Source: Candidatus Treponema caballi
GTDB taxonomy: Bacteria; Spirochaetota; Spirochaetia; Treponematales; Treponemataceae
Assembly: GCA_018066285.1 (NCBI GenBank)
Contig: JAGHRS010000032.1
Span: forward strand, 1-55,018
Reading direction: 5' to 3'
Length of the DNA: 55,018 bases
A model generated the notes under the pieces. That model saw nothing but the letters and a program-made list of their open reading frames with translations. It was not told the origin of the DNA and searched no databases. A program made the translations under genes and the position numbers. This document shows positions 1 through 55,018 of this stretch, one piece after another. The stretch's first letter is position 1, and every line of letters begins with the position of its first letter.

Positions 1-16
1 ATCTCTACATTTCATC

Positions 17-46
17 TTGCGTTTAAATTATTATTAGAAGTATAAT
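17..46 (+). promoter_or_regulatory. Promoter of the DUF362 gene, leaderless type
   Basis: TTGCGT (17-22), 18-nt spacer, TATAAT (41-46). The ATG follows 8 nt after the -10 box, so transcription should start at or next to the start codon. Confidence 0.55.
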
Positions 47-54
47 AAATTAGT

Positions 55-1209
55 ATGGGTGCAAAAGTCGCTTTAGAAAAATGCGCAGACTACGATTTTG
101 ACAAAGTCTACGCTGCAATTGAGAAGATGATGTCTCTTGTTCCTCCGCCGGATGTAGCGGGCAAGACAGTCCTCATTAAACCAAACATCCTTTCGCCCAA
201 AAAACCTGAATATGCCATCTGCACTCATCCTGTTGTCGTCGCGGCATCTGTAAAGGCTTTTGTAAAACGTGGCGCTAAGGTCATTGTCGGTGAATCCCCG
301 GCAACAGCAAACTCAACAGCCGCCGCAAAAGCTACCGGCATGTACAGCCTGATTCAGGAAAACGGCGGTGAATGGGTCGATTTCAGTGAAGCTACCCAGA
401 TAACCTGTGAAGAATGCAAGATCTGCAAGACATTCGATTTTGCAAAGCCATTTACCCAGGCGGATGTTGTCGTCACCGTCGCAAAGCTTAAGACGCACCA
501 GTTCATGTCATATACTGGCACGATGAAGAATCTCTTCGGTCTCATCATCGGCCTCAACAAGGCAAAGACGCATTACCGCTTCCAGAACAAGCAGGATTTC
601 TCTGCTTTCATTACCGACCTCAACATTGCCGCTAATCCGCAGTACGCCATCATGGATGCGATTGTCGGCATGGAAGGCAAGGGTGGCCCCGGAAACGGTG
701 ACCCCGTCCAGCTTGGCTTCCTGGCAGCTTCAGACAACACGCTTGCTGTAGACTGGGCATGCGCCTCAATCGTCGGTTACGAGCCTGCTCAGATACCGAT
801 TCTGAAAGAAGCACTGAGCCGCAAGAAGTGGCTTTCCTCCCCGGATGAAATAACCTACGCGGGCTGCACTCCTGCTGAAGTAAAGCCTGCTTCCTTCAAG
901 ATTGTCCGCGAAGCCGCCGCAGCTGTCACACTGCAGAAGATGCTGCCAAGTGCCCTGAACAACCTTGCCGCGCTCGTTTTCGTAAAGACGCCGCGTTTCA
1001 ACGCAAAGAAGTGCATCCGCTGCGGAAAATGCGCAGAAATCTGCCCGGCGCACATTCTGCGTTTCAGCACCAGGAACGCCGAAGTTGCTCCGGAAGGAAC
1101 GCCGAACGCAGAAAAGTTCATCACCATGGAAGACAGGAAGAAGTGTCTGCACTGTTTCTGCTGCCACGAAATCTGCCCGGTAGAGGCAATCTCACTGCAT
1201 AAGTTCTAA
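55..1209 (+). CDS. DUF362 domain protein with C-terminal 2x[4Fe-4S] ferredoxin
   Basis: 384 aa. Residues 1 to about 300 match the DUF362 family, an iron-sulfur-associated domain of unknown reaction. The last 70 residues hold two ferredoxin motifs, CIRCGKCAEICP and CLHCFCCHEICP, each CxxCxxCxxxCP, so two [4Fe-4S] clusters are expected. There are no membrane segments or signal peptide, so the protein should be cytosolic. An electron-transfer role is inferred from the clusters; the substrate is unknown. The ATG at 55 has no Shine-Dalgarno sequence but lies 8 nt after a TATAAT box, so the mRNA is probably leaderless. The next gene is a chemotaxis receptor in the same direction with its own ribosome site, so no operon partner is evident. 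Confidence 0.88.
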   Translation: MGAKVALEKCADYDFDKVYAAIEKMMSLVPPPDVAGKTVLIKPNILSPKKPEYAICTHPVVVAASVKAFVKRGAKVIVGESPATANSTAAAKATGMYSLIQENGGEWVDFSEATQITCEECKICKTFDFAKPFTQADVVVTVAKLKTHQFMSYTGTMKNLFGLIIGLNKAKTHYRFQNKQDFSAFITDLNIAANPQYAIMDAIVGMEGKGGPGNGDPVQLGFLAASDNTLAVDWACASIVGYEPAQIPILKEALSRKKWLSSPDEITYAGCTPAEVKPASFKIVREAAAAVTLQKMLPSALNNLAALVFVKTPRFNAKKCIRCGKCAEICPAHILRFSTRNAEVAPEGTPNAEKFITMEDRKKCLHCFCCHEICPVEAISLHKF

Positions 1210-1293
1210 ACAGTACTGTTCATACATCCCACAGCCCTTTTTTTACATAATACAGTTCGTTAAATGTTTATCCTTTTTATCGTAGATTTTTTC

Positions 1294-1322
1294 GTGACAA
1301 TCTGAAAAGATTGGTGTACTCT
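1294..1322 (+). promoter_or_regulatory. Possible sigma70-type promoter of the chemotaxis receptor
   Basis: GTGACA (1294-1299), 17-nt spacer, TACTCT (1317-1322). No sigma28-type sequence was recognised upstream. A weak call based on spacing and partial matches. Confidence 0.35.
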
Positions 1323-1356
1323 CATACCGAGAGTTTTGTTGTTTGCTGGAGTATGT

Positions 1357-3210
1357 ATGCAGAATAAAATCATTAAACCTTTTTCCTTTAAAGTACCACT
1401 CTTTTATTCGCTGGTTTTTATAGTGCCTATCATCCTGTGCTGGACCTGGTGTGTTTATTTGAAACTTTTCACCTTGCAGGAAACATTCGATGTCTTCCTG
1501 CAACCAACCATCATCGGACTAAGTACACTCGTTCTCGTCATCATAGGAATTTTCTACATCATCAACGACAAAATACTCCATTCATATGACGGCACTCCTG
1601 AGTCTGTCGCAAAACTCAACAAGCAGGCTACTGTATTCGAACTTGGCACCGTTTTCCTTGCCCTGGCAAACTCTTATGTTGTTCCAAACATTGTTTTTCT
1701 TGCTTTCAAGATGAAGGGCTCTTCAACAAATGTCACTCCAATTCTGCTTACTTTCTTCGGTATGACGTTTCTTCTGGCACTTCTGTTCTACATCATATTC
1801 TACCGTCATCTTCAGCGGGAATTAAAAGATCTGCCGTTTACCCGTGAAAACATCGCGTTCCCGATTATTGCGCGAAGTATCATCGTATCCAGCTTTTCCA
1901 GCACAGGTCTTGTTCTGCTCATGATGAGCGTCATGTTTTCTTCCGCAGACATTCTGTACACCACACTTGAGCTGATACCCCGCTATTATCTGCCCGTCGG
2001 ACTGCTCGGTGTCAGTTCCATTGTTGCCGACATTTATTTCCAGATGAAGGGAAATGTAGACCGCGTCAAGGAAATTTCCGAATTCTCAATGTCACTTGCC
2101 CAGAAGGATTACACGATTAAGAATCTGGAAGTCCTTTCTCGGGATGAATTCGGTGCCCTTGCCAATGACTGCAACACATTCTTCAATGTTACGAAAAACC
2201 TGCTTGGCATAATCAATAATTCAGTTGATGCTGCAGTTGGAACGTCTGAAACATTTGCTGAAGACATGAAAAAATCTTCAGAATCAATCATGCAGATTGC
2301 AGACAGTATCACCAACATTCAGGATAAGACAAAGAGCCAGACAGAAGCTGTAGAAAGCTCAAAAGGCGCAATCAACCAGATGCTCGAAAAGCTTTCTGTG
2401 CTCGACAAGGCTACGGAAACACAGGTTAAGGATGTCGGTGAATCCAGCCATGCCATTGAGGAAATGGTCGCCAACATCAGATCTGTAACACAGATTCTTG
2501 AATCAAACGCAGATTCCGTTACTAATCTCAAAGACAAGTCTGAAAGCGGCCGTACAATGATCGATGCTTCAGTTTCAATTGCAACAGATATCATGGAAAA
2601 ATCAGAAAGCCTGAAAGAAGCGAGTTCCATCATTCAGAGCATTGCTTCACAGACAAACCTTCTTGCAATGAACGCGGCTATTGAAGCTGCGCACGCAGGT
2701 GAATCCGGAAAGGGTTTTGCCGTTGTCGCAGATGAAATCAGAAAGCTCGCGGAAGAATCAAACGAACAGGGTTCCAGAATTACGCAGCAGCTTGAAGAAT
2801 TCCAGGAAGCTGTCTCCGGTATTTCAAGCAACACTAAGGAGATTCAGACTGAGTTCGAGCAGATTTTCCAGCTGACGGATGAAGTCAAAAACCGCGAGAT
2901 TGAAATCAGGAACGCGATGGAAGTGCAGACTTCTGAAAGTGACAGCATTCTTTCTGCAATGGACGAAATTACTTCTACAGCAAACACCATAAAAGAGGAA
3001 TCAGGTAATCTCATACAGGGAAGCAATCAGATTGAAACTGAAATAAACAAGCTGTCGGGCATCTCAAAGGAAATTGAGGATGAAATGCTCGACATTGTTG
3101 AACACTCAGACAAGATTGCCGCAACAACTTCCACAGTTACCGATGGTGCAAACAAGAACAAGGACAACATGCTCGACATTCAGGAAGAGGTCAATCAGTT
3201 CAAGATCTGA
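1357..3210 (+). CDS. Methyl-accepting chemotaxis protein with six-helix membrane sensor
   Basis: 617 aa from the ATG at 1357, chosen because GGAG lies 5 nt upstream; an in-frame TTG at 1336 would add seven residues but has no ribosome site. About 230 N-terminal residues form some six hydrophobic segments with short loops, in place of the usual periplasmic ligand domain. A HAMP-like linker follows, then the long coiled-coil signalling domain with the conserved hairpin tip ([19 protein letters not shown], then [20 protein letters not shown]). The protein should pass signals to CheA/CheW and control flagellar motors. The ligand is unknown; the sensor may detect membrane state or a small molecule within the bilayer. 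Confidence 0.93.
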
Positions 3211-3225
3211 CGAAAGCGTTTACGT

Positions 3226-5178
3226 CTACCAGACCTTGCATCTCTTTTCAGGCGGCAGATACATGCCGTCGCTTTCTTTTATGCTGTACGTCCCGTAAAA
3301 CTCGTCGAACAGCTGGAACGTGTAGTTTACGCGTACATACGGAATTGCATGTGTATCAATTTTTATAATGCTGTTCAAGGAAGCCTCCTCGAACACTTTA
3401 CACCACTGTTCCGCGTAACTTCTGAAAAACAGGTCGTAATCAAAATCAGGATACGTTTTTGCAATATCCAGCATGACTGCCATGCCGCCAGCATCAGCGG
3501 TCACTTCTCCCTGATAATAGGTATCACTGTTACGCGATTCGACGACATCTTTTACCGCAGCCCCTGCTGCCAGTTTCAGTGTTTTCTGGTTCAAAACCGC
3601 AAGATCCCGATAATCCCACCAATCAGCATTGTTACCGTCTTTATCCCAGCGGCAGCCTGTATTGTCAAACGCATGCGTTATCTCATGTCCTATGACCGTT
3701 CCGAGATATGCCAGATTCTTTTCAATCGGCCACTCAGTGTTGTACATGACATTGATGATGCCGGCAAAAATATTGATGGAATTGTTGTTCGGCTTATAGA
3801 AAGCATTTATGACTGTAGGATAATCCTGAATCCAGCGGTCTTTCTGGTTAGTTCCCAATGAAAGCTGAACATTAAAGGCTTCGACCTGCCGGGTGATTCT
3901 GACGGCATTCTTAAGCAGGGCGCCTTCTACGGATGAGTCAAACAGTTCAAACGATGTCCAGTCATTCATTTCTGCTTTTCCAATAAAGAACTTCATGTTG
4001 TCGAGCTTTTCAAAAGCACCCCGTCGTGTCTTTTCGCTTATCCAGTCAGCCTGTTCAAACCGCTTCTTATAGTCGCTGATTATCATCTTCGTCAGTTCCG
4101 TAACTTCTGCGATAGACTCGTCAGACACATACCGTGCATACCAGGCCTGACTTACTGGCTCTGAAAGGAGTTCCAATGCCCTGATGTTCATATTTTCGTC
4201 TGAAACTGGAACATAGTCCTCGTAGATGGTTTTCAGCATATCATTAAGTAACGAGATGCTTTCCTCATCAAAAAAGAGCGTGTACTCATTGAGGAACTGC
4301 AGTATGGTCATCCACTTGAACTGCTCAAGGTTTTCTTCTGTACAGGCTTCATTCATGTTCCTGAACAACTGCTCCCAATAAATACGTACAGATGTGACGG
4401 AACCGCCTTTCTTTGCCGCTATGTCAAAAACAGGCAGATTGGTGTACGTTGCGTTCCACCGCTCTTCCGTATACGTTCCAGTACTGTTCCATACATTATC
4501 AAACAACTGCTTTTCAAAGAGGAACGTTTCTTCAACCCGTCCGGCAGCAACTGATTCATCCCATCCACATTTGACAAGAAGGGCTGTATAAAAATCTTTC
4601 AGAGCATCAATAACCTTCTTGTTATCTTCATTTTCTGTATCAAACGTCGTAAATGCCACACTAACCTGTACTCCGGGCACAAACCCAGATAACTCATTCA
4701 GGTCCGAGTTCGTCCATGTCCACATGAATGGAAGACAGTCCGGCAGAGTGTCACTGTACGCTGTCGCCCACAGTTCATCATACGACTGTATTGCAAGATA
4801 CTGGTTGATTATTTCCATGGCAGGCTTCATGCCAAGCGCGTTTCGTGTATCCTTATCAGTAAGCTGGCTGTAAAAAGTCTTACACAGAATCTCTTCCGGA
4901 GAAATGGATTCTGTTTCCTTCAGCATGGCCTTAATCTGTTCGGTCGATGTTTCTGCCTGTTCTCCAAAGAACGAAACATCGGTTGCTCCTTCCGGGAGTT
5001 CCGCATGTGCTTTCAGCCACTGGTAGTTCACCGACTGATAGAAGTCGTCTTTCAGCGATGGCTTGTGCTTTTCGTATGTTCCGGCAAGGTTGCTGTTGAT
5101 CCAGTTTCCGTCATGCGTTGAGGAGCAACCCGCCAGCATGCAGATTACACACAATAATAAAATAAACGTTTTTTTCAT
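3226..5178 (-). CDS. M13 family (neprilysin/PepO-like) zinc metallopeptidase, lipoprotein
   Basis: 650 aa. It begins with a lipoprotein signal peptide ending in LAGC, so the mature protein is a lipid-anchored envelope or surface enzyme. The peptidase M13 N-terminal domain fills the first 400 residues. The catalytic domain shows the zinc motif HEITH inside GHEITHAFD and the downstream ExxxD-type motif in GEVTADAGG (usually ENxAD). The length fits the family (about 630-750 aa). These enzymes cut small peptides, so a role in peptide feeding or interaction with host or microbial peptides is likely. GAGAGGG precedes the ATG. It converges on the chemotaxis gene with only 15 bp between them and no terminator visible. 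Confidence 0.93.
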   Translation of the reverse strand: MKKTFILLLCVICMLAGCSSTHDGNWINSNLAGTYEKHKPSLKDDFYQSVNYQWLKAHAELPEGATDVSFFGEQAETSTEQIKAMLKETESISPEEILCKTFYSQLTDKDTRNALGMKPAMEIINQYLAIQSYDELWATAYSDTLPDCLPFMWTWTNSDLNELSGFVPGVQVSVAFTTFDTENEDNKKVIDALKDFYTALLVKCGWDESVAAGRVEETFLFEKQLFDNVWNSTGTYTEERWNATYTNLPVFDIAAKKGGSVTSVRIYWEQLFRNMNEACTEENLEQFKWMTILQFLNEYTLFFDEESISLLNDMLKTIYEDYVPVSDENMNIRALELLSEPVSQAWYARYVSDESIAEVTELTKMIISDYKKRFEQADWISEKTRRGAFEKLDNMKFFIGKAEMNDWTSFELFDSSVEGALLKNAVRITRQVEAFNVQLSLGTNQKDRWIQDYPTVINAFYKPNNNSINIFAGIINVMYNTEWPIEKNLAYLGTVIGHEITHAFDNTGCRWDKDGNNADWWDYRDLAVLNQKTLKLAAGAAVKDVVESRNSDTYYQGEVTADAGGMAVMLDIAKTYPDFDYDLFFRSYAEQWCKVFEEASLNSIIKIDTHAIPYVRVNYTFQLFDEFYGTYSIKESDGMYLPPEKRCKVW

Positions 5179-5348
5179 TTTACCCTCTCTCTGATAGTTT
5201 TTTTGACTGCTTTATTAAATACCAAATAAAGAGACACTTGCAAGGACATTTTCTGTCCCATGATGTCTTCTATTAACAAAAGGCGGAAAATCCTTTACAA
5301 TTACTTAAAAAAGTTAATAAGGACTTAATTCCGTTCAACGAGGCCGCC

Positions 5349-6257
5349 ATGAAGATTTCAGACATTCTCAGCCAGAAAAAGCTTTCTGTCTCACTGGAGA
5401 TTTTCCCGCCTAAAAAGCAGACATCATACGACTCTGTTATTGATGCGGCGATGAAGCTTTGTTCTCTGTCTCCTGACTTCATGAGCATTACGTACGGCGC
5501 TGGCGGCAGTACAAAGCGGAACACAGCGGATATAGCAAACGAGCTTCAGACTAAGGGCGGCGTAACGGCGCTCGCACATCTTACCTGTGTCGGTGCTTCA
5601 AAAGAAAGCATTTCTTCAGTTGCAGACAATCTGGCCGCCCGCGGCATTGAGAACGTACTTGTTCTGCGCGGCGACATTCCGCAGCCTGACGAAAAAGGAA
5701 ACATGCCCGAAGGCTTTTTTGACGCATGGCAGACTGACGGATACGCGCACGCTTCTGACCTTGTGCAGGTCTTGAAAGCGGATGGCCGTTTCTGCATTGG
5801 AGGAGCGTGCTATCCTGAAGGGCATCCTGAAAGCCGTAACCGCGACGCAGACATTGAAAACGTAAAATACAAGGTTGAAGCCGGATGCGACTTCCTTACC
5901 ACACAGATGTTCTTCGACAACGACATGCTCTACAGCTTTCTGTACCGCCTGCAGTCAAAGGGCATTCATGTGCCGGTGCTTGCGGGCATTATGCCAATCA
6001 CGCAGGCAAGTCAGGTACAGCGCATGATAAAGCTTTCAAACGCCTACATTCCCCGCAAGCTGCTCATGCTTGTGGACAAGTTCGCAGACAATCCGGCCGC
6101 GCTCAAGCAGGCGGGCATTGCCTACGCGACGGACCAGATCATCGACCTTATTTCAAACGGCATCCGCGGCATCCACATCTACACCATGAACAAGCCGGAT
6201 GTAGCATCTGCCATCATGAGCAACATCAGCGACATCATTACTGCCGTAAACGCATAA
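5349..6257 (+). CDS. metF: 5,10-methylenetetrahydrofolate reductase
   Basis: 302 aa, usual length for bacterial MetF. It reduces 5,10-methylene-THF to 5-methyl-THF, the methyl donor for methionine synthase. The sequence shows the family N terminus (LSVSLEIFPPKK), the ITYGAGGS segment, the folate/FAD barrel stretch LVLRGDIP, and GCDFLTTQMFFDN. The start is the ATG at 5349 with GAGG upstream. It is followed 24 bp later by metH in the same direction, so the two form a methionine-regeneration operon. No SAM or cobalamin riboswitch could be recognised in the roughly 170-bp upstream gap. Confidence 0.97.
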   Translation: MKISDILSQKKLSVSLEIFPPKKQTSYDSVIDAAMKLCSLSPDFMSITYGAGGSTKRNTADIANELQTKGGVTALAHLTCVGASKESISSVADNLAARGIENVLVLRGDIPQPDEKGNMPEGFFDAWQTDGYAHASDLVQVLKADGRFCIGGACYPEGHPESRNRDADIENVKYKVEAGCDFLTTQMFFDNDMLYSFLYRLQSKGIHVPVLAGIMPITQASQVQRMIKLSNAYIPRKLLMLVDKFADNPAALKQAGIAYATDQIIDLISNGIRGIHIYTMNKPDVASAIMSNISDIITAVNA

Positions 6258-6281
6258 CAAAGCAGACGCCAGGAGGTCATC

Positions 6282-8831
6282 ATGTCATTCAACGAATTCC
6301 TCGCACACCACGCAGAGACCCGCACGCCCGTTTTCTTTGACGGCGGCATGGGCACCATGATTCAGGCTTCCGGCGTCACGGATTACCACGTTCCAGAAGA
6401 ACTCAACATCACCCACGCGGATGTGATTGCCGACATTCACCGGCAGTACGCAGAAGCGGGCGCGGACATCATCACGACAAACACGTTCGGCGCAACACCA
6501 ATCAAGCTGAAGGGCGCAAAGTGCTCACCAAAGGAAACAATAGCCGCGGCTGTCGCAAACGCACGCAAGGGCATTGCAGATGCCGGCAAGACGGGATTAT
6601 GCTTTGTCGCGTTCGACATCGGCCCGACAGGCTACCTGCTTGAACCAAGCGGAACACTCCCCTTTGAAGATGCCGTTTCCGCGTTCGCAGCCGCCGCAAA
6701 AGCAGGAGAAGCTGCAGGTGCCGACCTTGCCATCATTGAGACGATGAGCGACCTGTACGAGACAAAGGCCGCCATCCTCGCCGTAAAAGAGAACACTAAC
6801 CTCCCGATAATCGCGACCGTCACGTTTCAGGACAGCCGGCGCATGCTTTCAGGAGCCGATGTTGCCTCTGCCGTCACGACGCTCGAGTCGCTCGGTGTCA
6901 GCGCAATCGGCCTGAACTGCGGTGTAAGCCTTGCAGATGCCGCCGCCCTGACAGAAGAATTCCTTTCTTATGCAAGCGTGCCTGTCATCGTGCAGCCGAA
7001 CGCCGGCCTCCCTGTCGTTGAAAACGGACGCACCGTCTTCAAAGTGACGCCGGAAGAGTTCGGCCGCGCTCAGGCTGAAAACTTCAAGAAAGGCGCGCTC
7101 ATTCTCGGCGGCTGCTGCGGAACGACGCCTGCGCACATCGCCGCAGTGAAGGCGGAACTAGGGGACGGTTCTCTAGTCACTCAAACTCAGCGTGAACCAG
7201 GGGACGGTTCTCTGGTTCACCGCACGTTCGTTTCCTCGGGCACCACCGCCGTGCAGATCGGCGACGAGGCAGGAGCAGTCATCATCGGTGAGCGCATCAA
7301 CCCGACAGGCAAGAAAAAGTGCAAGGCGGCGCTTCTTGAAGGCGACATGCAGTTCGTTCTTAACGAGGCCGAAAGCCAGCTGAATGCGGGCGCATCCATA
7401 CTCGACGTGAACGTCGGCCTTCCGGGCATTGATGAAACGGCTGTCATGACACAGGTAGTGAAGCTTCTTCAGAAAACGTTCCTCTGCCCGCTCCAGATAG
7501 ACTCAAGCGAGCCGGCTGTTCTTGAAAGCGCAATGCGCGCCTACAACGGAAAGCCGCTCGTCAATTCAGTGAACGGCAAGCAGGCCGTCATGGATGCGGT
7601 CTTCCCGCTTGTAAAGAAATACGGCGGCGCTGTCGTCGCGCTCTGCCTTGATGAAAGCGGCATTCCGCCGACAGCAGAAGGACGCCTTGCCATCGCAAAG
7701 AAAATCGTCGCTGAGGCCGCCACCTACGGCATCAAGAAGAGCGACATCGTGCTCGACATGCTGACGCTTACCGTAAGCTCACAGCAGAAAGAGGCAGCAG
7801 AAACGCTCCGCGGCATTCAGCTCATCAAGGCGGATCCTGAACTCGCCGGCGTAAAGACAGTCCTCGGCGTCTCAAACATCTCGTTCGGCCTGCCACGCCG
7901 CGACATAGTGAACTCGCATTTCTTCAGCATGGCGCTCAACGCCGGCCTTGACGCATGCATCATCAATCCGCTTTCAGCGCCAATGATGGAAGCATACGAC
8001 ACGTACCGCATCATCTACGCAAAAGACGAAAACTGCATGCAGTTCATCGACAAATACGCGAACACCGTCGCCCCGACAGCAGGCGCGGGCACGCAGGCCT
8101 TGAATGCCGCTGGTGCCTCATCAGCAAACGCAGCTGCCGGAAGCGCATCCTCAGCGGCAGCAGCTTCAGAAAGCAGCTCAGCTGGCAGCGCGCTCATGGC
8201 GTGCATCATGAAAGGATACGCTGACCAGGCGGCGAAAGAGACGGAAGCGCTTTTGAAGACATGCGCTCCCATGGATATCGTCAACAACCACATTGTTCCC
8301 GCTCTCGACGCCGTCGGAAAGGATTACGCTGCCGGAAAGAAGTTCCTGCCGCAGCTGCTTCTGAGCGCCGACACCGTCTCAAACGCATTCGCCGTCCTTA
8401 AAGCCGCGCTCGCCTCATCCGGAGTAAAGCAGGAAGTCAAAGGACGAATCATCATGGCAACGGTGCAGGGCGACATTCACGACATCGGCAAGAACATCGT
8501 CGTCGCCATGCTCGAAAACTACGGATATGAAGTGCTCAACCTCGGCAAGGATGTCGCACCGGAACGCATCATCGAGACAGCGCTCAAGGAAAACATCAGC
8601 GTCATCGGCTTAAGCGCCCTCATGACGACGACCGTTCTCAGCATGGAAAAGACGATTGCCCTGCTCCGTGAGACTGAAGCAAAGCAGGCGGCTGCCGGAA
8701 AGCCGGTCAAGTTCACGGTCATGGTCGGCGGCGCAGTCCTGACACCAGAGTATGCAAAAAAAATCGGCGCTGACTACTATGGCAAAGATGCCATGGATAC
8801 AGTCAACGCCGCCAAGCAGATATTCGCTTAA
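6282..8831 (+). CDS. metH: Cobalamin-dependent methionine synthase lacking the reactivation domain
   Basis: 849 aa. Domains in order: homocysteine-binding barrel (about 1-290; FDGGMGTMIQASG; zinc cysteines in LNCGVS and GGCCGTT), pterin/methyl-THF-binding barrel (about 315-600; IIGERINPTGKKK), helical cap plus B12-binding domain (about 645-849; DIHDIGKNIV gives the cobalt-ligating His). It ends after the B12 domain; the C-terminal AdoMet-binding reactivation domain of E. coli MetH is absent, as known for some other bacteria, so a separate reactivase is expected. AGGAGG precedes the ATG. Two odd linkers: residues about 293-314 contain GDGSLV twice, encoded by REP-like palindromes, and residues about 606-640 are almost only Ala/Ser/Gly. 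Confidence 0.96.
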   Translation: MSFNEFLAHHAETRTPVFFDGGMGTMIQASGVTDYHVPEELNITHADVIADIHRQYAEAGADIITTNTFGATPIKLKGAKCSPKETIAAAVANARKGIADAGKTGLCFVAFDIGPTGYLLEPSGTLPFEDAVSAFAAAAKAGEAAGADLAIIETMSDLYETKAAILAVKENTNLPIIATVTFQDSRRMLSGADVASAVTTLESLGVSAIGLNCGVSLADAAALTEEFLSYASVPVIVQPNAGLPVVENGRTVFKVTPEEFGRAQAENFKKGALILGGCCGTTPAHIAAVKAELGDGSLVTQTQREPGDGSLVHRTFVSSGTTAVQIGDEAGAVIIGERINPTGKKKCKAALLEGDMQFVLNEAESQLNAGASILDVNVGLPGIDETAVMTQVVKLLQKTFLCPLQIDSSEPAVLESAMRAYNGKPLVNSVNGKQAVMDAVFPLVKKYGGAVVALCLDESGIPPTAEGRLAIAKKIVAEAATYGIKKSDIVLDMLTLTVSSQQKEAAETLRGIQLIKADPELAGVKTVLGVSNISFGLPRRDIVNSHFFSMALNAGLDACIINPLSAPMMEAYDTYRIIYAKDENCMQFIDKYANTVAPTAGAGTQALNAAGASSANAAAGSASSAAAASESSSAGSALMACIMKGYADQAAKETEALLKTCAPMDIVNNHIVPALDAVGKDYAAGKKFLPQLLLSADTVSNAFAVLKAALASSGVKQEVKGRIIMATVQGDIHDIGKNIVVAMLENYGYEVLNLGKDVAPERIIETALKENISVIGLSALMTTTVLSMEKTIALLRETEAKQAAAGKPVKFTVMVGGAVLTPEYAKKIGADYYGKDAMDTVNAAKQIFA
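7157..7220 (+). repeat. Two REP-like palindromes with constant loop inside metH
   Basis: Unit 1: ACTAG (7157-7161), loop GGGACGGTTCT (7162-7172), CTAGT (7173-7177). Unit 2: GTGAACCAG (7192-7200), the same 11-nt loop (7201-7211), CTGGTTCAC (7212-7220). The loop is identical while the arms differ but remain self-complementary. Both units are read in frame as GDGSLV in the linker between the first two MetH domains, with no stop codon. Confidence 0.85.
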
Positions 8832-8843
8832 GTCAGATTCCGC

Positions 8844-9284
8844 TTACAGGATGGTTACCGTGCCATCCTCTTTAACTTCAATCGTATCTCCCGTCTTTAC
8901 GGTATCAAGGAATTCCTGACCGAGCTGGTCAATCGCAATCATATTGCTGTGTTCCCAGACGACAGACAGGATGACACCCGCACCCGCGAGAGAATCGATG
9001 TGCTCAGAGAAAAGCATGCACGCAGGATTAATCCCCATAGAGCAGATGACCTGAATAACCATACCGCCCGTCGTGGAACCGATTGTCTGCGGCAGACACA
9101 GTGCCTTGCCCGTAATATTCTTCTCGAAAATGTCCGGATTGTTCTGATCTGCAACAATGACTTTATTTGCCTTTGCGAGCGCAGACTTCTGGAATGTCGC
9201 CAACGTGTTCACACCCTGATGTGACACGACCGCTTCTCCCTTGTAATATCCCGGATTTATGACTCTGCCTTTAAATTCCTTCAT
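8844..9284 (-). CDS. Aconitase X small subunit (swivel domain, DUF126)
   Basis: 146 aa. It matches the DUF126/AcnX swivel family: conserved LPQTIGSTTGG loop and a compact beta-rich domain. In split AcnX enzymes this subunit closes over the active site of the large subunit. Known AcnX members include cis-3-hydroxy-L-proline dehydratase (bacteria) and phosphomevalonate dehydratase (archaea); the substrate here is not clear. Its ATG lies 3 bp after the large-subunit stop, with AAAGGAGGAC inside the end of that gene, so the two are translationally linked. It converges on metH with a 12-bp gap. Confidence 0.88.
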   Translation of the reverse strand: MKEFKGRVINPGYYKGEAVVSHQGVNTLATFQKSALAKANKVIVADQNNPDIFEKNITGKALCLPQTIGSTTGGMVIQVICSMGINPACMLFSEHIDSLAGAGVILSVVWEHSNMIAIDQLGQEFLDTVKTGDTIEVKEDGTVTIL

Positions 9285-9287
9285 GTC

Positions 9288-10580
9288 TCAGTCCTCCTTT
9301 CCTGTAATGTAGCCAAGGAGTTCATCATCCTTGTAGTAGCGGGCGATTGAGTACGTCCTGAGCTTGTTGGAGCATGTCATGATGCTCCGTGACTTTGTCA
9401 GCGGATTTGATGTGTACATGAGCGGACAGATTGCCGTTACGCGTACTCCAGCAGCATGCAGTTTCTTATACTTGTCAGTCTTCTCAAACTCTTTCAAGAT
9501 AGGCGGAGCTGTGCAGATGACGGTGTTGCAAACAACCTTTTTGCGTCCTGTTGCAGCAAGGCCGTCGAGAATCTTATCCGACCACTCGTTGAGCTGGATT
9601 TTAGACAGATGCGGACAGCCAATAAACGCGAGCGTTCCCTTTGCATCCGGCTTTTTCCACATCACCGGATATGACTTATAGACGCGCTCAAGTTCGGCAT
9701 CATCAATGACGTATTCCTTGTAATCATCGACAAGCAGTGATTCGCCCTGCTCTACGGCTTCAGGCGTAATGCCCGCAATGTGGTAGAGACCGACCGCGCC
9801 GTTTGACGCAGTTGCCGCGCCGAAGTCCTTGAGATACGCTTTTGTCTCATCGTTCAGCTCGTTGCCAATCCATGAATCAAGGCCTACAACATACGGAACG
9901 TCTTCCATGACCTTGATGCCGATTGCAGAACCCAGGATTTGCGGAATCGGCTTTTTCGTCGTCTTGACGATGACCTTCCATTTTGCCTTGCGCCCTTCAT
10001 CCGTCAGAAGGCCGAACTTCGGGACATAGCCGATGATTGAGCCGAAAATGTCTATCATGCCTGAGTTTCTGTTACAGCGCGCGCCCAGAACTGAGTTTGC
10101 ATAATTGACGGCGCTCGATTCTGCCCATGAAAGGATGTCGCCCTTCTTCGGGATGTTGCCCATCTCGTCAAAGTAACAGGCGCAGCTGAACGCATCCGGA
10201 TTAACGAGGCCGAGTTTCTGAAGCTGGTCCTCGTAGTATTTCTGCTTTCCGTACAGAACAGTTTTATACAGAATCTTGTCTATGAAATTACACGGTACGT
10301 TCGGAATGTCAGTCGGACGCGGATCCATCGTAAAGCCTTCATCGACTTTGAGTCCCGCGTCGATAAGCTCATCCATAGTGCGATAGACAGGCTTAAGGAG
10401 AGACAGACCGAATGACGTGACGAGATGTCCCTGTCCGTGTGTAACCTTGACCAGCTCCGTTGCCTCGAACATATCGCCATAGCGGACGATAGTCTCCATA
10501 ACCTTTGCTTTTGTCTCACCTTCGCTGCCATTCAGGATGGCTTTCTGCTCATCGGTGAGCTTCATCTTGTATTCGTACAT
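9288..10580 (-). CDS. Aconitase X catalytic subunit (DUF521)
   Basis: 430 aa, the usual size of a separate AcnX large subunit. Family features: N-terminal MKLTDEQKAILNG, VTHGQGHLVT, the segment with WAESSAVNYANSVLGARCNR, and C-terminal ICPLMYTSNPLT. Cysteines in SCACYFDE, GARCNR and ICPL are candidate iron-sulfur ligands, by analogy with characterised AcnX enzymes. The expected reaction is dehydration of a hydroxy acid to an unsaturated acid. AAGGAG overlaps the stop of the upstream flavoenzyme gene (11-bp gap), so flavoenzyme, large and small subunits form one transcript. The pairing with an enoate-reductase-like enzyme suggests dehydration then reduction, which is inference. Confidence 0.88.
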   Translation of the reverse strand: MYEYKMKLTDEQKAILNGSEGETKAKVMETIVRYGDMFEATELVKVTHGQGHLVTSFGLSLLKPVYRTMDELIDAGLKVDEGFTMDPRPTDIPNVPCNFIDKILYKTVLYGKQKYYEDQLQKLGLVNPDAFSCACYFDEMGNIPKKGDILSWAESSAVNYANSVLGARCNRNSGMIDIFGSIIGYVPKFGLLTDEGRKAKWKVIVKTTKKPIPQILGSAIGIKVMEDVPYVVGLDSWIGNELNDETKAYLKDFGAATASNGAVGLYHIAGITPEAVEQGESLLVDDYKEYVIDDAELERVYKSYPVMWKKPDAKGTLAFIGCPHLSKIQLNEWSDKILDGLAATGRKKVVCNTVICTAPPILKEFEKTDKYKKLHAAGVRVTAICPLMYTSNPLTKSRSIMTCSNKLRTYSIARYYKDDELLGYITGKED

Positions 10581-10591
10581 GGCTTCTCCTT

Positions 10592-12646
10592 TTAAATCTT
10601 CATTGCTACATCCCAGGCACGCCAGATTGCTGTCCTGAGGTTTCCTACCGCGCTGCAGTCACCGACCAGCTTGACCTTTCCGCTTTCCTTGAAGAGCGGT
10701 GTCGGGTGATATCCCATTGATGAGATGACCGTGTCACCCGCAATGTCAAACTCCCTGCCATCCTTGTCCCTGACGGTGACGCCGGTGTCCGTGACTTTCA
10801 CGAGCGAAGTCTCAAGGTGCACTTCCACTTTGTTGAGCTCGAAGAAATCGCGCAGGTACGATGAGTTTGCAAGACAGACGCCCTTGACGGCAATCAGATC
10901 ATTCTTCATTTCGACGATGACCGGCGTCTTTCCCTTGTTGTAAAGGTCGTACGCGATCTCACAGCCTGAAAGACCGCCACCAATGATGATGACCTTATCG
11001 CCTGTCGGTGCGCCATACAGGTAATCGCATGCCTCAAGCGCCTTATCAAGCCCCGGAATGCGCGGTCTGTTGGCAACTGCTCCCGTTGCGACAACTACGC
11101 GGTCAAAATCCTTGAGCTCATCAAGGGATGCGACCGGTGTGTTGAACCGGATTTCGATGTTGTTGTCCTTCATCTCTTTTGCATACCAGGCTAGCAGCTC
11201 GCGGTCCTTCTCCTTGAATGACGGAGCGGATGCAGCATTGAAAACGCCGCCTGTCTTATCCGTCTTTTCAAAGATGACCGGCTTGTGTCCGCGGAGGGCG
11301 AGCACGCGTGCCGTTTCCATACCACCGATTCCCGCACCGATGACGGCAACTTTCTTTGGAGATGATGTCTTTTCTATCTTGTACCTGGTGTGCTGCATTG
11401 TCGTCGGATTGACTGCACAGCGCGCCATGCCCATGTTGTCTGAAAGCGACTGGTCATTTCCAACACCCTTGTAGTGCGCCATGTTGAAGCACGCGTTGTG
11501 ACAGCAGATACACGGCCTGATTGAAGCCTCGTCATCGTTCATCATCTTGGTGACCCATGCCGGATCAGCAAGGAACTGACGCGCAACTCCCATACCATCG
11601 AGCTCGCCTGCTGCAATTGCAGATGCAGCTGTCTCAGGCGTCATGCGGCCTGCGCAGACAACCGGGATGTCGACGAACTTTTTGATGTGCTTTACTTCCT
11701 CAAGGTTGCAGTTCTGGTTCATGTACATCGGCGGATGGGCCCAGTACCATGCGTCGTATGTTCCATTATCGCAGTTGAGCATGTCGTAGCCCGCGTCCTG
11801 CAGGTACTTTGCGGCCTTCTCACTTTCAGCCATGTCACGGCCTGCTTCAACGTACTCTTCTCCAGGAAGCGCACCCTTCCCAAAGCCCTTTGTCTTTGAA
11901 ACAACCGAGTATCTGAGCGAAACCGGGAAGTCGTCACCGCAGACCTTCTTTATTTCCTTGACGATTTCAACGGGGAAACGATAGCGGTTCTCAAAGCTGC
12001 CACCGTACTCGTCGTCGCGGAGGTTAGTGTATTTCATGGTAAACTGGTCAAGCAGATAGCCTTCATGGACAGCGTGAATCTCAACGCCATCGACGCCTGC
12101 ATCCTTACAGAGCTTTGCCGTCTTTGCAAAAGCCACAACCATCTGATGTATCTCTTTCTTTGTGAGCGGACGTGACGTGCAGGTGTCTTCCCAGCGGTTA
12201 GGCGTTGCACTGGCACTCGCTGTCAGGTAATCAACGTTCAGAATCGGTTTCATGACAAAACCAAGCGGCTTGTTCTTGAGCGCCTTCACCATGATGTCGT
12301 TAATCGCAAGGCTGCGGCCAAAGCCGGCTGTCAGCTGAACAAACATCTTTGCGCCTGTCTTATGGAACTCATCCATGAAAGACTTAAGCTGCTTGAACTT
12401 GCCCTTTCCCTGATAAAGCCACTTGCCGCCAAGCGTATCCCGAATCGGGGCAATACCCGGCAGGATAAGGCCAACGTTGTTCTGAGCGCGCTCAAGAAGG
12501 AACGCTGCGGCTTCCTTGTCAAAGTGGTTCGGTTCCAGCCATCCGAAAATGGAAGTTCCTCCCATGGATGTCATGACGATGCGGTTTTTGATTTCGACAT
12601 TGCCGATTTTCCATGGCGTAAAAAGTGGATTGTATTCCTGCTTCAT
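10592..12646 (-). CDS. Old-yellow-enzyme/FAD enoate reductase family (BaiH/2,4-dienoyl-CoA reductase-like)
   Basis: 684 aa from the ATG at 12646, which has AGAGGGG upstream; the open frame continues further 5' but that stretch is not family-like and overlaps the divergent amidohydrolase. Residues 1 to about 370 form an FMN-binding barrel (PLFTPWKIGNVEIKNRIVM; GVDGVEIHAVHEGYLLDQF). Around residues 375-400 lie [4Fe-4S] cysteines (CICCHNAC, then ARCAVNP). The C-terminal half has two Rossmann motifs (VAVIGAGIGG and VIIIGGGLSG) for FAD and NAD(P)H. Such enzymes reduce activated C=C bonds of enoates or enoyl-CoAs. First gene of an operon with aconitase X. No signal peptide; cytosolic. Confidence 0.93.
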   Translation of the reverse strand: MKQEYNPLFTPWKIGNVEIKNRIVMTSMGGTSIFGWLEPNHFDKEAAAFLLERAQNNVGLILPGIAPIRDTLGGKWLYQGKGKFKQLKSFMDEFHKTGAKMFVQLTAGFGRSLAINDIMVKALKNKPLGFVMKPILNVDYLTASASATPNRWEDTCTSRPLTKKEIHQMVVAFAKTAKLCKDAGVDGVEIHAVHEGYLLDQFTMKYTNLRDDEYGGSFENRYRFPVEIVKEIKKVCGDDFPVSLRYSVVSKTKGFGKGALPGEEYVEAGRDMAESEKAAKYLQDAGYDMLNCDNGTYDAWYWAHPPMYMNQNCNLEEVKHIKKFVDIPVVCAGRMTPETAASAIAAGELDGMGVARQFLADPAWVTKMMNDDEASIRPCICCHNACFNMAHYKGVGNDQSLSDNMGMARCAVNPTTMQHTRYKIEKTSSPKKVAVIGAGIGGMETARVLALRGHKPVIFEKTDKTGGVFNAASAPSFKEKDRELLAWYAKEMKDNNIEIRFNTPVASLDELKDFDRVVVATGAVANRPRIPGLDKALEACDYLYGAPTGDKVIIIGGGLSGCEIAYDLYNKGKTPVIVEMKNDLIAVKGVCLANSSYLRDFFELNKVEVHLETSLVKVTDTGVTVRDKDGREFDIAGDTVISSMGYHPTPLFKESGKVKLVGDCSAVGNLRTAIWRAWDVAMKI

Positions 12647-12677
12647 AGACCCCTCTTGAAAAAAGTGTATCATTTGA

Positions 12678-12683
12678 TTATAC
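12678..12683 (-). promoter_or_regulatory. -10 box of the flavoenzyme-AcnX operon
   Basis: TATAAT on the minus strand, about 30 nt upstream of the ATG at 12646; the leader includes an AGAGGGG ribosome site. No convincing -35 box was seen. Confidence 0.5.
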
Positions 12684-12727
12684 CACGATTTAGAGAGATG
12701 GCGATATTTTTTTGTCATCAAAAATGG

Positions 12728-12733
12728 TAGGAT
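12728..12733 (+). promoter_or_regulatory. Extended -10 box, leaderless type, before the amidohydrolase
   Basis: TGG-TAGGAT with the ATG 6 nt later, matching the leaderless arrangement of other genes here. The GGGG between box and ATG is too close to be a good ribosome site. Confidence 0.4.
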
Positions 12734-12739
12734 GGGGAT

Positions 12740-13603
12740 ATGATCATCGACTTTCACACGCACATCTGGCCAGACGCACTGGCACCACGCGCATTGAGCT
12801 CGCTTTCCGATACAGCGGGCGGCATCTTCACACCAGTCACAGACGGAACGACACAGGGGCTGCTTGCGTACATGAGCAGCGTCGGCGTCGATGTCTCCGT
12901 TGTGCAACCGGTCATCACGAAAGAGAAGCAGGCTTTCAGCACCAACGAGTGGGCTGCGACGCTTTCTGCCGTACGCCTGCCCGCCGCCCCACAGGCCCAC
13001 CTCGTTGCGTTCGGCGCGGTCTGGCCACACAGCGAAGCATGGCGCGAGCAGGTCGATCAGGCATCGTTACTCGGCTTGAAAGGCATCAAGTTCCATCCCG
13101 AGTACCAGCAGTTCACCGTGGATGACGAGAAATACTTCCCGATATACGACTACATTCTTTCAAAAGGTATGCACATTCTGTTCCACGCAGGCTACGACCC
13201 GGGCTACCCGCCGCCGTTCCACAGCAGCCCAGCCCAATTCGCACGCATCATCCGCACGTTGGGAGACACGCGTGGTTCTCTCATCCTCGCGCACCTCGGC
13301 AGTTCCCGCATGTGGGACGCTGTCGAAAGCGAAGTTGCAGGCCTTAACTGCTACATAGACACATCCATGGGCTTTTTCGATTACGGAAAGGACCAGTTCC
13401 TGCGCATTGCACGCAAACACGGCACAGACCGTCTGCTGTTCGCCACCGATTCGCCGTGGAGCAACGCCACAGACGAAATAAAAGCCCTCCGCTCACTGGC
13501 AGAGGAATCTGAAGATGGGGCCGGGCTTACCCACGCGGAAGTTGACGCTATTCTAGGGGGAAACGCTGCACGCCTGTTATCCCTGGCAGAAGACGAAATC
13601 TAA
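12740..13603 (+). CDS. Amidohydrolase family 2 protein (PF04909-like)
   Basis: 287 aa metal-dependent TIM-barrel hydrolase or decarboxylase of the amidohydrolase-2 group. Visible ligands are the N-terminal HTH (IIDFHTHIWPD), the barrel histidines in LKGIKFHPEY, ILFHAGYD and LILAHLGSS, and the C-terminal Asp in LLFATDSPWSN. The family includes ACMSD-type decarboxylases and hydrolases of cyclic amides or lactones, so substrate cannot be assigned. It is divergent from the flavoenzyme/AcnX operon with 93 bp between start codons, which suggests but does not prove a shared pathway. Soluble. Confidence 0.9.
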   Translation: MIIDFHTHIWPDALAPRALSSLSDTAGGIFTPVTDGTTQGLLAYMSSVGVDVSVVQPVITKEKQAFSTNEWAATLSAVRLPAAPQAHLVAFGAVWPHSEAWREQVDQASLLGLKGIKFHPEYQQFTVDDEKYFPIYDYILSKGMHILFHAGYDPGYPPPFHSSPAQFARIIRTLGDTRGSLILAHLGSSRMWDAVESEVAGLNCYIDTSMGFFDYGKDQFLRIARKHGTDRLLFATDSPWSNATDEIKALRSLAEESEDGAGLTHAEVDAILGGNAARLLSLAEDEI

Positions 13604-14110
13604 GCCAGCAGAGAAAACACGCAGATTCATAGTTTTTCTCCGAAACAAGCACATTACGGAAAATGCAGATTGCGGAGAAATCTGCAAAAACAGAAGATTT
13701 CGCGGTCACTCGATACCGACGCTTCCGCGAAATCACGCAAAAACTCATTTTTCTCTGTAGCAAAAGTATCCTGATTGAGGAGAAAAATCATTTGTCAAAC
13801 GAAAATCAGTAAAGTTGAAAAAAACAAGCGCTTTTTTCTACAGAGAAAATGCCCGAAAACATCGCATTTCGCGGAATAATAAAAATGACGTTTCTCCCAG
13901 GCTACAGAGAAAAACCGCAAAACTGCCCCTTTTCGCGGAACGCGTATCTTTGACCTTCCGCGAAATCGCACGAAAATGAGTTATTTCTCCGCACACAGCG
14001 CCCGCCAAGCGCTTCCTCCGCACACAGCGCCCCCTGCGCTTTCTTACGCGCTCTGCGCGGAGTATAGCCTTCAATGCTTTTCTTCTGAATTATTCTTTAT
14101 GAAACTGATT
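13604..14110. repeat. Gene-free interval of degenerate palindromic and direct repeats
   Basis: No credible gene. Seen here: the inverted repeat TGCAGATT/AATCTGCA (13664-13671, 13679-13686); ATTTCGCGG/CCGCGAAAT (13697-13705, 13725-13733); TTTCGCGGAA/TTCCGCGAAA (13931-13940, 13956-13965); a further ATTTCGCGG near 13866; recurring octamers such as TTTCTCCG and CTACAGAG; and a 17-bp direct repeat CTCCGCACACAGCGCCC near 13987 and 14016. The two CGCGG palindromes are followed by similar sequence (AAATCRCRCRAAAAYKMRTT-like), so they are diverged copies of a unit about 65 bp long. Confidence 0.7.
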
Positions 14111-14118
14111 AATCGGGT

Positions 14119-14237
14119 TTTTAGGGCAGAGCCCTAAATCGTGCTGGGGAAAAGAGAGGGGTTCAAGGGGAGAGAGAAACCGTCACAACCCTTTGGGGTT
14201 GTTTATCTTCGAAAGTAGAGGGGGTTCTCTCTTCCCT
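14119..14237 (-). repeat. Family-T palindromic element 3' of the cyclase gene
   Basis: Starts a few bases after the cyclase stop in transcript direction. Plus-strand parts: TTTAGGGC/GCCCTAAA hairpin, then GAAAAGAGAGGGG, left arm GGGGAGAGAGAAACC (14167-14181), inner hairpin ACAACCC/GGGTTGT (14185-14202), conserved CTTCGAAAGTAGAGGGG (14207-14223), and right arm GGTTCTCTCTTCCC (14223-14236). A second copy with the same order lies at 33267-33368 after another minus-strand gene. No U-tract; it may be a 3'-end stabiliser or a repeat. Confidence 0.7.
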
Positions 14238-14242
14238 TTTCA

Positions 14243-17173
14243 TTATTTACTCTTCATCGTGTAAACGCCTACCCAGTCATCCGGGCAGCCGTTCGTGATG
14301 TATTCATCACAGCGGTTGATGAACTCAAGACACGGACTGTAGTCTCGCAGTTCGTTGTTGAACACGTTCGCCTCAGGGTCAAGAATTGACTGGTAAACAC
14401 GCTCAGGCCAGATTTCGAATGCCTGGCGGAACATGACCTTTGCGCCTTCAAAGTCGCGTGCAAAGTATTTATCCATTGCAGCGTTGAATACTTCGACGCT
14501 TTCAATCTGTTCCTTAGAGCACTCTTCTTTAAGGCCAACAACGTTGAACAGCTGGACAGGGTCCTTAATACCGATAACGAGTACGCGGTCAAGCTTTCTT
14601 GCAAGCAGGCGGCCTTCGCATTCACCTTCGTTGGCAGCCTTCCATGTAAACTCAGAAACGCAGATCCATGTCTGGTATGCCTTGTTGACACCTTCAAGAC
14701 GGGCAGCAAGGTTAACGTTTGTACCCATCATGGTGTAGTTCTTCTTGTTATCGGTACCCATGTTACCGACGACCATTTCACCGGTGTTAAGACCGATACG
14801 TGTCGCAAGCGGCAGAACGATGCGGTTAAGAACCTTTTCTTCGCCGTTAGGACCAATCTTCGGAACGCCCTTCAGGAAGATGCGGCCGTCTTCAATCATC
14901 TGCTCGTTGAACTTGGCTTCAGCGGCCTTCATGCGGATTGCAGCGACACAGGCCTGGTATGCGTTGTGCTCAACCGGCATAGGCGCACCCCAGAAACCGA
15001 TGATAGCATCACCTTCGTACTTATCAATGGTACCCTTCTTATCAAGGATAACGTCAGAAAGCAGCGTCAGGTATTCATTCAGGATTTCTACCAGGAACGC
15101 AGCGTCTACACGCTCTGAAATGGTTGAGAAGCTTCGGATATCAGTAAAGATTGCCGTACAGTTGAAAACGTCACCACCAAGCTTCAGCATGGCAGGGTTC
15201 TTCATGATTTCATTGACGACGTCTCCGGAAACGTATGTACTGAACGTATTGCGGAGGAAGCTCTTATCCTTTTCAGATGCCATGAAGCGGAGAATAACAA
15301 GGCCTGCACTGGAAAGAATGGATATGAGCATAGGCGTGAACAGCTGGATATACACACTCCACAGAGCCATCGGCAGGATGAATAGTGCAAGAAGACCAAC
15401 GTTCGCTACAATCAGCGTAATGTTTGCACCTGCAGTCTTGAGCTTCTTACCAAGCCAGGTTGCAACAAGCATGACAAGGGAAGCAAAGATGATGCCGACA
15501 AACCAAGGCAGCGGAGTAATGAACTCTTCGCTCATGATGGTGTTGTAGACGTTTGCATGGGTACCAACATTAGCGTAGTGACCTTCAAACGGTGTCTGTC
15601 CCAAATCGGTTGATGCAGAAGCTGTATGACCGACAACACAGAAAGCACCGTCAATCTTTTCTTTCAGCAGCGCATAGTTTTTTTCATATGAATCGAGGTT
15701 TTTCTTAAGCTCGTCGAAAAGACGGGCAAAAGCAGCCTGATATGTTTCTTTTGCTTCCTGAGTCCATCTTCCTGCAGCGACATAGTCATCCATTGTGTCC
15801 CACAGTTCCTGCGGTACATCGCCTTCACAGAGAATACGGCAGTACTCAAAGAACTGCTGACGGCTGGCGAAATAATCATCATACAGAGAATCTTCGCGGG
15901 AATTGCTTTCCATATCAGTAAGAAGATATTCCTTATACTCAGTCAGCTGGTCATACATATCAAGAAGATCCTGCGCCAATGTTGAATAGCTTAAAGCATA
16001 TCCCTCAAGGGAACGGATACGGCGGTCAGTAGATGCTGTGAACGCCTTAATATTCTGAACGATATTTTCCTCAGCAGTATCAAGATAATGGAAGCCGATT
16101 ACAGGTATGTTCTTGAAGCTTTCGTTAAATCCGTCACGAATCCAGTTGACGATCATATTTCCGTTATCATCAAGCGGAATGGCAATGTCATGAACAGGCT
16201 CTCCTTCCTTGTGGCAGTTATGCAGGATAAGCTTGTACTTTGTTCTTTCAATTGACTCAGGATTCAGAATCTTGAGCATCGGTGCAAAAACAAGCTGAGG
16301 AACATACATTCCTGCGTACGGGAAGACAAGCTTTACACGGCGGCGGACACCATCACCGTCAAGAACGATGTTTGTGTAACCGGCACCCTGTGAAGCATAC
16401 AGAAGGCTGTCCATTGCAGGAACAAGCATGATGGTATAATCATTTGCCTTTGCATAGTCTTCAGTTTCACCCGGGATATAGTTTCCTGCATCCGTCAGAT
16501 TCTTGATAAGCAGGTTTTCCTTACAGTACGCAATCTCTTCCTGTGGCTGATAAATACCAATATCAGAAATGTTGTATGTTACCCATGAGTTACCGAAGAA
16601 GTGCAATCCCTGTGCAAGATACTCATCGTTATCACGGAACAGACTTCCTTCAGACCATACACCAAGGTTGTACACCGGCTCTACTGCAGTCTCTATAAAA
16701 TACTCTGCGTAATCGTAGATGTATTCCGCAGGAAGATCTCCATCTCCAACAGCTTGAACAATTGAATACACTGTCTCACCGACACTGTTTTCCGCTTCTT
16801 CAAACCGGTCCGGTATCTGCGCCTTGTTGGACTGATTAACGCCCTGCGCCGAAGGCTGCAGATACTCAATATCGAATGTGGCACTGGCAGCACCAAGCTC
16901 GCGCATCCTGATAAGCGTATCAGCTATGATGTTTCGCGGCCATGGGTACTCACCAAGTTCAGCAATAGAATCATCGTCAATTGCGATAATTGCAATGTCA
17001 TCTCTCTCCGTTGTAGCCGGTTTTAACTTCATCAATCCATCAAACACACGGGATTCAATGTTGTCAAAAAGGTTAACAGCGGCGGCCAATGTCAGGACAA
17101 GGATTATACACAAAACAGTAATCCAGTCCGACTTTGCCTTGATAAAGGCTTTAAAGCGTCCTTTCTCTTTCAT
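14243..17173 (-). CDS. CHASE2-domain adenylate/guanylate cyclase
   Basis: 976 aa from the ATG at 17173. One N-terminal membrane helix, a large extracytoplasmic CHASE2 sensor (about 40-600; starts with SRVFDGLMKLKP and IIAIDDDSIAELG), three membrane helices (about 605-690), then a class III cyclase domain (about 720-900) with FTDIRSFSTISE and KYEGDAIIGFWGAP supplying metal-binding Asp residues, and a C-terminal TPR-like tail. It should make cAMP or cGMP in response to an extracellular cue, as such proteins do widely in spirochaetes. An upstream ATG at 17182 would add three residues, but it overlaps the TATAAT box and neither start has a ribosome site; a leaderless mRNA favours 17173. Confidence 0.93.
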   Translation of the reverse strand: MKEKGRFKAFIKAKSDWITVLCIILVLTLAAAVNLFDNIESRVFDGLMKLKPATTERDDIAIIAIDDDSIAELGEYPWPRNIIADTLIRMRELGAASATFDIEYLQPSAQGVNQSNKAQIPDRFEEAENSVGETVYSIVQAVGDGDLPAEYIYDYAEYFIETAVEPVYNLGVWSEGSLFRDNDEYLAQGLHFFGNSWVTYNISDIGIYQPQEEIAYCKENLLIKNLTDAGNYIPGETEDYAKANDYTIMLVPAMDSLLYASQGAGYTNIVLDGDGVRRRVKLVFPYAGMYVPQLVFAPMLKILNPESIERTKYKLILHNCHKEGEPVHDIAIPLDDNGNMIVNWIRDGFNESFKNIPVIGFHYLDTAEENIVQNIKAFTASTDRRIRSLEGYALSYSTLAQDLLDMYDQLTEYKEYLLTDMESNSREDSLYDDYFASRQQFFEYCRILCEGDVPQELWDTMDDYVAAGRWTQEAKETYQAAFARLFDELKKNLDSYEKNYALLKEKIDGAFCVVGHTASASTDLGQTPFEGHYANVGTHANVYNTIMSEEFITPLPWFVGIIFASLVMLVATWLGKKLKTAGANITLIVANVGLLALFILPMALWSVYIQLFTPMLISILSSAGLVILRFMASEKDKSFLRNTFSTYVSGDVVNEIMKNPAMLKLGGDVFNCTAIFTDIRSFSTISERVDAAFLVEILNEYLTLLSDVILDKKGTIDKYEGDAIIGFWGAPMPVEHNAYQACVAAIRMKAAEAKFNEQMIEDGRIFLKGVPKIGPNGEEKVLNRIVLPLATRIGLNTGEMVVGNMGTDNKKNYTMMGTNVNLAARLEGVNKAYQTWICVSEFTWKAANEGECEGRLLARKLDRVLVIGIKDPVQLFNVVGLKEECSKEQIESVEVFNAAMDKYFARDFEGAKVMFRQAFEIWPERVYQSILDPEANVFNNELRDYSPCLEFINRCDEYITNGCPDDWVGVYTMKSK

Positions 17174-17180
17174 GGAATTC

Positions 17181-17206
17181 ATTATACCACATAAATATGA
17201 TATAAT
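17181..17206. promoter_or_regulatory. Back-to-back extended -10 promoters for cyclase (-) and beta-mannosidase (+)
   Basis: Minus strand: TGG-TATAAT (17189-17181), ATG 7 nt later at 17173. Plus strand: TGA-TATAAT (17198-17206), ATG 8 nt later at 17215. Only 41 bp separate the two start codons, so each promoter's upstream region lies within the other's. No ribosome site exists on either side; both mRNAs should be leaderless. Confidence 0.65.
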
Positions 17207-17214
17207 AGCAAATT

Positions 17215-19818
17215 ATGAAACACATTTCCCTTTCAGGTTCATGGAACCTTACCGCGCTTTCTGCAGACGAACTGCCAGAAGCCCTTTCATCAGCCAAAAA
17301 CGGTCCGCTTTTTACCGGCCTTACTCAGACAATTCCTGGAGACGTCCACACGACGCTTCTTGAAAACAGCATAATCCCCAATCCGTACTGGAAGAAGAAC
17401 GAACTCGATGTCCAGTGGGTCGGCCGCACCGACTGGTGCATGGAACGCACCATAAACGTACCGGCCAGTTTCCTTCAGGGCGAGCAGTTCATCTCGCTTG
17501 ACGGCGCTGACACGTTCGTCCGCGTCTTCATAAACGGAACTGAAGCAGGCTTATGCGACAACTTCTTCAGGGCCTGGCGCTTTCCGGTAACAGGACTGCT
17601 TCACGAAGGCGAAAACAGCATACGTCTTGTGTTCGAATCTTCAGAAAAACATGCCGTGGCCCGTGCTGCAAGCCTGCCATATGCCTACCCGTGCTCTGTG
17701 TACGACGTCTCGTCTCCTAACCGGAACCTCGTTAGAAAGCCGCAGTGTCATGCAGGCTGGGACTGGGGAATCTGCCTCATGGTTTCAGGCGTTTATAACT
17801 CAATTGAGCTTCAGCAGACCGCAACAGGATTTGTTGATTACATAAGGACGAATCTTGAACGCAACGGGGATGAGTGGACCGTCCGCACAACGACGACGTT
17901 CACCGCTGTAAGAAACGGCAACGTCACCTTCAAGACAACGCTCGCGGACCTGCTTCCAGAAGCGGCCACCACAACGGCTGCTGTCAGAAAGGGCGAGAAC
18001 ACCATAGAGCAGTCTTTCACCGTTAAAAACCCGGAACTGTGGTGGCCTGCGTGGTCTGATCCGGAAACTGAGGCCGCTGTTGCAGCCGGAAAGGAAGCGC
18101 TTCCCGCTGAGAATAAGCTCTATGCGCTCACTGTTTCAGCAGGCGGTTCATCAAAGACCGTAAACATTGCATTCCGCGAGCTTGAAATAGAAGCAAAAGA
18201 AGACTCTTACGGAAAATCATTCGTCATAAAAGTGAACGGCCGTGCCATCTACGCAAAGGGTTCCAACTGGATTCCGTGCGACGCGCTGCCCTCCCGCCAG
18301 ACTCAGGCACACTACGAAAACCTGCTTTCATCGCTGGTTAAGGCAAATGGCAACCTGATACGCGTCTGGGGCGGCGGCTTTTACGAAATTGACTTCTTCT
18401 ACGATTACTGCGACCGGCACGGCATCCTCGTATGGCAGGACTGCATGTTCGGCTGCTCAACATATCCGGCAGACGATGAGTTCCTTAAAAGCGTCCGCCT
18501 TGAAATCCGCCATCAGGTCCGCCGCCTCGAGCACCACGCATGTATTGCGCTCTGGTGCGGCAACAACGAAGACCTTGGCGCACTTACCTGGTACGAAGAG
18601 TCAAAGAACAGCCGCGACCGCTACGTCATCGACTATGACCGCCTGAACGAACAGACTGTCGGCGATGAAATCAAGAAGAATGACCCGGAACGCTGCTGGT
18701 GGCCAAGTTCTCCATCCGCTGGTCCGAACGATTTCTCCGACAACTGGCATGCAGATGGCCGCGGCGATATGCATTACTGGGTTGTCTGGCACGAAAAGAA
18801 ACCGTTTGAGGCGTACTACGACATTACACCGCGCTTCGTCTCGGAATTCGGCTATCAGTCTCTCCCGGACTTCGGCGAGACCGCTTCCTTCACCGATTCT
18901 TCCCAGTGGAACATCACAAGCCCGGACATGGAGTTCCATCAGCGTTCTCCTGGCGGAAACTCAATAATCTTCGAAAACTTCGCACGGTACTTCCGCGTTC
19001 CGGGCACATTCCAGCACACGCTGTACCTGAGCCAGGTCCAGCAGGCGCTCGCCATTCAGACAGCAGTTACGTACTGGCGTTCATTAAAGCCAGTCTGCTG
19101 GGGTTCCGTCATCTGGCAGCTCGACAATCTCTGGCCGGTCGCATCATGGTCTTCCCTTGAATATTCCGGCAAATGGAAGCTTCTGCACTACAGCATGAGA
19201 CACTTCTTCGCGCCCGTTGCTGCGTTCCTGTTCAAGAAAAACGACACTGTGTTCTGCTACCTGCTGAACGATACCGCTTCCACCGTACCAGTAAAGCTCA
19301 CGGTCTCTTACTATGACTTCGCTGGCAACAAGGCCGCAGACAGCATTACACTTGAAACCAAACTTGCTCCTGATTCAAGTACAAAAGCATGTGAACTGCC
19401 CTGTTATGCACTGCCCGTCAAAGCAGATTCCGCCTTCATGTATGCAACGCTTGAATGGGGTGCAGGCTCACGCTCAGAGAGCACGCTTTTCCTGACAGAA
19501 CCTAAGCGTTGTGCACTTCAGAAAGCAGGTATTTCATACGAAGTCGCCGAAACTGCTGACGGATTTGACATTACGCTTTCATCAGAGGCGCCCGCGTTCT
19601 ATACGCAGCTTGATGCCGGTACCATCCCGGGTGTTTTCAGCGAAAACTTCCTGACTCTGCTTCCAGGCGAGAAACGCACCGTGCACTTTGCATGGGAAAA
19701 GCGAGAAGACTGGACGACTGCGGGATTACCGGACACGCGCAAGGTTACTCCAAGAAAGCCCTCTCTCACCAGTTTCAAGAAAGCGCTTTCCGTTCAGTGC
19801 CTGAACGATTTGTGGTAA
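17215..19818 (+). CDS. Beta-mannosidase, glycoside hydrolase family 2
   Basis: 867 aa, the standard length for GH2 beta-mannosidases. N-terminal sugar-binding jelly roll (LSGSWNLTA; IPGDVHTTLLENSIIPNPYW), then CHAGWDWG and the TIM barrel. Catalytic acid/base Glu is in IALWCGNNE, with nucleophile Glu in FVSEFGYQS; LIRVWGGGFYE is also typical. It removes terminal beta-mannose from manno-oligosaccharides. There is no signal peptide, so it acts on imported sugars. Its start has no ribosome site but follows a TATAAT by 8 nt. The sugar ABC transporter operon runs toward it, and a terminator for that operon follows its stop. Confidence 0.96.
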   Translation: MKHISLSGSWNLTALSADELPEALSSAKNGPLFTGLTQTIPGDVHTTLLENSIIPNPYWKKNELDVQWVGRTDWCMERTINVPASFLQGEQFISLDGADTFVRVFINGTEAGLCDNFFRAWRFPVTGLLHEGENSIRLVFESSEKHAVARAASLPYAYPCSVYDVSSPNRNLVRKPQCHAGWDWGICLMVSGVYNSIELQQTATGFVDYIRTNLERNGDEWTVRTTTTFTAVRNGNVTFKTTLADLLPEAATTTAAVRKGENTIEQSFTVKNPELWWPAWSDPETEAAVAAGKEALPAENKLYALTVSAGGSSKTVNIAFRELEIEAKEDSYGKSFVIKVNGRAIYAKGSNWIPCDALPSRQTQAHYENLLSSLVKANGNLIRVWGGGFYEIDFFYDYCDRHGILVWQDCMFGCSTYPADDEFLKSVRLEIRHQVRRLEHHACIALWCGNNEDLGALTWYEESKNSRDRYVIDYDRLNEQTVGDEIKKNDPERCWWPSSPSAGPNDFSDNWHADGRGDMHYWVVWHEKKPFEAYYDITPRFVSEFGYQSLPDFGETASFTDSSQWNITSPDMEFHQRSPGGNSIIFENFARYFRVPGTFQHTLYLSQVQQALAIQTAVTYWRSLKPVCWGSVIWQLDNLWPVASWSSLEYSGKWKLLHYSMRHFFAPVAAFLFKKNDTVFCYLLNDTASTVPVKLTVSYYDFAGNKAADSITLETKLAPDSSTKACELPCYALPVKADSAFMYATLEWGAGSRSESTLFLTEPKRCALQKAGISYEVAETADGFDITLSSEAPAFYTQLDAGTIPGVFSENFLTLLPGEKRTVHFAWEKREDWTTAGLPDTRKVTPRKPSLTSFKKALSVQCLNDLW

Positions 19819-19822
19819 GGAC

Positions 19823-19857
19823 AAAAAAAGGGCTGGTTGAACAACGTTCAATCAGCC
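19823..19857 (-). terminator. Rho-independent terminator of the sugar ABC operon
   Basis: Minus-strand stem GGCTGATTGAAC/GTTCAACCAGCC (12 bp, one G-T pair) with a 3-nt loop, then seven U. It lies 107 bp beyond the permease stop. A second perfect palindrome, CGGAAAGCGG/CCGCTTTCCG (19908-19938), lies between stop and terminator and may protect the 3' end. Confidence 0.85.
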
Positions 19858-19963
19858 AGCAAGGGAGAAAAACGAAAATATTGTGCTCAGGCTTTCACCT
19901 GTGCTATCGGAAAGCGGCTCGTTAAACACCGCTTTCCGAGGTTACCTGATGGAAATGGTTCGG

Positions 19964-21148
19964 TTATTCCTTGATTGCACCACCGGCAACACCTTCTGCC
20001 AGGTTCTTCTGGAAGATGAAGTACACGATAAGTACAGGTATTGTTGCTATAACGAGAGCTGCAATCTGCCATCCGAGCTGAACACCCGTACGGCTTGAGA
20101 ATGAGAAGACACCAACCGGCAGTGACTTCGTACTTTCTTTTGATGCCATAACCAGAACGAGAAGGAACTCGTTCCAGATTCCAAGAGCTGTCATGATACT
20201 GATTGTAACAATAACAGGAACAGTCATAGGAACGATGATGGCAAGGAATGTTCTGAACGGTGTAGCACCGTCAATATATGCTGATTCAACTAGTGAATCC
20301 GGCAGACCCTTGATGTAGGTTGATGACAGCATGACAGCCATTGGAAGACCGAATGCTGTGTAAACCAGGATGATACCGATATGAGTATCAGTAAGTCCAA
20401 CCTTCGTCAAAAGCAGGAACAGCGGAACAATCAGCTGGTTGATATCAAGCAGGTATCCAAGTCCAATAAGCGCAGCAATGAATGCAGAAGCCTTCTTGAA
20501 CTTGAACTTTGTTGTTCCGTAACCAAGCATAAGACCAAGGATGACAACAAGGAACGTAGAAACAACGGTATAAACAATACTGTTGATGAATCCCTTTCCA
20601 AGTTCACCGCGTACCCATGCAGAAGCATAGTTCCACCAGATTGTCTTCCAGTGAATCTTTGACTGAATGTTCTTTGGCAGCTCTTTTCCGTTAATCTGTT
20701 TGCCTTCCTGAACTGTCTTAAACTGAGTTCCATCAGAAAGAAGGAAATCATCAGGAATGTCATCACGGATAATGTAGTGACAGAGAATCTTTCTGCGTCC
20801 ACCAACTGAATCGTGCTCAAGAATGATGATTGCATTATTGATTTCTTCACGCTTCTTTGTTGAAGTAATTCCAAGGGATTCAAGAAGTCCATCCGGATAT
20901 ACCATGTTTGTCTGAGGAGCTACAACATTGTATGTTGCTTCAGTTCCATGAAACAAATCATGTGGCAGAGAATAAATATCAAGAACAAGTTCCTCATTTG
21001 TCTTGAATGATGAATAGGCCATCCAGATTAGAGGGATAACAGTAATAACTGTCCAAAGAATGAATACAAAATATGAAATCGGTTTTGCAAGATGCTTACT
21101 GAAGAAACTGGTCTTCGGAGCATCCATCTGATTATTCTGGTCAGACAT
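19964..21148 (-). CDS. Sugar ABC transporter permease, MalG type
   Basis: 394 aa from the ATG at 21148 (MSDQNNQ), chosen because GGGAGGA precedes it and it starts 1 bp after the previous stop. Six membrane helices are visible. The EAA-type loop that binds the ATPase reads ESAYIDGATPFRTFLAIIVPM. An insert of about 110 residues after helix 1 is larger than in typical MalG proteins and probably forms an external domain. Third gene of binding protein-permease-permease. No ATPase gene is present; a shared MsmK/UgpC-type ATPase elsewhere is expected. The regulator and operator context point to cellobiose or cello-oligosaccharides. Confidence 0.92.
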   Translation of the reverse strand: MSDQNNQMDAPKTSFFSKHLAKPISYFVFILWTVITVIPLIWMAYSSFKTNEELVLDIYSLPHDLFHGTEATYNVVAPQTNMVYPDGLLESLGITSTKKREEINNAIIILEHDSVGGRRKILCHYIIRDDIPDDFLLSDGTQFKTVQEGKQINGKELPKNIQSKIHWKTIWWNYASAWVRGELGKGFINSIVYTVVSTFLVVILGLMLGYGTTKFKFKKASAFIAALIGLGYLLDINQLIVPLFLLLTKVGLTDTHIGIILVYTAFGLPMAVMLSSTYIKGLPDSLVESAYIDGATPFRTFLAIIVPMTVPVIVTISIMTALGIWNEFLLVLVMASKESTKSLPVGVFSFSSRTGVQLGWQIAALVIATIPVLIVYFIFQKNLAEGVAGGAIKE

Positions 21149-21149
21149 A

Positions 21150-22097
21150 TCAGTATTCCTCCCCTGTTCCAAGCTTGTCACCTACCCAGTTACTGAATGA
21201 AATGAGCAGGACAGAAATAAGAACAACAATGTTGGATATTGTTGCACCGTAAGCAAAACGCTGCGGGTCTTTTGCATTGTTGAATGCAACGCGGTACATA
21301 TAGATAGGAAGAACTTCAGTATTGATACGCTGTTTTCCTTCCGGAGCGAGAGCATAAATAAGCGAGAAACCCTTGAGAGAACCGGCGATTGCAAGGATGC
21401 AGGATGTAAGGATGGCACCTGCAAGCAGCGGGATTGTAATACGGCAGAAAATCTGGAACTCAGAAGCTCCGTCAATCTTTGCAGCCTCGAACATACTCTC
21501 GTTAATCTTCTGAAGGTTTGCAAGGAAGATAATCATATAGAAGCCGGTGTACATCCAGATAAGGGCGACACCAATCGGGAACATCGCCTTTCCCGGTTCC
21601 ATCATCATGGTAAACTGGGCTTTAGGATCATCTTTGAAATACTGGATCAGACGAGATACAGGGCCGTCAATCATGAACAGCATACGCCACATGATACCGA
21701 TAACGATTGTCGAAAGGAACTGTGGCAGGAATACCATTGACTGGAAGAATGTAGCACCCTTTACCTGCTTTCTGTACAGGATGAACGCAAGGGCGAAACC
21801 AATTGGAATCTGTCCGAAAACAGAAACCGCAACAACAATCATGTTGTTTTTGAAAGCATACCAGAACTCAGGAATATCAGAGTTTGGATCAACGATACCC
21901 TTATTCATGGTCAGTACTTTTATATAGTTAGCAAGTCCCTGAAAAGTTACGGGCTTGGTCATATTCGGATTGTAATCTGTAAAACTCAGGAATACTGAAT
22001 AGCAGATTGGATATGCAATAATGAATAAATAAATTAAAAGACCAGGTGCAATAAACCCGATAAAAGTCAACAATTCTCTTCTATCTGTTTTTTTCAC
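21150..22097 (-). CDS. Sugar ABC transporter permease, MalF type
   Basis: 315 aa with six membrane helices and the EAA loop ESMFEAAKIDGASEFQIFCRITIPLL, which docks the ATPase. Start is GTG at 22097 with GAGG 8 nt upstream. A two-codon frame, ATG-AAG-TGA, sits between: its ATG is only 3 nt from GAGG and its TGA overlaps the GTG start, so it could tune initiation. Spacing favours GTG for the real protein. Lies between the binding protein (with a hairpin terminator in the gap) and the second permease. Confidence 0.92.
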   Translation of the reverse strand: MKKTDRRELLTFIGFIAPGLLIYLFIIAYPICYSVFLSFTDYNPNMTKPVTFQGLANYIKVLTMNKGIVDPNSDIPEFWYAFKNNMIVVAVSVFGQIPIGFALAFILYRKQVKGATFFQSMVFLPQFLSTIVIGIMWRMLFMIDGPVSRLIQYFKDDPKAQFTMMMEPGKAMFPIGVALIWMYTGFYMIIFLANLQKINESMFEAAKIDGASEFQIFCRITIPLLAGAILTSCILAIAGSLKGFSLIYALAPEGKQRINTEVLPIYMYRVAFNNAKDPQRFAYGATISNIVVLISVLLISFSNWVGDKLGTGEEY

Positions 22098-22121
22098 TTC
22101 ATTTTCCTCTGTCTTGGCTAG

Positions 22122-22150
22122 AAAAAAGGGAGGACTTTCATCCTCCCTTC
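22122..22150 (-). terminator. Intra-operon hairpin with U-tract after the binding-protein gene
   Basis: Minus-strand AAGGGAGGA/TCCTCCCTT (9 bp, 6-nt loop) followed by six U, between binding protein and permease. Partial termination here would give more binding protein than permease, a common arrangement in ABC operons. Confidence 0.85.
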
Positions 22151-22207
22151 CATGTGCTGGCGGGATTTACGACAAAGTTGGAATAAACCCCGTCAGACTC
22201 AGATTAA

Positions 22208-23506
22208 TTACTGAGCATCGAATGCTTTCTGAACAGCAGCAGCAAGTCCTGCAGCTGTCTGCTTGCCCATTACGATGTCCTGCATACCTGCGTTGAGTGC
22301 GTCGTTAGCAGCACCTTGCAGGTAAGAGTCAATAACGTAGCATGATGGGTAAGCACCGAGTGATGCCTTCTCAGCAATGAGCGGATCCATTCCGTCTGGA
22401 GTCTTGAAGTTCTTGAGGATTGGAGCAGAGATACCACCGTCCTGGAGGCGCTGGATTGTCTCCTCTTCTGAGAAGTAGTAAGCCATCCATCTCTTTGCAG
22501 CTTCGAGAACCTTAGGATCTGAAGCGCCCTTCTTTGTGATACCATAACCAACCTGCCATGCACCAGCCAGTGAACCAGCGCAAGCTGCCTTTTCACCAGG
22601 TACTGTTGGAATAGTAATCAGCTTGATATCCTTTGAGAGATTGCCGTAGTTAGACTCACCGAAGCCCCACTGACCATCAATGTACATCAGGTACTTGCCC
22701 TGTGCGAAGTTTGACTTACCTGTTCCATCGTCTGTGAGAGCTGCATCTGGAGTAAGGATGCCATCAGCAACCCACTGTGCCAGAACGTCGAGAGCTGCTA
22801 CGAAGTCTGGGTCTGTGAACTTAACCTTCTTGTTGCAAGCATCTTCAATCCATGTTGGGTTTCCTGTTGTGCGAGGAATGATACCTGACATAACGCATGA
22901 ACCCCAAACCCAAGCATCAGCACCGTGTGTTGACAGACATACATAGCCGTTGTCAGCGCAGAGCTTTGCGAGAGCCTTGAAATCTTCGTATGTTGTTGGG
23001 AGCTTTCCACCGATCTCGTTGAGGATCTGCATGTTAACACCAACTACTGTACAGAAGTTAGATCCACCAAGTGGGAGGTATGGGCGGTTACCGTTTCCAA
23101 AGAAGTCTGGAATCAGGTTAACATCAATGTTTGATGGATAGTATGGAGTGTTATCAATCTGCTGACCAGCTTCCTGCCACTCAGCACCCCAACGTGCATC
23201 AGCACCCATGTAAGCGATATCTGGAACATCGCCAGCAGCAAGGCGTGAAACTGCCTTCTGATGATAAGCTTCATCATAGAGCATTTCATAGTTAATCTTG
23301 ATGTCTGGGTTCTCAGCCTGGAACTCATCACAGATTCTCTTGAATGTCTGTCCTTCAGCGTTTGAGTTGTCACCATAAGCAAAAATGTTAAGTGTTACAA
23401 CATCAGAAGCAGAAGCCTTTGTGTCTTTCTTTCCGCCGGCGAATACCATTGAGAATGCTAATACAGCAAACAGGCAAACCAGCACTACTTTCTTAGAAAG
23501 TTTCAT
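22208..23506 (-). CDS. Extracellular sugar-binding protein of ABC transporter
   Basis: 432 aa. Signal peptide MKLSKKVVLVCLFAVLAFSMVFA followed by GGKKDTK, without a lipobox cysteine; many treponemal binding proteins look like this. The rest fits the family 1 solute-binding fold (ITIPTVPGEK; LAGAWQVGYGITKKG; RWMAYYFSEEETIQRLQDGG). It captures an oligosaccharide in the periplasm for the two permeases downstream. GGAGG-like sequence precedes the ATG. A palindromic operator overlapping its promoter and the adjacent ROK repressor suggest sugar induction. Cellobiose is the most likely ligand because the cellobiose phosphorylase gene has the same operator. Confidence 0.93.
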   Translation of the reverse strand: MKLSKKVVLVCLFAVLAFSMVFAGGKKDTKASASDVVTLNIFAYGDNSNAEGQTFKRICDEFQAENPDIKINYEMLYDEAYHQKAVSRLAAGDVPDIAYMGADARWGAEWQEAGQQIDNTPYYPSNIDVNLIPDFFGNGNRPYLPLGGSNFCTVVGVNMQILNEIGGKLPTTYEDFKALAKLCADNGYVCLSTHGADAWVWGSCVMSGIIPRTTGNPTWIEDACNKKVKFTDPDFVAALDVLAQWVADGILTPDAALTDDGTGKSNFAQGKYLMYIDGQWGFGESNYGNLSKDIKLITIPTVPGEKAACAGSLAGAWQVGYGITKKGASDPKVLEAAKRWMAYYFSEEETIQRLQDGGISAPILKNFKTPDGMDPLIAEKASLGAYPSCYVIDSYLQGAANDALNAGMQDIVMGKQTAAGLAAAVQKAFDAQ

Positions 23507-23573
23507 AATTTTTTCTCCTCCTATTGAGAATTATATCTTTTCCGGCTATCACCCGGTAAAAGCCACTTATAAT

Positions 23574-23602
23574 AGTTAGTTGATTATTTATTTCAACTAA
23601 CT
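23574..23602 (-). promoter_or_regulatory. ROK-type operator and promoter of the sugar ABC operon
   Basis: Perfect inverted repeat AGTTAGTTGA (23574-23583), 9-nt spacer, TCAACTAACT (23593-23602). On the minus strand it contains TTGAAA (-35), a 16-nt spacer and TATTAT (-10, just after the palindrome), so a bound repressor would block RNA polymerase. The sequence resembles known XylR/ROK operators (TTAGTTTG...CAAACTAA). Confidence 0.75.
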
Positions 23603-23659
23603 CAAGAATATCATCACTTTTTTATTCTGTAAAGTCTTTTTTTTTAAAAACTGACTTTT

Positions 23660-24841
23660 TTAAACTCCATGATTTTTAACTGACGAAAGATACTCCAGAA
23701 TTGAAGGACCTTTTTCTGACGGAGTAGAAAGGCTTGGCAGTGAAAACAGCTGTTCAATGAACATAGCCGCTGCACCATAGGCAACCGCAAGGCTGTGGAA
23801 AGAAGAGAAGCGGACTTCAAACTCTTTCTTAGGCTCATACGGCCACTGATACACAACCCTTTCATTTATAAGTGATTCAAGTTTTCTTGCATATTTCTGA
23901 TCAAGACCGCCCAGATAGACGACCTGAAGATTCAGCGTATTTACGAGGAACGCGACATGCTGGGCCAGCTCGTTAAGCAGGTACAGAATCTCGTCATTAT
24001 CAGTCATTGTGGAAGCAAGGCTGTCCTCGCCACTGAAGAACTGGCCCTGGTTTCCTTCTTCCCAGAGAAGTGAACGGAACTCACCGGCAGAGCATTCAGG
24101 GCCTTTGTACATACGGCCGTTGATGACGAGTCCCATACCGACTGACAGATTCTTCTTTGAGCGTTCCATAGGCTTAAGAACACGGTATTCAGTCAGAACA
24201 AACAGCATATGCTTGGCAAAATCATCATCAGCAGCAAGCAATTCACCATAACAGCAGCAGCGTGCATCGTTCTCTACTGAAATCGGGATATCTGTATAGG
24301 AAGAAACAGTCTTTACAAAATCAAAATGCTCAGGAATCATGAGCGGAACAGAGCACTCAACAGCACCGCGGTCGGAATTGACAAGTCCCGGAAGTCCGAC
24401 GCCTATACCAATCATGGTAACGCCCATGGTCAAAGCTTCGTAAGCAATCATCTTGTATGCTTTCTGGAACACACCTTCTACACGCAATTCCTTGTACTGC
24501 TCAGGATTAATAACTTCCTGATGCTGAAAAAGGATATGTCCGTGCAAATCAAGCAGACAGCAGACGAAGCGTTCCGGGTTAATCTCAATACCGCCGACGC
24601 AGGCAAAAGTAGGTGTAATTTCAAGGAATATCGGCTTTCTTCCACCCTGCGGACCTGTAACGCCCTGGGCGACTTCATGGATAATGCCTATTTCATTAAG
24701 GGAAGCAACAATCTTTGTTACGGTAGATTTATCAACTCCAAGGGTATTGGCAATTTCAACGCGGCTGATACCCTTCTGTTTCCAGATAAGGCGTAAAATA
24801 CGAGAAACATTTATATCTGACAGCGAGTTGATTGATTTCAT
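23660..24841 (-). CDS. ROK family transcriptional repressor (XylR/NagC-like)
   Basis: 393 aa from the ATG at 24841 (MKSINSL); an in-frame ATG 39 nt upstream would lie above the transcription start predicted here. N-terminal winged helix (VSRILRLIWKQKGISRVEIANTLGVDKSTVTKIVASL), then the ROK sugar-kinase-like domain (GIGVGLPGLVNSDRGAVE; SVENDARCCCYGE). The usual ROK zinc-binding CxCGxxGC motif is not evident, so ligand binding may differ. It probably represses the adjacent ABC operon and cellobiose phosphorylase through the shared palindromes. It stands alone, divergent from neither neighbour, with its own strong promoter. Confidence 0.9.
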   Translation of the reverse strand: MKSINSLSDINVSRILRLIWKQKGISRVEIANTLGVDKSTVTKIVASLNEIGIIHEVAQGVTGPQGGRKPIFLEITPTFACVGGIEINPERFVCCLLDLHGHILFQHQEVINPEQYKELRVEGVFQKAYKMIAYEALTMGVTMIGIGVGLPGLVNSDRGAVECSVPLMIPEHFDFVKTVSSYTDIPISVENDARCCCYGELLAADDDFAKHMLFVLTEYRVLKPMERSKKNLSVGMGLVINGRMYKGPECSAGEFRSLLWEEGNQGQFFSGEDSLASTMTDNDEILYLLNELAQHVAFLVNTLNLQVVYLGGLDQKYARKLESLINERVVYQWPYEPKKEFEVRFSSFHSLAVAYGAAAMFIEQLFSLPSLSTPSEKGPSILEYLSSVKNHGV

Positions 24842-24851
24842 CTTCCAACTA

Positions 24852-24880
24852 AGCATAAACGCAAACGTTTTTTTTTGCAA
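24852..24880 (-). promoter_or_regulatory. Promoter of the ROK repressor gene
   Basis: TTGCAA (24880-24875), 17-nt spacer, TATGCT (24857-24852), 10 nt before the ATG. The spacer contains AAACGTTT, a palindrome like LacI-family half-sites, which could be an operator. Confidence 0.6.
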
Positions 24881-24994
24881 GCAGTTTTTTCAACGTTCCG
24901 CTTTCCCCCGCGCTACCGCATGTAAAAGCCGACAAATTCACGCGTGAAACTGACAACGCACTGCACGTATAGCTTGAAAAACGGAAGATAATCT

Positions 24995-25130
24995 CGAGCA
25001 GGTGAGAAGCCCGTAGCGGGTGGCGAGACTGCGAAGCCTCGACGCGAGCACGGCACAGCCGTGCGAGTCGTATACCATATAAACGCAGCGAGCAGGCTCG
25101 ACGCCCGCGTAAGGGCTTCTCACCTGCTCG
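24995..25130 (+). repeat. Family-L long-arm palindromic element
   Basis: Perfect 18-bp arms CGAGCAGGTGAGAAGCCC (24995-25012) and its complement (25113-25130). Between them: GTAG after the left arm, CTGCGAAGCCTCG (25029-25041), hairpin GCACGGC/GCCGTGC (25048-25064), CAGCGAGCAGG (25086-25096). The same core parts in the same order, with wholly different arms, occur in the opposite orientation at 31394-31512. No gene; it fills the gap between nagB and the ROK gene. Confidence 0.75.
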
Positions 25131-25160
25131 TTCTTTGTCTTACAGTTTTTCTAACTGAAA

Positions 25161-25964
25161 TTACAGTGCGTTGTCGAAGTTGTTCTTCTCGATGTCTTTG
25201 AAGTACTTCACAGTTCCTACGCGGAGTTCATCTATTGCATCATCATCACAGACGATAACTGCATTCTCATGCATCTGCAGTGCGCTTACCGTCCACATCT
25301 GAGTAATACCTTCCTCTACAGCGTGCTTCAGGGCAACTGCCTTGTTGTGTCCGGTAATCAGAATCATGACTTCAGCAGAATCTGTGATGGTTCCAACGCC
25401 GACTGTCAGCGCTGTTGTCGGAACTTTCTTCACATCACCGTCGAAGAAACGTGAGTTCACGATGATGGTGTCCTGGGTAAGGCTTGCCTGGCGTGTGCGT
25501 GAAGCGAGTGATGAACCCGGCTCATTGAAAGCGATGTGTCCGTCACAGCCGACACCACCCATGAACAGGTTGATGCCGCCAGCTGCAGCGATTGCCTTTT
25601 CATAAGCGGCACACTCAGCTTCAAGGTCTTTTGCCATGCCGTTCAGAATGTGGACATTTTCTTTCTTGATATCGATGTGGCTGAAGAAGTTATCCCACAT
25701 GAAGCGGTGATAGCTCTGCGGATGATTCTCATCAAGGCCGACATACTCATCCATATTGAAGGTAATGACGTTCTGGAATGAAACTTTTCCTGCCTTGTTG
25801 AGCTTGATAAGCTCACGATAGACACCAAGCGGAGTTGAACCCGTAGGAAGACCTAAAACGAACGGTTTATCAGGAGAAGGACAAAAAGCTTTAATTCTCT
25901 GCGCAATGTGGTTTGCGGCCCAAATGGAACAGGCATCATAGTCTGGTCTTACAATTACTCTCAT
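25161..25964 (-). CDS. nagB: Glucosamine-6-phosphate deaminase
   Basis: 267 aa, normal length. Converts glucosamine-6-phosphate to fructose-6-phosphate and ammonia. Recognised by [25 protein letters not shown] (catalytic Asp), [17 protein letters not shown] and the C-terminal half of the sugar-phosphate isomerase fold. AGGAG precedes the ATG. It lies 54 bp downstream of nagA in the same direction, so the pair forms a GlcNAc catabolic operon. GlcNAc could come from chitin or peptidoglycan turnover. No uptake gene for GlcNAc is adjacent. Confidence 0.97.
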
Positions 25965-26018
25965 ATTTCTTCTCCTTAAACCCTGCTTTTTTCAAGCAAA
26001 GGCCCCTGTTTTTCAGAG

Positions 26019-27191
26019 TCATAGTATATTCTTTTTTATATCACCATCGACGATTGATATCAATATATTGTACTGCCTGTCAAACACGCACAGATCTGCC
26101 TTGTAGCCCGGAATTATCGAGCCCTGATGTGCATAGTGCATTATCTGTGCCGGATTCGACGTAGCGCACTTAATTGCATCAGCCGGCTGGAATCCGTAAT
26201 CAACGAGATTACGCACGCCGCGGATCATCGTGAGTGCAGAACCGGCGATGACATCATCTGCCACACGGTGGAAACAGCCATCCTTATAGACAACTTCCTC
26301 TCCGTTAGCGTACAGTTCATCGCCGTCCTGCTCAGTCGGAGTCAGGGCGTCTGTAACGAGGACAATCTTATCAAGCGGCTTATCGCGGGCAAGCAGTTTT
26401 ATCAGATCAGGATGCACATGAATGCCATCCGCAATGATTTCGCAGGACATTTCCGGATGAATGAGGACAGCACCCACAGCACCAGGGTTTCTGTGATGCA
26501 TCTGGCTCATCGCGTTGAACAGGTGCGTCGAATGAAGAATGCCCGCCTGCATGCCTTCTACCATGTTGCTGTACTCAGCATTCGTATGACCCGCTTGCAG
26601 CACAATCTCCTTTTTAAGGCAGTACAGCGCGAGGTAGCGCATTCCCTTAAGCTCAGGCGCAACCGTCATATTCACGATATGGCCTTCAGACGCTTCCCAC
26701 AGGCGGTCCATAAGCTCAAGATCAGGCTCCTTCACCGTTTCAGGCCGCTGGACACCGAGCTTTTCACTTGAAATGAACGGCCCCTCAAGATGGATTCCCA
26801 TTATGCGGGCACCCTTCTCTTTTCCCATTGTGCCCACAATTGTCCTGATATTAGAAAGCATTTCTTCCTCACTTGCAGGATACATTGTGGGATTAAAAGC
26901 CGTAACGCCATACTGGGCAAGATCCCAGGACATATCAAGAAGGGCTTCCTCAGTAAGGTTATCCGTTCCGTGCCCGCGGAAACCGTGGATATGCGTATCA
27001 ATCAGTCCCGGAGCGATACATGCACCGCCAACGTCAATAATACGGACATCAGAATTAAAGCGCTTTGTCTTGAAGCGGCGCTCACTGAAAACGTCTTCAA
27101 TAACGCCATTTTCTATAAGAACGCAGCAGTTCTCCATCACGGAGAATCCGGTAAGCAGCGTTCCGTTATGTAAACAGATTGGTTTGCTCAT
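26019..27191 (-). CDS. nagA: N-acetylglucosamine-6-phosphate deacetylase
   Basis: 390 aa. Removes acetate from GlcNAc-6-phosphate, feeding NagB. Motifs: GLIDTHIHGFRGHGTDN (metal HxH), HLEGPFIS (metal Glu), QAGHTNA and HLFNAMSQMHHR (His ligands and substrate), LVTDALTP (catalytic Asp). The ATG at 27191 has no ribosome site; a poor -10 (TAGTCT) lies 4 nt upstream, so it may also be leaderless. Upstream is a degenerate copy of the ROK operator, suggesting regulation together with the divergent cellobiose phosphorylase. Confidence 0.96.
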   Translation of the reverse strand: MSKPICLHNGTLLTGFSVMENCCVLIENGVIEDVFSERRFKTKRFNSDVRIIDVGGACIAPGLIDTHIHGFRGHGTDNLTEEALLDMSWDLAQYGVTAFNPTMYPASEEEMLSNIRTIVGTMGKEKGARIMGIHLEGPFISSEKLGVQRPETVKEPDLELMDRLWEASEGHIVNMTVAPELKGMRYLALYCLKKEIVLQAGHTNAEYSNMVEGMQAGILHSTHLFNAMSQMHHRNPGAVGAVLIHPEMSCEIIADGIHVHPDLIKLLARDKPLDKIVLVTDALTPTEQDGDELYANGEEVVYKDGCFHRVADDVIAGSALTMIRGVRNLVDYGFQPADAIKCATSNPAQIMHYAHQGSIIPGYKADLCVFDRQYNILISIVDGDIKKNIL

Positions 27192-27233
27192 GGCTAGACT
27201 AAATCACACTTTTTTCACTTCCGCAAGAGAGGT

Positions 27234-27258
27234 GTTAGTTGATTTTTTCATATCAAGT
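27234..27258. promoter_or_regulatory. Degenerate ROK operator upstream of nagA
   Basis: Left half GTTAGTTGA (27234-27242) is identical to the ABC-operon operator; the right half is reduced to TCAAG after a 10-nt spacer. Probably a weak site or a relic. Confidence 0.4.
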
Positions 27259-27309
27259 CCATCAAATCTCGGTGGCAAAATACAAAATCTCCATTTTAAA
27301 AGTTTCTGT

Positions 27310-27338
27310 TTGACAACAAAAAACAACTATGCTATATT
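27310..27338 (+). promoter_or_regulatory. Consensus promoter of cellobiose phosphorylase
   Basis: TTGACA (27310-27315), 17-nt spacer, TATATT (27333-27338). The strongest sigma70-like match of this gene neighbourhood, immediately followed by an operator. Confidence 0.8.
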
Positions 27339-27342
27339 GCTA

Positions 27343-27369
27343 GTTAATTGGTTTCATAAACCAACTAAC
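27343..27369 (+). promoter_or_regulatory. ROK operator of cellobiose phosphorylase
   Basis: GTTAATTGG (27343-27351), 9-nt spacer TTTCATAAA, CCAACTAAC (27361-27369), one mismatch between halves. The half-site sequence and the 9-nt spacer match the site before the ABC operon. It covers the expected transcription start. Confidence 0.75.
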
Positions 27370-27391
27370 GCTAAAACAGAGGCAATATATC

Positions 27392-29875
27392 ATGAAGTTT
27401 GGTCATTTTGACGATTCCACACGCGAATATGTGATTACCACACCACAGACACCATATCCATGGATTAACTATCTTGGAAATGAGAAATTCTTTTCTCTCA
27501 TTTCAAATACAACAGGCGGTTATTCCTTCTATACAGACGCACGCCTCCGCCGCCTGACACGGTATCGATACAACGACATGCCGCTTGATAACAACGGACA
27601 CTATTTCTTCATCAAGGATGGAGACACCGTCTGGAACCCGGGCTGGCAGCCTTGTCAGACAGAACTTGACTCATACGAATGCCATCACGGTTTCGGCTAT
27701 TCAAAGTTCATCTCAAAGAAGAATGACATAAAAGCAGAAGCGCTGTACTTCGTTCCTAACGGAGAAAACTGCGAAATCGAAATGGTTACGCTCAAAAACG
27801 AAGGCAAGAAAGCAAAAGATATCAGCCTCGTTTCATTCATTGAATGGTGTCTGTATAACGCAAGTGATGACTGCCAGAACTTCCAGAGAAACTTCAGCAC
27901 CGGCGAAGTTGAAATTGAAGGTAGCACCATCTATCACAAGACAGAATACCGCGAACGCCGCAATCACTACACGTTCTATTCCTGCAGTGAAAAGATTGAC
28001 GGTTTCGACACAGACCGAGAGACATTCCTCGGACTCTATAACCCGATCAGCGCTCCACAGACGGTCATGGCCGGTAAGTCAGGCAACTCTGTTGCAGACG
28101 GATGGAGCCCGATTGCTTCCCACCGCGTAAACGTCAGCCTGAAAGCAGGCGAAGAAAAGACACTTATCTTCATCCTCGGCTACATCGAGAATGATGACGA
28201 CAAGAAGTTCCTTAACGACGCAGACAAAGCAGCTGCCCTCAAGGCCGGACTCCTCCGCACAAACGAAGCGAGCGGCGTCATCAACAAGGAAAAAGCGTAT
28301 GCACTTCAGAAGAAGTTCGACACAAAAGAAAAAGTCCTTGGCGCTTACGACGCTCTCCGCGCTTTCTGGGATGAAACACTCTCTCACTTCGTCATCAAGA
28401 CAGGAGATGAAAAACTCGACCGCATGGCAGTCTGGAACCAGTACCAGTGCGTCGTTACCTATAACTTTGCCCGTTCTGCTTCCTACTTTGAAAGCGGAAT
28501 CGGACGCGGCTTAGGCTTCCGTGATACAAGTCAGGACATGCTCGGCGCTGCACATCAGATGCCGCAGTCACGCATCAGAGAGAGACTTTTCGATGTCGCT
28601 GCAACACAGTTCGAGGACGGTTCTGCATATCACCAGTTCCAGCCTCTTACAAAGCGCGGAAATGCCGACATCGGTTCCAACTTCAACGACGATCCGCTCT
28701 GGCTCGTTCTTGGCGTTGGCAACTACATCCGCGAAACAGGCGATGCAGACTTCCTGAAAGTTGACGTTCCGTTCGACAACAGCGAAACAAACAAAGCCAC
28801 AATGTTCGAGCACCTGCGCCGTTCATACAATTACATCCCCAACCACATGGGACCGCACGGACTGCCGCTTATCGGCCGTGCAGACTGGAACGACTGCCTC
28901 AACCTGAACTGCTTCTCAACAGATCCGACAGACTCCTTCCAGACATCCACCAACAAGGATGGCAAGAACGCTGAGTCAGTCATGATCGCGCAGATGTTCG
29001 TCTTCGTCACGCCAGATTACGCTGCAATGTGCCGCATCATGGGTGATGAAGCAGAAGCAAAGCGTGCTGAAGAACTCTGCAAGAAGATGGAAGAAGCTAT
29101 CTGCACTGCCGGCTGGGATGGCGAATGGTACGTCCGCGCTTACGACGATTTCGGCAACAAGATCGGTTCACACGAATGTGAAGACGGAAAGATCTTCATT
29201 GAAACACAGGGCTTCGGTACTATGGCAAAAATCGGTGCTGACAAGGGCTATCCACAGAAGGCACTCGACAGCACAAAGAAATACCTCGACACAAAGTACG
29301 GTATCTGCATCCTGTGGCCAGCTTACCAGAACTACCACGTTGAACTTGGTGAAGTTTCATCATATCCACCGGGATACAAGGAAAACGGCGGTATCTTCTG
29401 CCACAACAACCCGTGGGTCATCATCGGTGAGGCAATCAACGGCCGCCCGGATGACGCTTTCGAGCATTACAAGAAGATTGCCCCGGCTTGGGTTGAAGAC
29501 ATCAGCGAAATCCACCGCACAGAGCCGTACGTTTACGGTCAGATGGTCGCAGGAAAAGAAGCCCGCCGCTTCGGTGAAGGCAAGAACTCCTGGCTCACCG
29601 GAACTGCAGCGTGGAACTTTGTCGCGCTCAGCCAGTACATCTGCGGACTCCGCCCACAGCACGAAGGTCTTGAAATTGAGCCACGCCTGCCGTCCTCAAT
29701 CAAGAAGGCTGAGTTCATCCGTATTTTCCGCGGCGTCACCTACCACATCATCGTTGACAACAAGAAGAACACAGGCAATGTACAGCTTGAAGTCAAGGGC
29801 GGAAAAGCAAACGGCCTCATCGTAAAAGCTGATGACGGCGCAAAAGAAGTATTTATAAAGGCAACGATTGCGTAG
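27392..29875 (+). CDS. cbp: Cellobiose phosphorylase, GH94
   Basis: 827 aa, typical for cellobiose phosphorylases. Cleaves cellobiose with phosphate to glucose-1-phosphate and glucose, saving ATP. Very similar throughout to clostridial enzymes as remembered: MKFGHFDD..REYVIT start, RNFSTGEVEIEG, YFESGIGRGLGFRD, and GRADWNDCLNLNCFS with the general acid Asp near residue 501. Chitobiose phosphorylase was considered because of nagA/nagB next door, but the motif set follows the cellobiose branch. No signal peptide; acts on imported cellobiose. AGAGG precedes the ATG. Controlled by a consensus promoter and a ROK operator shared with the ABC transporter. Confidence 0.96.
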   Translation: MKFGHFDDSTREYVITTPQTPYPWINYLGNEKFFSLISNTTGGYSFYTDARLRRLTRYRYNDMPLDNNGHYFFIKDGDTVWNPGWQPCQTELDSYECHHGFGYSKFISKKNDIKAEALYFVPNGENCEIEMVTLKNEGKKAKDISLVSFIEWCLYNASDDCQNFQRNFSTGEVEIEGSTIYHKTEYRERRNHYTFYSCSEKIDGFDTDRETFLGLYNPISAPQTVMAGKSGNSVADGWSPIASHRVNVSLKAGEEKTLIFILGYIENDDDKKFLNDADKAAALKAGLLRTNEASGVINKEKAYALQKKFDTKEKVLGAYDALRAFWDETLSHFVIKTGDEKLDRMAVWNQYQCVVTYNFARSASYFESGIGRGLGFRDTSQDMLGAAHQMPQSRIRERLFDVAATQFEDGSAYHQFQPLTKRGNADIGSNFNDDPLWLVLGVGNYIRETGDADFLKVDVPFDNSETNKATMFEHLRRSYNYIPNHMGPHGLPLIGRADWNDCLNLNCFSTDPTDSFQTSTNKDGKNAESVMIAQMFVFVTPDYAAMCRIMGDEAEAKRAEELCKKMEEAICTAGWDGEWYVRAYDDFGNKIGSHECEDGKIFIETQGFGTMAKIGADKGYPQKALDSTKKYLDTKYGICILWPAYQNYHVELGEVSSYPPGYKENGGIFCHNNPWVIIGEAINGRPDDAFEHYKKIAPAWVEDISEIHRTEPYVYGQMVAGKEARRFGEGKNSWLTGTAAWNFVALSQYICGLRPQHEGLEIEPRLPSSIKKAEFIRIFRGVTYHIIVDNKKNTGNVQLEVKGGKANGLIVKADDGAKEVFIKATIA

Positions 29876-29899
29876 AAAACGTTAATCATAGATCCTCAA

Positions 29900-29942
29900 A
29901 CAGCCCGTGCATCTGTCAGGTGTACGGGCTGTACTTTTTTTT
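29900..29942 (+). terminator. Rho-independent terminator of cellobiose phosphorylase
   Basis: CAGCCCGT (29901-29908) pairs with ACGGGCTG (29924-29931), then eight T (29935-29942). Confidence 0.88.
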
Positions 29943-29966
29943 GGGCCCCGCCCGCTTCGCGGTCGC
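29943..29966. repeat. Direct repeat, copy 1, flanking the ThrE-like gene
   Basis: GGGCCCCGCCCG followed after four bases by GCGGTC. The same 12-mer, 4-nt gap and hexamer recur in the same orientation at 31359-31380 on the other side of the exporter gene. The GC-rich stretch to 30070 has no other assignable content. Confidence 0.6.
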
Positions 29967-30070
29967 CACTACGTCCGGCCTGGCTTGAAGCTTCGCTGCC
30001 GGTACCGCTATCGCTCCATTCGCCCGCAAGCAGGCGAACTTCGGGCCTCCCATCGCTGGTCCATCCACTT

Positions 30071-31339
30071 TCAAGGCCGGCGGCGAAAAAGCTTCACCAC
30101 ACCGGATACGAGCGCTATCCCCAGCGCAATGGCGCCAGCAGCAAGCAGCGTCGTATACAGAAGCGACAACGCCTCAGATGAAAGCCCCTGCACAGCAGCG
30201 CGCATCGTCTTGAACATGCCGCCGCCCGGAACAAGCGGCAGAAGACCTGGAATAAGGAACACCGTCGCCGGGGTGTGCCTGATAAGTCGCATAACCTCAG
30301 AAAATGCTGCAACAGCAAGTGCGCCCGCCAGATACGACACGGCACTTCCACCAGCCCCCGTTCCACCCGTCAGTCTGAACGCAAGCCAGCCCGCGGCACC
30401 AGTGACCGCGCCCCAGATACTATCAAACGGCTTAGTATTAAGGTAGAACGCACTGAACCCAGACGCTCCAGCAGCCCACACGCATGCAAGAATGAGGTTA
30501 TCTGCAAAAGAAGGCAACAGTACGCTTTCAAGGCACGGGCGCCCGCCGGTAAAAAGCACGAGCCCCAGAACCGAGCCGACAGACAGACCGGCCGCTATCA
30601 TGAAAGCCTCTACAAGCCGGGCATTTCCCGAAACAAGGTCTCCTTCAATAATGTCACGGATGGCGTTTGTAATAGCCAGGCCCGGCACCACCTGCATCAG
30701 GACTGCAATCAGTACCGTCTCAGTTGCTGGAACAAGGCTGGCCACAAAAGCAAGCTCAGTCAGTATGGAAATGAACGCGCCCGAAAGCAGCGATGAAAGG
30801 AAATCTCCCGGATGCGAGCGTGAAGACAGAATCAGGAACGCGCGCAAAAGCAGCCCGATGACGAACGCAGTCAGCGCCTCAGCAACACAACCGCCGAACA
30901 TGAACGCAAAACAAAGCGAACTTAAGCCCGACATCAGCAGCATGACCCACACAGGATACGTCGGCGCGCTGTCTATCCGCTTCAGAACGCGCTCAATCTG
31001 CACAGCGTCAACCGGCCGCGCGCCTGCCTTGGAAGCAGATGCGCCTTTCCGCTGTCTGTGCTCAATACGGCGCGTCAGTTCGTCAATCAGCGCAATCTTC
31101 CGTAAGTTTACCCCGCGCGTCTTGATGCGCCGGATTGCAGAATGATAGTGGTCGTTCTCATCCGTATACGAAAACTGGATGACCGTCGGCGTCACAAAAC
31201 TCGATGCCGTCTTTGCCCCAAGTGAGCGCGCAATCCCGTCAACCGTCGCCTCTGTGCGGTACGTCTCACCGCCATTCTGAAGCACCAGCGTTCCCGCCCG
31301 CATCGCAATATCAATCATGTCTTCCGCGCGAATATCCAT
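30071..31339 (-). CDS. ThrE-type threonine/serine exporter, fused DUF1212 and ThrE_2 domains
   Basis: 422 aa. The soluble N-terminal domain (MRAGTLVLQNGGETYRTEATVDGIARSLG) leads into two blocks of about five membrane helices each (about 130-265 and 285-415), the full ThrE layout. In Corynebacterium ThrE exports threonine and serine by proton exchange; the substrate here is inferred from family. The gene looks richer in G+C than its neighbours and sits between two direct repeats of GGGCCCCGCCCG, which suggests acquisition as a cassette. The start lacks a ribosome site; TATATT lies 6 nt upstream, so the mRNA is probably leaderless. Confidence 0.9.
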   Translation of the reverse strand: MDIRAEDMIDIAMRAGTLVLQNGGETYRTEATVDGIARSLGAKTASSFVTPTVIQFSYTDENDHYHSAIRRIKTRGVNLRKIALIDELTRRIEHRQRKGASASKAGARPVDAVQIERVLKRIDSAPTYPVWVMLLMSGLSSLCFAFMFGGCVAEALTAFVIGLLLRAFLILSSRSHPGDFLSSLLSGAFISILTELAFVASLVPATETVLIAVLMQVVPGLAITNAIRDIIEGDLVSGNARLVEAFMIAAGLSVGSVLGLVLFTGGRPCLESVLLPSFADNLILACVWAAGASGFSAFYLNTKPFDSIWGAVTGAAGWLAFRLTGGTGAGGSAVSYLAGALAVAAFSEVMRLIRHTPATVFLIPGLLPLVPGGGMFKTMRAAVQGLSSEALSLLYTTLLAAGAIALGIALVSGVVKLFRRRP

Positions 31340-31345
31340 GAGAAA

Positions 31346-31351
31346 AATATA
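31346..31351 (-). promoter_or_regulatory. -10 box, leaderless type, for the ThrE-like gene
   Basis: TATATT on the minus strand, then 6 nt, then ATG at 31339. No ribosome site. Confidence 0.5.
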
Positions 31352-31358
31352 ACTGAAA

Positions 31359-31380
31359 GGGCCCCGCCCGACAAGCGGTC
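31359..31380. repeat. Direct repeat, copy 2, flanking the ThrE-like gene
   Basis: GGGCCCCGCCCG, four bases, GCGGTC; same order, spacing and orientation as the copy at 29943-29966. Confidence 0.6.
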
Positions 31381-31393
31381 ACAGAAAACAAAC

Positions 31394-31512
31394 ATACAGA
31401 CAGATACGCCCTCCCGGCAGAACTGTGTCCGCTCGCTGGCGGCAGGGTGGCAGGCAAATACCTGCCGAGGCTTCGCAGCCCCAGTTCTGCCTACGGGCGT
31501 ATCTGTCTGTAT
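31394..31512 (-). repeat. Family-L long-arm palindromic element, second copy
   Basis: Perfect 18-bp arms ATACAGACAGATACGCCC (31394-31411) and its complement (31495-31512), nested GGCAGAACTG/CAGTTCTGCC (31416-31425, 31482-31491), hairpin GGCAGG/CCTGCC (31449-31466). Read on the minus strand it shares with the 24995 element the order GCCCGTAG, CTGCGAAGCCTCG (31478-31466), hairpin, CAGCGAGCGG. The arms of the two copies are unrelated in sequence. Confidence 0.75.
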
Positions 31513-31539
31513 ATGGTTTTTCTGTCTATTAGTATTAAA

Positions 31540-31592
31540 TTATCGTTTTACGATAAATTTCTGTTGACAAATGATAAATCAGTTTGTATATT
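31540..31592 (+). promoter_or_regulatory. Operator and consensus promoter of the DUF2975-HTH pair
   Basis: Inverted repeat TTATCGT/ACGATAA (31540-31546, 31550-31556), then TTGACA (31564-31569), 17-nt spacer, TATATT (31587-31592). GATAAAT recurs within the spacer (ATGATAAATC), a likely second binding site. The leader has an AAAGACAG/CTGTCTTT hairpin (31602-31624). The HTH protein of the operon is the obvious candidate regulator. Confidence 0.7.
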
Positions 31593-31667
31593 CAAATTCA
31601 TAAAGACAGACGGCCGCTGTCTTTCGAACGACCAGAAAAAAACTGACGTTCAAGGAGAAATTCACAT

Positions 31668-32192
31668 ATGAACAACACAAAAACCGATTTCAGAAGCACC
31701 AGACTTCAGAAACTGTCAAAAAACGCATGGATTACAACCATCATCTTTAAATGGCTTGCATGGGCTGCAGCACTTGCATTCATCATCATCGGTTTCATCC
31801 TCGTTTCAAAAGGCGAAAAAGCATCTGGAACAGCGATCATCACTTCTGCAGGCGATGCACTGCTTGGCAGCTTCATCATCCTGCTGCTGGAATACATTCT
31901 TAAGGAACTGAAAGAAGGAAACACGCCGTTTACCTATAAAAACGCAGACCGCGTCCGTAACATTGCACGGCTTCAGCTTGGTCTTTTCATCTGGACGATC
32001 GTACGCGAACTCCTTTGGCCAGAAACACTTGACTTGTCAGAGTTTGCAGTGACAACCGAAAATGGTGGCCTCGTGATAGCGAGAACTGAAATCAGTTTCA
32101 CCCCGCTTCTTGTCTGCTTCATAATCTACGTACTTGCCTTCGTCTTTGAATACGGCGTCCGCTTGCAGCAGCAGGCTGACGAAACGCTGTGA
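31668..32192 (+). CDS. DUF2975 family membrane protein
   Basis: 174 aa with four membrane helices (about 22-45, 60-80, 103-118, 140-160). This family of unknown function is regularly paired with a small Xre-type regulator, exactly as here: the next gene starts 9 bp later. AAGGAG precedes the ATG. It is probably part of a membrane-linked regulatory pair; no reaction can be named. Confidence 0.85.
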   Translation: MNNTKTDFRSTRLQKLSKNAWITTIIFKWLAWAAALAFIIIGFILVSKGEKASGTAIITSAGDALLGSFIILLLEYILKELKEGNTPFTYKNADRVRNIARLQLGLFIWTIVRELLWPETLDLSEFAVTTENGGLVIARTEISFTPLLVCFIIYVLAFVFEYGVRLQQQADETL

Positions 32193-32201
32193 GGTATCGC
32201 C

Positions 32202-32441
32202 ATGGCAATAATCTTAAGACTTGACCGCGTCATGGCAGACCGGAAGATTTCGCTGAATGAGCTTGCAGAAAAAGTCGGCATCACCAATGCAAACCTGTCA
32301 AACATCAAGACTGGTAAGATAAGCGCCATCCGCTTCAGCACGCTCGATGCCATCTGCCGAGAACTGGACTGCCAGCCCGGCGACATTCTGGAATATGCGG
32401 CAGACGATAAACCCATATTAAGTGACTTATCAGGGAAGTGA
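32202..32441 (+). CDS. Small helix-turn-helix regulator, YozG/Xre type
   Basis: 79 aa. Almost wholly an Xre-type HTH (RKISLNELAEKVGITNANLSNIKTGKISAIRFSTLDAICRELDCQPGDILEY). It lies 9 bp after the DUF2975 gene with GAGG before its ATG. In other bacteria such pairs share an operon and the HTH protein is thought to repress it; the palindrome at 31540 is a good candidate site. Confidence 0.92.
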   Translation: MAIILRLDRVMADRKISLNELAEKVGITNANLSNIKTGKISAIRFSTLDAICRELDCQPGDILEYAADDKPILSDLSGK

Positions 32442-32444
32442 TGC

Positions 32445-32450
32445 TAAAAT
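32445..32450 (+). promoter_or_regulatory. Extended -10 box, leaderless type, for the CBM9-like gene
   Basis: TGC-TAAAAT, then 6 nt, then ATG at 32457; a -35-like TGACTT lies 16 nt upstream (32423-32428). It overlaps the end of the HTH gene. Confidence 0.5.
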
Positions 32451-32456
32451 AAAGGT

Positions 32457-33149
32457 ATGAAGACATTCGACATACCTTTACTGCCCATCAATCTTGAACG
32501 TAATACCGATGAAAAACTGAACGACCGGGATGTTCCAGGCATTGAACTGGAATATCTCTGGCCAGAATATAAACCGCGCGCTGTGTTTACCGGCGCTTTC
32601 ATTGCAGGCGGAAAAGACGGCATTGCCATTTCCTGGTGTGCAGAATCACCGCACAATGCTTACGTCGCCAACCACACAAAAAACAAAGAAAATGTCTTTG
32701 AAGATGACTGTCTCGAAGTTTTCCTTCAGCCCCCGCTTACAAACGCAGACGCCACATCCACTTTCAAAAGCGCTCCGTACTACTGCTGGGAAATAAATCC
32801 CGTTGGTGCCTGCCTTGACTACACTGCAACTCCGACACCGGATAACGCCTACACGCCAATCAACTTCGATTACAAGTGGAAAAGTCACGCCGTCTGGCGC
32901 CAGACCGCAGAAGACGAATTCTGGTACCTTGAACTCTTCATTCCGTGGAGCGACTTCGGCCTTAAAGAGCAACCCGCACCCGGCACCATATGGCGCGCAA
33001 CCCTGAATCGCATTGACCAGTCCGCAAAAACAGCCCGCCGCCGTGCTCCTGGAACTGGCGACACCCCCGGCTACCAGACATTGCTCGACAGCACTGACAA
33101 GCCAAGCTTCCACCAGAGCGCACACTTCGCCGAGTTCACGTTCAGATAA
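32457..33149 (+). CDS. Cytosolic CBM9-like carbohydrate-binding family protein
   Basis: 230 aa matching the CBM9-like fold seen alone or attached to glycosidases: ISWCAESPHNAYVAN, NVFEDDCLEVFLQP, YYCWEINPVGACLDY, FWYLELFIPWSDFG. There is no signal peptide, catalytic domain or membrane segment, which is unusual for a CBM; it may bind imported oligosaccharides or be an enzyme of unknown type. The start has no normal ribosome site (AAAGG is 1 nt from the ATG) but follows an extended -10 box. A bidirectional terminator follows. Confidence 0.78.
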   Translation: MKTFDIPLLPINLERNTDEKLNDRDVPGIELEYLWPEYKPRAVFTGAFIAGGKDGIAISWCAESPHNAYVANHTKNKENVFEDDCLEVFLQPPLTNADATSTFKSAPYYCWEINPVGACLDYTATPTPDNAYTPINFDYKWKSHAVWRQTAEDEFWYLELFIPWSDFGLKEQPAPGTIWRATLNRIDQSAKTARRRAPGTGDTPGYQTLLDSTDKPSFHQSAHFAEFTFR

Positions 33150-33223
33150 GCGCGCACAACCTGTCTTCCTTACGCGCGTCAGCGCGGGGAAAAGCCCCTC
33201 GCGCTCGCTTTCTTCCCAGACAT

Positions 33224-33258
33224 AAAAAAAGACGGTTCCGAATGGAACCGTCTTTTTT
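33224..33258. terminator. Bidirectional terminator between CBM9-like gene and NCS2 permease
   Basis: GACGGTTCC (33231-33239), GAAT loop, GGAACCGTC (33244-33252), with A7 before and T6 after, so it can act on both strands. Bases 33150-33223 hold only a GC-rich hairpin-like stretch. Confidence 0.88.
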
Positions 33259-33266
33259 CAAAACCC

Positions 33267-33368
33267 TCACATGGGTCCAGGAACTCCTGGGCGTGATGGG
33301 AAAGAGAGGTGGGGTTTGGGGCGGAGAGGAAACCCCGCTTCGAAAGTAGAGGGGTTCCTCTCCTCCCC
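33267..33368 (-). repeat. Family-T palindromic element 3' of the NCS2 permease
   Basis: Same order as 14119-14237: a short hairpin (CCAGG/CCTGG at 33277-33290), GAAAGAGAGG, left arm GGGGCGGAGAGGAAACCCC (33318-33336), conserved CTTCGAAAGTAGAGGGG (33338-33354), right arm GGGGTTCCTCTCCTCCCC (33351-33368). Begins 6 bp after the permease stop in transcript direction. Confidence 0.72.
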
Positions 33369-33374
33369 ATAAAG

Positions 33375-34715
33375 CTATTCTTCTTTAGAAAGCAGTGCGT
33401 TTGTCAGGATACCCAGAATCAGAGCGCATGCAACTGTAGTAATTGTTACCTTTCCGAAAGAAACTGACATTCCACCAACGCCTGTGATGAAGATGACAGA
33501 AGCAACGAACAGGTTGCGGTTCTTGTTAAGGTCAACTTTCTGGAACATCTTGAAACCAGATACAGCAATGAAGCCGTACAGAGCGATACAGACACCGCCC
33601 ATGACACATGACGGAATAGTCTCAAGAACTGCAACAAGCGGAGTAATCATTGAGAAGATGATGCAGGTAAAAGCACATCCCCAGATAGAAACTGTTGAAG
33701 CATTACGTGTGATTGCAACACATCCGATTGACTCACCGTATGTTGTGTTTGGGCAGCCTCCGAACAGAGCACCAGCCATGGAACCGATACCATCACCAAG
33801 CAGAGTGCGTGAAAGACCAGGTTCCTTCAGCAGATCTTTTCCAACAATTGAAGAAAGGTTTTTGTGGTCAGCAATATGCTCAGCAAAAACAACGAATGCA
33901 ACAGGAACATATGCTGTGAACAGAGTCAGAAGGTATGTTCCGGTAATATCAGCCAGACCCTGCTTTCCACCCAGTGCAAACGTGAACTTAGGCAGAGAGA
34001 AGTAAGAACTGAACTTGCTCCAATCAAGAGAAGAAACAGCTGAATAGTCAATGACAACCAAAGCCGCATTTCCTGTAGCATAACCGATGATTGCGAAAAT
34101 AGAAGCTGCAATGTATCCGGCGATAATACCAAGGATGAAAGGAATCAGCTTGCCAATGCTCTTTCCGTATGTTGAGAAAAGCATTGTTACACCGAGTGTA
34201 ATCAGAGCGCAGATCAGAGCAACATAAACGCTGCCACCCTTTCCGTTCATTGCATCGCCAACAGCGTTGCCAGCCAGAGAAAGACCGATGATTGCAACTG
34301 TTGGTCCAATAATGACCGGTGGCATCAGCTTGTTAATCCACTCAACGCCACACAGCTTAACGATGATTGAAATGATGACATAGACAAGACCGGCCATCAC
34401 AGCACCGATAATCAGACCCCAGTAACCGGCAGCCATTGAAGCAGCACCTGCAAAAGCGGTGCACATGGAACCGATGAAAGCAAATGAGCTACCTAAAAAA
34501 ACAGGGCTGGAACTCTTTGTAAACAACAAGTAAACAATAGATCCAACCCCGGCTCCGAACAGTGCGGCAGAAGCAGAAAGCTCACATCCACAACTTCCGT
34601 TAATGATTGCAGGAACAGCAATTGTTGCCGCCATGATAGCGAGCAGCTGCTGCAACGCGAACAGCACGACCTTGCCGAACTTCGGCTTGTCTTTGATGCC
34701 ATAAATCAATTCCAT
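33375..34715 (-). CDS. NCS2 family uracil/xanthine permease
   Basis: 446 aa from the ATG at 34715 (MELIYGIKDKP), selected for GAGGAG 7 nt upstream. About 12-14 membrane helices. The NCS2 signature region GGCPNTTYGESIGCVAITRNAS and EHIADHKNLSSIVGKDL fit the UraA branch. It probably imports uracil by proton symport for pyrimidine salvage. No salvage gene (upp) is adjacent. It stands alone between the CBM9-like gene and the surface-protein locus. Confidence 0.93.
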   Translation of the reverse strand: MELIYGIKDKPKFGKVVLFALQQLLAIMAATIAVPAIINGSCGCELSASAALFGAGVGSIVYLLFTKSSSPVFLGSSFAFIGSMCTAFAGAASMAAGYWGLIIGAVMAGLVYVIISIIVKLCGVEWINKLMPPVIIGPTVAIIGLSLAGNAVGDAMNGKGGSVYVALICALITLGVTMLFSTYGKSIGKLIPFILGIIAGYIAASIFAIIGYATGNAALVVIDYSAVSSLDWSKFSSYFSLPKFTFALGGKQGLADITGTYLLTLFTAYVPVAFVVFAEHIADHKNLSSIVGKDLLKEPGLSRTLLGDGIGSMAGALFGGCPNTTYGESIGCVAITRNASTVSIWGCAFTCIIFSMITPLVAVLETIPSCVMGGVCIALYGFIAVSGFKMFQKVDLNKNRNLFVASVIFITGVGGMSVSFGKVTITTVACALILGILTNALLSKEE

Positions 34716-34937
34716 TTGATTACTCCTCAAAATTTCAAATTAACGTATTATAGCAAAAAAGAAAGCACAATTACAATACACACAATTAATCCGTAAGGGA
34801 AAGCCTTCCCTTGCGCTTCGAAGTCCTCGCTCGCATCCGCTCGTTCCGGTCTTCTCCGCTATCCCTTCTGCGGGGCTCCGCACCGCAACGCCCCCAAACA
34901 CCCATAAAAATCGAAAAATATAAAATTTTCAATGTAT

Positions 34938-34965
34938 CTGACAATCCTAAAATTCACCTTAATTT
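34938..34965 (+). promoter_or_regulatory. Weak promoter before Msp-like gene 1
   Basis: CTGACA (34938-34943), 16-nt spacer, TAATTT (34960-34965). Clearly poorer than the promoter of the convergent Msp-like gene 2. The rest of the gap 34716-34930 is a C-rich stretch with no assignable feature apart from GGGAA/TTCCC. Confidence 0.35.
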
Positions 34966-34981
34966 CGCGTATAAAACAAAT

Positions 34982-35031
34982 GGAGGAATCTTTTAAATGA
35001 AAAAGGCTCTCGTAATTCTTATGGCTCTTGC
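34982..35031 (+). repeat. 50-bp inverted repeat, left copy (5' end of Msp-like gene 1)
   Basis: Runs from GGAGGAATCTTTTAAATG through the first signal-peptide codons to CTCTTGC. Identical in all 50 positions, in opposite orientation, to 38482-38531. Bases on either side diverge at once. Possible recombination site for inversion of the 3.5-kb segment. Confidence 0.92.
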
Positions 35032-36403
35032 AATGATTTTCAGTGCATTTGCTGATGAACCTGCTTTCGCAGGAAGTGTTACAGAATTCAAAGGCGACGC
35101 TTCTGTTACTTGGACTGCAGATTTTGATGCAGGAAAAACAGGATTTTCAAATTCTGCAAGTGCAGATTTGAAGGTTGAACTTGTTCCAGCTGGTGACAAG
35201 GCGACTGCCGGTGAAGGAATCTGGGGAGAAATCAAGATTAAGACTGATGGTCTTCAGATTAACGATGGTGCAATCGATAAGGGAACAGCTTCTGTAGATA
35301 CAGCTAAGATCCACTTCGGCGATGCATACATTGGAGTTAAAGCTGGTGGTGTTCAGGTCGGTGGTGTTACTGTTCTTGAAGCTATCAACAACAACAAAGA
35401 CGGTGAGGAGCACAAACTCGGAGCTGTTGGAACAAAAGATGTTTCAAACGGTATTGTAGCAGGCTATGCAAACGACCTCTTCGGAATCGATGTAGACTTC
35501 CGTTCAAAGCCAGCTGCTGCAGGTGCTGATGAATTCACATTTACACCTCTGAATATCGATAGTACTTATGTTCCAGCTGAAAAAGAAGTTGTTTTTATTC
35601 CAGCATTCGGTGAGAAGACTGGTGATGGAAAGGCAACAATCAAGAAACTGTTCGGAAACGAAGCTGCAGCTCTTCTTGACACCGGTTATTATAGTGCTTA
35701 CAAAAAAGTAAAGACAGACGGTGCTAAGGCAACAGACTGCACAGACGAGTATGCAGTTGCAGGTAATCTCAGTGTTACAGCTGTTCCAAACCTCACACTG
35801 AAGGGTGGTATCTCATATGACCTTTCATGCAATAAGGGCAACATGGGAATCTACGGAGCAATTGCTTATGACTATGCTATCAACGATACATTCTACTTAA
35901 AGCCACAGGCTGCTATCGCTCTCGAGGGAAAGGACGAATTTACAAAGAACGTAAATGCAGCTCTCTTCCTCGGATGGAACAAGTCAGAAGGAAACGGTGG
36001 CAAGCTGATGGGTGCTGATGTTAAGTTCTCAAATGGTTTCTCTGTAGCAACAGACTTTGCAATTGCAGATCCTCAGAAGTTACCACTTGACATCACAGTA
36101 TACGATGCAGCTTCTCTCGTAAGCGGCCTGACATTCGGTGCTGCTTTCAAGATTGCTGACCTCAAAGCAGATTTCGCAGCAGATATCACTGGTAAAGTAG
36201 CATACGATATCGCTGCTGGTGCTGGAACAATCACAGCTAAGGCTGAAGCTGCAACAACAGCTAAGTTCGATAAAATCGAGCTTGATTCAGGTCTTGATTT
36301 CGCTGGCTTTGTTGACAACACAACATTCGGTCTTGGTTACAAGAGTGGTGACCTCAAGTCAAAGAAGGGTTCAGTTTCTGTAACTGCAAAGGTTGCTTTC
36401 TAA
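34997..36403 (+). CDS. Msp/MOSP-like outer-membrane beta-barrel protein 1
   Basis: 468 aa. Signal peptide MKKALVILMALAMIFSAFA, cleavage before DEP. The mature part is built of alternating polar/hydrophobic strands rich in Gly, Asp and Lys and ends in Phe (VTAKVAF), as outer-membrane barrels do. EGIWGEIKIKTDGL and AKIHFGDAYIGVKAG recur in Msp-like gene 2 and resemble the N-terminal region of treponemal major outer sheath proteins. Probably a porin or surface antigen; family assignment is from pattern, not search. GGAGG precedes the ATG. The 5' 50 bp are the left inverted repeat. Followed by a terminator and a lipoprotein gene. Confidence 0.78.
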   Translation: MKKALVILMALAMIFSAFADEPAFAGSVTEFKGDASVTWTADFDAGKTGFSNSASADLKVELVPAGDKATAGEGIWGEIKIKTDGLQINDGAIDKGTASVDTAKIHFGDAYIGVKAGGVQVGGVTVLEAINNNKDGEEHKLGAVGTKDVSNGIVAGYANDLFGIDVDFRSKPAAAGADEFTFTPLNIDSTYVPAEKEVVFIPAFGEKTGDGKATIKKLFGNEAAALLDTGYYSAYKKVKTDGAKATDCTDEYAVAGNLSVTAVPNLTLKGGISYDLSCNKGNMGIYGAIAYDYAINDTFYLKPQAAIALEGKDEFTKNVNAALFLGWNKSEGNGGKLMGADVKFSNGFSVATDFAIADPQKLPLDITVYDAASLVSGLTFGAAFKIADLKADFAADITGKVAYDIAAGAGTITAKAEAATTAKFDKIELDSGLDFAGFVDNTTFGLGYKSGDLKSKKGSVSVTAKVAF

Positions 36404-36429
36404 TCTGATTAGAACGTGATTTTTCTAAA

Positions 36430-36460
36430 GGCTGTCCTGTTTTCAGGGCAGCCTTTTTTT
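36430..36460 (+). terminator. Rho-independent terminator after Msp-like gene 1
   Basis: GGCTGTCCT pairs with AGGGCAGCC (one G-U), TTTTC-type loop, then seven T. Confidence 0.88.
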
Positions 36461-36485
36461 CAATTGAGAGAATCACTAAAACATT

Positions 36486-36491
36486 TACAAT
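36486..36491 (+). promoter_or_regulatory. -10 box, leaderless type, for lipoprotein gene 1
   Basis: TACAAT, then 7 nt, then ATG at 36499. No ribosome site. Confidence 0.45.
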
Positions 36492-36498
36492 ACTTAAT

Positions 36499-37155
36499 AT
36501 GAATACAAGAAACATTATTAAATCATTTATTTGCTGTATCTGTCTTTTCTCCTTATTCTCATGCGCTTCTCCTCCAAGAAGAATTTCTTCAACTGATCAG
36601 TCAGATGATTTTTTTCTTGCTGATTTACCCGGCATTCAGCTTGAACCTGTCATGCTTTTGTGTGCAAAAGGAACGAGCAGTGTTGCATCTGTGGAAGTCA
36701 ACAGCATGTTCTATCCGCGAACCGGCAACCTGCAGTTACGGGCTAAAACGGGAACAAATAACTTTCAGGTGATTTTCTCATATGAAGACCGGAAAGCTCT
36801 CTATGAAGATATGCAGAAATATGTAACCTTGTTACAGTCAAATAAACTTCCGGATAGGGCTCCAGCAAAAACAAATGCTTTTTCTACAGGAAAAGCAGAT
36901 ATTTCCTGGGGAGTTTTAGGATACGGTTACGATGCAAAAGGCTTGTATTATACAAATTACGAGTATCTCGAGGAAGATAAACCCTATTTCTCTTTGACCT
37001 TCAATCCTTCCCGCAATACAGAAGGTGATACCTGGTCACCATTGACGATTATTTATTTTTCGCCATCACAGATTCAGGATGTATACGATATTATGTCTTT
37101 GGAAGTGATAAAGCAGCAAGTTGATGAAAAGACGAGACAGGTTTTCGAATACTAA
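36499..37155 (+). CDS. Lipoprotein 1 of a paralogous pair linked to Msp-like genes
   Basis: 218 aa, family not recognised. Signal peptide with lipobox (LFSCAS), so a membrane-anchored lipoprotein. Shares with the protein at 39419-40081: LPxRAPxKxNxF, WGVxGxxYxA, NYEYLExxKPYF, IYFxPSQ and a terminal VDExxRQxxEY/W. The two are therefore paralogues with equal length and layout. Each lies close to an Msp-like gene, so a role in the surface layer is plausible but not shown. No ribosome site; TACAAT 7 nt upstream. Confidence 0.82.
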   Translation: MNTRNIIKSFICCICLFSLFSCASPPRRISSTDQSDDFFLADLPGIQLEPVMLLCAKGTSSVASVEVNSMFYPRTGNLQLRAKTGTNNFQVIFSYEDRKALYEDMQKYVTLLQSNKLPDRAPAKTNAFSTGKADISWGVLGYGYDAKGLYYTNYEYLEEDKPYFSLTFNPSRNTEGDTWSPLTIIYFSPSQIQDVYDIMSLEVIKQQVDEKTRQVFEY

Positions 37156-37178
37156 TATACAGTAAAAAAATCAATCGG

Positions 37179-37213
37179 AAAAAAAAGAGCAGGCATAACA
37201 CCTGCTCTTTTTT
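37179..37213. terminator. Bidirectional terminator between lipoprotein 1 and Msp-like gene 2
   Basis: AAAAAAGAGCAGG (37181-37193) pairs with CCTGCTCTTTTTT (37201-37213), 7-nt loop. Serves both convergent genes. Confidence 0.9.
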
Positions 37214-37232
37214 GCTTAAGACTTAAGCTAGA

Positions 37233-38516
37233 TTAGAAAGAGATTGTTGCAGAAGCTTCAACAGCTCCAGTCTTTCCCTTTCCGCCTGTGTAGCCAACTT
37301 TGAGAGTTGTGTTCTGGATAAGAGCCTTGTTATCAACAGAAACACCATATCCAAAGTCAAGAGCCTTTCCAACGAATGTGTACTTAGCACCTGCGTTTGC
37401 AGCAAATCCGAAGTCACCGAATGTTGTTGAGTACTTAGCATTAACAGCACCGAAGTCACCAGCTCCCTTAGAGAACTTAGCTACATCGTCAACGATTACT
37501 TCAGCACCAACTACGAGACCTGGGAGGAATGTTGCATTGTCGAATGCAGCAACACCAAGACCGAACTTCTTGAAGTCTGCTGACTTAACAGCTGCAGAAG
37601 CACCACTTGCGAAGTCCTTCTTGTCATCTCCATTTCCTGTGAAGTATGCGAACTTGTCATCTGAGTAGTCAGCACCCCACTTGTACATAACGCCAGCACC
37701 GAATGATGTTGCACTGTCGTATGCAGCAGAAATTGTCAGGTCACCGAGAGCATAGCCAGCCTTAGCAGCATAAGCGAAACCATCAGCTGCGTCTGCATTG
37801 TATGATGCACCGCCCCAGAGTGTCAGGTTGTCAACAGCCTTAACATCGATGTCACCCTTGAATGCGATTTCCTTAGCAGCCTTTGCTTTTGCACCATTGT
37901 CAGCAACAACTACGTTGATGTTAGCAATCTTGTCGAGTGCAATTTCAGCTGTGAAACCGTTTGTAAATACAGCTTCGTCAGCCGGAGCTTCGTATGTAAC
38001 CTCGTACTTACCCTGTACTGATGTGTGATCATCATCGTTCAGAGTATATGTACCCGCTACATAACCTGTCTTCTCTTCTTTACCAGTCTTTGTTGTCTTT
38101 GCAGCAATACCAGCTGTCTTAGCTGAGAAGTCACCAGTTACGAAGTCTGGACCATTCTTTCCGAGAGCAACATCGTGGTTCTTAACATCAATTGCAAATG
38201 CTTCACCGAAGTGGATCTTTGCCTTTTCTACAGATACTGAAGATTCTGAAAGACATTTTTCAGCAGCTGTCTTGATTTCCAACTCGCCCCAGATGCCTTC
38301 GCCTTCTGTTGCCTTTGTTGCTTCACCAGCAAAACTGAATGTGATTTCAGCTGATGCTGAGTTGGTCATGCCAAATTCCTTTGCATCAAGATCTGCCTTG
38401 TAGCCGAGTGATGCACTTCCCTTAAAGTCCTTGAATGCTGGCTCGAGTGTTGGGTCTGCAGCGAATGCTGAGAATACCATAGCAAGAGCCATAAGAATTA
38501 CGAGAGCCTTTTTCAT
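37233..38516 (-). CDS. Msp/MOSP-like outer-membrane beta-barrel protein 2
   Basis: 427 aa paralogue of the protein at 34997. Signal peptide MKKALVILMALAMVFSAFA (one residue different) then ADPTLEPAF. The mature protein is much diverged but keeps EGIWGELEIKT, VEKAKIHFGEAFAI and the terminal Phe (ASATISF). The DNA of the first 50 bp (ribosome site to codon 12) is identical to gene 1, in sharp contrast to the rest. Preceded by a strong promoter and a leader of about 75 nt with a hairpin (AACGTTACC/GGTAATGTT). It converges on the lipoprotein 1 gene across a bidirectional terminator. Confidence 0.78.
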   Translation of the reverse strand: MKKALVILMALAMVFSAFAADPTLEPAFKDFKGSASLGYKADLDAKEFGMTNSASAEITFSFAGEATKATEGEGIWGELEIKTAAEKCLSESSVSVEKAKIHFGEAFAIDVKNHDVALGKNGPDFVTGDFSAKTAGIAAKTTKTGKEEKTGYVAGTYTLNDDDHTSVQGKYEVTYEAPADEAVFTNGFTAEIALDKIANINVVVADNGAKAKAAKEIAFKGDIDVKAVDNLTLWGGASYNADAADGFAYAAKAGYALGDLTISAAYDSATSFGAGVMYKWGADYSDDKFAYFTGNGDDKKDFASGASAAVKSADFKKFGLGVAAFDNATFLPGLVVGAEVIVDDVAKFSKGAGDFGAVNAKYSTTFGDFGFAANAGAKYTFVGKALDFGYGVSVDNKALIQNTTLKVGYTGGKGKTGAVEASATISF

Positions 38517-38531
38517 TTAAAAGATTCCTCC
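38482..38531 (-). repeat. 50-bp inverted repeat, right copy (5' end of Msp-like gene 2)
   Basis: Exact reverse complement of 34982-35031. Covers the ribosome site, ATG and first 11-12 codons. The serine recombinase gene starts 274 bp outside it. Confidence 0.92.
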
Positions 38532-38593
38532 TTAACTTTTAAACATTACCAAACCAACGGTTTTTTAATACGGTAACGTTATCTTTTTCTTAA

Positions 38594-38622
38594 ATCTTAA
38601 CACGCATATTTTCAGCCGTCAA
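38594..38622 (-). promoter_or_regulatory. Strong promoter before Msp-like gene 2
   Basis: TTGACG (38622-38617), 17-nt spacer, TAAGAT (38599-38594). Because it lies outside the inverted repeat, inversion of the 3.5-kb segment would put Msp-like gene 1 behind it. Confidence 0.75.
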
Positions 38623-38670
38623 GCAAATTCAAAGAATTTTATGATTTTTGGGAAAATCTGAATGGCAACC

Positions 38671-38739
38671 AACCCTTATGGCATAAGGGTTTCTCCCTAT
38701 AAATAAAAGAATGACAAATTACTTTTTTTTGTCATTCTT
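38671..38739. promoter_or_regulatory. Two palindromes upstream of the serine recombinase
   Basis: AACCCTTAT/ATAAGGGTT with a 3-nt centre (38671-38691), and AAGAATGACAAA/TTTGTCATTCTT with a 9-nt centre (38707-38739). Either could be an operator or recombinase binding site; no partner copy was found elsewhere in the window. Confidence 0.5.
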
Positions 38740-38805
38740 GTCGTTTTTATGAATATTTTAACCTTTCTATGCAAACATTGCAGAAAGGCATTACCTGGAG
38801 GAAAA

Positions 38806-39483
38806 ATGACCTATGGATACATCCGTGTAAGTACGGATAAACAGACAGTAGAAAACCAGCGCTTCGAAATAATCCGCTTTTGTTCAAAAAATAATCTCAC
38901 AATAGATGACTGGATTGAAGAGACTATCAGTGGAACAAAAGAGCCTTCAAAACGAAAACTCGGAAAACTTCTTAATAATGTTCAGAAAGGTGATCTTATC
39001 ATCTGCTCCGAATTATCCCGTTTGGGAAGAAATCTCTTCATGATTATGTCTGTATTGAACGAAATGATGCTCAGGGAAGTGCGTATATGGACAATAAAGG
39101 ACAATTACAGGCTCGGCGATGACATACAGTCTAAAGTCCTCGCATTTGCCTTCGGGCTTTCCGCAGAAATTGAACGCAATCTGATTTCACAACGCACAAA
39201 GGAAGCACTTGCCCGTAAAAAAGCAGAGGGCGTCAAACTGGGACGCCCTAAAGAAACTGAATTAAAGTATTATAAACTGCGTGGACACGAAGATGAAATC
39301 TGGATGCTGCTTGATCAGCGGGTACCTAAAACTCACATAGCAGATATATTCGACGTTACACCCGCCACTTTATACCGCTACATGAAAATAGTCGGCATTC
39401 CGCTGGAAAAAGACGTTTTTACCACTCGTATGCCTGACGGTTCAGCTCATCCACACGGGCCTGGAACTCATCCTGATCAATAG
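38806..39483 (+). CDS. Small serine recombinase (resolvase/invertase family)
   Basis: 225 aa from the ATG at 38806, which has GGAGG 5 nt upstream; the open frame also extends 19 codons further 5' without a ribosome site. N-terminal catalytic domain with YIRVSTDKQ (nucleophile Ser9, Arg7), ELSRLGRN and the long E helix SAEIERNLISQRTKEALARKKAEGVKLGRP, followed by a HTH (KTHIADIFDVTPATLYRYMK). Such proteins invert or resolve short DNA segments, including surface-protein switches. The last 22 residues, after the HTH, are encoded antisense to the end of lipoprotein 2 and look unnatural, so the gene has probably lost its original stop. Confidence 0.9.
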   Translation: MTYGYIRVSTDKQTVENQRFEIIRFCSKNNLTIDDWIEETISGTKEPSKRKLGKLLNNVQKGDLIICSELSRLGRNLFMIMSVLNEMMLREVRIWTIKDNYRLGDDIQSKVLAFAFGLSAEIERNLISQRTKEALARKKAEGVKLGRPKETELKYYKLRGHEDEIWMLLDQRVPKTHIADIFDVTPATLYRYMKIVGIPLEKDVFTTRMPDGSAHPHGPGTHPDQ

Positions 39484-40081
39484 TCTCAAGCAATGCTTCA
39501 AGCTGTGATGGCGTAAAGTAGATATCCATTTTAGGCGAAGCTGTGTCATCTTTCTTTGCATTTGCACTCTCGAACGTAGCAACAAAATACGGCTTTTCCC
39601 TTTCAAGATACTCGTAATTAATGCGTACATAGGTGTCTGCAGAGTAAGAAAGACCCATTACTCCCCATGCGACTGTAACCGGCGTTCTGGTGAAATAATT
39701 CTTCCTATCCGGAGCACGTTCAGGCAGATTTCCGGCATTATACGCTTCCATATAAGCCATAATGCCTTCCTTAAAGGCAACACGCTCTTCCAGGGTGAAC
39801 ACGACAGCTATCTTATCCATTCCATAGGAAAAATAGGCTTCAACGGTATTCTGGCGGGGAGCAAAATACATTTCCATTTCTTTCGGTATAATCGTTCCTG
39901 AAAGGGATTTTGTCACAGCCATGCAGTTATCAAGCTGGAACGGTTTGAAATCGCCGAGGAAATTTTCATCCGGCTCACGAATGGTGGTTTCACCCTTACT
40001 TGTTGTAGTACATCCCGCACATGCAAGGATGATTGCAAAGACAGCACACAAAGCTGCAAGTCGGATTATATTTTTACGCAT
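39419..40081 (-). CDS. Lipoprotein 2 of a paralogous pair
   Basis: 220 aa, family not recognised. Signal peptide with lipobox ACAGC. Shares LPERAPDRKNYF, WGVMGLSYSADTY, NYEYLEREKPYF, IYFTPSQ and the VDELNRQAYEW end with the protein at 36499-37155. AGGAG precedes the ATG, unlike its leaderless paralogue. Its last 65 bp overlap the recombinase gene tail to tail. Because the C terminus is conserved between paralogues, this frame is the native one at the overlap. Confidence 0.84.
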   Translation of the reverse strand: MRKNIIRLAALCAVFAIILACAGCTTTSKGETTIREPDENFLGDFKPFQLDNCMAVTKSLSGTIIPKEMEMYFAPRQNTVEAYFSYGMDKIAVVFTLEERVAFKEGIMAYMEAYNAGNLPERAPDRKNYFTRTPVTVAWGVMGLSYSADTYVRINYEYLEREKPYFVATFESANAKKDDTASPKMDIYFTPSQLEALLETIDQDEFQARVDELNRQAYEW

Positions 40082-40150
40082 TTTTTTCTCCTGTTTTATT
40101 CTTTGTATTAATATAACAAATCTTCACCTGTAATGGTACACTTTTCGCTT

Positions 40151-41815
40151 TTATTGTGCTTTTCCGGCTGTAACGGCGAGTTCGTCACAGATTTCGTTGT
40201 ACTTGTTGCCGGCGTGACCTTTCACCCACTTCCATTCTATGGAAAGCTTCTGCACCGTTTCATCAAGCTCAACCCACAAATCCTGATTCTTGACCGGTTC
40301 CTTATTGGATGTACGCCAGCCATTTTTCTTCCAGCCTTTAATCCAGGTCTGGATGCCGTTCTTCACGTATTGACTGTCGCAGTACATGGTGATGTGCCGG
40401 TCACGCAGATTCCGGTCATCAAGGATGGCCTCAAGCGCTTCTATGGCGCCCATCAGTTCCATCCGGTTGTTTGTCGTAAGCTTTTCGCCGCCGCTCATCC
40501 GCTTTTCCTTTCCATCAGCAAGAATGACGGCGCCCCAGCCTCCGCGGCCCGGGTTTCCCGAGCAGGAACCGTCCGTGTAGACGATGACATTCCCGCTTCC
40601 CGCCGCAACTTCGCTTTCAGCACCCGTTCCAGAAGACGCACTCTGGGCGCTTTCAAGGCCGCGGGCCTCTGCCGCATTCACAACATCCGGGTCTGAAAAC
40701 AGGCTCGGAACGCCTTCTGTGGCGCTGGCGGCCGCTTCAAACGGATACACGATGCCCCATTCAGAGCGGAACGAGTCCATGAGCTTACAGATGGCGAGCG
40801 AATCTTCGTGTGTGTGTATCGGGCTTTCAATAACGGGTTTCTGCGCATCAGGAGAACGGCCCGCATTTATACAGCGGACAACTTCGCGCGCTTCGTACTC
40901 GTAACCGTTCACATCAAAAGGCAGATTGCGCTTATCTGTCAGCTCGCCTTCAGCTGACATGATGCCGAGCGATTCTGCGTACCAGAAACCGGGAACGTGA
41001 ATGGTCCCCTTTGTACCGACAATCTTCGCCGAATGGATGCGGTTTCCCGCGCCACTGTCTATGCTGGTCGTGATGACAGCTGTAAAAGTGTCAACATCAG
41101 CCTGCTTTTCCTGGGCTGAACGCGGCGCCCTCGGGAACTCCATCGTGATTGAATCGAACGCGTCGACGCCCTTGTCAGTCTTACGGCAGAAAGACACCTT
41201 GCGTGAAATGTCGAGCTTTGAAAGCGGCACATTCTGAACGGCCGCCGCGACAGAACAGGCGTACATCAGCGGGTAGATTCCCATATCAAGCAGGGCGCCG
41301 CCAGCGAGTTCAGGCTCATACAGGCGGGAGCCCGGTGCATACGGCACATTGCTGCAGAAGTCCGCAAAAATGGCTTTGACGTCGCCGATTGCACCTGATT
41401 TGACAAGTTTCATTGTTTCAGCGAACAGCGGATGGAAACGCGTCCAGAGCGCCTCCATGAAAAAGCAGCCGGTCTCACGGGAAACGGCGAGAACTTCACG
41501 AAGCTGCTTCTCGTTGACGGCAGCGGGCTTTTCGCAGAGAACGGCCTTCCCCGCCCGCATCGCCTTTATGGAAAGCTCCGCGTGATTCATGTGCGGAGTC
41601 GCAATATACACGACATCAACCTTCGGGTCGGCAAAGAGCTCATCATAAGAGCCGTACGTCACGGGGATATCCCACTTTGCGGCAAAAGCCTTTGCCTTAT
41701 CAAGAGAGCGGGCGGCACAAGCGTACAGTTCTGCGCCCTCAGCGCCCTTTACTGCAGGCGCCTGACAGTTCGCGATATTTCCAGTTCCAATAAAACCAAA
41801 CCTGATTGTATCCAT
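40151..41815 (-). CDS. Gfo/Idh/MocA oxidoreductase fused to ribonuclease HI
   Basis: 554 aa. Residues 1 to about 360 are an NAD(P)-dependent sugar-type oxidoreductase (GFIGTGNIA; CEKPAAVNEKQL). A linker rich in Ala, Ser, Gly and Glu follows (about 370-408). Residues about 410-554 are a complete RNase HI with all catalytic residues: D415 (YTDGSCSGNPG), E453 (NRMELMG), D480 (CDSQYV), H534 (KGHAGN), D544 (NEICDELA). No in-frame start codon with a ribosome site exists between the parts, so RNase H is made only as part of the fusion. It should cut RNA in RNA-DNA hybrids. The start is leaderless-type (TATACT 7 nt upstream). Confidence 0.94.
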   Translation of the reverse strand: MDTIRFGFIGTGNIANCQAPAVKGAEGAELYACAARSLDKAKAFAAKWDIPVTYGSYDELFADPKVDVVYIATPHMNHAELSIKAMRAGKAVLCEKPAAVNEKQLREVLAVSRETGCFFMEALWTRFHPLFAETMKLVKSGAIGDVKAIFADFCSNVPYAPGSRLYEPELAGGALLDMGIYPLMYACSVAAAVQNVPLSKLDISRKVSFCRKTDKGVDAFDSITMEFPRAPRSAQEKQADVDTFTAVITTSIDSGAGNRIHSAKIVGTKGTIHVPGFWYAESLGIMSAEGELTDKRNLPFDVNGYEYEAREVVRCINAGRSPDAQKPVIESPIHTHEDSLAICKLMDSFRSEWGIVYPFEAAASATEGVPSLFSDPDVVNAAEARGLESAQSASSGTGAESEVAAGSGNVIVYTDGSCSGNPGRGGWGAVILADGKEKRMSGGEKLTTNNRMELMGAIEALEAILDDRNLRDRHITMYCDSQYVKNGIQTWIKGWKKNGWRTSNKEPVKNQDLWVELDETVQKLSIEWKWVKGHAGNKYNEICDELAVTAGKAQ

Positions 41816-41822
41816 AAAAAAG

Positions 41823-41828
41823 AGTATA
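41823..41828 (-). promoter_or_regulatory. Extended -10 box, leaderless type, for the oxidoreductase-RNase H fusion
   Basis: TGC-TATACT on the minus strand, then 7 nt, then ATG at 41815. Confidence 0.55.
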
Positions 41829-41871
41829 GCATAAACAAAGGGGAATATGAGCAGGGAAGTTATTTATCCTT

Positions 41872-42243
41872 TCAATTTTTCCATGGCAGAAAGAGTAATT
41901 CTTTCATATCCATCTTTTTGTCATTAGGATGTGGTTCTATTCCTATAATAGTAATATCTTGTCGTGCCGCCGGGCCATACACCCAGAAAAGCCTCCCCGC
42001 AGCAGGTGCATGGTTTTCGAGATAAGATTCCCAGACTTTCATACCATATCTTCTTGATAACTCACTGATTTCATGTGAATTGAGCGCCGGATACCGTGGA
42101 TCCGAAGAAAGATTCTTCAGTGCTTTCCCCAGTTTCTTGAATAGTAATTTTTCGTCTTTCGTTGCTTCACCAATCTGGATTTTAGATATAAGAGAATCCC
42201 AAAATTGCTTCATTTCGGGAATGCCCATTCTGATACTGAACAT
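41872..42243 (-). CDS. Probable type II toxin, RelE/ParE-like
   Basis: 123 aa. Small basic-to-neutral protein whose C-terminal part, GRLFWVYGPAARQDITIIGIEPHPNDKK, resembles RelE/ParE-superfamily toxins (beta strands after a helical N terminus). The start overlaps the antitoxin stop in TGATG, so the two are translationally coupled. RelE relatives cut mRNA on ribosomes; ParE relatives poison gyrase. Which applies is unknown. Antitoxin-first order and an upstream palindrome support a TA module. Confidence 0.65.
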   Translation of the reverse strand: MFSIRMGIPEMKQFWDSLISKIQIGEATKDEKLLFKKLGKALKNLSSDPRYPALNSHEISELSRRYGMKVWESYLENHAPAAGRLFWVYGPAARQDITIIGIEPHPNDKKMDMKELLFLPWKN

Positions 42244-42497
42244 CAGTCATCTCCAATAACAGACAGGTCGATTGGGTCTGAAGCCACCCCGTTTTTCAGG
42301 TTTGCAATGCTTGAATCCATCATTGCAAGTGTATTGGCAGAAACTGAAAAAGGTTTTGCAAGCTCTCGCGGTTCAAGAACAATTGTTCCATCATCATATT
42401 CTTCAACATGAAAATATTCAAACAAAGCATTTCTAAGCGTTATCCGCTTTTTTGAATCTATTTTGGCATCATACGATCTGATTGCATTAGCCGGCAT
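42243..42497 (-). CDS. Probable AbrB/MazE-like antitoxin
   Basis: 84 aa from the ATG at 42497, chosen for GGAG upstream; the frame runs 29 codons further 5' through the operator. The segment AKIDSKKRITLRNALFEYFHVEEYDDGTIVLEPRE fits a swapped-hairpin AbrB-type DNA-binding fold. The C-terminal 40 residues probably wrap the toxin. It should bind the palindrome 22 bp upstream and repress its own operon. Confidence 0.68.
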   Translation of the reverse strand: MPANAIRSYDAKIDSKKRITLRNALFEYFHVEEYDDGTIVLEPRELAKPFSVSANTLAMMDSSIANLKNGVASDPIDLSVIGDD

Positions 42498-42518
42498 TTT
42501 TTTTCTCCTATGCAGTAG

Positions 42519-42536
42519 ATGTGGGATATCCCACAT
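42519..42536. promoter_or_regulatory. Perfect 18-bp operator palindrome of the toxin-antitoxin operon
   Basis: ATGTGGGATATCCCACAT lies between the promoter and the antitoxin ATG. A half-site-like TCCCAC occurs again 9 bp further upstream (42546-42551), next to the -10 box. Confidence 0.8.
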
Positions 42537-42556
42537 AAAACACTTTCCCACCGCAT

Positions 42557-42584
42557 AGTATATACCAGACAAAATATTTTGCAA
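42557..42584 (-). promoter_or_regulatory. Promoter of the toxin-antitoxin operon
   Basis: TTGCAA (42584-42579), 16-nt spacer, TATACT (42562-42557), followed by the operator palindrome. Confidence 0.7.
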
Positions 42585-42645
42585 GTCATACCTCCTGTCA
42601 CATACTATATTATGGACACGCGGTACCCTTTTTTAAAATGCAGAT

Positions 42646-42735
42646 AAAAAAAAGCAACTGCGGGAAAAACAGGTTGGTTTAAAAAGCGTCGTGCAGGCAA
42701 GGACGCCCGCACGTGCAGTTAGAAAAGTTCGCTAA
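42646..42735 (-). repeat. Partial extra copies of the three-hairpin 3' element
   Basis: Minus-strand order: GCGAAC, CTTTTCTAACTGC, hairpin CGTGCGGGC/GCCTGCACG with loop GTCCTT (42713-42690), ACGC and a U-tract (42685-42681); then a further remnant GCAGTTGC with eight U (42653-42646). It repeats the last third of the element directly upstream in transcript order (42749-42871). Confidence 0.65.
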
Positions 42736-42748
42736 CAAAAGCGGACTG

Positions 42749-42868
42749 GAAAAAAAGCAACGGCGAGGCATGAACGCCTCGCCGCGCAGTAGAAAAGCAG
42801 ATTGTCGCAAGAAGGAGTGCGAAGCACTACTTCTTGCTTTGATGATTTTGCCATGGATGGCAAAATCA

Positions 42869-42871
<3 letters not shown>
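42749..42871 (-). ncRNA. Three-hairpin structured 3' element of groEL (copy B)
   Basis: In transcript order: hairpin I, TGATGATTTTGCCA and its complement with a 4-nt loop (42871-42840), whose 5' arm begins with the groEL stop TGA; hairpin II GCAAGAAGTAGTGC/GCACTCCTTCTTGC (42837-42807, one mismatch); constant GCGACAAT; hairpin III CGGCGAGGC/GCCTCGCCG with a 6-nt loop (42784-42761); constant GTTGC and seven U. Copy A at 44652-44772 has the same order with different stem sequences. It probably ends and stabilises the mRNA; a further role is open. Confidence 0.75.
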
Positions 42872-44524
<1,653 letters not shown>

Positions 44525-44529
44525 TTAAA

Positions 44530-44552
44530 AATCTGCGCAAAAAAGGCAGATT
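44530..44552 (-). promoter_or_regulatory. Hairpin just before the groEL ribosome site
   Basis: Minus strand AATCTGC/GCAGATT (44552-44530), followed by TTTTAAGGAG. It could slow translation at low temperature or act as a weak attenuator. Confidence 0.45.
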
Positions 44553-44568
44553 AAAATTTGCTACTATT

Positions 44569-44597
44569 AAAATACTGATTTGAAAGGAAAACGGCAA
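44569..44597 (-). promoter_or_regulatory. Possible groEL promoter
   Basis: TTGCCG (44597-44592), 17-nt spacer, TATTTT (44574-44569). Leader of about 53 nt to the ATG. Confidence 0.45.
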
Positions 44598-44610
44598 CTG
44601 TTTTAAAAGC

Positions 44611-44635
44611 AAAAAGCCCCGCACAAAACGGAGCT
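44611..44635 (-). terminator. Terminator upstream of groEL
   Basis: Minus strand AGCTCCG/CGGGGCT with a 7-nt loop and five U. Lies after the three-hairpin element of the NSS gene, giving a second stop before the groEL promoter. Confidence 0.65.
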
Positions 44636-44651
44636 CCTAAAAGCGTATTGT

Positions 44652-44772
44652 AAAAAAAAGCAACGGACAGACAAGGACGTCTGGCCGCTCGTTTAAATGC
44701 GAATTGTCGCAAGAAAGATTGCGCCAGCAATCTTTCTTGCAAAGCAATTTTTGGCAAGGATGCCAAAAATTA
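44652..44772 (-). ncRNA. Three-hairpin structured 3' element of the NSS transporter (copy A)
   Basis: In transcript order: hairpin I AATTTTTGGCA/TGCCAAAAATT with a 4-nt loop (44771-44746), overlapping the TAA stop (44772-44770); hairpin II GCAAGAAAGATTGC/GCAATCTTTCTTGC, perfect, 4-nt loop (44740-44709); constant GCGACAAT; hairpin III CGGCCAGAC/GTCTGTCCG with loop GTCCTT (44687-44664); CGTTGC and eight U (44659-44652). Stem changes relative to copy B are mostly compensated on the other side, which supports a real RNA structure. Confidence 0.78.
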
Positions 44773-46167
44773 CTTAAAGATATTGAAAGATGAGAGCAGC
44801 AGAATCAGAAGCAGTAGTGGTGCAACATAGCGGACCATTACCACATACAGACCCTTGCGGCCAAAGCCTTCGCCATTCTTTGTGATTTCGTCGATGATTG
44901 TCTTTGGCTTGAGTACCCATCCAATGAGGATACAGGTAAAAAGACCAACGATAGGCATAAGGAAGTTGTTACTTGCCCAGTCAAAGACATCGAGAATCTG
45001 ACCGCCTGCAATTGGTGCGAATGTTGACTCAAAGTAGAAGACATTGTAGCCAAGACAGGTAACGATTGACAGGACAAATCCTGCAGCTGCCATGATGAGC
45101 GTAGCCTTCTTGCGGCTCCAGCCAAACTTATCCATGCCGGATGAAACGATTGCTTCAAGAATTGAAACAGCGCTTGTAAGGGCTGCAAACAGAACCATAA
45201 TAAAGAAAACGAATCCTAGGAATACACCGAAACCACCGAGTGATTCGAATACCTTTGGAAGAGCCACGAACATCAAGCTTGGACCGGCCTTCATGCCATC
45301 AAGACCCTGGAATACGTATGTTGCAGGAATAATGACGAGACCGGCAAGGAATGCGATACCAGTATCGAAAATCTCAATCTTATTTACAGAACCACCGAGG
45401 TTTTCACCATCCTTCATGTATGAACCGTAAGCAACCATGATACCCATTGCAATTGACAGTGAGTAGAAAAGCTGACCCATAGCATCAAGACAAATCTTCA
45501 GGAACCCGCCGAATGTAACTCCCTTGAAGCTCGGAATCAGGTAGATTGCAACACCTTCTCCAGCTGTTCTTGTTACGCCTGTTTCAGGATCCGTGTATGA
45601 CAGGAAGAGGCTGTATACAACGATGAACAGAATGAGGACGACGAGTGTCGGCATAAGAACCTTTGAGTACTTCTCAATACCGTTTTCAACGCCCTTGTAG
45701 ACGATGACGAAGCAGAGTACTGCGAAGATTGCACAGTACAGGATTGGCTGCCACTGATCTGTAATGAATCCGGTGAAGAAGCCTTCGCCTGCAGCAATGT
45801 GTCCCTCGAATACAAAGTAAGATGAGAGATACTTAACAACCCATCCACCGATTACACAGTAATACGGATAGATGATGAACGGTACGACGAATGAGAAGAT
45901 TCCGAGGAAGCCCCACTTGCCATTCAGCTTTTTGTATGCTGTAAGCGGGCTTTCTTTTGTCTTGCGGCCGATTGAGATTTCAGAAATAAGAAGCGTGAAA
46001 CCGAACGTCAGTGCAAACACCAGATACACGACGAGGAAGAGTCCACCGCCGTCTTTTGCTGCCAGATACGGGAAGCGCCAGATGTTTCCAAGACCAACTG
46101 CGCTACCGGCCGCGGCCAGAATGAAGCCGAGGGAACTGGTAAATGAGCCCTTTTCTTTCTTTTCCAT
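44770..46167 (-). CDS. Sodium-dependent neurotransmitter-symporter family (NSS) transporter
   Basis: 465 aa, LeuT/MhsT-type fold with about 11-12 membrane helices. The first helix holds the sodium and substrate site AAAGSAVGLGNIWRFPYLA; GGGLFLVVYLVF follows. Bacterial members import amino acids such as tryptophan or leucine with sodium. The substrate cannot be read from the sequence. GGAG precedes the ATG. It lies 27 bp downstream of the methyltransferase gene on the same strand and probably shares its transcript. The three-hairpin element starts on its stop codon. Confidence 0.94.
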   Translation of the reverse strand: MEKKEKGSFTSSLGFILAAAGSAVGLGNIWRFPYLAAKDGGGLFLVVYLVFALTFGFTLLISEISIGRKTKESPLTAYKKLNGKWGFLGIFSFVVPFIIYPYYCVIGGWVVKYLSSYFVFEGHIAAGEGFFTGFITDQWQPILYCAIFAVLCFVIVYKGVENGIEKYSKVLMPTLVVLILFIVVYSLFLSYTDPETGVTRTAGEGVAIYLIPSFKGVTFGGFLKICLDAMGQLFYSLSIAMGIMVAYGSYMKDGENLGGSVNKIEIFDTGIAFLAGLVIIPATYVFQGLDGMKAGPSLMFVALPKVFESLGGFGVFLGFVFFIMVLFAALTSAVSILEAIVSSGMDKFGWSRKKATLIMAAAGFVLSIVTCLGYNVFYFESTFAPIAGGQILDVFDWASNNFLMPIVGLFTCILIGWVLKPKTIIDEITKNGEGFGRKGLYVVMVRYVAPLLLLILLLSSFNIFK

Positions 46168-46194
46168 TTTTTACTCCTTTTGGAAAAAGTTTTT

Positions 46195-46950
46195 TTATTT
46201 CCTACAGACAAGAACCATAGTACGGGCTTTCTCGTCATACGGGGATAAGTCAAAATCCCCGTATATCTCACAGGATGAAAACCCGCTTGCAAGAATATGC
46301 CGTTTCAGTTCAACTGCAGAATATAGTCGTTGTACAAATGTGTGATCAACCCTTTCGCCGGTTTTTTCATCTATCAGGATCCAGTGGGATTTAAGCCCTT
46401 CCCACGCACCTTCAACAGAAAACTCCGTCAGGACAGTTTTTCCCGCGCGCGTAAACCACTCGCCTTCCGTAAAGTAATGCACAGCATTCTCACGGGAAAG
46501 ACATTCCATAATAAACCAGCCGCCCTCTCTCAAAACGGATGAAATTGTCTTAAGGATTTGTACATCTTCTTCAATCGTATCACAATATCCGAAAGATGTG
46601 TATAAATTTACAGCAGCATCGTATAAAAAATCAGATGTGTACGTGCGTAAGTCAGCTTTCTCAAGATTCAGCGACACACCTTCTGCTTCTGCGCTTTCAG
46701 CTGCGGCATCAAGAAACGGCTGCATCAGGTCAACGCCGGTCACCTTTAGACCAAGAAGCGCAAGTTCAACACTTATCCGGCCCGGGCCGCAGCCAGCATC
46801 AAGGACGGACGCGCCTTCTTCAAGACCTGTAATCCGCTTAACTGCCTCTGCTACATCAGGAGCTTCTGCCCACCGGCTTTCCTCGAACATGATCGGGCCA
46901 TAATTAAGCCAGAACTGCTCTTCCTCAAACCATTCCTTTTTACCTGCCAT
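46195..46950 (-). CDS. Class I SAM-dependent methyltransferase
   Basis: 251 aa. Rossmann-type methyltransferase with motif I VLDAGCGPGRIS, the acidic residue of motif II (VTGVDLM) and motif IV-like DAAVNLYTSFGY. The small N-terminal region (EEQFWLNYGPIMFEESRWAEAP) is common in a group of uncharacterised methyltransferases. The substrate is unknown. GAGG lies 7 nt before the ATG. Probably the first gene of a two-gene unit with the NSS transporter. Confidence 0.9.
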   Translation of the reverse strand: MAGKKEWFEEEQFWLNYGPIMFEESRWAEAPDVAEAVKRITGLEEGASVLDAGCGPGRISVELALLGLKVTGVDLMQPFLDAAAESAEAEGVSLNLEKADLRTYTSDFLYDAAVNLYTSFGYCDTIEEDVQILKTISSVLREGGWFIMECLSRENAVHYFTEGEWFTRAGKTVLTEFSVEGAWEGLKSHWILIDEKTGERVDHTFVQRLYSAVELKRHILASGFSSCEIYGDFDLSPYDEKARTMVLVCRK

Positions 46951-46963
46951 TTAAAAGCCTCAC

Positions 46964-46993
46964 TGACGGTAACTGCCGTCACGCTTCATTATA
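46964..46993 (-). promoter_or_regulatory. -10 box and leader hairpin of the methyltransferase gene
   Basis: TATAAT (46993-46988) followed by a leader of about 35 nt with hairpin TGACGG/CCGTCA (46981-46964). Unlike most TATAAT genes here it has a real leader and a ribosome site. Confidence 0.5.
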
Positions 46994-47046
46994 GCGCAAA
47001 ACAGAAACGGTGGGCGCACTTCAAAAGCAAAAACAGAGCAATTTGC

Positions 47047-49092
47047 TTACTTCAGAACAATGCGGAACGGACAGACTGGAATGCCGTCAGTATTGTAGAG
47101 CATCACGCTTTCAGGAGATGAAGCCCACAAACAGCGGATTTCCACAAGCTGCCAGCCCGAAAGTTCGCTTCCGCTGCATTCAACAGCCGGAGGAACTGCA
47201 TCTACAACAACAGTGTCAGGTCCCGTAATACAAGCGTGGACAGGAACCGCAATTCTGTTTCCGGCAACATCTTTGTAAATGGCACAGAAATCTGTTACCG
47301 TTCCATCAGGAGAAAGACGATGTGCGGTTCCAGCCATACGCTCAAGTTTTCCTGCCATAAGCGGGCACTCGTCAATTTCAAAATGCAAGGTAAACAGGCT
47401 GCCTTCAACAGAGACAGCCTTTACACGCGGAGAACGCGCGACCTGCTTTCCATAGACAATGCGCAGTGCTTCACGGGCAAGACGCAGCCCGACCGCGAGC
47501 TTGTTTTCTGGATGCAGATCATTCCATTCACCTGAGTCGAGCAGGACAGCAAGACCCGCATTCACTGTTTTGTCAGCGACAGAAGCCTGCACTTCGCGCA
47601 TCCGTGCCCATCCACCCGGCTTTGCAGAAGCTGAAGAAGAAGCGAACATGTCCTTTGGTCCGAAATTCGGCAGTTGCGCAATGATGAACGGAAGCTCTGC
47701 CGCTTTCGGCGTGTAAGAGAAATCCCGCCGTACCTGAGTGATAAGGTCTTTCAGGAGCGACTCATATTCATCAGGCTTTTCAGCGTTAGACTCGCCCTGA
47801 TACCAGACGAAGCCGCGGATTGCCGTTTTCTTAAGCGGCGCCATCATTTTGTTGTAAAGGGCGGTGGCACACCATTCCGGGAAAAAGTCGCCACGGCTCG
47901 GGCCTGTCGCACAGCCTTCAGCACACGTCCAGATGCCGCCCATCTGCTTTTCAAAAAGGGGCTCGAGCGCGGTGCCGGCAAAGAAGACGTACGGCTTTCC
48001 GGCAGCAAACTCTATGCCACCGGAGCAGCCGTTGCTTATGACGCGCACGGTCACCGTGTTGTTTCCTTCCTGCAAAGCTTCAGACGGCACAGCGTATCTT
48101 CGAGGCGGATACTGGTAGCCAGTACCACCGAAGCTTGTTCCATTAATCCACACGGTATCTGCATCAGTAATGCGGCCAAGCCAGATTCCCGCACCATGAG
48201 AACGGCACAGTTCCAGTTCTTCTGCTGTAAGGTCAAATGTCTTCTTAAACCAGACCGCGCCTGCAAAATCAGATGCGCCGTACCGGCCAGGAACAAGCGT
48301 TTCATCAACCGTTACGTCATCAGGAAAAGCAGACTCGTACCATCCGCCAGAAAGACCTGCATCAGCTGCATTGAGCGTTTCCATCCACACGTCGTTCTGA
48401 TGCGCATGAGCCTGTTTACGGCGCTCAACATCAGCTTCGTCACGACATTTATCAAGTTCTTCCTTATATACCGGGTATTTGCTGATGGCACTTTCATCAA
48501 GCCACGACGTTATGGGAGAGCCACCCTGACTCGTGTTTATAAAACCGACCGGCACATTAAGATTCTGATACAGTGTCTTAGCGAAGAAATACGCAGTTCC
48601 CGCAACACCCGGTGACGTTTCAGGACCGGCACATCCCCACTGACCGCCGTTCAAATCAGCATGCGGGCCATCAAATCCGTATTCAATGGGCACAGTGAAA
48701 AAGCGGATGTATTGATTATCCGGAGCGGCATACTCTTTCGGATATGAATATTTCAAGCGTTCAAGCGGAAGCTGCATGTTCGACTGACCCGAACCAACCC
48801 AGACTTCGCCGACATACACGTCTGTCAGTACGATTTCTTCAGTTGATGCGGCCGCCGCAGAATCGGAGGCCGACGCAGATACAGTCAGCTCAAAAGGACC
48901 GCCCGCATTTCCCGGATTAAAAAGAAGTTCCCAGGTACCATCCCCAGAAGCAGAACAAGAAAAAGAACTGCCACGAAAAGCAACAGTCACAGAAGAACGT
49001 GGCTCAGCATATCCACTGATGCAGTTTTCAGTATTTTGTAATAAAACCATTCCAGACTGATACAGCCGGTGAAGTGTGAGTTTTGTATCCAT
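47047..49092 (-). CDS. Sialate O-acetylesterase family (SGNH) carbohydrate esterase
   Basis: 681 aa. SASA-type SGNH hydrolase: nucleophile Ser in VGSGQSNMQLPLE, block WYQGESNA, catalytic Asp/His in NDLHPENK. A jelly-roll domain like that of beta-galactosidases (about 255-365; AVWFKKTFDLT, DADTVWINGTSFGG) is inserted, as in other family members. It removes acetyl groups from sugars. With no signal peptide it is cytosolic, and its place beside GH67 and a sugar-sensing kinase suggests acetylated xylo-oligosaccharides rather than sialic acid. Leaderless-type start (TAAAAT 6 nt upstream). Confidence 0.9.
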   Translation of the reverse strand: MDTKLTLHRLYQSGMVLLQNTENCISGYAEPRSSVTVAFRGSSFSCSASGDGTWELLFNPGNAGGPFELTVSASASDSAAAASTEEIVLTDVYVGEVWVGSGQSNMQLPLERLKYSYPKEYAAPDNQYIRFFTVPIEYGFDGPHADLNGGQWGCAGPETSPGVAGTAYFFAKTLYQNLNVPVGFINTSQGGSPITSWLDESAISKYPVYKEELDKCRDEADVERRKQAHAHQNDVWMETLNAADAGLSGGWYESAFPDDVTVDETLVPGRYGASDFAGAVWFKKTFDLTAEELELCRSHGAGIWLGRITDADTVWINGTSFGGTGYQYPPRRYAVPSEALQEGNNTVTVRVISNGCSGGIEFAAGKPYVFFAGTALEPLFEKQMGGIWTCAEGCATGPSRGDFFPEWCATALYNKMMAPLKKTAIRGFVWYQGESNAEKPDEYESLLKDLITQVRRDFSYTPKAAELPFIIAQLPNFGPKDMFASSSASAKPGGWARMREVQASVADKTVNAGLAVLLDSGEWNDLHPENKLAVGLRLAREALRIVYGKQVARSPRVKAVSVEGSLFTLHFEIDECPLMAGKLERMAGTAHRLSPDGTVTDFCAIYKDVAGNRIAVPVHACITGPDTVVVDAVPPAVECSGSELSGWQLVEIRCLWASSPESVMLYNTDGIPVCPFRIVLK

Positions 49093-49098
49093 ACTAGT

Positions 49099-49104
49099 AT
49101 TTTA
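49099..49104 (-). promoter_or_regulatory. -10 box, leaderless type, for the acetylesterase
   Basis: TAAAAT, then 6 nt, then ATG at 49092. ATGACA lies 18 nt upstream as a possible -35 box. Confidence 0.55.
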
Positions 49105-49166
49105 CAGCACCATCTCTTTTTTTGTCATCAGATAAACTATGTATGTCTATAGTTTCATTTATGTCG

Positions 49167-49172
49167 TATACT
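49167..49172 (+). promoter_or_regulatory. -10 box, leaderless type, for the sensor kinase
   Basis: TATACT, then 6 nt, then ATG at 49179. This decides the start: the longer open frame from 49122 would begin above the transcription start. Confidence 0.55.
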
Positions 49173-49178
49173 CTTCTT

Positions 49179-51329
49179 ATGAAGATTGCTCTGTACGTTA
49201 ACAGCCTTGATGATGAATACCAGCTGTCACTTTTCCGCAGCATTCAGAAACGCACCCGCGACAAAGAGATTGAGCTGCTCTGCCTTCAGCAGGAACACAT
49301 TAACCCACCCTCAAAGAAAGATGTATTCTTTCCTTCCAGAAAACTTCTCAATGTCGATGGCATTCTCCTGCTTACATCATCAATGCTTGAAGTCGTAACT
49401 GATGAAGTAAGCACTCATCTTGCAGAACAGTTCAAAGGCATTCCTACAGTTTCAATAGGAAGCAGCATTCCAAACATACATTCAATCATTATCCGTGGAA
49501 AATCATCCATGGAACAACTGATGGATCACCTGATTAATCATCATAATTACAGACATTACCTCTTTTTAAGCGGTCCTAAAGACCATCAGGATAACATCGT
49601 CCGTCTTGCTGTGTTCAAAAAAGCGCTCGATAATGCCAAACAGAAGATACCTGACATTTCCTATGACATCATCTACGGTTACTACAACGAAAACAAAGCA
49701 ACCTACGCGATGAACCAGTTTTTCGAGAACAACCGGGACAATCCGCCTGATGTAGTTGTCGCCGCAAACGACGAAATGGCCCTTGGAGCACTTAAAGTAC
49801 TCAGGACACGCACCGATTACAACTGGCAGCACACGGCAGTCACCGGCTTCGATGACACTGACCGCGCACAGATGAGCCAGCCTCCGCTCACCACAGTCAG
49901 CCAGCCGTACGACAAAGCGGCGACGCAGGCTGTAGAAGCGCTGTATACGCTTATCAAGCAGCAGGAAGCGGATATGCTCATCAAAGTTGACTCAACGCTT
50001 CAGATCCGTAATTCATGCGGATGTTCCGGACCGGCTGATGAAACTGCAGAACCAGATCCAGACAAAGAACTGATAAAAGCCAAAACCACGCTCAACACAA
50101 TCCAGACGCAGACGGTCAAGGCAACACGCTACATGAGGAATGCAAGCATCCTCACTCAGACGCTCAACACAGCAGATTCTCTCCTCGATTGCGGACAGGC
50201 AATTTACGAATTTCTTGATAACCTCGATATTAAAGATTTCTACATGGTGCTTTTCAACGAACCCACAAGTGAACTGCCAGAAAAGGGAAGCATCGTCTAT
50301 AAGAAAACCAGCGGAACTGACGGATGTGAGCAGGATCTCATCGCTCATCCGGAAGAAGTGGATTTGCGGGATTTCTTCTCCAATATTCTTACAGCTGGAG
50401 ATGACGGTGCTGTCACACGCTGCATCCGTTATCTTCGTGCCGGACAGGATATGTACGGTCTTATCATATATGACGCAGATGACCTCGCGCATCCGCATAT
50501 CTGCAATATTTCCGCGTTCCTCGCCAGTACCTTGCAGCGATTCAGGCTTACGGAACTCGAAAAGGCGCGCGCTGACTGGCTTGAACAGGAAGTAGACAAA
50601 CGTACGAGTGACCTGCTGAAAACACATCAGCTTCTCGAAGCAGAGTCCCAGCGCCGTATTCAGGTTGAAGCGGAAGTCCTCAAGATAAGCGAACTCGAAC
50701 GTATGCGCTTCAGCATGGACCTTCATGATGACATCTGCCAGCGGCTTGCCGGACTTTCCATGAAATGCCGGGGAATAGCCGGAAGTGGCGGTGGAAAGCA
50801 GAAAATCGAAGAACTTTCAGAGCAGATTGATGAAACACTGAGCCGTACGCGACAGTATGCACACGACTCATATCCGGTAGAGCTCAACACACTCGGTCTG
50901 AACCAGGCAATGGACAACCTCTGCCATCTCTATCAGAAACAGACAGATTACAAACTTATCTACACGTGGACAGCACCCGATCCTGTAGAAATTTCCCAGA
51001 ATGCACAGATAGCTCTTTTCCGCATTCTGCAGGAAGCGCTCCACAATATCGTTAAACATGCAAAAGCTACAAAAGTCACAGTTTCCATCAGTCAGAAAGG
51101 ATGGCAGGGAGATGAAAAACTCTTTGTCCGGATAGAAGATAATGGTCAGGGATTAGGCGCGTCGCGAAAAAGCAAGAGGAAGGAATCAAGTGGCTTGGGG
51201 CTCAGATCCATGCAATACCGCGCGGACCAGATTGGCGCTCAGTTCAGCATAACCTCTCCGGAAAAAGGCGGCACCTGCATTGAGCTTGTTCTGCCACTTA
51301 AAAAAGCTGAATCTACTCACAGCAGATGA
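49179..51329 (+). CDS. Cytosolic LacI-type sugar-sensing histidine kinase
   Basis: 716 aa from the ATG at 49179 (MKIALYVNSL). Residues 1 to about 285 are a periplasmic-binding-protein-like domain of LacI regulator type (VVVAANDEMALGALKVLR; AVTGFDDTDRAQMSQPPLTTVSQP) without the LacI HTH or any signal peptide. A GAF-like region (about 330-470) and coiled coil lead to a HisKA_3 domain with the phosphorylated His near residue 516 (FSMDLHDDICQRLAG) and a HATPase (EALHNIVKHAKA; DNGQGLG). No membrane helix is present. It should sense a sugar in the cytosol and phosphorylate a NarL-type regulator, very likely the one at 53444-54097. Confidence 0.92.
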   Translation: MKIALYVNSLDDEYQLSLFRSIQKRTRDKEIELLCLQQEHINPPSKKDVFFPSRKLLNVDGILLLTSSMLEVVTDEVSTHLAEQFKGIPTVSIGSSIPNIHSIIIRGKSSMEQLMDHLINHHNYRHYLFLSGPKDHQDNIVRLAVFKKALDNAKQKIPDISYDIIYGYYNENKATYAMNQFFENNRDNPPDVVVAANDEMALGALKVLRTRTDYNWQHTAVTGFDDTDRAQMSQPPLTTVSQPYDKAATQAVEALYTLIKQQEADMLIKVDSTLQIRNSCGCSGPADETAEPDPDKELIKAKTTLNTIQTQTVKATRYMRNASILTQTLNTADSLLDCGQAIYEFLDNLDIKDFYMVLFNEPTSELPEKGSIVYKKTSGTDGCEQDLIAHPEEVDLRDFFSNILTAGDDGAVTRCIRYLRAGQDMYGLIIYDADDLAHPHICNISAFLASTLQRFRLTELEKARADWLEQEVDKRTSDLLKTHQLLEAESQRRIQVEAEVLKISELERMRFSMDLHDDICQRLAGLSMKCRGIAGSGGGKQKIEELSEQIDETLSRTRQYAHDSYPVELNTLGLNQAMDNLCHLYQKQTDYKLIYTWTAPDPVEISQNAQIALFRILQEALHNIVKHAKATKVTVSISQKGWQGDEKLFVRIEDNGQGLGASRKSKRKESSGLGLRSMQYRADQIGAQFSITSPEKGGTCIELVLPLKKAESTHSR

Positions 51330-51355
51330 GACGCAGGCGCTTTCAGCAGATTAAC

Positions 51356-53383
51356 TCAACATTCTTCCGTAAATGACAGGAAATACGGGACGCATACATC
51401 ACGCCATTCGCGGGCGTCCTTACACTGAATATCCAGTTTTTCAAGAACTGCCTCATACTGCTCAAGAGGCACGTGTTCCCTGACCGCAACCCAGGCCGCC
51501 CTGAGTTTATCAGCTTCTTCAACACCAAGATTATAGCGGTAAGCGAGTTCGTCTTTCAGCGTCCTTCCAGATGAAAGCACTTTGTCCCAGCCCACATGAT
51601 GAAACCAGAGCAAGTACTTTTCAGGGCACGTCTCAACATTACTGAAAAGCTCTTCAAGCGGTTTCCTGTATTGAGCGACGCCATTTGACCCTTTCGCAGT
51701 CCTGTCAAAGCCAAGACCTTCTTTGTCGGCCCGGTGATAATACCGCGGCTTCCAGTCTTCACGATCGCCTTCATCGCAGGCAGGATCAGGCCCGTAGTGA
51801 TGATCATACTTCATGATGTGATGCAGACCGAGCGGTGTCATATAATCAACACACGCTTTCCAGGAATTCATCAGGATGTACATGATGCCGTTGAGCAGCG
51901 TCTCATCATTACCCCATGTACAGACTGCCCATTCACGGGCAATTTCTTCTGAAGAAAGCGAATAATCCCATGCGAGTCGGCCAAAAGCGTACCAGTTTAC
52001 AGGATGGAACAACGATCCACACCAGTTTTTATCAGCGCCAATATTGCTGACAGCAGCCATTCCTGTCATGCCATCCACAGTATGCTCGCCCAGCGGAATG
52101 CTCTTTTTACGGGAGATGCGCTGACCAACGTTCGTTCCATCTGCAGCAATGTCAAAATCAAGAACTTCTTTCCACATCGGAGCAAGATACACGAGATGAT
52201 TTCCCTGTCCAAGATACTCCTGCGTTATCTGCAGTTCAAGAAAAAGATTCGTTTTTTCCATTGCTCCAAACAAAGGATGAACCGGTTCACAAGGCTGGAA
52301 ATCACATGCGCCGTTCTTCACCTGTACGCATGTATTTGGCATGAAGGAGCCGTCCAGCGGTGCAAATTCAGCATATGGCTTTTTTGCACGGTCATTTTCG
52401 CCAAATCCGTAAATGAACGCCCTCCAGATGACTATTCCGCCGTACGGAGCAAGAACCATTCCAAGCATATTGGCGCCATCAGCGTGATTTCTGCCATACG
52501 CATACGGGCCCGGCTGTCCCTCAGAATCAGCTTTCATCAGGAAACCGCCAAAATCCGGAATGTACGAGTAAATCTCAGCGATTTTTTCCTTCCACCATTG
52601 AATAACAGCAGGATTGCACGGATCAGCAGTACCAAGACCACCAAGAATCATAGGAGATGCAAAGTTTACTGACAGGAAAACGGATATGCCATAACGGCGT
52701 AAAACGGATGCAAGCGCTGCTGCTTTTTCCAGATAATCTTCATGCAGAATGTACGGCTGTGTATTCACATTATTAAGGACAGCAGCGTTAATACCTACAG
52801 AAGCGCACGCACGTGCATAATCCTTGTATCTGCTGTCTATACGGGATGGCAGATCATTCCATTTCCAGATGCTTTTTCCCGCATATCCTCTTTCAATAGA
52901 GCCATCAAGATTATCCCAATGATCAAGCATTCTGTAACGTACTGCAGGAGACGATGAGATGCGCAGGTTTTCTATGGGCTTTCCGGTTTGCAGAAGTCTC
53001 AGAAAAGCAAAAGTTCCGTAGAGAACGCCTTTTTCTGAAATTGCAGTTATATATATAGAAGAATGTGCTGTAAAAAGTGCATAACCATCATCTTTCGGCA
53101 TAAGATCAACAGGAATGCTGCAGCCAGTCTCATCAATCAACGTATCAAGCGTTGCCGCAATAACCGTTCCTGGAGTATCAGAGAAAGATTTTACCTTATG
53201 AATGGGATAATAAGTACCAAGCAGCTTATTTAAGGCAAGCTCAAGTTCATTTGCAATTACGTCGGAAATATCACCGCTTTCAGCAACCTGAACCTGTTTT
53301 ATAAGAGATGCATATTTTTTTGAATATTCAGTGTCTATTGGCTCATAAGACAGCCATAGATCGTAACCATCTGTACGTGGCAT
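51356..53383 (-). CDS. Alpha-glucuronidase, glycoside hydrolase family 67
   Basis: 675 aa, the family length. Releases 4-O-methyl-glucuronic acid from the ends of xylo-oligosaccharides. Recognised by YDLWLSYEPI at the start, YRMLDHWDNLDGSIERGYAG, GFLMKADSEGQPGPYAYGRNHADGAN (region of catalytic acids) and FHHVGWDKVLSSGRTLKDEL. No signal peptide, so it acts on imported aldouronic acids, as bacterial GH67 enzymes do. Leaderless-type start (TATACT 7 nt upstream). Lies between its probable sensor kinase (convergent) and response regulator (same strand, upstream). Confidence 0.96.
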   Translation of the reverse strand: MPRTDGYDLWLSYEPIDTEYSKKYASLIKQVQVAESGDISDVIANELELALNKLLGTYYPIHKVKSFSDTPGTVIAATLDTLIDETGCSIPVDLMPKDDGYALFTAHSSIYITAISEKGVLYGTFAFLRLLQTGKPIENLRISSSPAVRYRMLDHWDNLDGSIERGYAGKSIWKWNDLPSRIDSRYKDYARACASVGINAAVLNNVNTQPYILHEDYLEKAAALASVLRRYGISVFLSVNFASPMILGGLGTADPCNPAVIQWWKEKIAEIYSYIPDFGGFLMKADSEGQPGPYAYGRNHADGANMLGMVLAPYGGIVIWRAFIYGFGENDRAKKPYAEFAPLDGSFMPNTCVQVKNGACDFQPCEPVHPLFGAMEKTNLFLELQITQEYLGQGNHLVYLAPMWKEVLDFDIAADGTNVGQRISRKKSIPLGEHTVDGMTGMAAVSNIGADKNWCGSLFHPVNWYAFGRLAWDYSLSSEEIAREWAVCTWGNDETLLNGIMYILMNSWKACVDYMTPLGLHHIMKYDHHYGPDPACDEGDREDWKPRYYHRADKEGLGFDRTAKGSNGVAQYRKPLEELFSNVETCPEKYLLWFHHVGWDKVLSSGRTLKDELAYRYNLGVEEADKLRAAWVAVREHVPLEQYEAVLEKLDIQCKDAREWRDVCVPYFLSFTEEC

Positions 53384-53390
53384 GTGTTAA

Positions 53391-53396
53391 AGTATA
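53391..53396 (-). promoter_or_regulatory. -10 box, leaderless type, for alpha-glucuronidase
   Basis: TATACT, then 7 nt, then ATG at 53383; so the gene has its own promoter although the response regulator gene lies just upstream. Confidence 0.55.
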
Positions 53397-53443
53397 ACTT
53401 ATTGCAAATCAATAAATAATAAGAGATTTTACCTACAGGAACA

Positions 53444-54097
53444 TCAGGTACCGGAAACCCATTCAATGGCAAGCTGACGTAATTCCTGAGATGTATTGCA
53501 ATGCAGTTTCAGCTTGAGGTGTTCCTTATGTGTATCTATTGTTTTTGTACTTAAATTAAGTTTCTGACTTATTTCAAGCGTTCCAAGTCCTTTTCCGATG
53601 AATGTGAATATCTGAAGCTGTCTGTCTGAAAGTTTATTGATATTGGCAAGGTTATCGTTTCCATCAATTCCCTTACCTGTCAGACAATCTTCAAGACGAG
53701 ACTTTTCATTATCACTCAACCAGACTTTTCCAGACATAACAGTCCTGATTGCTTCAAGTACTTTACTGCTGGCTTCTTCTTTCATGATATATCCATTTGC
53801 ACCGGCTTTTAATGCACGCTCAGAATAATAACGCTCATCATGCATGCTCAATACAAGGATCTTCATGGATGTGTCTGTAACGCGAATGTCCCGGATAAGA
53901 TCTAAACCGTCATCATCGCCAAGGTTCAAATCAACAATGCCAAGGCTTACTTCTTTTTCTGAAATTATTTTCATTGCGGAAGCTTTATCTGCTGCAATGC
54001 CAATTACTTCATAAGCTGGCATTGTTTCTATCAGCTGGCTTAATCCTTCGCTGAACAGAGGATGATCTTCCACAATTAAAACTGGTATTTTTCTCAT
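53444..54097 (-). CDS. NarL/FixJ-family response regulator
   Basis: 217 aa from the ATG at 54097 (MRKIPVLIVEDHP); the frame is open 38 codons further 5', but that stretch is not receiver-like. Receiver domain with D11, phospho-acceptor D56 (IVDLNLGDDDG), Lys near 107, and a LuxR-type HTH (LSDRQLQIFTFIGKGLGTLEISQKLNLSTKTIDTHKEHLKLKL). Partner kinase is most likely the HisKA_3 protein at 49179, since HisKA_3 kinases pair with NarL regulators. Likely targets are the neighbouring debranching genes. Leaderless-type start (TATACT 6 nt upstream). Confidence 0.93.
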   Translation of the reverse strand: MRKIPVLIVEDHPLFSEGLSQLIETMPAYEVIGIAADKASAMKIISEKEVSLGIVDLNLGDDDGLDLIRDIRVTDTSMKILVLSMHDERYYSERALKAGANGYIMKEEASSKVLEAIRTVMSGKVWLSDNEKSRLEDCLTGKGIDGNDNLANINKLSDRQLQIFTFIGKGLGTLEISQKLNLSTKTIDTHKEHLKLKLHCNTSQELRQLAIEWVSGT

Positions 54098-54103
54098 AAA
54101 CTC

Positions 54104-54109
54104 AGTATA
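54104..54109 (-). promoter_or_regulatory. Extended -10 box, leaderless type, for the response regulator
   Basis: TGC-TATACT, then 6 nt, then ATG at 54097. Confidence 0.55.
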
Positions 54110-54170
54110 GCATAATTTTATAAAAAGGATAGCATTATGGATGAAAAGAAAATGATTTAAACAAAAAAAA

Positions 54171-54282
54171 GCCTGGCAGCTTCCTACTTTCCCGCAATTA
54201 AGCAGTATCATCGGCGCAAGTGAGCTTGACTTCCGTGTTCGGAATGGGAACGGGTATTACCTCACCGCTATGGCCACCAGGC
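54171..54282 (-). rRNA. rrf: 5S ribosomal RNA
   Basis: 112 nt. Ends GCCTGG/CCAGGC pair; the minus strand contains the universal CCCGTTCCCATTCCGAACACG-type segment (loop B/C) and GCGGGAAAGTAGG near the 3' end. Eight U follow (54170-54163), a likely operon terminator. Confidence 0.95.
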
Positions 54283-54382
54283 ATTATTAACTAAAGAAAT
54301 CAGGATGTACTTCAGGGCTCTTAACCGGGCCGTACAGCCTTCAGGATTCAACACAAGAACGAATCATAATCAGGAACGATAA

Positions 54383-55018
<636 letters not shown>

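Follow-up and report, generated by a model that had tools for sequence, protein, structure and literature searches.

Convergent Msp-related genes and their shared 5' end

The window analysed here is the whole of contig C19 (55,018 nucleotides) from the genome of Candidatus Treponema caballi (G000 in the comparisons below), a 2.9-Mb assembly in 75 contigs. It carries two convergent genes for Msp-related outer-membrane proteins: mspA (34997-36403, forward strand), which encodes a 468-aa protein with a signal peptide and is probably silent in the present orientation, and mspB (37233-38516, reverse strand), which encodes 427 aa and is probably the expressed copy. The two proteins are approximately 36% identical overall and approximately 45% identical over residues 21-85, but only 29% identical past the first 85 aligned residues, in agreement with the strong divergence of the mature proteins noted in an earlier sequence-only reading of the locus. 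Protein and profile searches detected no third Msp relative in the genome. The Msp profile NF033926 is matched by 9 of 21 aligned sequences (best E-value 4.5e-13), and some relatives match barrel families; since neither MspA nor MspB matches the profile at E 0.1, both are classified here as Msp-related only. An AlphaFold model of MspA is strand-rich, with a mean pLDDT of 45 that is too poor for use, and a comparison of the Msp profile with solved structures returned nothing.

Between the two genes, and within the proposed invertible segment, lies a forward-strand gene for an Msp-associated lipoprotein-like product (36499-37155), similar genes following Msp in two other genomes (G143 and G105). 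Two hairpins resemble terminators by which the convergent units would be insulated from each other: one on the forward strand 3' of mspA (36427-36456), and a convergent one located between mspB and the lipoprotein-like gene (37185-37209), which has T/A runs and is probably a bidirectional terminator.

The 5' ends of mspA and mspB are exactly identical over 50 nt in inverted orientation (34982-35031, forward; 38482-38531, reverse), as the sequence-only reading had stated. The repeat spans positions -15 to +35 of each ATG and thus covers the ribosome-binding site (RBS), the start codon and codons 2-12 of either gene, and the inverted identity continues imperfectly to 93 nt at 84%. When the 2,909,601-base genome was searched for the 50-mer with up to three mismatches, two sites were found, both at the Msp locus, and a reversed-pattern control gave no match in the same genome. 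The earlier reading would have taken a fixed presence of the same 50 bp in numerous unrelated genes as a sign of conserved translation signals only; no such genes were seen. The first 12 codons of mspA and mspB are also more often identical than those of the gene bodies at positions encoding the same residue (p = 0.0095), and the same comparison falls below 0.05 in six of nine pairs, the exceptions being both G143 pairs and G168. Chance does not account for the repeat, because paired copies in other genomes are alike in this way and because identity is higher in the first 12 codons than in the gene bodies. A weak dyad centred on the start codon, with 7 of its 10 positions paired, occurs within the repeat and was weighed against the dyad of approximately 26-30 bp expected at the crossover site of an inversion switch. 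It scores no better than a background that is small and itself consists mostly of the same gene type, so that symmetry does not pin the crossover point.

A small serine recombinase gene (38806-39483, forward strand; 225 aa) begins at an ATG 274 bp outside the right repeat, again as first read from the sequence, and can now be placed in the Mpi family: the product scores 317.6 bits against NF009949 ("master DNA invertase Mpi family"; cut-off 272), which is above the equivalog threshold. It also contains a resolvase domain (PF00239, E 8e-34) and a C-terminal helix-turn-helix (PF02796, above cut-off), and the catalytic-domain motifs YGYIRVSTDKQ and ELSRLGR are kept in relatives at 46-73% identity. 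The ATG at 38806, which has a good RBS, was preferred to a longer mechanical prediction that starts at 38749 and gives 244 aa. A second member of the lipoprotein-like family (39419-40081, reverse strand) lies just beyond the recombinase gene and overlaps its 3' end. As in an inversion switch, inverted repeats thus bound the segment and a putative invertase is nearby.

Expression site and gene geometry in relatives

Comparison of 130 nt of upstream sequence from all complete Msp starts supported the earlier claim that a strong promoter is present outside the right repeat only. MspB is preceded on the reverse strand by a promoter (38594-38622; TTGACG at 38622-38617, a 17-nt spacer, TAAGAT at 38599-38594) located at -106, and by a 5'-UTR hairpin (38542-38580) with the inner stem AACC-GTT-GGTT and a covarying outer stem, whereas mspA is without both. 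Among relatives, represented by one assembly per species, exactly one copy of each Msp set bears the promoter in G006, G055, G143 (one of three copies), G168, G246 and G254, as in G000. In G079 and G096 a recombinase is flanked by another porin-like family, of which again one copy shows this promoter layout and the hairpin whereas the other lacks them. In all, nine genomes with porin sets have a single promoter-bearing copy, mostly with the covarying 5'-UTR hairpin as well, so that here and in relatives the sequence provides for one promoter-driven gene at a time, as expected of an inversion switch. The outer stem of the hairpin varies in sequence between species and forms 7.7 of 8 pairs within species versus 3.7 of 8 across species, although the choice of best-fitting arms gives the within-species value some advantage. 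G000, G005, G006, G055, G096 and G143 each contain the loop motif once. It is present twice in G079, and one of these two occurrences, which does not precede a porin start, apparently falls within an unrelated coding sequence.

The genus mates named in genome collections are Treponemataceae/Spirochaetaceae metagenome assemblies, with rumen, goat cecum and horse faeces among their sources; a scan of these collections with a narrower alignment returned seven named loci. A recombinase of this kind lies within 1 kb of an Msp-like gene in 8 of the 19 genomes that have both (G000, G006, G055, G143, G144, G168, G174 and G238), against an expectation of approximately 0.08 (Poisson tail approximately 5e-14). 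Serine recombinases are present in the paired class-1 genomes, and none was found in the genus mates with a single Msp gene (G002, G003 and G005).

When orientation was compared in relatives, as the sequence-only reading had proposed, silent and expressed copies on one contig proved almost always to be opposed (G000, G006, G055, both silent copies of G143, G246, G254, G088 and G079). In G000, G055 and G246 the genes are convergent and the segment between the sites contains the genes, while in G006, G254 and G079 they are divergent and the segment contains the promoter. Inversion at the start-region repeats would switch the gene that is read in both layouts; for instance, in the divergent pair of G006 a flip of the intergenic piece of approximately 1 kb would redirect the promoter from gene B to gene A.

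Several genomes depart from this pattern. Neither of the two Msp copies of G001 has a clear promoter, and the recombinase of that genome lies at a distance of 97 kb; in G246 and G254 the pairs are present and the recombinase is likewise distant. The start fragment of the silent gene in G096 is inverted relative to its own body and therefore shares the strand of the expressed gene. In a second group (class 2: G088, G105, G202 and G206) the RBS and the first codons are missing from the silent copies, which start within the signal peptide at a sequence of 21-30 nt (ATGGCAGC...). No serine recombinase was found in these four genomes despite their comparable layout, so a paired layout alone does not identify the agent, and a different enzyme or homologous recombination must be at work in this group. 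In G003 and G206, contigs end precisely at the shared 5' edge; these ends were not counted as evidence of mixed orientation: neighbouring contigs of G206 overlap by the 21-nt shared site only, and this was set aside because assembly with a small k-mer would also give a 21-nt overlap.

Signs of past exchange and competing explanations

Within genomes, the paired 5' ends are identical over 50 nt in G000, 80 in G006, 60 in G055, 119 in G246, 280 in G254, 76 in G001 and 30 in G168, and most pairs have an abrupt upstream edge to this identity. When G000 is compared with its genus mates, this stretch shows exact runs of only 9-20 nt, with 43-50 of 73-74 positions in agreement. A further sign of exchange comes from G002, whose leader is that of the expressed gene B of G006 (82% DNA identity) and whose body behind this leader is the orthologue of the silent gene A of G006 (77% DNA and 68% protein identity). 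This combination indicates that leader-body junctions have been exchanged since the two species separated.

It is conceivable, though improbable, that the 5' ends recombine by general homologous recombination or gene conversion and that the adjacent recombinase is a bystander. The long identities in G254 and G246, the distance between recombinase and pair in G001, G246 and G254, and the class-2 layouts that lack a serine recombinase would all accord with such a process, as would the body of silent type in G002, whose downstream flank goes beyond what 5'-site inversion alone could supply and calls for another event. Yet the identities in G000 and G168 are short for RecA recombination, most pairs have abrupt edges, and the recombinase adjoins Msp genes far more often than by chance while being absent from the single-Msp genus mates.

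Less probable still is a history without recombination, in which old paralogues have kept their RBS and signal-peptide codons through selection on translation and export. The start region is under functional constraint, and starts of the MKKALVI type are conserved between species; however, no further gene of the genome carries the 50 nt, synonymous positions at the 5' ends agree within a genome and differ between species, promoterless copies still have the identical 5' end, and in class-2 relatives even the start codon is missing from the silent copies. A similarly slight likelihood attaches to the recombinase being there by accident and serving another nearby element such as a lost phage or transposon: many members of its family in Treponemataceae do have neighbours of other kinds, among them genes similar to restriction-modification genes, and the second recombinase of G000 is in a prophage tail-fibre cassette region, but adjacency to Msp or other porin-like sets is repeated in 10 genomes from two genera, and no phage or transposon genes were recognised beside the recombinase of the Msp locus.

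A proposed inversion switch and its counterparts

The preferred interpretation, which is highly likely on the sequence comparisons above, is that DNA inversion switches the locus between two states and so selects which porin-like surface protein is made, with MspB ON and MspA silent in the present assembly. Under this model there would be one fixed expression site (38622-38542, leftward), composed of the promoter and the 5'-UTR hairpin outside the right repeat, and a segment between the 50-nt repeats that holds two complete barrel-type genes face to face, of which only the gene beside the expression site would be transcribed. The Mpi-type recombinase encoded from 38806 would pair and recombine the two start-region repeats and thereby invert the segment of approximately 3.5 kb, so that MspA would replace MspB behind the leader with reading frame and signal peptide undisturbed. 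We infer that the inversion takes place, that the Mpi-type recombinase is its agent and that the crossover falls inside the 50 nt. The sequence-only reading had put forward the same logic, and it fits nearly every comparison; its support comes from the relatives, in which the promoter is at one copy only, the copies are inverted and a recombinase is often adjacent. As the same arrangement recurs among them, it is very probable that gut treponemes exchange their surface coat through DNA inversion.

A broader proposal, to whose holding and failing we would give equal weight, is that of a modular switch across the family, in which one expression site per genome (promoter and 5'-UTR hairpin) is joined, via a recombination site in the RBS/start codon, to one of several promoterless outer-membrane genes. 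Unrelated porin families would share this module, and a second lineage would have its sites in the signal peptide, silent copies without start codons and a different recombinase.

If the switch operates as proposed, gut treponemes would exchange a porin-like coat protein in a heritable manner, and this is predicted to influence phage attack, recognition by the immune system and nutrient uptake. From sequence alone, the start-codon repeat together with the RNA leader at the active locus would allow prediction of which gene is ON and which genes form the silent repertoire.

The best-known surface variation in treponemes is gene conversion (TprK). A system that works in a similar way is the omp1 inversion of Dichelobacter nodosus, reportedly described by Moses in 1995, in which outer-membrane variants with common 5' ends are said to be brought behind one promoter. 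The exchange of variants sharing 5' ends behind a single promoter would be common to both systems, whereas the protein family and the organism are unrelated, and the recombinase and the multi-gene arrangement differ. In Lactobacillus acidophilus, inversion of a segment exchanges the expressed and silent S-layer genes slpA and slpB behind one promoter; the treponemal locus likewise combines oppositely oriented surface-protein genes of which one would be expressed and the other silent, but the slp genes are Gram-positive S-layer genes, and we know of no Mpi-type recombinase beside them. The silent slpB gene has been discussed previously (PMC6015585). The treponemal locus is set apart from the omp1 and slp systems by its unrelated porin-like family, by repeats that lie over the start codons and by its structured RNA leader. 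Another parallel is Hin of Salmonella, a small serine invertase that flips a promoter segment between inverted sites and lies inside that segment. A small putative serine invertase and inverted sites are likewise present here, and the recombinase of G079 lies inside the piece that would invert; however, Hin flips a promoter, whereas whole genes would flip in the window.

No earlier report of DNA inversion of an Msp-type porin in treponemes was found in the open-access literature searched. A read-based survey, which also cites the omp1 work of Moses (1995), detected inversion signals in one of eight spirochaete species, which its main text leaves unnamed (PMC5903667). Mpi of Bacteroides fragilis is a master DNA invertase with 13 invertible regions (PMC4747536, PMC5903667). 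It belongs to the same recombinase family (NCBIfam equivalog model) and targets genes for surface structures, and the arrangement in G006 resembles an invertible promoter. In the window, by contrast, the structural genes would invert and the promoter would stay fixed, the sites overlap start codons, and the 50-nt site occurs at one locus only rather than genome-wide, so that the many sites typical of a global (master) invertase were not seen in a search at up to three mismatches to the full-length 50-nt site, although shorter or degenerate sites may exist. The one other serine recombinase in the genome, in the prophage-like region mentioned above, adjoins several tail-fibre C-terminal cassettes with CGAACGTTTTGATTAC repeats, which suggests that a relative of the Msp-locus enzyme probably acts on inverted cassettes in the same organism.

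The putatively expressed porin gene and its neighbours

In 11 relatives, the porin gene classed as expressed from its promoter is distinguished by a hairpin in the 5'-UTR (window 38542-38580, minus strand), which occurs about once per genome. The inner stem of this hairpin, enclosing GTT, is conserved, while its outer stem covaries. A role in mRNA stability or in translation control would be a guess in either case. The window also holds two members of a lipoprotein-like family (36499-37155 and 39419-40081), neither with a Pfam or NCBIfam match, and similar genes adjoin Msp genes or the recombinase in four related genomes (G143, G105, G246, G254). Compared with its relatives, the window's serine recombinase has some 25 extra residues in its C-terminal tail (39405-39483). 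The tail runs into the 3' end of the lipoprotein-like gene at 39419-40081, which is convergent with it, suggesting that the two 3' ends were joined recently.

Porin-like genes in other Treponemataceae

Further porin-like genes adjoin Mpi-type recombinases at five loci (L065, L072, L075, L076, L080); they have MKKIVGI starts and lack an obvious promoter. In the silent porin gene of genome G096 (L130:3754-4997), the first ~73 codons are inverted relative to the body, the two parts matching on opposite strands in tblastn, and this arrangement is possibly the fossil of an aberrant inversion.

Proposed switching loci lacking a serine recombinase

A second, putative switching design is represented by eight loci (L094, L096, L097, L100-L104), none of which has any serine recombinase. 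Its silent copies lack the RBS, the ATG and about nine codons, and start with ATGGCAGC(CGCGGCGG/AATGGTTG)CTGC. The same truncated signal-peptide site begins a third silent copy in G105 (contig C17, L128:4150), although this copy seems to come from another family of outer-membrane proteins.

Tail-fibre cassettes in the window's own genome

A second Mpi-like recombinase lies in a prophage-like region of G000, the window's own genome (contig C32, L028:10671-13204), and is adjoined by five or six tail-fibre C-terminal cassettes with CGAACGTTTTGATTAC repeats between them. Together, the cassette array and recombinase probably constitute a tail-fibre shufflon.
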